In this document: positions 1-32,146 of the stretch, piece by piece
Position numbering within the stretch: position 1 is the stretch's first letter
Layout: each line of letters opens with the position of its first letter
Assembly: GCA_012522475.1 (NCBI GenBank)
Contig: JAAYKH010000046.1
Location: 1-32,146 of the forward strand
Direction: 5' to 3'
Source of the DNA: Chloroflexota bacterium
GTDB taxonomy: Bacteria; Chloroflexota; Anaerolineae; Anaerolineales; Anaerolineaceae
Length of the DNA stretch: 32,146 nt
Position numbers and translations under genes: made by a program
The notes under the pieces: generated by a model
What the model saw: the letters and a program-made list of their open reading frames with translations, nothing else
Databases searched by the model: none
What the model was told of the DNA's origin: nothing

Positions 1-560
1 GTACCGTTACCTTTAAGGACAAAATCAAAATTCAGAAAAATCCTATGATCGGCGTAATTGGTGTTGCCCCCAGTAATAGAGAGGTTCCCAATGGTACGCC
101 GGGCCCTCATGGCGGAAATATGGATTGCACCTTGGTCAGTGAGAATGCCAGTATTTATTTTACCGTTGGCGTAGAAGGGGCACTCTTCGGTGCTGGGGAT
201 CTCCATTCAGCAATGGGCGATGGTGAAATTGTAATTTGTGGTGCTGAAACACCGGGTGAAATTCGCTTTTCCGCGCAGGTGGTTGACTCGTTAAAAGGCT
301 TACCGACACCATTCATCCGCAATGCAAATGTCGTTGCTACTGTTTATTCTGCACCAACGATTGACGAAGCGGCGGACGGGGCTATCCAGGCAATGTCATC
401 CTTTCTGACAGATTTTGTGAAAATCCCGCTCAATGACGCTGGCATGCTGATGAGCCTCGCGGGCAACCTCAGGGTCTGCCAGATCGTCGACCCGGAAAAA
501 ACAGTGCGCTTTGAATTTCCGATCTCGATTCTCAACCAATATAACTATCAATTGGATTGA
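1..560 (+). CDS. Acetamidase/formamidase family protein, C-terminal part (5' end outside window)
   Basis: The reading frame is open from base 3, so the gene starts upstream of the window; the Met at 45 is internal (it is preceded in frame by TVTFKDKIKIQKNP). The visible part carries the hallmarks of the FmdA/AmdA family (Pfam FmdA_AmdA): the KNPMIGVIGVAP strand, the TPGPHGGNMD motif and the GDLHSAMGDGE motif, which hold metal-binding His and Asp residues in this fold. Family members are metal-dependent cytosolic enzymes that hydrolyse formamide or short amides to ammonia and the acid. The C-terminus looks complete and ends just before a strong terminator, so this is the last gene of its transcript. 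The exact substrate cannot be told from the sequence. Confidence 0.85.
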   Translation, partial: TVTFKDKIKIQKNPMIGVIGVAPSNREVPNGTPGPHGGNMDCTLVSENASIYFTVGVEGALFGAGDLHSAMGDGEIVICGAETPGEIRFSAQVVDSLKGLPTPFIRNANVVATVYSAPTIDEAADGAIQAMSSFLTDFVKIPLNDAGMLMSLAGNLRVCQIVDPEKTVRFEFPISILNQYNYQLD

Positions 561-590
561 AATAAAGAGGCAATCAAAAACACATAAGAA

Positions 591-617
591 AGAGACTACG
601 GAAGGTAGTCTTTTTTT
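591..617 (+). terminator. Rho-independent terminator after the amidase gene
   Basis: A perfect 7-bp stem (AGACTAC at 593-599, GTAGTCT at 605-611) with a 5-nt loop runs straight into a T-tract (611-617). It lies 30 nt after the stop codon at 558-560. Confidence 0.9.
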
Positions 618-798
618 GTTAACCACTCCTGCAGCCCAGTAGAAAGGCATTTGCGATAATCAACAATCGTTGAAACTTTTAAGCCCGTACTATTTAGGTG
701 TTCTTTTACCTCCCGGCAACCGGAAAACTGAATCTGCAAATCGTTCGGTCTCTATCATTTATTAATTGTCTTTAAAAAACCGTTCACAGCCTCCATGC

Positions 799-831
799 TA
801 TAATCAAAAATCAGAAAAGCGATTCAGGAGG
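799..831 (+). promoter_or_regulatory. -10 box and strong Shine-Dalgarno site deciding the start of the 838 gene
   Basis: A consensus -10 box TATAAT sits at 799-804 and AGGAGG at 826-831, six bases before a GTG codon at 838. No good -35 is seen at 16-18 bp spacing (a TTGTCT at 766 is 27 bp away). The longer in-frame start at 766 would place the promoter inside the coding region, so GTG 838 is preferred. Confidence 0.6.
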
Positions 832-837
832 TTTTCG

Positions 838-1212
838 GTGTTCAGTCCAGCGTTCAGCGCGTTTTGGTTGATGACAGGGTACCTGGTCCTGCTGGTGCTG
901 CTGGGTGTTTTTACTGCCCGAATTGTACGTATGAAGGGTATCAAAACTCAGGCTGGGTATGCCGGTGCGGTGTTTTGGGTGCTGGGTGTGCTTTTCTACT
1001 TTGTCCTGGCGCAAATAGGATCTCCTGACGTCATCATTCTGATCCTGATTAGCATTGCCGCTCCCCTCTTCCACATCATCAGCCTGCTGATCGTTGTGTT
1101 TAATAAAAAACACACCTGGAAAGACCCCGCTTACAAGAATAAAAGCGTAAGACTCCTGCTGATATTCACCACAGCTCTTGCGATCTACGTGCTCGGCCTG
1201 ATCATTGCATGA
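838..1212 (+). CDS. Small four-helix integral membrane protein, unknown function
   Basis: This encodes a 124-residue, very hydrophobic protein with four predicted membrane segments, roughly at residues 8-26 (LMTGYLVLLVLLGVF), 40-58 (AGAVFWVLGVLFYFVLA), 64-88 (VIILILISIAAPLFHIISLLI) and 106-123 (LLLIFTTALAIYVLGLIIA), joined by short basic loops. I do not recognise the family. The GTG start was chosen because AGGAGG lies six bases upstream and a TATAAT box precedes it. It has its own promoter and is separated by a terminator from the upstream amidase. An alternative TTG start at 766 would add 24 polar residues that do not look like membrane protein. Confidence 0.6.
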   Translation: MFSPAFSAFWLMTGYLVLLVLLGVFTARIVRMKGIKTQAGYAGAVFWVLGVLFYFVLAQIGSPDVIILILISIAAPLFHIISLLIVVFNKKHTWKDPAYKNKSVRLLLIFTTALAIYVLGLIIA

Positions 1213-1469
1213 AGGCTCATGGACTTTCAACCCCTTCCAAGCACTTTGTTTGGTCAGCGCAGTTTCTTGCCGGGGCAAAAAGGCAACAAAACACATCAAA
1301 ACGAATCTGATCAGAATAAAATATTGCCTAGTAGAAAATAACAAAACCCATCTCACATTATTTTGTCTTTAAAACAAAGCGGCAACAAAAACTGAAAGGA
1401 AACATTTTTCTTTCATAGAATATCATAGAAAAGAAATCAATTCTTCATAAATCCAAAGCATTTTAGGCA

Positions 1470-1496
1470 TTGTTCCAAGGAAAATTATGATATAAT
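1470..1496 (+). promoter_or_regulatory. Promoter of the DUF4332 gene
   Basis: TTGTTC (1470-1475) and a consensus TATAAT (1491-1496) are separated by 15 bp, somewhat short. The predicted start site is near 1503. The rest of the 1213-1469 stretch is AT-rich and shows no gene. Confidence 0.55.
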
Positions 1497-1551
1497 CTAA
1501 ATGCTTAAGACAAATCCTTGTTATCAATTAATTTTCTTAGAAAGGAGTAAC

Positions 1552-1956
1552 ATGGCTAAATTAGAGAACATTGAAGGCATTGGAGAAGTTTACGCTGGGA
1601 AATTGCGTGAAGCTGGCATTAAAACCATTGGAATGCTATTAGAAGTTGGCAGTACCCCCAAAGGACGTCAGGAAATCGCTGATAAATCAGGGATCAGTGG
1701 AAAACAAATTCTGACATGGGTCAACCATGCCGATCTAAAGCGAATCAAAGGTGTTGAACGTCAGTATTCTGAGCTCCTGGAAGCTTCAGGCGTCGATACT
1801 GTCGTAGAGCTGGCGCAACGAAACCCGGAAAACTTGCACCGGAAGATGCTTGAAACCAATGCAGAAAAACGTCTGGTGCGACGCCCCCCCTCGCTGTCGA
1901 TGGTCACCAATTGGATTGAACAAGCCAAGACCTTACCGCGTGTCATTCACTATTAA
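1552..1956 (+). CDS. DUF4332 domain protein (helix-hairpin-helix type)
   Basis: A 134-residue protein that matches the DUF4332 pattern throughout. It has two helix-hairpin-helix-like units, the first with IEGIGEVYAGKLREAGI and the second with LKRIKGVERQYSELLEASGV, each followed by a segment such as TIGMLLEVGSTPKGRQEIA or TVVELAQRNPENL. Proteins of this type are small, cytosolic and of unproven function; the HhH-like repeats suggest nucleic-acid or protein contact. The ATG at 1552 is preferred over the in-frame ATG at 1501 because AAAGGAG (1541-1547) lies just upstream and the promoter -10 box is at 1491-1496. The gene is monocistronic, ending before a 13-bp hairpin. Confidence 0.8.
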   Translation: MAKLENIEGIGEVYAGKLREAGIKTIGMLLEVGSTPKGRQEIADKSGISGKQILTWVNHADLKRIKGVERQYSELLEASGVDTVVELAQRNPENLHRKMLETNAEKRLVRRPPSLSMVTNWIEQAKTLPRVIHY

Positions 1957-2004
1957 TTAACAGTTTACTGCAGTGTGAAAATTTATCTAAACCTGTCAAT
2001 AATT

Positions 2005-2038
2005 CAAAATACCGGTTATTATGGCAACCGGTATTTTG
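2005..2038 (+). terminator. Terminator hairpin after the DUF4332 gene
   Basis: A perfect 13-bp stem (CAAAATACCGGTT at 2005-2017 with its complement at 2026-2038) has an 8-nt loop. The A/T base pairs at the foot supply the U-tract in either direction, so it may work on both strands. Confidence 0.8.
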
Positions 2039-2151
2039 CTCTAAACATATTTAATTAAAGGGCTCATCGAAAGGAAAGGCTGCAAAAACACCGGAGATTA
2101 AATTCATCTTATTTATAGGGCGGGCTATTTTTTTGATCTGCTAACAATTTC

Positions 2152-2195
2152 TTGATTTATTTCATAATACGTCTATAATTATGTAGCACACATAA
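2152..2195 (+). promoter_or_regulatory. Promoter and candidate operator of the first sugar importer operon
   Basis: TTGATT (2152-2157), 16 bp, then TATAAT (2174-2179). A perfect inverted repeat TTATGT-AGCAC-ACATAA (2179-2195) begins on the last base of the -10 box and covers the expected start site, as a repressor operator would. The transcript would have a leader of about 250 nt before the ATG at 2440. I see no other gene in 2039-2439; a TTGACA at 2260-2265 has no fitting -10 box. Confidence 0.5.
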
Positions 2196-2439
2196 AAATC
2201 GAAGATGTTCAGTAACTCACCTCAATAATTACTAAAAACACTGCCGATTAACAATCTATTTGACATTAGGACAATTTTCAACATTCAGTGTATTTACTTA
2301 CATTGTATTTTTGATAACTCGACCAGATTATTGGTACCAGATATTGCAATGGAAGGAGGCTTTATCGGTCATTAAGAATTGTGTGTGTCGTTCCAAAAAT
2401 GAGTCAAGTAATCACCAACCAACAAAAGGAGAGATAGTA

Positions 2440-3750
2440 ATGAAACGATTTTGGTATGTATTCGTACTGCTTCTGCTCACCATGTCACTATTGCTTGCTT
2501 CCTGCCAACCGGCAGCAGAAGCTCCTGAAGAAGCTGACGTGGCACCGGAAGAACCCGCCGTTGAAGAACCGGCAGAGAAAAAGTTAGAAATTTTCTCGTG
2601 GTGGACTGCAGGAGGCGAAGCTGAAGGTCTCTATGGAATGTTTGACGTTTACAATGAACTTTATCCGGACGTTGAGATCATCAATGCCACCGTTGCTGGG
2701 GGTGCAGGTACAAACGCCAAAGCAGTTCTGGCGACCAGGCTCCAGGGCGGCGATCCACCCGATTCCTTCCAGGTTCATGCCGGGCTCGAAGTAGAAAAAT
2801 ATGAGCCGACGACCTATCTTGAACCAATCGATCACATGTTTGATCCAAAGGTCTTCCCACAGGATCTGCTTGATCTTTTGCTCTATGAAGGCCACTATTG
2901 GACGATGCCCGTCAACATCCATCGATCTAATGTACTCTGGTACAACCCAAAACTTCTGGAAGAAAACAACCTCGCTGTTCCAACAACCATGAAAGAATTT
3001 TTCGAGGTTTGTGAAGCGCTTGAGGCTGCCGGCCTGATTCCAATTGCAATGGGCACTAAGGATGGTTGGGAGGCTGCTCATGTGTTTGAGAGCTTCTTGC
3101 CTTCAGCACTGGGCGCAGATGCCTATCGCGGCCTCTGGACAGGTGCCACCTCGTGGAATGACCCGGGTGTAACCCAGGCTTTAGAAGACTTCCACACCAT
3201 GATGCAATATGTCAATTCGGATCATGCTGCCCTGACCTGGGACAGCGCTGGTGAATACATCATTGCGGACAAAGCAGTTTTCATGATCATGGGTGATTGG
3301 GCTGCCGGATGGTTTGCCTCAAAGGGTTATGGTGACTTTGGTTGGGCTCCCCCACCGGGCACGCAGGGCATTTTTGTGGGCCTTTCCGATGCTTTTGCAC
3401 TTCCAAAGAACGCTCCCAATCATGAACAAGCCGTTCAGTGGCTGGAGATTTGTGGTTCCAAAGCAGGCCAGGAAGCTTTCAACCCTGCCAAGGGTTCCAT
3501 CTGTGCTCGCACGGACTGTGACCCGGCAGCGTTTGAAGTCGTCCCTGAAACCTATGCCTATCTCATTTCCGCAGCTGAGGATTGGGCAGTCGATTCAATT
3601 GTTCCCAGCGTCGTACATGGTGCAGCCGCCTATGAAAGCTGGGCAACAGATTTCAAAGACGTTCTTACCCTGTTTGTTAGCAGTGGGGATGTTGCCGCGG
3701 CGCAAAGCGGGTTAGCTGATTTATGTGTTGCAGCTGGCATTTGTAATTAG
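2440..3750 (+). CDS. CUT1 sugar ABC transporter, substrate-binding lipoprotein (glucose/mannose type)
   Basis: The 436-residue protein starts with a lipoprotein signal peptide (lipid-anchored Cys22 after LLLAS), followed by a Glu/Pro/Ala linker (about residues 23-45) and then a family 1 extracellular solute-binding domain. FSWWTAGGEAEGLYGMFDVY near the start of the domain, followed by VAGGAGTNAKAVLATRLQGG and PDSFQVHAG, is the pattern of glucose/mannose/galactose binding proteins of the GtsA/GlcS kind. It would sit on the outer face of the cytoplasmic membrane and hand sugar to the two permeases encoded next. The ATG at 2440 follows an AAAGGAGAG site; the longer frame from 2260 has no signal peptide at its start. 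A strong hairpin separates it from the permease genes, which usually means the binding protein is made in excess. Confidence 0.88.
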   Translation: MKRFWYVFVLLLLTMSLLLASCQPAAEAPEEADVAPEEPAVEEPAEKKLEIFSWWTAGGEAEGLYGMFDVYNELYPDVEIINATVAGGAGTNAKAVLATRLQGGDPPDSFQVHAGLEVEKYEPTTYLEPIDHMFDPKVFPQDLLDLLLYEGHYWTMPVNIHRSNVLWYNPKLLEENNLAVPTTMKEFFEVCEALEAAGLIPIAMGTKDGWEAAHVFESFLPSALGADAYRGLWTGATSWNDPGVTQALEDFHTMMQYVNSDHAALTWDSAGEYIIADKAVFMIMGDWAAGWFASKGYGDFGWAPPPGTQGIFVGLSDAFALPKNAPNHEQAVQWLEICGSKAGQEAFNPAKGSICARTDCDPAAFEVVPETYAYLISAAEDWAVDSIVPSVVHGAAAYESWATDFKDVLTLFVSSGDVAAAQSGLADLCVAAGICN

Positions 3751-3764
3751 ACCAACAGTACTTT

Positions 3765-3795
3765 CAAAGGCAGCTCCGTAAGGGAGCTGCCTTTG
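3765..3795 (+). terminator. Intercistronic hairpin between binding protein and permease genes
   Basis: A perfect 13-bp stem (CAAAGGCAGCTCC at 3765-3777, complement at 3783-3795) with a 5-nt loop is followed by no real T-tract. It therefore fits a partial terminator or an mRNA-stabilising structure that lowers permease expression relative to the binding protein. Confidence 0.7.
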
Positions 3796-3833
3796 CATCA
3801 TTTATCCTTACCAAAAAGGAGTCAACAGAACGT

Positions 3834-4733
3834 ATGCGTCATTCAGAAAAAGATCGGAGAATCGCCATACTGCTGATCTCCCCAACGCTAATCGCAATGA
3901 TGATTTTCATCTACGGGTTTATCGGTTTCACCGGGTATGCATCCCTTTCAAATTGGAACGCCCTAAAAATCGACTTATCCTTTGTTGGGCTTGATAACTA
4001 CATCACCCTGTTCAAAAATCAACGCTTCCTTATTGGCATGCGTAACACGTTAACGTTCACCGTACTTTTTCTTATCTCATCTATTTTACTGGGGTTCTTT
4101 TTGGCAGTTTTATTAGACCAAAACATCAAAGGTGAAAAAATATTTCGGAATATCTATCTTTTCCCAATGGCCCTAAGTTACATTGTTACCGGCGTGGTCT
4201 GGCGCTGGCTTCTATCACCAGGCACACAAATCACGGGCCCGTTGGGGGTTAATATGTTATTTGACATTCTTGGCGTGGGATTTCTTAAAAGTGGGTGGTT
4301 TACCGACCCTAAAATTGGCATCAAAGCTGTTGTAATTGCCGCCACCTGGCAAACGGCAGGATACATTATGGCGCTCTACCTGGCTGGGATTCGCGCAATC
4401 CCCATTGAATTGCGCGAGGCAGCCCGTGTGGACGGTGCATCTGAATTGCAGGTTTACCTCAGGATCATTGTTCCACTTTTAAGCCCAATCACCCTGAGTG
4501 CGGTCATTATTCTCGGTCATATTAGTTTAAAGATTTTTGACCTGGTGTGGTCGATGACGGGGCCGGGCACTGGTTTCAGCACCGACGTGCCGGCTTTATT
4601 TATGTTTGACACCACCTTCCGCGGTAACCGGTTCGCTCAGGGTTCATCTATTGCCATGGTGTTGTTAACCCTGGTGGCGGTTCTGGTGGTTCCCTATCTA
4701 ATCATGAGCAATCGGCGCGAGGTTCAACGGTGA
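3834..4733 (+). CDS. CUT1 sugar ABC transporter permease, first subunit (MalF/UgpA-like)
   Basis: A 299-residue membrane protein with about six transmembrane helices (for example LLISPTLIAMMIFIYGFIG near residue 13). It has the permease EAA motif REAARVDGASELQVYLRIIV in the loop that contacts the transport ATPase. It belongs to the binding-protein-dependent transport inner membrane component family and pairs with the next gene product to form the channel for the sugar delivered by the 2440-3750 protein. The start lies 12 nt after AAGGAG (3817-3821). The next gene overlaps its stop codon by 4 nt. Confidence 0.88.
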   Translation: MRHSEKDRRIAILLISPTLIAMMIFIYGFIGFTGYASLSNWNALKIDLSFVGLDNYITLFKNQRFLIGMRNTLTFTVLFLISSILLGFFLAVLLDQNIKGEKIFRNIYLFPMALSYIVTGVVWRWLLSPGTQITGPLGVNMLFDILGVGFLKSGWFTDPKIGIKAVVIAATWQTAGYIMALYLAGIRAIPIELREAARVDGASELQVYLRIIVPLLSPITLSAVIILGHISLKIFDLVWSMTGPGTGFSTDVPALFMFDTTFRGNRFAQGSSIAMVLLTLVAVLVVPYLIMSNRREVQR

Positions 4734-5683
4734 AAACAAATTTAAAATCATCCAAATTTACCTATTTTTTTATTTACTTCTTTTTGGTTGTTGCATCAGC
4801 TTTTTTCTTGTTGCCGATCTTTTTGTTGTTGAACACTGGCTTAAAATCTTACGCAGATGTGTCACTTTCAACCATGTGGAACCTTCCAAAAGAAATTGGA
4901 TTTGAATCTTTTAAGCAAGCCTGGGAAGGCAGTGTAACAGGGGGGTACCGGGGATTGCACGAAAACTTTATGAACAGCCTCTGGCTGGCAGTACCTGCCT
5001 CTCTTCTCTCAGCTTTTATCGGGTCGATCAACGGGTACATCTTTTCAAAGTGGAAATTCCGCGGCTCAAACCTTCTGTTTGCCCTGCTCTTATTCGGCAT
5101 GTTCATCCCTTATCAAAGCATTTTAATCCCACTGGTACAATCCCTCCAATGGTTGTCACGTTTCACCGGGCCGATTATTGCGGCAATTAACGGTATTAAA
5201 TTGCCGGGTATTCTTACTAACCTTTCAGCCTGGTTGGCTAATTTTGTCCCTGCTTACGGCACCATTGGTGGATTGATTTTAGTCCACGTCATTTATGGCC
5301 TTCCCATAGCAACCCTGGTATTTAAAAATTACTACACGGAAATCCCCACCGATTTAGTCGAAGCCGGCATGATGGATGGAGCGGGTATTTTGGGTATATA
5401 CCGACACATCCTCTTCCCCATATCGGTGCCGGGGTTCGTTGTCGTGTTGATCTGGCAATTTACATCCATTTGGAACGACTTCTTGTTTGGGGTCATCATC
5501 ACGCCCAACCCTAAGGTACAGCCAGTGACAGTAGCATTGAACAATCTGGCAGGATCATACATTGTTGAGTGGAACGTTCAAATGGCCGGGTCGCTGATCG
5601 CAGCCATTCCAACCATCCTGATTTTCATCTTTCTCAGTCGTTTCTTTTTACGCGGCTTAATCGCAGGATCGTTAAAGGGTTGA
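4730..5683 (+). CDS. CUT1 sugar ABC transporter permease, second subunit (MalG/UgpE-like)
   Basis: A 317-residue partner permease with about six transmembrane helices and the EAA loop VEAGMMDGAGILGIYRHILF near the C-terminal third, ending in the usual GLIAGSLKG tail. It begins with GTG at 4730 that overlaps the TGA of the previous gene (GTGA), so translation is probably coupled. A segment of about 40 residues between helices (about 140-180, FTGPIIAAINGIKLPGIL) is longer than in simple MalG proteins but is common in glucose-type systems. No ATPase gene follows, so the complex presumably uses a shared MsmX/UgpC-type ATPase encoded elsewhere. Confidence 0.88.
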   Translation: MKTNLKSSKFTYFFIYFFLVVASAFFLLPIFLLLNTGLKSYADVSLSTMWNLPKEIGFESFKQAWEGSVTGGYRGLHENFMNSLWLAVPASLLSAFIGSINGYIFSKWKFRGSNLLFALLLFGMFIPYQSILIPLVQSLQWLSRFTGPIIAAINGIKLPGILTNLSAWLANFVPAYGTIGGLILVHVIYGLPIATLVFKNYYTEIPTDLVEAGMMDGAGILGIYRHILFPISVPGFVVVLIWQFTSIWNDFLFGVIITPNPKVQPVTVALNNLAGSYIVEWNVQMAGSLIAAIPTILIFIFLSRFFLRGLIAGSLKG

Positions 5684-5792
5684 TCCTTATCAAGCGATTA
5701 CTGCTGGTGAGCAACATAGCCATATTGATCACGACAATAACAATGCCCGATTATATTGCGGCAATTAACATTTGAAATGAGAGTTGTTTTTT

Positions 5793-7466
5793 ATGCCCTA
5801 TCATTATATTGATCTCCGCAAAGTCCGAACCTATCCCCTCGCCCAGCGGAAAAATCTGGTGAATGCAAATGATCTCATCCACCCGGATAAGACCACCTCC
5901 ACCTTTGATTCACTGGAACTCAGCAAGGTCACCGAGTTGGTTGCAAAAGCCCAGCATGAAAAACGCCCAATAATTTGGATGATGGGAGCCCACGTCATTA
6001 AAAGTGGTTTGGGATTAATCTTGATCGATCTAATGCGCCATGGCTTTGTTTCTCACATCGCCGGTAATGGCGCCGTCGGTATTCACGATTTTGAGCTAGC
6101 GTTGATTGGCGAGACCAGTGAAGATGTGGCAACAAGCATTGAAGACGGCACCTTTGGCATGGCCGAAGAAACCGGTGCGCTCATCCATCAAGCCCTCAAG
6201 GAGGGTGCAAAAGACCGCCTGGGTTATGGTGAATCCCTGGGGCGATTGATCTCAAACCTAAATTTTCTGCATCGCGAGGTTAGTGTTCTTTACCACGCTT
6301 ATTTGCTCAAAATCCCATTCACAATTCACGCGACCCTGGGTGCAGACATTATCCATCAACACCCTGATTGCGATTTTGGGATTTTAGGCGCTTCATCCGG
6401 CCATGATTTTAAAATTTTTTGTTGTACAGTTTCAAAGCTGAGCCGTGGTGTTTTTCTTAATTTTGGTTCTGCAGTTACCGGGCCCGAAGTGTTCCTGAAA
6501 GCATTGTCAATCGCCCGCAATTTGGGGCACAAGGTTGATGGTTTCACAACAGCAAATTTTGACCTGTTTCCAGTCCCCGGTGATTACCACAAACCCGTCA
6601 GCGCAGACCAACCCGTATATTATTACCGTCCGTTAAAAAACATTGTAAACCGCCCAACTTCCCTGGATGGCCAGGGATTTCATATCCAGGGCGATCATCG
6701 CCTGACGATTCCCACACTTCATCAACAGCTCATCACACAGCCTGCGCCAACAACTACGCCACCTGCCCGAGAAGAGCAAATTCTTGATGCATTTTCCTTT
6801 CATTTATCTTCGGTTGAAGAGCGCAACCCGCAATCAGCAGATGAGGTTAACAGTCTGCTTAATCGTAAACCCGAACTCAAACCTGCTCTTCCTGCGCTCT
6901 GTCAGGCTTTTTTGACCATTGCCCAGGCAATTGACCGGGGGGGCACCCTTTATCTGTACGGCAATGGCGGAAGTATGGCGGATGCACAACATATTGCTGG
7001 TGAGCTTCAGAAATCTTTTTTGTTGAAACGTCCACTGGATGATGGCACTAAATTACGCCTGAACAAGTTTGAACCGGGTAAAACCCTATCAACTAATCTG
7101 GAAGCAGGCTTGCCAGCCGTCACCTTGGGGCTAAATCCGGGGTTGAACTCAGCGATAGACAACGACTTTGGTGAGCGTTGGCTGAGTATTGCCCAGGAAT
7201 TACAGGTTTTAGCCAGAACTGGCGACGTATTTTTGGGTATCAGCACCAGTGGAAAGGCCAAAAACATCGAATTTGCCAGCTTTACAGCACGAGCGAAAGG
7301 CTGCATCACAATCCTGTTGACTGGCGAACATGAAAGCAATTTATCAAAATTTGTTGATATTGCCATCCACGCGCCGGGTTCCAAAACCCACCTGGTTCAG
7401 GAAGCTCATATTGCCCTTTATCATTGTTTATGTGCCATGCTGGAGCATGATTTTTTCGCAAGTTAG
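5793..7466 (+). CDS. Fusion protein: deoxyhypusine-synthase-like domain plus GmhA-like SIS domain
   Basis: A 557-residue protein in two parts. Residues about 1-325 resemble bacterial relatives of deoxyhypusine synthase (Pfam DS): MMGAHVIKSG near residue 62, GNGAVGIHDFELALIGETSE, HATLGADIIHQHP and FLNFGSAVTGPEVFLKAL follow the order of the NAD-binding fold of that family. The SWGK stretch with the lysine that real deoxyhypusine synthases need is not visible, so hypusine formation is unlikely. Residues about 350-557 are a SIS domain of the phosphoheptose isomerase (GmhA) family: GNGGSMADAQHIAGEL at 390-405, GDVFLGISTSG, and HLVQEAHIALYHCLC with the Gln/His that bind metal in GmhA. The ATG at 5793 has a GAGAG nine bases upstream; an in-frame TTG at 5784 is the alternative. 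The gene lies 109 nt after the permease and probably belongs to the same operon, so its substrate may come from the imported sugar. Confidence 0.75.
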   Translation: MPYHYIDLRKVRTYPLAQRKNLVNANDLIHPDKTTSTFDSLELSKVTELVAKAQHEKRPIIWMMGAHVIKSGLGLILIDLMRHGFVSHIAGNGAVGIHDFELALIGETSEDVATSIEDGTFGMAEETGALIHQALKEGAKDRLGYGESLGRLISNLNFLHREVSVLYHAYLLKIPFTIHATLGADIIHQHPDCDFGILGASSGHDFKIFCCTVSKLSRGVFLNFGSAVTGPEVFLKALSIARNLGHKVDGFTTANFDLFPVPGDYHKPVSADQPVYYYRPLKNIVNRPTSLDGQGFHIQGDHRLTIPTLHQQLITQPAPTTTPPAREEQILDAFSFHLSSVEERNPQSADEVNSLLNRKPELKPALPALCQAFLTIAQAIDRGGTLYLYGNGGSMADAQHIAGELQKSFLLKRPLDDGTKLRLNKFEPGKTLSTNLEAGLPAVTLGLNPGLNSAIDNDFGERWLSIAQELQVLARTGDVFLGISTSGKAKNIEFASFTARAKGCITILLTGEHESNLSKFVDIAIHAPGSKTHLVQEAHIALYHCLCAMLEHDFFAS

Positions 7467-7509
7467 GTAAGATTTTTCAGCTTGAAGTAAAACCAGTGCC
7501 GGCAAGTGA

Positions 7510-8439
7510 TTAATCAAAGGTGGATTGATATAACTCCAAAAACCGATCATGATCAACGGCTTTTACAATGTTCACGTTCGGCGTACGCTTTGATAAACCA
7601 AGCCAATCCACAACGGTCATGCCCCGGGTTAAACTGCCCATAGTCTCAACCTGAACGGATTTATTAATCAAATCCTGAACGATTTCAGGTTCAATCATGA
7701 TTGCCATTGCCAATGGATCTGCAGCAAAAAACTTGTCGCGGTTCAACTTTTCCTTGATCGCGGACAGCATATTTTTTGATATTCGGTTTATAAAAACACT
7801 GCGCTGATTATCATAAGTCAATAAACTTTGATAGAAATCAATCGGCAATCCATGTTTAAGCGTCGTCTCCCATGAAACCATTGTAAATTCAGGCCATCGT
7901 TCAAACACAACCCTGGCTGCGTCGGGGTCAGCATAGATATTAAATTCTGCAGCGAAATTAGATGTATTCCCCTGTGCCAAATACGCGCCCCCCATGATCA
8001 CCAATCGTTTTATATAGGATGGGAATTGCGGATCGTGATGCAAGGCTAGCGCCAGGTTAGTCAATGGGCCAATAGCAATAAGCTCTAACTCGCCCGGATT
8101 TGTTCGGGCAAGCCGGGTTAATGCCATCGCGGCTGGCTCTGCTTCAGCGCTTCGTAATGACACGGGAATACCCGCATCACCCAAACCATCTTCACCGTGA
8201 ACAAAGCTCGCAGTATTGCCTCGCGTTACAAGTCCGCTTTGTGCACCTGGGTAAACAGGGATACCGTCAGCGTCAAGAACATCTAAAATCTTCAATGCGT
8301 TAGCCGTGGTCTGTTTCACATGGACATTGCCAGTCACAGTGGTTATCGCTTTTATGCTCACATTTGGGTGTCGATAGGCCATCATTATCGCCTGAGCATC
8401 GTCAATGCCAGGATCACAATCGATGATTATCCGTTTCAT
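7510..8439 (-). CDS. Nucleoside hydrolase (inosine/uridine-preferring family)
   Basis: A 309-residue member of the IUNH family, which hydrolyses the N-glycosidic bond of ribonucleosides to free base and ribose. The N-terminal calcium-binding signature IIIDCDPGIDDAQAIMMAY (Asp cluster), the central VIMGGAYLAQGN and the AEFNIYADPDAARVVF motif are all present, and the length matches the family. The final Asp-bearing block FFAADPLAMAIMIEP is also intact. The ATG at 8439 has AAAGAG five bases upstream on the minus strand. It converges with the DHS-like/SIS fusion gene, only 43 nt apart and with no clear terminator between them. Base preference cannot be read from the sequence. Confidence 0.88.
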   Translation of the reverse strand: MKRIIIDCDPGIDDAQAIMMAYRHPNVSIKAITTVTGNVHVKQTTANALKILDVLDADGIPVYPGAQSGLVTRGNTASFVHGEDGLGDAGIPVSLRSAEAEPAAMALTRLARTNPGELELIAIGPLTNLALALHHDPQFPSYIKRLVIMGGAYLAQGNTSNFAAEFNIYADPDAARVVFERWPEFTMVSWETTLKHGLPIDFYQSLLTYDNQRSVFINRISKNMLSAIKEKLNRDKFFAADPLAMAIMIEPEIVQDLINKSVQVETMGSLTRGMTVVDWLGLSKRTPNVNIVKAVDHDRFLELYQSTFD

Positions 8440-8482
8440 CGTCTCTTTTTCAGCCTCGTTTCTCTAAATCTACGTTTTACTT

Positions 8483-8512
8483 ATGCTCTATTTTCTAATT
8501 CTATCAGAGCAT
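8483..8512. repeat. Inverted repeat upstream of the nucleoside hydrolase gene
   Basis: Perfect 7-bp arms ATGCTCT (8483-8489) and AGAGCAT (8506-8512) lie 16 nt apart, 44-73 bases before the start codon at 8439. It could be an operator or the terminator of the radical SAM gene upstream. Nothing else is seen in 8440-8636. Confidence 0.35.
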
Positions 8513-8636
8513 GACAATAATTATTTTTTCTTTATCAACGATGGGATAACGCTATTGTACACAAGAGCCAAGTCATCAGGCCAAGTCCAAACACAGGTAA
8601 TTCCAACATTCCATACTTGTTCTCAGTGGTTTTTTC

Positions 8637-9404
8637 TTAATCAAAGGCCATCACATTAAGCTGATAGCGTTCTTCAAGCTCATCTGCAATTACTTTCAGC
8701 CGATGAGCGTTCACAGATTTAACGCCTGCATATGCCGTTGGTCGGCTGGTTGAGTAGATATGTATTAGCTTTGGTTTCAGTTCAGCCAGCAAACTTGCCC
8801 ACGCTGTGTAGGCGTCACCATGAACGTTTGAAATTTCTCCATCCAACAACAGGCTTTGGATCATCAAATTGGGCAATTTTCTCAGGCTTGAAACCAGGTT
8901 ATTGAAATCAATCTCTTCAGATGGCCGATTGAGCCTTTGAAATGTGGTTACATCCCCGGCATCAAGTTTCATCATCGGTACATCAAACATCCCTAACGTT
9001 GAAATGATGTTTGGGTCAACCACTCGCGAGGCATTGGAAAAGATCGCTAGTTTAGCCTCTGGACGCAGTTCATTACGCAGTGTGAACACCCCATGGACAA
9101 TCTCAACAAAATCAGGGTGCAAGGTTGGTTCACCATTTCCTGAAAACGTAAGCATTTCAATCGTGCGGGGTTTCATTAATGCATGCTTAACTGCCTGAAG
9201 AATAGCATTCACTGAAGGGAAAACAATTTGAGTTTTTGTAAGGTCGATTACCTTTGCCGGTCCGTATTGGCAGTAAAGGCAATCGAAAGAACATGTCTTT
9301 CGGTCTGTGGGCAGTAAATTGATCCCCAATGAACGCCCTAACCGTCGAGAAAGGATCGGCCCATAGATGATCCCGGGTTGTAATCGTATTCCAGGCATTG
9401 GCAT
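8637..9404 (-). CDS. Radical SAM protein (COG0731-like Fe-S oxidoreductase)
   Basis: A 255-residue protein with the radical SAM cluster motif CSFDCLYC (Cys38, Cys42, Cys45) preceded by SRRLGRSLGINLLP, and a typical SAM-binding stretch LTFSGNGEPTLHPDF (the GGE-like motif). This arrangement is that of the COG0731 group, whose members are radical SAM enzymes of mostly unknown substrate, related to wyosine-type tRNA modification proteins. There is no extra Fe-S domain and the protein ends about 200 residues after the cluster, as usual for the group. Two Met codons (9404 and 9398) are possible starts; neither has a strong Shine-Dalgarno site. The gene lies downstream of the sigma-factor gene but is separated from it by a disrupted terminator. 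Confidence 0.8.
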   Translation of the reverse strand: MPMPGIRLQPGIIYGPILSRRLGRSLGINLLPTDRKTCSFDCLYCQYGPAKVIDLTKTQIVFPSVNAILQAVKHALMKPRTIEMLTFSGNGEPTLHPDFVEIVHGVFTLRNELRPEAKLAIFSNASRVVDPNIISTLGMFDVPMMKLDAGDVTTFQRLNRPSEEIDFNNLVSSLRKLPNLMIQSLLLDGEISNVHGDAYTAWASLLAELKPKLIHIYSTSRPTAYAGVKSVNAHRLKVIADELEERYQLNVMAFD

Positions 9405-9473
9405 CTTCTTTATCGGCTAACCACCGTTGGCATACACCTTTGTTAAGTCCAATTAACTGAACGGTGTAAAAAA

Positions 9474-9558
9474 GAAAAGGCATTGGAAATGTAGTGCACC
9501 TCCTCGGTTGGATTTATTGTCCAACAAACGGGGTGCAGTTCAAAACCATGCCTTTTCC
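9474..9558 (-). terminator. Terminator of the sigma-factor gene, split by an inserted element
   Basis: The outer arms GAAAAGGCATTGG (9474-9486) and CCATGCCTTTTC (9546-9557) pair with one bulged T. On the minus strand the hairpin is followed by a T-rich run (9478-9468), as expected for a rho-independent terminator of the gene that ends at 9580. A 53-bp IS-like element plus an AAA duplication now occupies the loop. The inner arms of that element are themselves complementary, so a longer imperfect hairpin of about 85 nt can still form. Confidence 0.75.
9490..9542. mobile_element. 53-bp mini element made of two IS150-like terminal inverted repeats (MITE-like)
   Basis: The left end starts TGTAGTGCACC (9490-9500). 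The right end, read on the minus strand from 9542, is TGAACTGCACCCCG followed by TTTGTTGGAC. The left end shares its first 11 bases with the IS at 31969-31993, and the right end matches that IS at all but a few positions. The two arms agree with each other at 17 of 23 positions. AAA flanks both sides (9487-9489 and 9543-9545), as expected for the 3-bp target duplication of an IS3-family element. There is no coding capacity. Confidence 0.7.
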
Positions 9559-9579
9559 TTATATTTGTCGTATCTGGTT

Positions 9580-10605
9580 TTACAGATAATTTCGCAGTCT
9601 GCTTTGATTCTGTGGACTGCGTAACTTTCGAAGTGCCTTTTGCTGGATCTGGCGGATTCTTTCGCGTGTTACACCGAAAATTTCGCCCAGTTCCTTGAGT
9701 GTGTGGCTGCGGTTACCCTCCAACCCAAACCGTAACTTGATGATGCTGGCTTCTCGCTCGGAGAGCTCACCCAGCGCGTTGGTGATATCTTCCTCCAAAA
9801 GACGCTGCTGTACGGAATTAAAGGGCACAACTGCGTTTTCGTTTTCAACAAAGTGGATCAGTTCGCTCTCACCGTCTTCACCAACGGGTTCATCAAGTGA
9901 AATTGGCAAACGAGCGTAATGAATTAATTGCCGCAGTTCATCGACATCCTGTTCCACATGCTCTGAGATCTCCTCAAGGGTTGGCTGACGGCCTAATTCT
10001 TGTGATAGATCTCGTGTAACCGTGCGAACTTTTCGCAGTCGATTACTTAAATAATTAGGCAAGCGAATCGTGCGCTCTTTTTGATTGAGAAAGCGCAAAA
10101 CAGATCGCCGAATCCACCAGGTAGCATAGGTACTAAAGCGATTCCCTCGGGTGTAATCGAATTTATCAACAGCACGAATCAAACCGACATTCCCTGCCTG
10201 GATCAAATCGAGGAATGATGAGCCGTAACGCCGATACTTTTTAGCGATGCTGACCACCAAGCGAATATTTGCTTTGATAAGATACTCGCGGGCTTCTTTG
10301 CCCTCACGGATCAACTCCTGGATTTCTTCGATATTATCGAGGTCCCCATCAGCGTCAATCATGGTCTGTCGAGCCTGACGGCCAATTTCCATTTTCTTCG
10401 CCAGGGTGATTTCCTCTTCGCGGGTTAACAAAGGCACCCGGCTCATTTCGTTCAGGTATAGACTGACAGAGTCATCAGAGGTTATCCCCGTATGATCTGA
10501 AATATACTCTTCATATTCCATTTCGTTTTCATCGGCATGTTCATCATAGAACGAAGCATACTGATTTTCCAACACTGCATCCTCAGAATAATTAAGATTT
10601 GTCAT
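9580..10605 (-). CDS. RNA polymerase sigma-70 family factor, group 2-like
   Basis: A 341-residue sigma factor without region 1.1. Region 1.2 is at about 43-75 (DDSVSLYLNEMSRVPLLT), region 2 at about 105-175 (LVVSIAKKYRRYGSSFLDLI and RFSTYATWWIRRSV), region 3 at about 190-250 and region 4 at about 275-341. The last has the -35 reading helix GVTRERIRQIQQKALRKLR identical to primary sigma factors. In region 2.4 the positions matching E. coli Gln437 and Thr440 are Arg167 and Leu170, so the -10 preference may differ from the housekeeping factor. I therefore call it a group 2-type factor rather than the main SigA. The ATG at 10605 follows AAGGAG by 11 nt; the frame continues upstream to 10707, but that stretch includes the promoter-proximal inverted repeat and is unlike sigma factors. 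Confidence 0.85.
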   Translation of the reverse strand: MTNLNYSEDAVLENQYASFYDEHADENEMEYEEYISDHTGITSDDSVSLYLNEMSRVPLLTREEEITLAKKMEIGRQARQTMIDADGDLDNIEEIQELIREGKEAREYLIKANIRLVVSIAKKYRRYGSSFLDLIQAGNVGLIRAVDKFDYTRGNRFSTYATWWIRRSVLRFLNQKERTIRLPNYLSNRLRKVRTVTRDLSQELGRQPTLEEISEHVEQDVDELRQLIHYARLPISLDEPVGEDGESELIHFVENENAVVPFNSVQQRLLEEDITNALGELSEREASIIKLRFGLEGNRSHTLKELGEIFGVTRERIRQIQQKALRKLRSPQNQSRLRNYL

Positions 10606-11001
10606 CTTATCACTTACTCCTTTTTTACGTCCCAAATTTCTTTCTTTTCTATCTGTTATCCAAAATTTGGGTTTCAAGCGAAAAAAAGCCATTGACCAAG
10701 TAACCATTGCGTCAATGGGCTATAATCAACTTACAAGTTTTTAAGAGATCTATCTGCTATTTTGTCACCTATTATAGCCGATTTTCAACCACATTGTAGT
10801 ATTGATATGTTAATATTCTATAAACAAATTAAAAATATCCTGTAATTAATGCCAATTTCAAACATATATTGCAATTATAAACAATTTTATGGCGTTTAGT
10901 CAAATTTACAACACATTTCTTTTTCGAGTTAAATTTTGGTGAAGGATTGAATATTTGAAGATTTTTAGGGTTTTGTTGCCGGCTGTTTATTTCTTGGACG
11001 C
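10606..11001. other. Intergenic region: sigma-factor control region and AT-rich spacer
   Basis: This 396-bp stretch has no convincing gene. On the minus strand a TATAAT box lies at 10776-10771 with only a weak -35, and could drive the sigma-factor gene with a leader of about 160 nt. Perfect 8-bp inverted arms CCATTGAC (10689-10696) and GTCAATGG (10711-10718) lie in that leader. The rest (10800-11000) is AT-rich and shows no clear terminator for the AmrS gene that ends at 11002. Confidence 0.45.
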
Positions 11002-12027
11002 TCAAATTCCTCTTCCGATCCCCTTTCCGTCCAGGGAAGTGCCGCACTTCTTACAGCGTCCTGCTCGATCAAGACCGCGTATTTGAATTAAGAAAGCATT
11101 GCGGTGGATCAACTCGTTCCCACAAGTTTTACATTTCGTATTTTCACTGCCGAGAATATTCCCAATATAAGTGTAATTTAAGCCGATTTTTTCAGCCATT
11201 GCTCTGGTTTTAAAAAGGATATTCTCCTCTGTAGCGGCCGTACCTGTAAATTTATATTGTGGGTAAAAGCGGCTCACATGCCAGGGCGTCTCAGGGCCCA
11301 GGTCCAGACAAATAAACCTGGCAATTTCCTCTAATTCCTTTGGGTCGTCATTTATTCCTGGAACAATTAACGTGGTTATTTCCAGCCAAATCCCCAGCGA
11401 TTTCATCTTTCGGCAACTTTCCAGGACTGGTTTAAGGCGACCTCCCATATATTTCCGATAGGATTCATCACGAAAGGCTTTAATATCCACATTGGCAGCA
11501 TCCAGGTAAGGATGGATCATTTCCAACATCTCAGTTGACATAAATCCATTGGTCACGAAAATATTGGATAACCCTTTAGCTTTAGCAAGTTTTGCTGTAT
11601 CAAAACTATATTCAAAGAAAACAGTCGGTTCTGTATAAGTGTAGGCAATTGAATGGCACCCTGAAGCAAGTGCTTGTTCGACAACCTTATCGGGCAGCAG
11701 TCTTTGGCCATGCGGCAACGCCATAAGTTTTGGCAGCTGTGAAATTTGCCAGTTTTGACACCACTCACAACGAAAATTACAGCCTGGGGTGGCAATTGAG
11801 TAAGAGCGAGAGCCAGGGTAGAAATGGTATAAGGGCTTTTTTTCGATCGGATCAATATTTCTGGCGATTAAGTTTCCATAGACATGTGTAAATAACCGGC
11901 CTTCACGGTTTTCTCGAACCCGGCAAATGCCACGCTCACTTTCATTAATTTTGCATTGATGTGCACAAAGAAGGCACTGGACTTGCTTATTTTCTTGTTT
12001 TTTATACAGTAAGGCGTCGTACAGCAT
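11002..12027 (-). CDS. amrS: AmmeMemoRadiSam system radical SAM enzyme (AmrS)
   Basis: A 341-residue radical SAM protein of the PflA-like COG1180 group. It has an N-terminal cysteine cluster (C18, C21, C25, C35 in VQCLLCAHQCKI and GICRVREN), the SAM cluster CNFRCEWC (C83, C87, C90) within YSIATPGCNF, and a C-terminal zinc-ribbon-like part with CKTCG and CKKCG. The sequence ARNIDPIEKKPLYHFYPGS upstream of the cluster is diagnostic of AmrS. AmrS is named for a three-gene association with AMMECR1 and Memo family proteins; those partners are not in this window. Its reaction is not settled. GGAG lies six to seven bases before the ATG at 12027. Confidence 0.88.
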   Translation of the reverse strand: MLYDALLYKKQENKQVQCLLCAHQCKINESERGICRVRENREGRLFTHVYGNLIARNIDPIEKKPLYHFYPGSRSYSIATPGCNFRCEWCQNWQISQLPKLMALPHGQRLLPDKVVEQALASGCHSIAYTYTEPTVFFEYSFDTAKLAKAKGLSNIFVTNGFMSTEMLEMIHPYLDAANVDIKAFRDESYRKYMGGRLKPVLESCRKMKSLGIWLEITTLIVPGINDDPKELEEIARFICLDLGPETPWHVSRFYPQYKFTGTAATEENILFKTRAMAEKIGLNYTYIGNILGSENTKCKTCGNELIHRNAFLIQIRGLDRAGRCKKCGTSLDGKGIGRGI

Positions 12028-12940
12028 ACCATTCTCCGTTTGCGTGTCTGTGTTCAGCTTTAATGATAGTCGATTGATGATTGCATTTCAACAACCACTA
12101 GCCGTAAAGCACCAATAGCGGTTGCCCAAATCGTGACGTAGGAAAGCTGATGCCATGGAGACTTATATCAAGTGGCAGATCAATAACGGAGACGGACTGT
12201 TGGACCTAAACTTCTGTTCCATGTGCGACCAGAATTAGGCAGCCTCAGTGGGGACGCGGATAAGCTTGTCGGCTGCCTGAAAAGCCATGGCCGCAGTTGA
12301 CGCTTTGATACTGTCAAAGCCATGTTACCACAAGGAAGATTTGAGGCAAGGCGCTTTCATACTATCTATGAAAAGTAGCAATGACAATCAACAGAAAAAG
12401 CGTATAAAGGGGTCACTAATGGAGAATGGTTACAAGCAGATGTTCCTGCTCTCTATTTATGCCATTCAGGAAGAGCTTGGGCGAAGGTGTTGAAGGATAT
12501 TGTTCATCCTAAAAGAGTTCCCTGATTTGTCTGTGAATATGGGAATTCTTGATGGGAATTAGCTAACGCACAAGCCTTGACAAATCGAACACATTCATTT
12601 ATCATATGAACTTAATGCATCTAGAACATCTTTTTATGAAAAACTATGTGCCTGACTAGGTTTGAAAATGTTAAATAAAGAGCATTTTAAACAAAATGCA
12701 AATAATAATTTATCTGTCGGAAATAGGGGGAAAGATCCTATAGTTTTGGCTTTTTACTCAAAGAAATTAATTAGTTTTAAGATTTGGCAATTCCATTGAA
12801 AAATGACAAAAAGTTCATGCAGGAAAGAGTGGCATACCTTAACTAAAAGCAACTAAAAAACACGTTGAGCTGGGATTGGTCGTGGTGTTTAATGTTTTTT
12901 ATTTTTATCTTTCGCCTTGCAATCAAATCGTTATTGTGAC
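12028..12940. other. 913-bp region without a convincing gene; structured remnant of unknown origin
   Basis: The first half (about 12085-12540) is richer in GC and has several complementary segments. Examples are AGGCAGCC (12237-12244) with GGCTGCCT (12271-12278), a 7/8 match between CAACCACT near 12090 and AGCGGTTG near 12118, and AGCAG/CTGCT near 12435-12450. GTGCGACC at 12223-12230, which resembles a group II intron 5' end, and a GGAAAGCTGATG stretch suggest, weakly, a decayed group II intron; no reverse transcriptase or domain V could be identified. A 68-codon frame at 12287-12493 shows no recognisable protein. The second half (12541-12840) is AT-rich and shows nothing. 12855-12890 is a terminator for the oxidoreductase gene. 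Confidence 0.4.
12855..12890 (-). terminator. Terminator of the FAD oxidoreductase gene
   Basis: Read on the minus strand, AAACACCACG (12890-12881) can pair with CGTGTTT (12864-12858) across a 16-nt loop, with a small bulge, and is followed by a run of T (12860-12855). It lies 50 nt after the stop codon at 12941. Confidence 0.6.
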
Positions 12941-14131
12941 TTACTGAAACATACCAGGCAGGTCTGTCAGCTGGAATTTCTTGCCCGAATTGATAATTGA
13001 CTGACCTTGCTCGAGCTTGTCCCACAGGTTCCAGAATATCAAACCTCGTATGTGCCCCTCATCCAGGAAAAAGATGGTTCCTTTTTTAAACGGTTCAATC
13101 CAGTCTTCGAAGATCTCCAAATTTTTATTGGTATCACCGGTGGCTTCATAACCCAGGTCAAAAAGATCTGAGTAGAAGAAGGGGAAGTGGTCATATTGTT
13201 GCTGCTTACCCGACATATTTTGGCCAGCAAGCTGACCCATTTGAACAGCATTATTTGCATGTTCAACCCGCATCCGTTTATTGAGGTGAACATTGATAAA
13301 GTTGGCCACATCACCGGCCGCATAAATATCTGGTAAATTGGTTTGCAGGTATTCATCCACGATAATACCGTTATCGACAGTAATTCCACATGCTTGTGCC
13401 AGGCTTGTATTGGGCGTAATGCCAAGACCAGCGATAACAGCATCAAAAGCTGCTTCACCCGACTGATCATTGTCAATACCATGATATTTTACAATAAACT
13501 TGTCGCCTTCTTTTTGGATTGAATCAACCAGATGCTCATTTAATACTTGCACACCTTTTTCTTGATAATAGTTCACCACAAATTCCCCTAAATTATCTGG
13601 AAAAAATGCGCCAGATATCCCTTTTTCTGGGAAAATCATGGTGACTTTTTTGTGATTATTAGTGAGCGATGCTGCCAGCTCTGAACCGATGAAACCCCCG
13701 CCAATAATACAAAAACTTTCTTTCTTATCTGTTTCCGCTTTTAATTTATGGTAATCGGCTAAGGTGCGGAAAAATATCACACCTTCGGGTGCGCCGGGCA
13801 AATGACGAGCATCGCCACCGGTGGCGAGCAGTAATTTCTGATAGGAATAAGTGTCGCCTTTTGTTGTGATAATTGTTTTTTTATCAGGTGCTATCTTTTC
13901 GACGCTTGTTCCTAAGATCAGGTTAACCCCTAAGCCATCTAAAGGGCGAAAAATTTTTTCCTCCTCCATGCCCGCCCAGAGACCCTTTGAAAGGGGAGGA
14001 CGAGCGTAAGGAGGAAATTCCTCTTTGGAGAACATCGCAATCGATCCATCTGGGTCATTCTCCCTGATCCCTTTGGCTGCGGCGGCACCGGTCATACCAG
14101 CGCCAATGATGATGTACTGAAAATTTTTCAT
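12941..14131 (-). CDS. FAD/NAD(P)-dependent oxidoreductase (ferredoxin/rubredoxin reductase-like)
   Basis: A 396-residue pyridine-nucleotide-disulfide oxidoreductase family protein. It has an N-terminal FAD-binding GAGMTGAAAAKG (residues about 10-21), RPPLSKGLWAG, an NAD(P)-binding CIIGGGFIGSELAASL near residue 145, the second FAD motif IYAAGDVANF near 275, and a C-terminal dimerisation-type domain. There is no active-site Cys pair, so it fits the NAD(P)H-ferredoxin/rubredoxin/AIF-like group that passes electrons from NAD(P)H through FAD to a separate carrier. The carrier is not encoded nearby. AAGGAG lies seven bases before the ATG at 14131 and inside the end of the lipid-kinase gene, which stops only 3 nt upstream, so the two are co-transcribed. 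Confidence 0.82.
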   Translation of the reverse strand: MKNFQYIIIGAGMTGAAAAKGIRENDPDGSIAMFSKEEFPPYARPPLSKGLWAGMEEEKIFRPLDGLGVNLILGTSVEKIAPDKKTIITTKGDTYSYQKLLLATGGDARHLPGAPEGVIFFRTLADYHKLKAETDKKESFCIIGGGFIGSELAASLTNNHKKVTMIFPEKGISGAFFPDNLGEFVVNYYQEKGVQVLNEHLVDSIQKEGDKFIVKYHGIDNDQSGEAAFDAVIAGLGITPNTSLAQACGITVDNGIIVDEYLQTNLPDIYAAGDVANFINVHLNKRMRVEHANNAVQMGQLAGQNMSGKQQQYDHFPFFYSDLFDLGYEATGDTNKNLEIFEDWIEPFKKGTIFFLDEGHIRGLIFWNLWDKLEQGQSIINSGKKFQLTDLPGMFQ

Positions 14132-14134
14132 AGT

Positions 14135-15097
14135 TCACTCCTTATGTATTAATGTGAGGTTTTTTCCAGCAATGATTGATAATGAGTTGGGAAAAACTGC
14201 AATTTCGAACGGTGTTTCGCCAATAACGTCGCCGTCTGCTTGTGTGTGCAAAGGGGAGCGGGTTTCAATTCGGCAATATTCCTTAACTTTCATGAACTTA
14301 ACAACCGAGTTTGTCTCGTCTTTTTTAATGATTATCGATTTGACCACCCCGAGAACATCCCAGATATTGGCTGCACGAAAGATCAGGAGGTCCAAGATGC
14401 CATCGGTGAAAGAAATGTCTTCCGACCAGATGAGCGGGTCAACACCAGCTGTGCTGATGTTTGTAATTAGAATCTCGGAAGCCATGACGGTAGTTTTTTT
14501 ATGATCATGTTCGATATGTACCCTGTAAAGCTGCAACCCTAGGATTTGCTTAATAAAGTTAATCAGGTAGGCAAAGAATCCCAGGTGTTGTTTTTGCTCA
14601 GAATCAACCGATTCCATCAACTTAGGGCTGAGGCCTACGCTGATATTCATAACAAAGTAGCGCTCATTCATCTTGAAGGTATCTATGTTAACCTTATTGG
14701 GGTTGGCAGAGGTGACCAAATCCAGCGCTTCTTTGATGTTTTGGGGGATATCTAATGCCTTGGCTAACAAGTTGCCCGTTCCCAGTGGAAGGATCCCCAA
14801 AGATTTTTCTTTGCCAACCAGGTGGGTGCTGAGCAACGATACTGTTCCATCACCGCCTGCTGCGATAAATAAATCCACACCCTGGGAAATTGCAGTGTCA
14901 ACAATTGTTCCCAGTGTTTCAAATTCTTTCGGGAAAACAATGATCTCAAGATCAATTTTGTGGGCGTCAAAGTGATTTCGAATCAGGTCGCGGTGATGTT
15001 CTGCTCTTACGCGACCTGATTTTGGATTGAAAAATAGCAGCGCTTTTCTTGGTTGGCCCATTTTTCTCTCTGGAATACGCTCTGACATGTAAATCAT
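14135..15097 (-). CDS. Diacylglycerol kinase-like lipid kinase (YegS/DgkB family)
   Basis: A protein of up to 320 residues with the DAGK catalytic fold: KALLFFNPKSG at the start of the domain, the nucleotide-binding AAGGDGTVSLLSTHL near residue 80, and ILPLGTGNLLAKAL near residue 101. The C-terminal beta-sandwich part includes TQADGDVIGETPFEIAVFP. Enzymes of this family phosphorylate diacylglycerol or related lipids at the membrane with ATP. Three Met codons (15097, 15088, 15061) could start it; AGAGAG lies four bases before the one at 15061, which would still leave a complete domain. It heads a two-gene operon with the FAD oxidoreductase. Confidence 0.85.
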   Translation of the reverse strand: MIYMSERIPERKMGQPRKALLFFNPKSGRVRAEHHRDLIRNHFDAHKIDLEIIVFPKEFETLGTIVDTAISQGVDLFIAAGGDGTVSLLSTHLVGKEKSLGILPLGTGNLLAKALDIPQNIKEALDLVTSANPNKVNIDTFKMNERYFVMNISVGLSPKLMESVDSEQKQHLGFFAYLINFIKQILGLQLYRVHIEHDHKKTTVMASEILITNISTAGVDPLIWSEDISFTDGILDLLIFRAANIWDVLGVVKSIIIKKDETNSVVKFMKVKEYCRIETRSPLHTQADGDVIGETPFEIAVFPNSLSIIAGKNLTLIHKE

Positions 15098-15225
15098 ACT
15101 CGATAAAATTTATTTTATAACCGCGTGATATTGTGGGAACGCATATTGATTATTTGGCACCCCACCACAAGTAAGTAGAATCGTCGTCTGCTGGTTTATC
15201 GTTTTACAACACTGTTTTCGCATAG

Positions 15226-17691
15226 TTATGCGTAATACAACATGTTAATGATGCTCTGAAAAGCATCAGCAGGATCAGAAGCCGGTTTTTCTGCCTGGGC
15301 GCCCATCAACGTTTCGATAATAGCAAGAAGCTGGTTATTTGTCATTCGATCTGTATAAGCAAGTAAGATTCTGGGGTCTGTTAACAACTCGTCGATTTTA
15401 TCGCTCAAGTTCTGTTTGATGTATGTGTTCAGCTTAAAGCGTTTAATTAAGTAGCGCAGAGAGGCTTTCACATCAGGTTGTTGGTAACATAAATTTACCT
15501 GGGCTGAAATCTCAACAAATAAGTTATCCTTCGTTGATAAACTGATGTTGTTGATGCTCAATTGCTGCTGCTCATGATCATAAAAATGATCAGCTTCTAT
15601 TTCTAGACCATTGACCTGTATAAGGATATTTTCGGGGGGATTAATCGTATGAAAAACCAGGCTGTAAACCCTTTCGGATGGAAGCAGTTCAGGCTTTCCT
15701 TGAACAGGGTCTATTGCAAAAGTGAGTTTATTGCCCGACCATTTTAAATGCATATTTGTAAGCGCAAAATCGCCCCTAAGGTAGTTTTGGGTTTCCCCAT
15801 CATCTTCGTACAGAGAATATTGATTTGAGGCAGCCGAGAAAACTTTGATGATTAAAGACTCGGGTAAATCGACTCCGGCCTGACCTGTTTCGAGGCTCAA
15901 TGGCACGATTCCACCGGCTTTGGCAAAGACAGGAATGCGCTCTAAATCGCCGTAGATGGCATACCAACCGCCTCCCGAATAAGCTTCGCCTGTGAAGAAG
16001 TCAAACCAGTCGCCTTCTGGCAGCCATACCAGTTGCCTGCTCAGTCGAGTATCTTGATGGCAAGGGGTTGTGATGGGGGCAGCGATCAATTCACTACCGA
16101 ACGTGTACTGCCCTGGGCACTGATAAGCATCTCCCTCATTTGGATAAAGGTGATACATGGGTCGGATGGGTAAAATCCCTTCTTGATGATTACGCCATGC
16201 TGCTGTGTACAAGTAAGGGATCAGGGCGTGCCGGAGCCGAAACGCTTTGATTGCTAAACGCTCAGTTTCTGCATCGTAGGCCCATGGACGCCGTTCATGG
16301 TAAGCACTGTTCGTAGAATGGAGCCTTAGAACAGGGCTGAAGACGCCATACTGCAGCCAACGTAAATACAGCTCAGGTTCCTCAACCCCGCCCATATGCC
16401 CACCGATATCATGGCTCCACCATCCATAGCCTACATTCGCAGCGGTAGCAGTGAAATATGGCTGGAATTGTAATGATTTCCAGGTGACGAGCGCATCCCC
16501 GGAGAATCCGATCGGATAGCGCTGATTTCCGAGACCGCTCCAGCGCGAGAAAATAAAGGGCCGTTTGATACCATCTCTCGCAAGATCAAAAAAATGAAGA
16601 TGGTTGAGCCAAAAGAGAGGGTCTAAACCCTTGAGGCTGGAATCTTTGCCTTGCTGCCAATCAATCCACCAGAAATCAACTCCCATTTCTTCAAGCGGGT
16701 GATGAAGGATAGAAAAGTAGGCAGAAGCAAAATCGGGGTCGGCAATGTTGAAAGGGATTGGCTGCTTACTTTGCGGGTCAATGCCCAGTTGAATTGCCAT
16801 CTGCTCATATTGTGCCTCGTGTGGATAAATCCCTGAGGCAGGGTGAAGGTTGAGCGCCGTTTTTAAACCCATTGCATGAATTTGACCGATAAAACCTTTT
16901 GGATCAGGAAAGAGCGTGGCGTTCCAGGTGTAGCCTGTCCAGCCGGAGCTTTCATTGCCTGTATCAACAATATGCCAATCCATATCCACAATACACACCG
17001 ATAAGGGGATGCCATTTTCTTGAAATTCCCTCATCAGGGCAACAAGTTCATCCTGATGGTAGGCCCAGTACTTGCTCCACCAGTTCCCAAGTGCAAAGCG
17101 GGGGAGAATGGGCGGCTTGCCGGAGATGGTTTGGAAATCGATAATGCATTGGTTAAAATCACGGCCATAACCAAAGAAATACAAATCGACTGTTCCAGAC
17201 GGGCTGTTACGATTTTCCAGCCAGCCGTCGTTGTTGAATACTAAAGACTGGCTATCATCGTATACCGACCAGCCAGAACGGGAAACCAGGCCAGGTTCCC
17301 TAAGAATTCCGCCATCCAGTCGATCTAATGTCCGGAGTGTTCCTTTGAGGTTGGAATGATCTTCTTGTCCATAATGCCATGTTCTCCCAGTGTCTTTTAG
17401 AAAAACTGATAAAAAATCTGGGTGAAACCCAAATTCTGACAATTCGTAGGTTAAGATGATCTTTTCTGTTTCAATGGTGATTATGTTTTGCTTAATAGAT
17501 GAATCAAATTCAGGGATGGGCAGCTTGCGGTACCAGAAGACCTGGGAAGGGCGGTCTTCAAATGTTTGGGATGGGCTGAATTCCATCCGAATCAATTGGC
17601 TGGTTAAGATTGTGAAACGTGCTGTATCTTTTTGAACGATGGCTTCTGTTTGTGCGCGGGAGTTAACGGCATGTTTTATTGATTTCAACAT
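15226..17691 (-). CDS. Glycoside hydrolase family 31 protein (alpha-glucosidase/alpha-galactosidase type)
   Basis: An 821-residue GH31 enzyme without a signal peptide, so probably cytosolic. An N-terminal beta-sandwich (about 1-200) precedes the catalytic barrel, with SVCIVDMDWHIVDTG near 231-245, FWWIDWQQG at 340-348 (expected nucleophile Asp344), FSRWSGLGNQRYPIGFSGD at 381-399 (expected acid/base Asp399) and GYGWWSHDIGGHMGG shortly after. A C-terminal beta domain and a helical tail end the protein. The nucleophile context IDWQQG differs from the usual DMNE of classical alpha-glucosidases, so the exact sugar is open. GAGGTGAT abuts the ATG at 17691. The stop codon lies in a 14-bp palindrome (15219-15232). 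The gene is divergent from an alpha-glucoside-type importer, which supports a role in alpha-glucoside use. Confidence 0.88.
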   Translation of the reverse strand: MLKSIKHAVNSRAQTEAIVQKDTARFTILTSQLIRMEFSPSQTFEDRPSQVFWYRKLPIPEFDSSIKQNIITIETEKIILTYELSEFGFHPDFLSVFLKDTGRTWHYGQEDHSNLKGTLRTLDRLDGGILREPGLVSRSGWSVYDDSQSLVFNNDGWLENRNSPSGTVDLYFFGYGRDFNQCIIDFQTISGKPPILPRFALGNWWSKYWAYHQDELVALMREFQENGIPLSVCIVDMDWHIVDTGNESSGWTGYTWNATLFPDPKGFIGQIHAMGLKTALNLHPASGIYPHEAQYEQMAIQLGIDPQSKQPIPFNIADPDFASAYFSILHHPLEEMGVDFWWIDWQQGKDSSLKGLDPLFWLNHLHFFDLARDGIKRPFIFSRWSGLGNQRYPIGFSGDALVTWKSLQFQPYFTATAANVGYGWWSHDIGGHMGGVEEPELYLRWLQYGVFSPVLRLHSTNSAYHERRPWAYDAETERLAIKAFRLRHALIPYLYTAAWRNHQEGILPIRPMYHLYPNEGDAYQCPGQYTFGSELIAAPITTPCHQDTRLSRQLVWLPEGDWFDFFTGEAYSGGGWYAIYGDLERIPVFAKAGGIVPLSLETGQAGVDLPESLIIKVFSAASNQYSLYEDDGETQNYLRGDFALTNMHLKWSGNKLTFAIDPVQGKPELLPSERVYSLVFHTINPPENILIQVNGLEIEADHFYDHEQQQLSINNISLSTKDNLFVEISAQVNLCYQQPDVKASLRYLIKRFKLNTYIKQNLSDKIDELLTDPRILLAYTDRMTNNQLLAIIETLMGAQAEKPASDPADAFQSIINMLYYA

Positions 17692-17692
17692 A

Positions 17693-17857
17693 TCACCTCA
17701 GGCTGAATAATAACTGGATCAATCCCTTTCTAAGTATAAACACAATCAACAAGAAGGCGGAATAAAACCAGATCATTTTAGGAGAACTTAATCGTCGGTC
17801 ACTTAACTTATTATTTTGGGGATTCAACAAAATATTTTGGTTTTGTTTTCTTCGCAT
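17693..17857 (-). CDS. Possible small membrane protein translated ahead of GH31
   Basis: A 54-codon frame starting at ATG 17857 (GAGGG five bases upstream; an in-frame GTG lies at 17875) encodes a basic N-terminal part (MRRKQNQNILL) and one hydrophobic segment (MIWFYSAFLLIVFIL) followed by RKGLIQLLFSLR. It ends with a TGA lying within the GH31 Shine-Dalgarno site, one base before the GH31 ATG, so translation of the two could be coupled. A minus-strand TATAAT at 17920-17915 could serve both genes, although no good -35 is seen. I know no family for it; it may instead be just a leader. Confidence 0.35.
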   Translation of the reverse strand: MRRKQNQNILLNPQNNKLSDRRLSSPKMIWFYSAFLLIVFILRKGLIQLLFSLR

Positions 17858-17993
17858 AAGACCCTCTTTGTTCACGCCGACTCAACATCAGCAAAATTGT
17901 TTGAACAGTTTACAATTATATTTCAAGTTAAAATGATGAGCAGGCTCAAATAAATAAATTCTTATAACATTATGAGTTTAGTGACTTTTTAAT

Positions 17994-18022
17994 TTGACAA
18001 ATTTTGAGCAAGTGTTTATAAT
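17994..18022 (+). promoter_or_regulatory. Consensus sigma-70 promoter of the alpha-glucoside importer operon
   Basis: TTGACA (17994-17999) and TATAAT (18017-18022) match the consensus at every base and are exactly 17 bp apart. The start site is expected near 18029. Such a strong core promoter is usually held down by a repressor, and a perfect inverted repeat lies just at the start site. Confidence 0.85.
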
Positions 18023-18028
18023 AAAAAA

Positions 18029-18050
18029 GAACGATAGAAGTATATCGTTC
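18029..18050. promoter_or_regulatory. Candidate operator at the transcription start
   Basis: Perfect 8-bp arms GAACGATA (18029-18036) and TATCGTTC (18043-18050) are separated by 6 bp, beginning seven bases after the -10 box. Position and symmetry suit a dimeric repressor of the sugar-responsive kind; the regulator gene is not in the window. Confidence 0.6.
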
Positions 18051-18371
18051 ATAAGTATGTCCACTTCTGGAAGTGCTTTCATAAAAGCAGTTTCTAAGCA
18101 CAGATAAACCCAAAAATTGTCTTTGGTAAAAAGACTTGAAAAGTGGCAGATATTTCAGAAATTGACCCTCATTGACACGTCACTGGAGGAAAAATAAATT
18201 ACAAAAAGCACGCTTTGTTCACCTAGAAGATTTAAAAGCATGGAATGGAGCGTGTTTTTATTTGACTTACTCACCAGAAAAAGGAGGTTGCACCCTAAAA
18301 CAATAAAATGTTGATAACCACCCTTATTTTATTCACCAAATCCTAATTCAAATGGAGGAGAATATCTAAAA
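18051..18371 (+). other. Long structured leader of the alpha-glucoside importer mRNA
   Basis: About 340 nt separate the start site from the first gene. Hairpins are visible at CACTTC/GAAGTG (18062-18075) and GCTTT/AAAGC (18075-18088). A terminator-like structure pairs 18203-18214 with 18249-18259 and ends in five T (18255-18259). There are Shine-Dalgarno-like GGAGG sequences at 18185, 18283 and 18354; only the last serves the gene at 18372. A 12-codon frame from ATG 18308 is poorly placed for the second one. I cannot match the leader to a known riboswitch. Confidence 0.45.
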
Positions 18372-19799
18372 ATGAAAAAGAAATTTATGTTTGTAGCCTT
18401 TTTGATCATCTTCTCAATGGTCCTTGCTGCTTGCGCCCCCCAAGCTGAGCCGCCAGCCGTTGAGGAACCAGAAGTAGACGAGCCGGTTGTTGAAGAACCG
18501 GTTGTCGAAGAACCAGTGGTAGAGGAACCTGTTGTTGAGGAACCAGTTGAAGAGGACATCCCTCCCTTACCACAGGGTCAGGAACTGGCCAATGCCTACG
18601 CGGGGCTGTATGCTGGTACGGTCGTTACCATGGCTGGACCCTTTACCGACCAGGACGCGGTCGTTTTCAATGACTCGATTGCTGAATTTGTCGAAGCCAC
18701 TGGAATTGATATTCAATACGAAGGCTCAAAGGAATTTGAAGCCAACATTATGATCCGCCTGGATGGGGGTGATCGCCCCGATATCGCCGACTTCCCGCAA
18801 CCCGGCCTGCTGCAGACCGCAGTTGACAAGGGTTATGTAATTGATATCGAAACGCTCATCAACCCGGATTGGATTAAGCAAAACTACTCTCAGGCTTGGC
18901 AGGATTTAGGCACCATGAACGGTATGGTTGCTGGCATCTGGGCACGCGCCAATGGCAAGTCTTTTGTGTTTTATCCCAAAGCCAAATTTGAGGAATATGG
19001 CTATGAAATTCCCGAAACATGGGATGAGATGATGGCCCTTACAGAACAAATTGCGGCTGATGGTGATACCCCCTGGTGTATTGGAATTGAATCTGGCGCC
19101 GCTACTGGTTGGACGATGACCGACTGGATAGAAGATACCTTATTGCGTGTGGCTGCCCCTGAGGATTACGATGCCTGGGTAGAGGGTGAATTGCCCTTCG
19201 ACTCACCTCAGGTGAATGATGCCCTCGACTATATCGAAGCGATTTGGTTCAATGACGATTATGTGTATGGCGGTCGTGCGGCCATCCCCACCATTAGCTT
19301 TGGAGATGCCCCCAAACCCATGTTCGATGATCCACCAGGATGCTGGTTCAATCGTCAGGGCAACTTTGTGACCACATTCTTCCCTGAAGAACTGGAAGCA
19401 GGCGTTGATTATGACTTCTTCTACCTGCCTCCTATTAAAGAAGAATATGGCAAACCTGTGCTTGGTGCTGGCGACATCTACGCCGTGTTCAACGATCGAC
19501 CGGAAGTCCGTGCAGTGATCCAGTTCTTCTCAACGGGTGAATCGCTGCGGCGATGGATTGAAGTTGGCGGTGCAATTGGTGTCCATAATGATGCCAGCTT
19601 GGATTGGTACGGCGATCCGGTGACTCGCGGGGTTGCAGAGACCATTCGAAACGCTACCACCTTCCGCTTTGACGGTTCTGACCTGATGCCTGGCGCTGTT
19701 GGTGCAGGCACCTTCTGGAAGTATATGACCGATTACGTCAGCGGAACGATAACCCGCCAAGAGGCTTTACAGCAAATTGATGCTTCCTGGCCGGATTAG
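18372..19799 (+). CDS. Alpha-glucoside ABC transporter substrate-binding lipoprotein (AglE-like)
   Basis: A 475-residue lipoprotein with signal peptide and lipid-anchored Cys21 (VLAAC), a negatively charged linker built of five E/V-V-x-E-P repeats (about residues 34-58), and a large solute-binding domain. The block YAGLYAGTVVTMAGPFTDQD followed by EGSKEFEANIMIRLDGGDRP and DIADFPQPGLL is the pattern of AglE-type alpha-glucoside binding proteins. It would capture maltose-, sucrose- or trehalose-like sugars outside the membrane for the AglF/AglG-like permeases encoded next. The ATG follows GGAGGAG (18354-18360) by 11 nt. A consensus promoter with operator lies upstream, and the GH31 enzyme divergent from it could hydrolyse the imported sugar. 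Confidence 0.88.
   Translation: MKKKFMFVAFLIIFSMVLAACAPQAEPPAVEEPEVDEPVVEEPVVEEPVVEEPVVEEPVEEDIPPLPQGQELANAYAGLYAGTVVTMAGPFTDQDAVVFNDSIAEFVEATGIDIQYEGSKEFEANIMIRLDGGDRPDIADFPQPGLLQTAVDKGYVIDIETLINPDWIKQNYSQAWQDLGTMNGMVAGIWARANGKSFVFYPKAKFEEYGYEIPETWDEMMALTEQIAADGDTPWCIGIESGAATGWTMTDWIEDTLLRVAAPEDYDAWVEGELPFDSPQVNDALDYIEAIWFNDDYVYGGRAAIPTISFGDAPKPMFDDPPGCWFNRQGNFVTTFFPEELEAGVDYDFFYLPPIKEEYGKPVLGAGDIYAVFNDRPEVRAVIQFFSTGESLRRWIEVGGAIGVHNDASLDWYGDPVTRGVAETIRNATTFRFDGSDLMPGAVGAGTFWKYMTDYVSGTITRQEALQQIDASWPD
18471..18545 (+). repeat. Five in-frame 15-bp repeats coding for the lipoprotein linker
   Basis: Units at 18471, 18486, 18501, 18516 and 18531 encode EVDEP and then VVEEP four times. The units differ by synonymous changes, so the repeat is kept at the protein level rather than being freshly duplicated. 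Confidence 0.85.
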
Positions 19800-19891
19800 T
19801 CCACAGGAAAGTTAGCAAATTTCTCATGCTTGTGTCTTCAAAATGAGTTGGCTCCAGCCTGAGGATATCCTTGGACAATCAACAACATAAG

Positions 19892-19923
19892 AAGGGCAGG
19901 CAGGCAAGAAATTGCCTGCCCTT
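19892..19923 (+). terminator. Intercistronic hairpin between the AglE-like and AglF-like genes
   Basis: Two competing stems are possible. One is 11 bp (19892-19902 with 19913-19923); the other is 9 bp, GGCAGGCAA (19899-19907) with TTGCCTGCC (19912-19920), closed by a GAAA tetraloop. Only three T follow, so it probably limits read-through or protects the upstream mRNA. Confidence 0.7.
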
Positions 19924-19955
19924 TATTATCAATATGCGAGTACATGGAGGTGTGC

Positions 19956-21080
19956 ATGCTCAACGCTAAGAACCCCAATAACGAAAAACTAAACATTTTT
20001 CATTGGTTCAGTTCAACTATTGGGCAAATTTTGATCTCCCTGTTTGTTCCGGCTGTGACCTTTTTTGTTCTCTGGCAAGGATACCGTTTTCTAAGTAAAG
20101 CTCAGGTTTCGCAGATTGTGCTGGTGACTGTTGCTATTATTTGGGGAGTGGGTGGTGTTGCTTTATTATATGTCGTGGCAAACTGGTTGGTTTTGAAATT
20201 GCCGAAGCCCTGGTCAAAACGTTTACAACCTTTTGTTTTTATTGGCCCGGCAGTGGTCATCATGGGCTCGTTTCTGGCAGTTCCGGTGGTTCGTTCCTTA
20301 ATTGCCAGTTTTAAGAATAATCTGGGCACAAAATGGGTGGGGTTTGATAATTACATCTTTGCCTTTACTGATCCTCGTATGCTAGAAACCTTTAAAAACA
20401 ACTTGCTCTGGTTGGTTTTTGGTACCGGCTTCAGTGTTGGGATTGGGCTTCTGGTAGCGGTGTTGGCTGATAGGAGCAAGCTGGAGGTTTTATATAAATC
20501 GATCATCTTCACGCCAATGGCAATTTCTTTTGTTGGCGCCAGCGTGATTTGGAAGTTTATTTATTCCTATAAAGGAACCGGCGTAGGGATTCAAGAAATT
20601 GGCCTATTGAATGCGATTGTGATTGCGTTAGGTGGTACGCCGCATCCCTGGTTAACAATGGCGCCCTGGAACAATTTTTTCTTAATTGTCATCATGGTGT
20701 GGCTTCAGACAGGCTATACAATGGTGATTCTTTCTTCAGCAATCAAAGGTGTGCCTGCTGAACTGTTAGAAGCAGCGCGAATTGATGGGGCCAATGAAGT
20801 GAAGGCATTCTTTCGCATTACTGTTCCTTATATCAAAGGTACCCTGATTACCGTGATTACCACGGTTGTCATCTTTAGCTTGAAGCTATTTGACGTTGTT
20901 CGGGTGATGACAGGCGGGAATAACAACACCAACGTTATTGCAAATGAATTCTATTTACAAATGTTTACGTATAACCACGCTGGCCGTGCTTCAGCAATTG
21001 CAATAGTGCTCCTTTTGTTGGTCACTCCTGTGATCATCAATAACTTGCGTCAATTCAATAAAGAAAGAAAGGGGTTCTAA
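19956..21080 (+). CDS. Alpha-glucoside ABC transporter permease (AglF/MalF-like)
   Basis: A 374-residue membrane protein with two extra N-terminal helices (about residues 20-80, ILISLFVPAVTFFVLWQGY and VALLYVVANWLVLKL) ahead of the usual six-helix permease core. It has the EAA loop LLEAARIDGANEVKAFFRIT near residue 270. The extended N-terminus and the context match AglF-type permeases. The ATG at 19956 is chosen because GGAGG (19946-19950) lies five bases upstream; the in-frame ATG at 19944 overlaps that site. The stop codon TAA shares its last base with the ATG of the next gene. Confidence 0.87.
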   Translation: MLNAKNPNNEKLNIFHWFSSTIGQILISLFVPAVTFFVLWQGYRFLSKAQVSQIVLVTVAIIWGVGGVALLYVVANWLVLKLPKPWSKRLQPFVFIGPAVVIMGSFLAVPVVRSLIASFKNNLGTKWVGFDNYIFAFTDPRMLETFKNNLLWLVFGTGFSVGIGLLVAVLADRSKLEVLYKSIIFTPMAISFVGASVIWKFIYSYKGTGVGIQEIGLLNAIVIALGGTPHPWLTMAPWNNFFLIVIMVWLQTGYTMVILSSAIKGVPAELLEAARIDGANEVKAFFRITVPYIKGTLITVITTVVIFSLKLFDVVRVMTGGNNNTNVIANEFYLQMFTYNHAGRASAIAIVLLLLVTPVIINNLRQFNKERKGF

Positions 21081-22252
21081 TGACCAAGGGTGCAAAATCT
21101 CAAAAACGTACACAGAGTTTTATTGTGAACTTGGTGCTGATTATTATTTGTATTGTGTGGTTGGTACCTATTTTTGGCATTTTAATTACTTCCTTTCGTC
21201 CAAGCGAAGATATTTTCAGAACCGGGTGGTGGACGGTATTTCCGCATAAGGTCGAGATGGAAGTCGGTCGGATCAAATTGAACCCTGATGTTGATCTAGA
21301 TGCAAGAATCACCATTCAATCAAATAATTCAACCCTTGAAGGTCGCACCCCGGATGGTGAACCCACCGTGTACACTGGAAATCCGGTTGAAGGTGTGACA
21401 GCAAGTTTTGAGGAATTTCGAGATGGAATCACACTTGACGATGGGCGGACGCTTGAGTGGTCTGGCAATCGCCGCTCACGTGAACTAAGGATTTTTGATC
21501 GTCGGTGGGTTGGTTTCAGTACCAAGCTGACGATGAAAAACTACAAGGATGTCATTACCGGAAAAACGATTTCCTACCGGGACGCTGAAGGCCGGACAAT
21601 CACGCGCACCGGGAACAATCTCGGTGGCGCCTTTCTGAACTCGTTGGCTGTGGCGATCCCCGGAACAATTATTCCAATTTTGATTGCTGCTTTTGCTGCA
21701 TTTGGGTTTGCCTGGTTGGAATTTCCTGGTCGAAATCTTTTGTTTACAATTATCGTCGGGTTGCTTGTTGTGCCGTTACAGATTGCCTTGGTTCCAATCC
21801 TGAAGGACTATGTGGCAATGGGCTTGAATGGCACTTTTTTGGGGATTTGGCTGGCGCACTCAGGTTTTGGGCTACCTTTAGCGACTTACCTGTTGTTTAA
21901 CTACATCAGCACGATTCCGCGTGAATTACTAGAGTCGGCCTTTATTGATGGGGCATCGAATTTCACGATCTTCATTCGTTTAATTCTTCCCCTTTCAGTT
22001 CCCGCACTGGCATCTTTTGCAATTTTCCAATTCCTTTGGCTGTGGAACGATTACCTGGTCGCCCTGATCTTTTTAGGTGAACGGAACAAGACGGTAACGA
22101 TTGCGGTCGCCCAGATGGTGGGCGAAAAAGGCCAGGACTGGCACCTGATGACATCAGCTGCTTTCGTCAGTATGATTTTACCCCTCGTGGTATTCCTGGC
22201 GTTACAGAAATACTTTGTGCGCGGCATGATGGCAGGCTCGGTCAAAGGGTAA
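21080..22252 (+). CDS. Alpha-glucoside ABC transporter permease (AglG/MalG-like) with a large external domain
   Basis: A 390-residue permease. After the first membrane helix (LVLIIICIVWLVPIFGILI) it carries a hydrophilic insert of about 120 residues (about 45-165, including VTASFEEFRDGITLDDGRTL), typical of AglG/ThuG-type subunits and expected on the outer face. Then follow five helices and the EAA loop LLESAFIDGASNFTIFIRLI, ending in the standard MMAGSVKG. It forms the channel with the AglF-like protein. Its ATG overlaps the previous stop by one base (TAATG). No ATPase follows; a strong terminator closes the operon. Confidence 0.88.
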   Translation: MTKGAKSQKRTQSFIVNLVLIIICIVWLVPIFGILITSFRPSEDIFRTGWWTVFPHKVEMEVGRIKLNPDVDLDARITIQSNNSTLEGRTPDGEPTVYTGNPVEGVTASFEEFRDGITLDDGRTLEWSGNRRSRELRIFDRRWVGFSTKLTMKNYKDVITGKTISYRDAEGRTITRTGNNLGGAFLNSLAVAIPGTIIPILIAAFAAFGFAWLEFPGRNLLFTIIVGLLVVPLQIALVPILKDYVAMGLNGTFLGIWLAHSGFGLPLATYLLFNYISTIPRELLESAFIDGASNFTIFIRLILPLSVPALASFAIFQFLWLWNDYLVALIFLGERNKTVTIAVAQMVGEKGQDWHLMTSAAFVSMILPLVVFLALQKYFVRGMMAGSVKG

Positions 22253-22282
22253 AGTTTTTTCCAACGCTTACAATCTGAATTC

Positions 22283-22318
22283 AAAAAGAACCATTTTTCA
22301 AATGATGGTTCTTTTTTT
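22283..22318 (+). terminator. Terminator of the alpha-glucoside importer operon
   Basis: A perfect 12-bp stem (AAAAAGAACCAT at 22283-22294, complement at 22305-22316) with a 10-nt loop runs into seven T (22312-22318). It starts 30 nt after the last permease gene. Confidence 0.93.
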
Positions 22319-22335
22319 ACGCCTGGGCTGAGCAT

Positions 22336-22391
22336 ATCATTTTAAAAAATGATGTGTTAAATCGGCAAATTTCTTTACTTTCGTTTATAAT
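22336..22391 (+). promoter_or_regulatory. -10 box and palindrome upstream of the MFS gene
   Basis: TATAAT at 22386-22391 lies 55 bases before the MFS start, with no convincing -35. A palindrome ATCATTTT-AA-AAAATGAT (22336-22353) lies upstream and might be an operator or chance AT symmetry. Confidence 0.4.
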
Positions 22392-22445
22392 TCACTCATT
22401 CTAAACAACCCAGCTAAAATCACTTCACGCAAGGAGAACTCACCA

Positions 22446-23810
22446 ATGAACGAAACTATTTCTGCCAGCGATGATTTAAAAACTGAATCTCTTAAACAAC
22501 GTAAACGTACCCAAACTTTATTAGCTTTATCGGCTGGGTATTTTGTTGATCAGGGTGAAGGGCAGGCGATGTCGATTTTCTCGCCTGTACTGAAAACACT
22601 CTGGTCATTAACCAATATGCACCTGGCGTGGATTACCTTTGCCCGCAGTTTGCTTCAATCACTCAGCTCGCCTTTTTGGGGCTATCTGTCTGATCGGTAC
22701 TCTCGAAAGAAAGTCCTGCTGATTGGGACTGGATTATGGGGCATTTGGACGATTGTTGTTGGGTTTACACAAAGCTATCAACAGCTGTTGCTAATCCGGG
22801 TGATATCAGGGCTTGGGCTGGGCTGCCTTATGCCGGCGACTTTCTCAATCATGGCCGACACGTTCCCCCCCAGAATGCGGGGGAAAATGCTCGGTATCCT
22901 GGAAGCTATTGGTGTTTTGGGAATTATTATTTTCACGGTTGGGCTGGGCGCATTGGCTACCCCTGAGCTTTGGCGATATGGCTTCTTTATTCTGGGTGTC
23001 GCTAGCGTTATCTCTGGTTTTATTATCTGGTTTCTTGTAGATGAACCGGTTCGAGGCGAAGCAGAGCCAGAGATGCAGGGTCAATTGACACAAGAGGACG
23101 CAGAACGCTATAAAGCAAAGTTCTCGGACATCAAAAAATTGATGAAAATTCCAACCATCTGGGTTGCTATCGGGCAGGGGTTGGCAGGCTCCATGCCCTG
23201 GGTGGTGATGGGGGCATTCCTGATCCTGTGGCTGGTTGAAGTTCGTCATGTCGATACAACCCAGGCCCCCTTGATTTTTGGCGGTGTTGTTATTGGAACA
23301 GCCATCAGCAATGTTCTGGGGGGGATTATTGGCGACTATGCTGAAAAAGTCAGCCCTAAATACGGCCGAGCATTTATTGGCCAATTGTCGGTCTTTTTTG
23401 GTATTCCATTCACGTATTACCTTTTCACAAGAACGGAAAACTGGAGCCTGGTCAAACTAGCAATTTTATGATATATGACCGCATTACTGATTAGCTGGCC
23501 AGGCAAGGGATCAAAAGAACCGATGATCCAGGGCGTGGTCACGCCAGAGCTGCGCTCATCTGCGTTTTCATTTATTACTTTTGTTGAAAGCGGGTTTGCC
23601 GCCATTGCTGCGTTGATTTTTGGTATCCTGGCAGACAAAATTGACATTCAAACGGCAATGTTATGGACTGTTCCATTTCCGTGGTTGATCTGCGGTATTC
23701 TGTTTTCAGGCTTCTACTTCTCCTATCCCAAAGATTCAAAACGTCTCCGGGATGAGATGGCAAGGAGAGCTGTTGAATTAGGTATCTCAGATGGTGCAGA
23801 GAGTCAATAA
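22446..23810 (+). pseudogene. MFS transporter gene interrupted by one in-frame TGA
   Basis: The frame encodes a major facilitator of about 454 residues. The first part (341 codons) has about nine helices, the loop 2-3 motif GYLSDRYSRKK and a central charged loop (VRGEAEPEMQGQLTQEDA). It ends at a TGA (23469-23471) after NWSLVKLAIL. The same frame goes on as YMTALLISWPGKGSKEP and covers the last helices to 23810. TGA in place of TGG (Trp) would restore an unbroken membrane helix, so a single G-to-A change is the simplest cause. AAGGAG lies ten bases before the ATG at 22446. The substrate is unknown. A sequencing error is an alternative to a real pseudogene. Confidence 0.8.
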
Positions 23811-23838
23811 CCTCATTAGGTTTGGAATAAGTAATAAT

Positions 23839-23870
23839 AAAAAAATCCACCATCAGCTGGTGGATTTTTT
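23839..23870. terminator. Bidirectional terminator between the MFS gene and tRNA-Asp
   Basis: A perfect stem (TCCACCA at 23846-23852, TGGTGGA at 23858-23864) has a 5-nt loop. Six or more A lie on the left and six T on the right, so it terminates in both directions. Its right foot touches the tRNA 3' end. Confidence 0.9.
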
Positions 23871-23946
23871 GGCGGGAGCGACGGGATTTGAACCCGCGAT
23901 CTCGGCCTTGACAGGGCCGCATGTTGAACCACTACACCACGCCCCC
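23870..23946 (-). tRNA. tRNA-Asp (anticodon GTC), CCA encoded
   Basis: Read on the minus strand, the gene starts GGGGGCG, which pairs with CGCTCCC at the 3' side (one G-U pair). A D-arm follows, then the anticodon stem CGGCC/GGCCG with loop CTGTCAA (anticodon GTC), a 5-nt variable loop, the T-arm with GGGTTCAAATCCC, a G discriminator and an encoded CCA (23872-23870). Total length is 77 nt including CCA. It has its own promoter and terminator and stands alone. Confidence 0.96.
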
Positions 23947-23957
23947 GAGCGATTGTT

Positions 23958-23986
23958 ATCTTATCACACGGAAAAACAAATGTCAA
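23958..23986 (-). promoter_or_regulatory. Promoter of tRNA-Asp
   Basis: On the minus strand TTGACA (23986-23981) and TAAGAT (23963-23958) are 17 bp apart. The start site would be near 23951, about five bases before the mature tRNA. Confidence 0.8.
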
Positions 23987-24040
23987 GCAATTTTCTGAAC
24001 CCTTATCATTATAATTGAGTGTTAATAAGCGAGGAACGTG

Positions 24041-25594
24041 ATGAAAATTGTATCTGTTGATCAAATGCAAACGATAGAACGGGCGGCAAATGCCACGGGC
24101 TTGAGTTACAGCACCATGATGCAAAATGCAGGCCAGGGGATTGCCAGATGGTTGGTTCAAAACATACCCTATCAACGAAGTGTGATCGGCCTCATTGGAT
24201 CGGGTAATAACGGGGGAGATACGCTCATTGCACTCACCTGGCTGGCGAAATGGGGCGTGAGGACAATTGCGTTTCTTGCGAAGCCAAGAAAACATGACTC
24301 ATTGCTGGATGAATATCTTGCGTATGGAGGCAATGTCATCGATATCTCTGGCAATGATGACCTGGACATTTTTGAAGCCGCATTGCTACCGGGCGCTATT
24401 GTCTTGGACGGAATTCTGGGGACGGGCTTCAGATTGCCTCTGAGCGGCGCGTTGTTGAAGGTAATGGAAAATATCCACAAACGGCTGGTAAACCGCTCAG
24501 ATTTGCTTCTAATCGCTGTAGACTGTCCTTCTGGTGTCGATTGCGATACAGGAGAGGCCTCTGATATAACACTCCATACCGAGCACACCCTCACAATGGC
24601 CGCTATGAAAAAGGGCTTATTGACACATCCTGCTCGTACGTTTGCTGGTGAACTGCACTACATCGATATTGGGATTGGTGATCCAACGTTATATCTTAAT
24701 CATCATTTGCCGGTAATGGTAGAGCGCACCCTGCTTCAGGATTTGTTTCCAAAGCGACCCGACAGCGGCCATAAAGGTACCTTTGGCACCTGTCTGGTTA
24801 TTGCTGGCTCTTCAGCCTATGTGGGCGCGGCCTATTTGACAGGAAAGGCAGCTTACCGGGCAGGTTGCGGTTTGGTGAACATGGGGGTTATGGACGATGT
24901 GTATCGGGCGCTATCTGGACAGTTAATTGAAGCTGTGTGGATGGTTTTACCGGATATTGATGGCGCTTACGCTCCAGAGGGGCTATCGGATGTCAAAAGG
25001 GCTCTTCAATCTGCCGATGCGGATGTAATTGGCCCGGGATGGGGACTGCATGATGTGAACGCCTCATTTTTGGAAGCCGTGCTTCAATCCCTGCGACTTT
25101 CAGTACCGTTGGTCATCGATGCAGATGCATTAAAACTCCTGGCCAGGATCGATAAGTGGTGGTCTTTGTTACCTGATCAAGTCGTGTTGACGCCGCATCC
25201 GGGCGAAATGTCAGTGCTCACAGGGCTTGAAATCGACGAGATTCAGGCCAACCGCTGGTCGATAGCGCTTGAATTTGCAAAATTATGGCAGGTTAACCTG
25301 GTGTTGAAAGGGGCAATGACGGTTGTCGCTAGCCCGAAGGAAAAGATTTTTATCAATCCATGTAGCGACTCTGCCCTGGGGACGGCAGGAAGTGGGGACG
25401 TGTTAACCGGCATGATTGGCGGCCTACTAGCCCAGGGAATGCCACCTGAACAGGCCAGTATTTTAGGCGTTTCGATTCATGCTCTTGCGGGAGCGATCGC
25501 CAGACGGGAACAAAGGACGGATGTGACCGTCACTGCGCTTGATATTTTTGATTGCCTGCCCAAAGCGATTGTTAAAATCAAAGAGGCTGGTTGA
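24041..25594 (+). CDS. nnr: Bifunctional NAD(P)HX epimerase / ADP-dependent NAD(P)HX dehydratase
   Basis: A 517-residue two-domain repair enzyme. The N-terminal YjeF_N domain (about 1-215) has the GSGNNGGDTLIALTWLAKWG nucleotide motif and the VDCPSGVDCDTGE motif; it epimerises damaged hydrated NAD(P)H. The C-terminal carbohydrate-kinase-like domain (about 230-515) has HKGTFGTCLVIAGSSAYVGA, VLTPHPGEMSVLTG and GTAGSGDVLTGMIGGLLAQG; it dehydrates the S-form back to NAD(P)H using ADP. The fusion is the usual bacterial form. GAGG lies six bases before the ATG at 24041 (a GTG at 24038 is less well placed), and a TATAAT at 24010-24015 is a likely -10 box. Gene ends in a hairpin shared with the YtxH gene. 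Confidence 0.92.
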   Translation: MKIVSVDQMQTIERAANATGLSYSTMMQNAGQGIARWLVQNIPYQRSVIGLIGSGNNGGDTLIALTWLAKWGVRTIAFLAKPRKHDSLLDEYLAYGGNVIDISGNDDLDIFEAALLPGAIVLDGILGTGFRLPLSGALLKVMENIHKRLVNRSDLLLIAVDCPSGVDCDTGEASDITLHTEHTLTMAAMKKGLLTHPARTFAGELHYIDIGIGDPTLYLNHHLPVMVERTLLQDLFPKRPDSGHKGTFGTCLVIAGSSAYVGAAYLTGKAAYRAGCGLVNMGVMDDVYRALSGQLIEAVWMVLPDIDGAYAPEGLSDVKRALQSADADVIGPGWGLHDVNASFLEAVLQSLRLSVPLVIDADALKLLARIDKWWSLLPDQVVLTPHPGEMSVLTGLEIDEIQANRWSIALEFAKLWQVNLVLKGAMTVVASPKEKIFINPCSDSALGTAGSGDVLTGMIGGLLAQGMPPEQASILGVSIHALAGAIARREQRTDVTVTALDIFDCLPKAIVKIKEAG

Positions 25595-25607
25595 TAAGCC
25601 AGCCTCT
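25582..25607. terminator. Convergent terminator hairpin overlapping the nnr stop codon
   Basis: A perfect 9-bp stem (AGAGGCTGG at 25582-25590, complement at 25599-25607) has the nnr stop codon in its loop. On the minus strand it is followed by a T-rich stretch, so it best serves the YtxH gene ending at 25627; on the plus strand there is no T-tract. Confidence 0.7.
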
Positions 25608-25626
25608 ATGCTTGTAAACCCCTGGT

Positions 25627-25974
25627 CTAAGCTTCTTCAGCCTTATCTTTGGGTTGAATCGTTTTCACCAGTTTTTCGCGCCCCTCTTCAATCGCTTTCT
25701 CGCTTTTCTGCAGGAGCTCATCCGCCTGTTCTTTAGCTAATTGCGACCATTCCTCAGTCTTTTGTTTGGCTTGCTCCAGTGCTTCTTCTGCCTGCAGCCA
25801 GGCATCTTCAACGGTTTCTGATGCGCGATCTCGCAGTTGGATGGCCTTATCATGAATGAGTTCTCGAGTTTCTTCACCGGATTGTGGTGCAAACAACAGT
25901 GAAACCGCTGCACCCGTAAGTCCTCCGACGATAAAACCAATTAAAAATGCGCCAAAATCCTTGTTGTCTGACAT
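25627..25974 (-). CDS. YtxH domain protein
   Basis: A 115-residue protein with one N-terminal membrane segment, FGAFLIGFIVGGLTGAAVSLLFAP, immediately followed by QSGEETRE, which is the YtxH signature. The rest (about 35-115) is a long, charged, coiled-coil helix (ETVEDAWLQAEEALEQAK and similar) expected in the cytoplasm. Proteins of this type are membrane-linked, often stress-related and of unknown function. AAGGAG lies six bases before the ATG at 25974. It follows the two-helix membrane protein gene by 51 nt and is probably in the same transcript. Confidence 0.85.
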   Translation of the reverse strand: MSDNKDFGAFLIGFIVGGLTGAAVSLLFAPQSGEETRELIHDKAIQLRDRASETVEDAWLQAEEALEQAKQKTEEWSQLAKEQADELLQKSEKAIEEGREKLVKTIQPKDKAEEA

Positions 25975-26025
25975 TTCAAACTCCTTTATATTGATTTATC
26001 CTTATTTTTATTTAATACCGCGCCT

Positions 26026-26484
26026 TTATTTTTTATAAGGCTTGAAAATACTTTTCACCATTGCTGCATACTGATTTAGTTTGATAACCGGTTCAGCAAG
26101 GTTGTCGCTGACAAACCTTGCCGTTCCTCTAAGCGTGTTGACAGTTTCGCTGGTCGAATTGATGATTGGACGGATCTCATTTTGGAGAAGGTTGATGAGG
26201 CTTGAAAGTTGGATGATCAGCACCACCATGGCCACACCAATGACCAGTGACTGCAAGGCTAAAAAGATGATAAAGACGTCACGAATCTGTTCAGTTCGCT
26301 GCTGATTAGCTTCATTGACCAGGTAAATTGTTGCCAGGACAATTAAGGCGATTAGAACAACAGCAATAATGAGTCCAATGACTAATATTTTTTTGGATTG
26401 TTTTTGAGTTGTTAGATCCGCACCTGCTGCCTCAGGGTTTTCTTGATGGGTTGTCGTTATTTGTTTTTCTATTTCACCGTTCAT
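26026..26484 (-). CDS. Two-helix membrane protein of unknown function, partner of YtxH
   Basis: A 152-residue protein. Residues 1-30 are polar; two membrane helices follow at about 33-56 (ILVIGLIIAVVLIALIVLATIYL) and 69-92 (VFIIFLALQSLVIGVAMVVLII). The C-terminal 60 residues (LINLLQNEIRPIINSTSETV and onwards) are an amphipathic helix like those of DUF948-type proteins. I do not recognise a named family. A good minus-strand promoter (TTGGCA-18-TATAAT) lies just upstream, inside the end of scpA, so this gene and the YtxH gene form their own transcript. The Shine-Dalgarno site is weak (GGGG ten bases before the ATG). Confidence 0.7.
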   Translation of the reverse strand: MNGEIEKQITTTHQENPEAAGADLTTQKQSKKILVIGLIIAVVLIALIVLATIYLVNEANQQRTEQIRDVFIIFLALQSLVIGVAMVVLIIQLSSLINLLQNEIRPIINSTSETVNTLRGTARFVSDNLAEPVIKLNQYAAMVKSIFKPYKK

Positions 26485-26543
26485 AATGTTTATGCCCCGA
26501 TCGAATACTTTCCCATATTTTTTTAGCCAACCATAACTATATA

Positions 26544-26573
26544 ATTATAACGGATTTACGCATCGAGTGCCAA
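26544..26573 (-). promoter_or_regulatory. Promoter for the membrane protein / YtxH transcript
   Basis: On the minus strand TTGGCA (26573-26568), 18 bp and TATAAT (26549-26544). The -35 box lies within the last codons of scpA. The leader to the ATG at 26484 would be about 53 nt. Confidence 0.7.
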
Positions 26574-27341
26574 CGTAATTTCCTGATCGGTATGAGTTTT
26601 ATCTGTTGCTGTAATTTGGATATCTGAAAAGAGTTCTTCTTGCATGGCATCCACGTATTGTTGCTTGATCAATTCCAAGACAGCTAAAAACAACACAATC
26701 GCTTCAATCCGATCGTGTTCTTTAGGAAGCAGTTGCCGATATGAAAGATGCTTTTGGATTCTCAGTTGATCAATTAAGTCATGGATTTTCTTTTTGATCG
26801 TAACTCTTGGGATTGTAATTACCGTGGTTATTGGCGCTGCTTCTTCCTGGAAGTGATAAAGAGATTTAAGTAATTCGATTAAATCATCGAGGTTAACCCC
26901 TGATAGATCAATTGTCTCCTCAGTTTTTGGAGGTGGCGCCAAACGAATATATGTGCGTTGTCCTTTCACTTCTAGATCTTGCAACCATTGTGAGGTTTCT
27001 TTGATCGATTTGTATATCCTGAGCTGACGGGCCAAACTTTCAGCCGGGTCTTCTTCTCCTTCTAACCTTTCAATTGGTCGGGGTAACAACGCTTCAGATT
27101 TGATTTGGACCAGCTTGGCAGCGACAACCAAAAAATCTGAAACTTCAACTGCGTTTTTTTGTTGAAGGGAGGCCAGGTAAGCCAAATATTCATCAGTAAC
27201 TTTCGCCAGCGAAAGTCGTGTAATATCTAGTTCTGCTTTCGTAATTAAATCTAATAAAAGGTCTAACGGACCTTCGTAGATTTCTGTGTGAATGGTATAG
27301 GTGGACTCGGTTTTATTGAGAAAAGTCATCTTGTCGATCAT
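26556..27341 (-). CDS. scpA: Segregation and condensation protein A
   Basis: A 261-residue ScpA kleisin. The N-terminal SMC-neck binding region has the family hallmark YEGPLDLLLDLITKAELDI (about residues 22-40), followed by VSDFLVVAAKLVQIKSEALL. A variable middle and a C-terminal winged-helix part (IEAIVLFLAVLELIKQQYVDAMQ) complete it. ScpA bridges the two SMC heads in bacterial condensin on the chromosome. The partner scpB is not in the window; smc itself lies divergently downstream of rnc. A -10 box TATAAT at 27354-27349 puts the transcription start within about one base of the ATG at 27341, so the message may be leaderless; a second Met at 27329 is the alternative start. Confidence 0.92.
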   Translation of the reverse strand: MIDKMTFLNKTESTYTIHTEIYEGPLDLLLDLITKAELDITRLSLAKVTDEYLAYLASLQQKNAVEVSDFLVVAAKLVQIKSEALLPRPIERLEGEEDPAESLARQLRIYKSIKETSQWLQDLEVKGQRTYIRLAPPPKTEETIDLSGVNLDDLIELLKSLYHFQEEAAPITTVITIPRVTIKKKIHDLIDQLRIQKHLSYRQLLPKEHDRIEAIVLFLAVLELIKQQYVDAMQEELFSDIQITATDKTHTDQEITLALDA

Positions 27342-27348
27342 AAACAGG

Positions 27349-27376
27349 ATTATACCCTTGAAGTTTTACAGCTCAA
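27349..27376 (-). promoter_or_regulatory. scpA: Promoter of scpA
   Basis: On the minus strand TTGAGC (27376-27371), 16 bp and TATAAT (27354-27349). Transcription would begin at about 27342-27343, next to the first ATG. Confidence 0.6.
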
Positions 27377-27465
27377 ACTGAATGGTGAAATTTTTAGTGT
27401 GTTAAAATGGGCTTCTTTTTCTCAATTATTAAATTGACGGTTGCCTTCATTTCAAAGTTTCGTAT

Positions 27466-27494
27466 TTGGTTAAAAGTTTATTTTAGGTTAAAAT
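27466..27494 (+). promoter_or_regulatory. Promoter of the rnc-smc operon
   Basis: TTGGTT (27466-27471), 17 bp and TAAAAT (27489-27494), both close to consensus. The expected start is near 27501, about 97 nt before the chosen rnc start. Confidence 0.55.
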
Positions 27495-27597
27495 TAGTCA
27501 TGAGAATAACACCGCCATCAATTGTGAACTATTGATGCGCAAGCTATTTACTTTAGATGGCCTGCGCATCGATAGTTCTGGAAAAGGACCCAGAACG

Positions 27598-28314
27598 ATG
27601 ACTGAAGCAATTATTAACGAAAGTGCTGAGCAGTTTTCAAAACGTTTAAAACTGCCCTTTACGGACTACTTTTTACTAGCGAGGGCCTTAACGCATCGCT
27701 CTTATTTAAACGAAAACCGGGATGCAATTGAAGATAATGAGCGCCTCGAATTTCTGGGCGACGCTGTTTTAGACTTCATGGTTGCTGAATGGTTGTATAA
27801 TCATTTCCCAGAAAAAAAAGAAGGGGATTTGACGCGTCTGCGGGCAGCGTTGGTTCATACAGATCAATTGGCAAATTTTGCCAGAAAGATTAACTTAGGC
27901 GCTGCTTTACGCTTAGGAAAGGGTGAAATTCAAGCAGGCGGACAGGACCGGACAACACTTTTGTGTGATGCTTTCGAGGCATTGATCGGTGCTTTATATT
28001 TGTATGGGGGCCTTTCATCAGTCAAAACGTTTATAGAGCCGCTCCTAAACGAAGTCGTAGATGATATTTTTCAAAATCACATGGACGAGGATACGAAAAG
28101 CCGCCTTCAAGAATGGGCACAAGGACATGGTTTTTCTGCACCTAAGTACATTCTTGTGGCTGAGCAAGGGCCTGACCACAAGAAAACCTTTGAGATGGAA
28201 GTAAGAATAGAAAACAAACCCTTTGGCAGGGGGACCGGATCGAATAAACAATCGGCAGAGAAATCTGCAGCCAGAGAGGCATTGGTTGACCTTGGAATCT
28301 TGGAGCATAATTAA
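27598..28314 (+). CDS. rnc: Ribonuclease III
   Basis: A 238-residue RNase III, the double-strand-specific endonuclease that processes rRNA precursors and other structured RNA. The catalytic domain (about 1-155) has the signature NERLEFLGDAVLDFMVAEWL at 47-66 and the second acidic cluster CDAFEALIGALYLYGG at 123-138. A C-terminal double-stranded RNA binding domain (about 163-236) ends in KQSAEKSAAREALVDLG. The ATG at 27598 is preferred because AAAGGA lies nine bases upstream and the length fits the family; the frame runs back to ATG 27535, adding 21 residues without family resemblance. smc begins 3 nt after the stop codon, so the two are co-transcribed. Confidence 0.92.
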   Translation: MTEAIINESAEQFSKRLKLPFTDYFLLARALTHRSYLNENRDAIEDNERLEFLGDAVLDFMVAEWLYNHFPEKKEGDLTRLRAALVHTDQLANFARKINLGAALRLGKGEIQAGGQDRTTLLCDAFEALIGALYLYGGLSSVKTFIEPLLNEVVDDIFQNHMDEDTKSRLQEWAQGHGFSAPKYILVAEQGPDHKKTFEMEVRIENKPFGRGTGSNKQSAEKSAAREALVDLGILEHN

Positions 28315-28317
28315 TCA

Positions 28318-31300
28318 ATGAAAAACCGTTTGGAATCCCTTGAATTACAAGGCCTAAAAACCTTTGCAATCAAAACGCAATTAGAATTTCCTGGAAAAAT
28401 AACTGCAATCGTTGGCCCGAATGGGTCGGGGAAATCGAATATAGCGGATGCAATTCGTTGGGTGCTGGGCGAGCAGTCTTTTTCGCTGTTACGAGCGAAA
28501 AGAACGGACGATATGATATTTTCAGGGTCGCAACAACGCTCCCGGGCCGGGATGGCTTCAACCACAATTACTTTCAATAACGAAGATGGCTGGCTGCCGA
28601 TTGATTATTCCCATGTTGCGATTACTCGCCAGGCTTACCGAGACGGTCAAAATGAATATATTTTGAACGGACAAAAAGTGCGTTTGAAAGACGTCTCGGA
28701 ACTTCTATCTCAAACCGGGTTGTCTGAAAGAAATTACACTATTATTGGTCAGGGTTTGGTTGATACAGCTTTGGCGTTAAAACCTGATGAGCGCAGAAAG
28801 CTATTTGAAGAGGCTGCTGGGATTGGACTGTATCGCTCCCGTAAGGAAGAAGCCCAACGCAGACTGGAAAGCACACGCAAAAACATGGATCGGGTGCTTG
28901 ATATTCTGACAGAAATTAAACCTCGGCTGAGGAGCCTCGAACGCCAGGCACAGCGATTTCAAGAATATCAACAAATTCAGGCAGATTTGCACCTGGTGTT
29001 ACGAGAATGGTATGGCTTTCAGTGGCATCAAAAGCAACAGGATTTGCGGCAAACTCATAATGCATACCAGGAACAGGGAGCCCGTATGCGCTCCTCGCGC
29101 AAGAAACACCTTGAAGCAGAGACAAAAGTGGAAGAAGCTCGAGCCCAATTGCAGTCCTATCGCAAGGAACTAGAAGCCTACCATCGAGAGCTGGCGGAGA
29201 ATCACAGCCATCTGGAGCAAACCACACGTGAATTGGCCATAATCGAAGAGCGTCAGCGTTCATACGAACTTCAGAAAGATAACTTGGAGCTTGATATTTC
29301 AAACCTTGAAGAAGAAATCAAGGGCATGGATGCTCAGGGTTTGACTTTGACCACCGAGATTGAACAGCGACAGAAAGATTTCAACTCGGGTGCTGAAGAT
29401 GTAAAAATTTCAACCCAAAAACTTGTCGACATTCGGAAAACAAAGGAACACATTGACATCGAATTGGATGACCTTAAAACGAAAAGAATCCAACTTGAAA
29501 CAGAGAAGATCCAAGGACTGGTTCGTATAGAAGAGCTCAACAATCAAGAGCTTACGCTTCTCGATGAGCGTGGAAAAATTCAAAACGCGATCAGCATGAT
29601 GCAGACCGAAACTGAAGAAGTGAAGCAGCAGTGTTTATCCGCAGAAGCAATTTTAAAGAAAACCTTTCAGAATTTTGAAAAGCAACAAAAGCAGATTGAC
29701 TTGCTCTCTGAAAATTTGGATGAACTTGAGCATGAACATACAAAAATAAAGCAAGAAATTAATGATAAAGACAACCAAAGAGAAAAATTAACGACGCAAC
29801 TAACGCTATTAAAAGACGCAGAAAAAGCTTTAAGTGGTTACTCTGAAGGTTCAAAAAAATTGCTGGAGATCTCGCGTCAGGGACGTTTATTGCAAGGGAT
29901 TGAACCTATTTCCCAATATATAGTCGTTGAAGAGCAGTACGAACGAGCCATCAGTGCAGCACTGGGTGAATTAACAGATTTACTGGTGATGCCTCCTCAA
30001 GGAAGAGCAAAATTAATTAACTACCTTGAATCAAAAGAAAATGACCGGGTGGCGTTGGTATCAATAGATCAAACCGGCCAAGGACATCATCAGCAAAATT
30101 TTAATGAAATGGATGGTGTGATCGGCTTTGCTAATACGTTAGTTTCGGCTGAAGTACCCTACAAAAACCTGATCGACATATTGCTTTCTGATATCCTGAT
30201 TGTCAAAGATGCCGATGCGGCAGAACGTTTGACAAACAACCTGAAAACACCAATTATCGTTGTTACTTTGTCCGGTATTGTCTTTCATCCCAAGGGGATT
30301 ATCATCTCTGGTCAGAGCCCTACGGGGAAACGAATTGGACGTACAAGGCAGCACAGTGAATTGCAAACGGAACTCCTGAGGGTTCAAAAAGAAATTGAAA
30401 CACTTTCAAAAGAGCAAACTCGCGCCAGCAATTCGATAGCACAATTACTGGCTGAACAACAAGAATTAAAGCAAGTATTAACGCTTTACGAACAGGAAAA
30501 GCTATCCAACGAGCGGGCTTTGCAAGATGTAAATGACACCCTGGCGCGCTTAACAGAACAGCAATGCTGGCATAATGATCGCCTGAAGACGTTGGATACA
30601 ACGATTAACGAAATTCAATCCTCGATTCAATCTGGGCAAGGCAAATTGGTGGATCTGGATGGGCAAATTAACGTGGCGCTTGAAGAGGAACAAAATATCA
30701 ATCTCAAATTAAAAGCCATCCCGCTTTTTGAAACCCAACAAACACTTAACCAATTGGAGACCCATCAACTAATTGCCCAAAACGCGCTTGAATCTGTTCA
30801 ACAGCGCTTTCAGGACAACTCCGACCGGTTAGAAATGGCCAAACAACGCTTGCTAGGGTTAAAATAACGGCACAATCAAATCACTTCCGGTTTGCTCAAA
30901 ATAGAAAATAATCGCGGTATCCTAAAACAAAGACTTTCTGAAATCCAAGAAAAAATATCGCTTTTAGAAAGCGAACACGTCGAGCCCCTTTCAGAGGTTG
31001 GGGAAGAAACAGAAAAATCTGTGTCGGGCTTGCAAAAAATTGAAACGGAATCACATCAACAAGTGATTATTGCTGAACGTCAGCATACACAATTGCAACT
31101 GGAACTGGGACGCAAGCAAGATCAATTGGACCTTCTCAGGGAACGTATCAAGGACGATTTTGGATTGGTCTCTTTTGAGGGTGATCAGAAATATGACGAC
31201 CCAACGCCATTACCTTTTAATGACGAACTGGTTGAAGATTTGCCTTATCTTGAAGAAATTCCAGAAACCCATGAGGATGATATTAAGCGACTGAAGAGCC

Positions 31301-31929
31301 AGCTGCGGCGTATTGGCGCAATTAATCCAGAAGCACAACAGGAATATTTTGAAGTCAAAGACCGTCATGAATTCCTCACCAACCAGGTTGCCGATTTAGA
31401 CAAAGCCAGCAAAGACCTGCAAGAGGTTATTGAAGAGCTGGACACAATGATGGAAATCGAATTTATTAAAACTTATCAGGCTGTTAATAAAGAATTCTCT
31501 GCCTATTTTTCCCGCCTGTTCAATGGTGGAGAAGCGAAATTAGTGTTCGCTGACGATGAAAAGCCTGTTGAGGGTGGTGTTGACATTGAAGCCCGTTTGC
31601 CAGGCAGAAGGCAACAAGGTTTAGCTTTACTGTCCGGTGGCGAGCGTAGTTTAACAGCTGTTGCATTGATTTTCGCTTTGTTAAAAGTATCGCCCCCCCC
31701 ATTCTGTATTTTAGATGAGGTTGATGCGATGCTCGATGAATCGAATGTGGGGCGTTTCGTAGAAGAACTGCGAGAGCTTTCGAAGCATATCCAGGTGGTA
31801 ATTATTACGCACAACCGGAATACAGTTCAAGCAGCGGATGTGATTTATGGCGTCACAATGGGGCGTGATTCAACCAGCCAAATGATCAGCCTTAAACTTG
31901 AAGAGGTTGGCGACGCCTATTTCGCTTAA
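28318..31929 (+). pseudogene. smc: Chromosome partition protein SMC gene with one in-frame TAA stop
   Basis: The frame spans 1203 codons, normal for SMC, but codon 850 is TAA (30865-30867). Before it lie the N-terminal head with Walker A GPNGSGKSN and DAIRWVLGEQS, a long coiled coil, and the hinge (about 515-680, GIEPISQYIVVEEQYERAIS). After it lie the rest of the returning coiled coil and the C-terminal head with signature LLSGGERSLTAVALIFAL and Walker B FCILDEVDAMLDE. Condensin SMC binds and organises chromosomal DNA with ScpA/ScpB. The stop falls mid-coiled-coil; the next start-like codon in frame (TTG 30892) has no Shine-Dalgarno site. Because smc is usually important and both halves are otherwise intact, a sequencing error, a recent mutation, or a functional split protein are all possible. 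Confidence 0.85.
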
Positions 31930-31946
31930 TCTGAAATAGCTCAAAA

Positions 31947-31962
31947 CAAAAAAGAGGCGCCT
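31947..31962 (+). terminator. Probable 5' arm of the smc terminator, cut off by an IS
   Basis: Six A followed by GAGGCGCCT, 18 nt after the smc stop, has the look of the left arm of an A/T-footed rho-independent terminator. No matching right arm follows within the window, because an IS end begins at 31969. The right arm is predicted beyond the far end of the IS. Confidence 0.45.
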
Positions 31963-31968
31963 GTGAAT

Positions 31969-32146
31969 TGTAGTGCACCCCGTTTGTTGGACGGAAATTA
32001 GGTAAAGAAACCGGACTGAGTTCTGTAAGCCACAGGGCTCAATCCTTTTAGTTTAACCTTTATTCTATCAAGATTGTAATACTCTAAATAATCTTCCAAC
32101 TCGTGTTTGAAGGCATCAACTGAAGCAAAAGTTTTGACATGAAAAA
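31969..32146 (-). mobile_element. IS3-family (IS150-like) insertion sequence, one end only
   Basis: The terminal inverted repeat begins TGTAGTGCACCCCG and goes on TTTGTTGGACG (31969-31993), in the style of IS150-group ends. The 3' end of the transposase gene lies just inside it on the minus strand. The element runs out of the window, so its other end and target duplication are not visible. Confidence 0.85.
31998..32146 (-). CDS. IS3-family transposase OrfB, C-terminal 49 residues (partial)
   Basis: The minus-strand frame reads FHVKTFASVDAFKHELEDYL, then EYYNLDRIKVKLKGLSPVAY, then RTQSGFFT and a stop (32000-31998). The YNxxRI-KLKGLSPVxYRTQ ending is the classic C-terminus of IS150-group integrase-type (rve, DDE) transposases that cut and join the element ends. 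The DDE residues themselves lie outside the window. The stop codon is 5 nt inside the inverted repeat, the usual compact arrangement. Confidence 0.92.
   Translation of the reverse strand, partial: FHVKTFASVDAFKHELEDYLEYYNLDRIKVKLKGLSPVAYRTQSGFFT

Follow-up and report, generated by a model that had tools for sequence, protein, structure and literature searches.

Probable targeting of intrinsic terminators by an IS150-like branch of IS3 elements, as seen from a 53-bp derivative in a sigma factor gene terminator

How does a short piece resembling the ends of an insertion sequence (IS) come to sit in the loop of a transcription terminator? The question is raised by a 32,146-nt stretch of DNA from a Chloroflexota bacterium of the family Anaerolineaceae, which was analysed over its full length (the window) and is one entire contig (G000:C19) among the 89 that make up a 2.26-Mb genome. 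The minus strand of the window carries the gene of a sigma-70 family sigma factor (9580..10707; open reading frame with Pfam Sigma70_r1_2, r2, r3 and r4; orthologues at 85-89% identity), and the next gene downstream, identified by its open reading frame and Pfam, encodes a radical SAM protein (8637..9404, minus strand). After the sigma gene, the minus strand runs from GGAAAAGGCATGG-TTT through 53 bp to TTT-CCAATGCCTTTTCTTTTTT. The 53 bp (9490..9542) are flanked by a target duplication, AAA on the plus strand and TTT on the minus strand (9487..9489 and 9543..9545), and beyond it by the 5' arm (9546..9557, minus strand) and the 3' arm (9474..9486, minus strand) of a split stem, followed by the TTTTTT of a terminator (9468..9473, minus strand). 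Removal of the insert and one AAA gives the minus-strand hairpin GAAAAGGCAT-GG-TTT-CC-A-ATGCCTTTTC, then TTTTTT, with a fold energy of -15.0 kcal/mol, where shuffled sequences average -5.7 (sd 2.3) and 0/200 fold as low; its stem begins 22 nt past the sigma-70 stop codon. The initial annotation, which had placed a 53-bp element in a terminator loop, expected its removal to restore the hairpin and attributed that hairpin to the sigma factor gene, is borne out in each of these respects. With the insert in place, the 104-nt stretch folds into a single long hairpin ahead of the T-run (fold -39.5, z -6.75; 0/200 shuffles as low).

The same annotation had described the insert as consisting only of two inverted repeats matching the IS at 31969; its last bases do match that IS, but its first 48 nt (9495..9542, minus strand) are an IS left end, comprising the terminal repeat and the left-end hairpin. 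Two bare inverted repeats are thus rejected in favour of a left end plus a right terminus. Within the 48 nt, 44/48 positions are identical to the full left end at G000:C60:6793 and 48/48 to a fragment at C14:86253, while GGTGCACTACA, the last bases of the IS right end (9490..9500, minus strand), is identical to 31969-31979. GGTGCA (9495-9500, minus strand) is common to both IS ends: the 53-mer follows the left end up to GGTGCA and continues with the CTACA of the right end, which points to an internally deleted IS150-like element with the shared hexamer as the likely deletion joint. All four differing bases lie after CCCC, where the 53-mer and the C14 fragment have GTTT and the full left ends found in the genome have AAAA; both therefore probably stem from an older subtype, and the direct parent of the 53-mer is absent among the copies seen. 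The C14 fragment (L039, from 86253) is an IS left-end hairpin without a right end that leads into a T-run, terminator-like and IS-derived in appearance.

Such a molecule could be formed in place or could move by itself. A pattern of the left arm plus a closed right terminus, applied to 147 family genomes, matched in eight; these matches, read together with hits from other searches, gave nine complete derivatives of 50-53 bp in seven Anaerolineaceae genomes: that of the window, G013, G485, G025 (three copies; we take this genome to be Leptolinea tardivitalis), G533, G542 and G020. The remaining matches were left ends without a closed right terminus (other-strand reading), and across 400 genomes of the phylum the pattern was found only in the window's own genome and G013. 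Six of the nine derivatives lie in a hairpin loop, against a mean of 0.51 and a maximum of three in flank swaps, and those of G013, G485 and G533 lie outside hairpin loops. Some terminate in ...GGTGCAGTTCA, which reproduces the left terminus and is unlike the full IS right end. Alternatively to in-place deletion, the 53-mer might be a truly mobile MITE, moved by the transposase of the full IS and inserting on its own into terminator loops. The occurrence of nine derivatives of about 50 bp in seven genomes favours such mobility, as do the three G025 copies, which have both termini and in one case a 4-bp duplication (GTCG), the close similarity of 51-mers from two congeneric genomes, and the window copy with both termini and a 3-bp duplication. 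However, a single complete copy was found in the window's genome, copies within one genome differ in sequence and right terminus, a 3-4 bp duplication accompanies 2/9 derivatives and is absent in 7/9, and the in-place deletion of a full IS yields the same product. The derivatives as a set would fit a mobile mini-element as well as recurrent in-place deletion; for the window copy, deletion is favoured on account of the GGTGCA joint, and we regard the MITE reading as rather doubtful.

The full-type element is represented in the window by the right end of a second IS copy (31969..32146, minus strand; identified from sequence and genome matches), which is cut by the contig end and lies 39 nt past the stop codon of an SMC-like gene. 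It retains the C-terminal 48 codons of OrfB, an IS3-type transposase (31998..32144, minus strand), for which PF13333 scores over its cut-off and NF033516 below it (31.9 bits), as expected for a fragment. Its inward terminator-like hairpin (32013..32049, plus strand) has a stem of 32013-32020 and 32038-32045 with one mismatch, followed by TTTT, and beside it lies one half of a split hairpin target, reading outward ATTCACAGGCGCCTCTTTTTT (31948..31968), the other half of which is not assembled with it. In the rest of the genome, searched with the insert-bearing stretch and with OrfA and the matches read, contigs break inside the full-type element, and the middle of the IS was not found assembled. 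Complete left ends were found at C60:6793, C66:3540 and C83:52092 and a truncated one at C65; right ends at C19:31969 and on C55, C20, C23 and C24. The left end is TGAACTGCACCCCAAAAGTTGGACAATAAATCCAACCGAGGAGGTGCAGTTTTTATG, at the ATG of which OrfA begins, and the right end is ...GTCCAACAAACGGGGTGCACTACA. In the copy on C65 (L050, L056; contig position 5928), the left end is missing and host AAAAAGAGG directly joins the left-end inner arm TGCAGTTTTTATG. Pairing left and right ends by duplication gives C60+C55 (TTT), C66+C23 (AAA) and C83+C24 (ATA), and the joined sites are hairpins; as these three pairings were chosen partly by duplication and hairpin match, they serve as illustration only.

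Some other features of the window may be recorded here. The SMC-like gene (28318-31929, plus strand) consists of two open reading frames that share a frame and are separated only by one in-frame TAA (30865-30867); Pfam SMC_N matches each half, and the split is either a sequencing error or a real disruption. Likewise, an MFS transporter gene (22446-23810, plus strand) comprises two open reading frames in one frame with an in-frame TGA (23469-23471), the second part matching MFS_1 below the curated cut-off. A tRNA-Asp gene (23870-23946, minus strand) is the only RNA gene from tRNA and Rfam scans of the window.

Assignment of the element to the IS3 family draws on its relatives. A relative's OrfB piece reaches 200.6 bits with NF033516 (cut-off 160) and exceeds the cut-offs of PF00665 and PF13333, giving an OrfB with the rve/DDE integrase core. 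The start of OrfA (G000:C60:6847) is matched by several Pfam helix-turn-helix models over their cut-offs and by the NCBIfam IS3 model below its cut-off; in the relative L049/L058, OrfA is followed by a frameshifted OrfB, so that an OrfA with a helix-turn-helix lies upstream of OrfB. The terminal inverted repeats begin with TG and a 3-bp duplication is formed, with no duplication in 11/33 two-sided related loci. Within the family, the IS of the window may belong to the IS150 group; E. coli IS150 itself forms a long branch (1.01) of uncertain placement among the sampled sequences, in an OrfB tree without other IS3 groups as outgroup. An OrfA search of 61 genomes (own and relatives; E<=1e-10) matched in the own genome and G025 only, and the relative's OrfB piece had no match in 396 genomes of the class (E<=1e-30), a set from which the query's own genome is possibly absent. 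One related IS with a frameshifted OrfB (L058, from position 2100; = G025:C14:100451) lies in a terminator-like hairpin just past a tRNA-His gene (2000-2074).

Do full copies choose the same kind of site as the 53-mer? Outward T-runs (at least six T in eight bases within 40 nt) were found at 8/8 untruncated IS ends of the own genome, scored without the truncated C65 copy and the C14 fragment, and at 17/21 IS ends in other Anaerolineaceae, making 25/29 with the own genome included; the Anaerolineaceae set comprised 22 relative loci, of which one small derivative was set aside and one gave no end, plus two ends without a locus. When named genomes were scanned with the relative's OrfB piece, the best 80 of at least 574 matching stretches, from four phyla, had a readable right flank in 70 cases, 68 of them distinct, and a T-run in 54/68. 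T-runs were absent from 14/68 named right flanks and 4/29 family ends. The background was 3384/12800 at random positions and 1107/3000 (37%) at random intergenic positions. Base composition at the named loci shows T most frequent at +15 to +20 beyond the right end and A most frequent at -14 to -22 beyond the left end; the zone separating the two, where the stem lies, is richer in G+C. Flanking genes point at the IS site in 22/32 cases on the left and 45/62 on the right, 42 of these 67 ending no more than 60 nt away. As genes are aimed at the site from both sides and the T-runs and A-runs are of about equal strength, no fixed orientation of the IS relative to the terminator could be demonstrated. 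In an OrfB tree of 71 rows, T-run-bearing and T-run-less loci are mixed (15 changes; shuffled mean 13.7), and T-run loci occur in all larger branches; thus, with T-run-bearing loci spread over branches of four phyla, the preference is not limited to one small clade.

Whether the preferred sites are hairpins can be read where both flanks are available. This is the case for 33 named loci, of which the 22 with a 3-4 bp duplication were rejoined and, with four own-genome sites, gave 26 sites; the 11/33 that lack a duplication did not enter the hairpin test. Rejoined sites fold at a mean of -16.8 kcal/mol, whereas 300 flank swaps, in which left and right flanks are exchanged among sites and composition is kept, average -7.6 (sd 0.5), with -9.0 as the lowest value. 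A first criterion, the junction lying in a predicted loop, gave no discrimination (20/26; swap mean 13.3, maximum 20), and since A-runs and T-runs pair with each other, the loop count from minimum free energy (MFE) folds was replaced by a stem score. With a stem score of at least 20 and a centre no more than 4 nt from the duplication, 17/26 sites (14/22 named) are hairpin-centred, versus a mean of 2.35 and a maximum of 6 in 200 swaps; 84/3000 (2.8%) random intergenic positions qualify. At 5/26 sites the hairpin lies 5.5-7.5 nt off centre (L075, L098, C66+C23, L096 and L121, the last two scoring 19) and at L074 23.5 nt off centre; L119 has a junction hairpin in its fold that the ungapped stem score missed, and L073, L105, L106 and L122 have no convincing hairpin at the junction. 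Clean terminator sites among the relatives include those occupied by elements of Anaerospora hongkongensis (L109) and Flavobacterium (L112). Across the sites of this test the target stems vary, without a conserved repeated palindrome of the kind targeted by REP-associated elements. The presence of many full-length relatives, in four phyla, at the same kind of site suggests that this branch seeks out terminator hairpins. The initial annotation had proposed a non-autonomous element that targets hairpin loops; the loop preference indeed extends well beyond one copy, but it is seen in the full, autonomous-type IS.

This preference was looked for in two further sets of IS3 elements. Thirteen E. coli IS150 loci were taken (MG1655 and 12 chosen from a listing of 30 across 3382 records); a T-run is present in 2/12 readable right flanks and an A-run in 4/13 left flanks, with three of the four coming from a single locus, and 10/13 loci adjoin annotated hok or mok genes. 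GAGGC occurs at +5 to +9 in 8/12 IS150 right flanks (L139, L141, L142, L143, L145, L146, L147 and L149), of which seven of eight lie beside hok or mok and several are the same locus. E. coli IS150 may have a different specificity of its own. In another IS3 subgroup of Anaerolineaceae, a T-run is present in 1/7 assessable flanks, a flank bounded by a contig end having been left out. The terminator pattern is absent from E. coli IS150 and from the other IS3 subgroup in these small samples (12-13 and 7 flanks).

The ends of the element themselves resemble terminators when read inward. Among distinct left ends, 37/40 fold the terminal repeat onto an inner arm just before the OrfA start, and 35/40 have this hairpin with a T-rich foot; among right ends, 61/64 have a hairpin of at least 8 bp and 51/64 a T-rich foot. 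In the own genome, the GGAGG before OrfA sits inside the left-end hairpin. With inward hairpins and T-rich feet at most ends, the ends look like terminators against incoming host transcripts, and such hairpins could shield the transposase from read-through expression and give the genes to either side a working terminator again. The element may thereby replace the terminator that it splits, so that terminators would be an inexpensive niche, with little cost to the host. The same inward hairpins, together with the convergence of genes on the sites, lend some weight to an explanation without any targeting, by which the IS inserts anywhere and only insertions into terminators survive because its ends restore termination. 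However, neutral survival between genes leaves the concentration on hairpin centres unexplained (17/26 versus 2.8% of intergenic positions), and the pattern is absent in the other IS3 subgroup (1/7) and in E. coli IS150 (2/12 right flanks); survival as the sole cause is therefore unlikely.

The state of the sigma gene terminator before insertion can be seen in related genomes. A search for relatives without the insert, proposed in the initial annotation, found the sigma gene's orthologues in five congeneric genomes (G006, G013, G014, G011 and G010), each with an uninterrupted hairpin and T-run that begins 19-25 nt past the stop codon. The empty-site stems are AAAAGGTCAT...ATGGCCTTTT in L174 and L175, AAAAAGCCAT...ATGGCTTTTT in L176 and AAAAGGTCA...TGACCTTTT in L177, and the terminator of L178 has a stem unrelated to the others. 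That 9474-9558 is an ancestral composite terminator without any insertion, as its folding into a single long hairpin might imply, is rejected as scarcely credible, given the simple terminators at the five orthologous loci, the 3-bp duplication around the insert and the match of its first 48 nt (44/48) and last 11 nt to the IS left and right ends. Neither copies at random sites without hairpins nor an ancestral terminator without an empty site, the two outcomes against which the insertion had been weighed, describes what was found.

Taken together, these results make it highly probable that an IS150-like branch of the IS3 family selects intrinsic terminators and inserts at or near the hairpin loop with a 3-bp, sometimes 4-bp, duplication, and that the window holds one right end of such an element (31969) and, in the sigma gene terminator, a 53-bp deleted derivative composed of the left-end hairpin and the right terminus with GGTGCA at the joint. 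As far as sequence can tell, the make-up of the insert is secure, as are its empty sites in relatives, the preference for this kind of target across four phyla and the inward terminator-like hairpins at most IS ends. Building on them, we infer that the preference would act at integration and not only via survival, through recognition of either the hairpin or the symmetry of A-tract, stem and T-tract; that the IS ends would then restore termination, keeping the host cost of insertion low; and that the 53-mer probably arose by deletion between the GGTGCA repeats, not by transposition of a ready-made mini-element. Of a more general account we are more tentative, though it is plausible: a cross-phylum IS3 branch might recognise the whole class of intrinsic terminators by their structure, be it an extruded DNA hairpin or the dyad of A-tract, stem and T-tract, rather than by their sequence, with terminators at both of its ends replacing the split one and hairpin mini-elements arising as a by-product.

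If true, this would give a widespread group of transposable elements a simple and general safe-haven rule, namely intrinsic terminators, with a logic comparable to that of group IIC introns at terminators. Insertion of Tn7 at glmS follows a comparable safe-haven logic. It would also provide an instance, open to testing, in which DDE transposases pick their target by nucleic-acid shape, allow insertion sites to be predicted, show one way in which bacterial genomes gain new terminators and 3' ends, and account for small hairpin-in-hairpin oddities such as 9474-9558.

Several known systems bear on this interpretation. The likeness to E. coli IS150 lies in the ends (TGTACTGCACCC...GTTGGAC there, TGAACTGCACCCC...GTTGGAC here) and the 3-bp duplication, and that to IS150-like members of the IS3 family in the match of OrfB of the window IS's relative to the NCBI IS3 model; in contrast, the sampled E. 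coli IS150 sites lack the terminator pattern (2/12 right flanks). Group IIC introns insert downstream of a hairpin, and ISPpu9, which is not known to belong to the IS3 family, is a further point of comparison. IS1397, ISKpn1 and ISPsy8 of the IS3 family are described as inserting in REP palindromes; for ISPsy8, the insertion point is the symmetry axis of a predicted hairpin and the duplication is of 3 bp (PMC1525189). The IS1397 precedent invoked in the initial annotation is thus real (PMC1525189), although E. coli IS150 itself shows no terminator pattern in the sample. Like these REP-targeting elements, the present one inserts into palindromes, but theirs is one conserved repeated palindrome, whereas here the stems vary and the intrinsic terminator is the common feature (PMC1525189). 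Group IIC introns, likewise mobile elements found at terminators, are said to target putative transcriptional terminators (PMC7923331); unlike the present element, they are retroelements that insert by reverse splicing and not by DDE transposition. ISPpu9 is REP-targeting and has a structure in the 5' part of its transposase mRNA that buries the ribosome-binding site, as the left-end hairpin here holds GGAGG, but is itself regulated by two small RNAs (PMC8450116). IS-derived bacterial MITEs resemble the 53-mer in being short, with terminal inverted repeats and a parent IS in the same genome; the 53-mer class, at about 50 bp, holds little beyond the two ends (PMC4596501). Among the matches listed in a search of open-access titles and abstract starts, no description of IS3 or IS150-like elements in intrinsic terminators appeared, so that an earlier description may exist elsewhere. 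Against the known background of REP-palindrome insertion by IS3 elements and of terminator use by group IIC introns, the choice of intrinsic terminators by IS150-like elements would seem to be a new variation.
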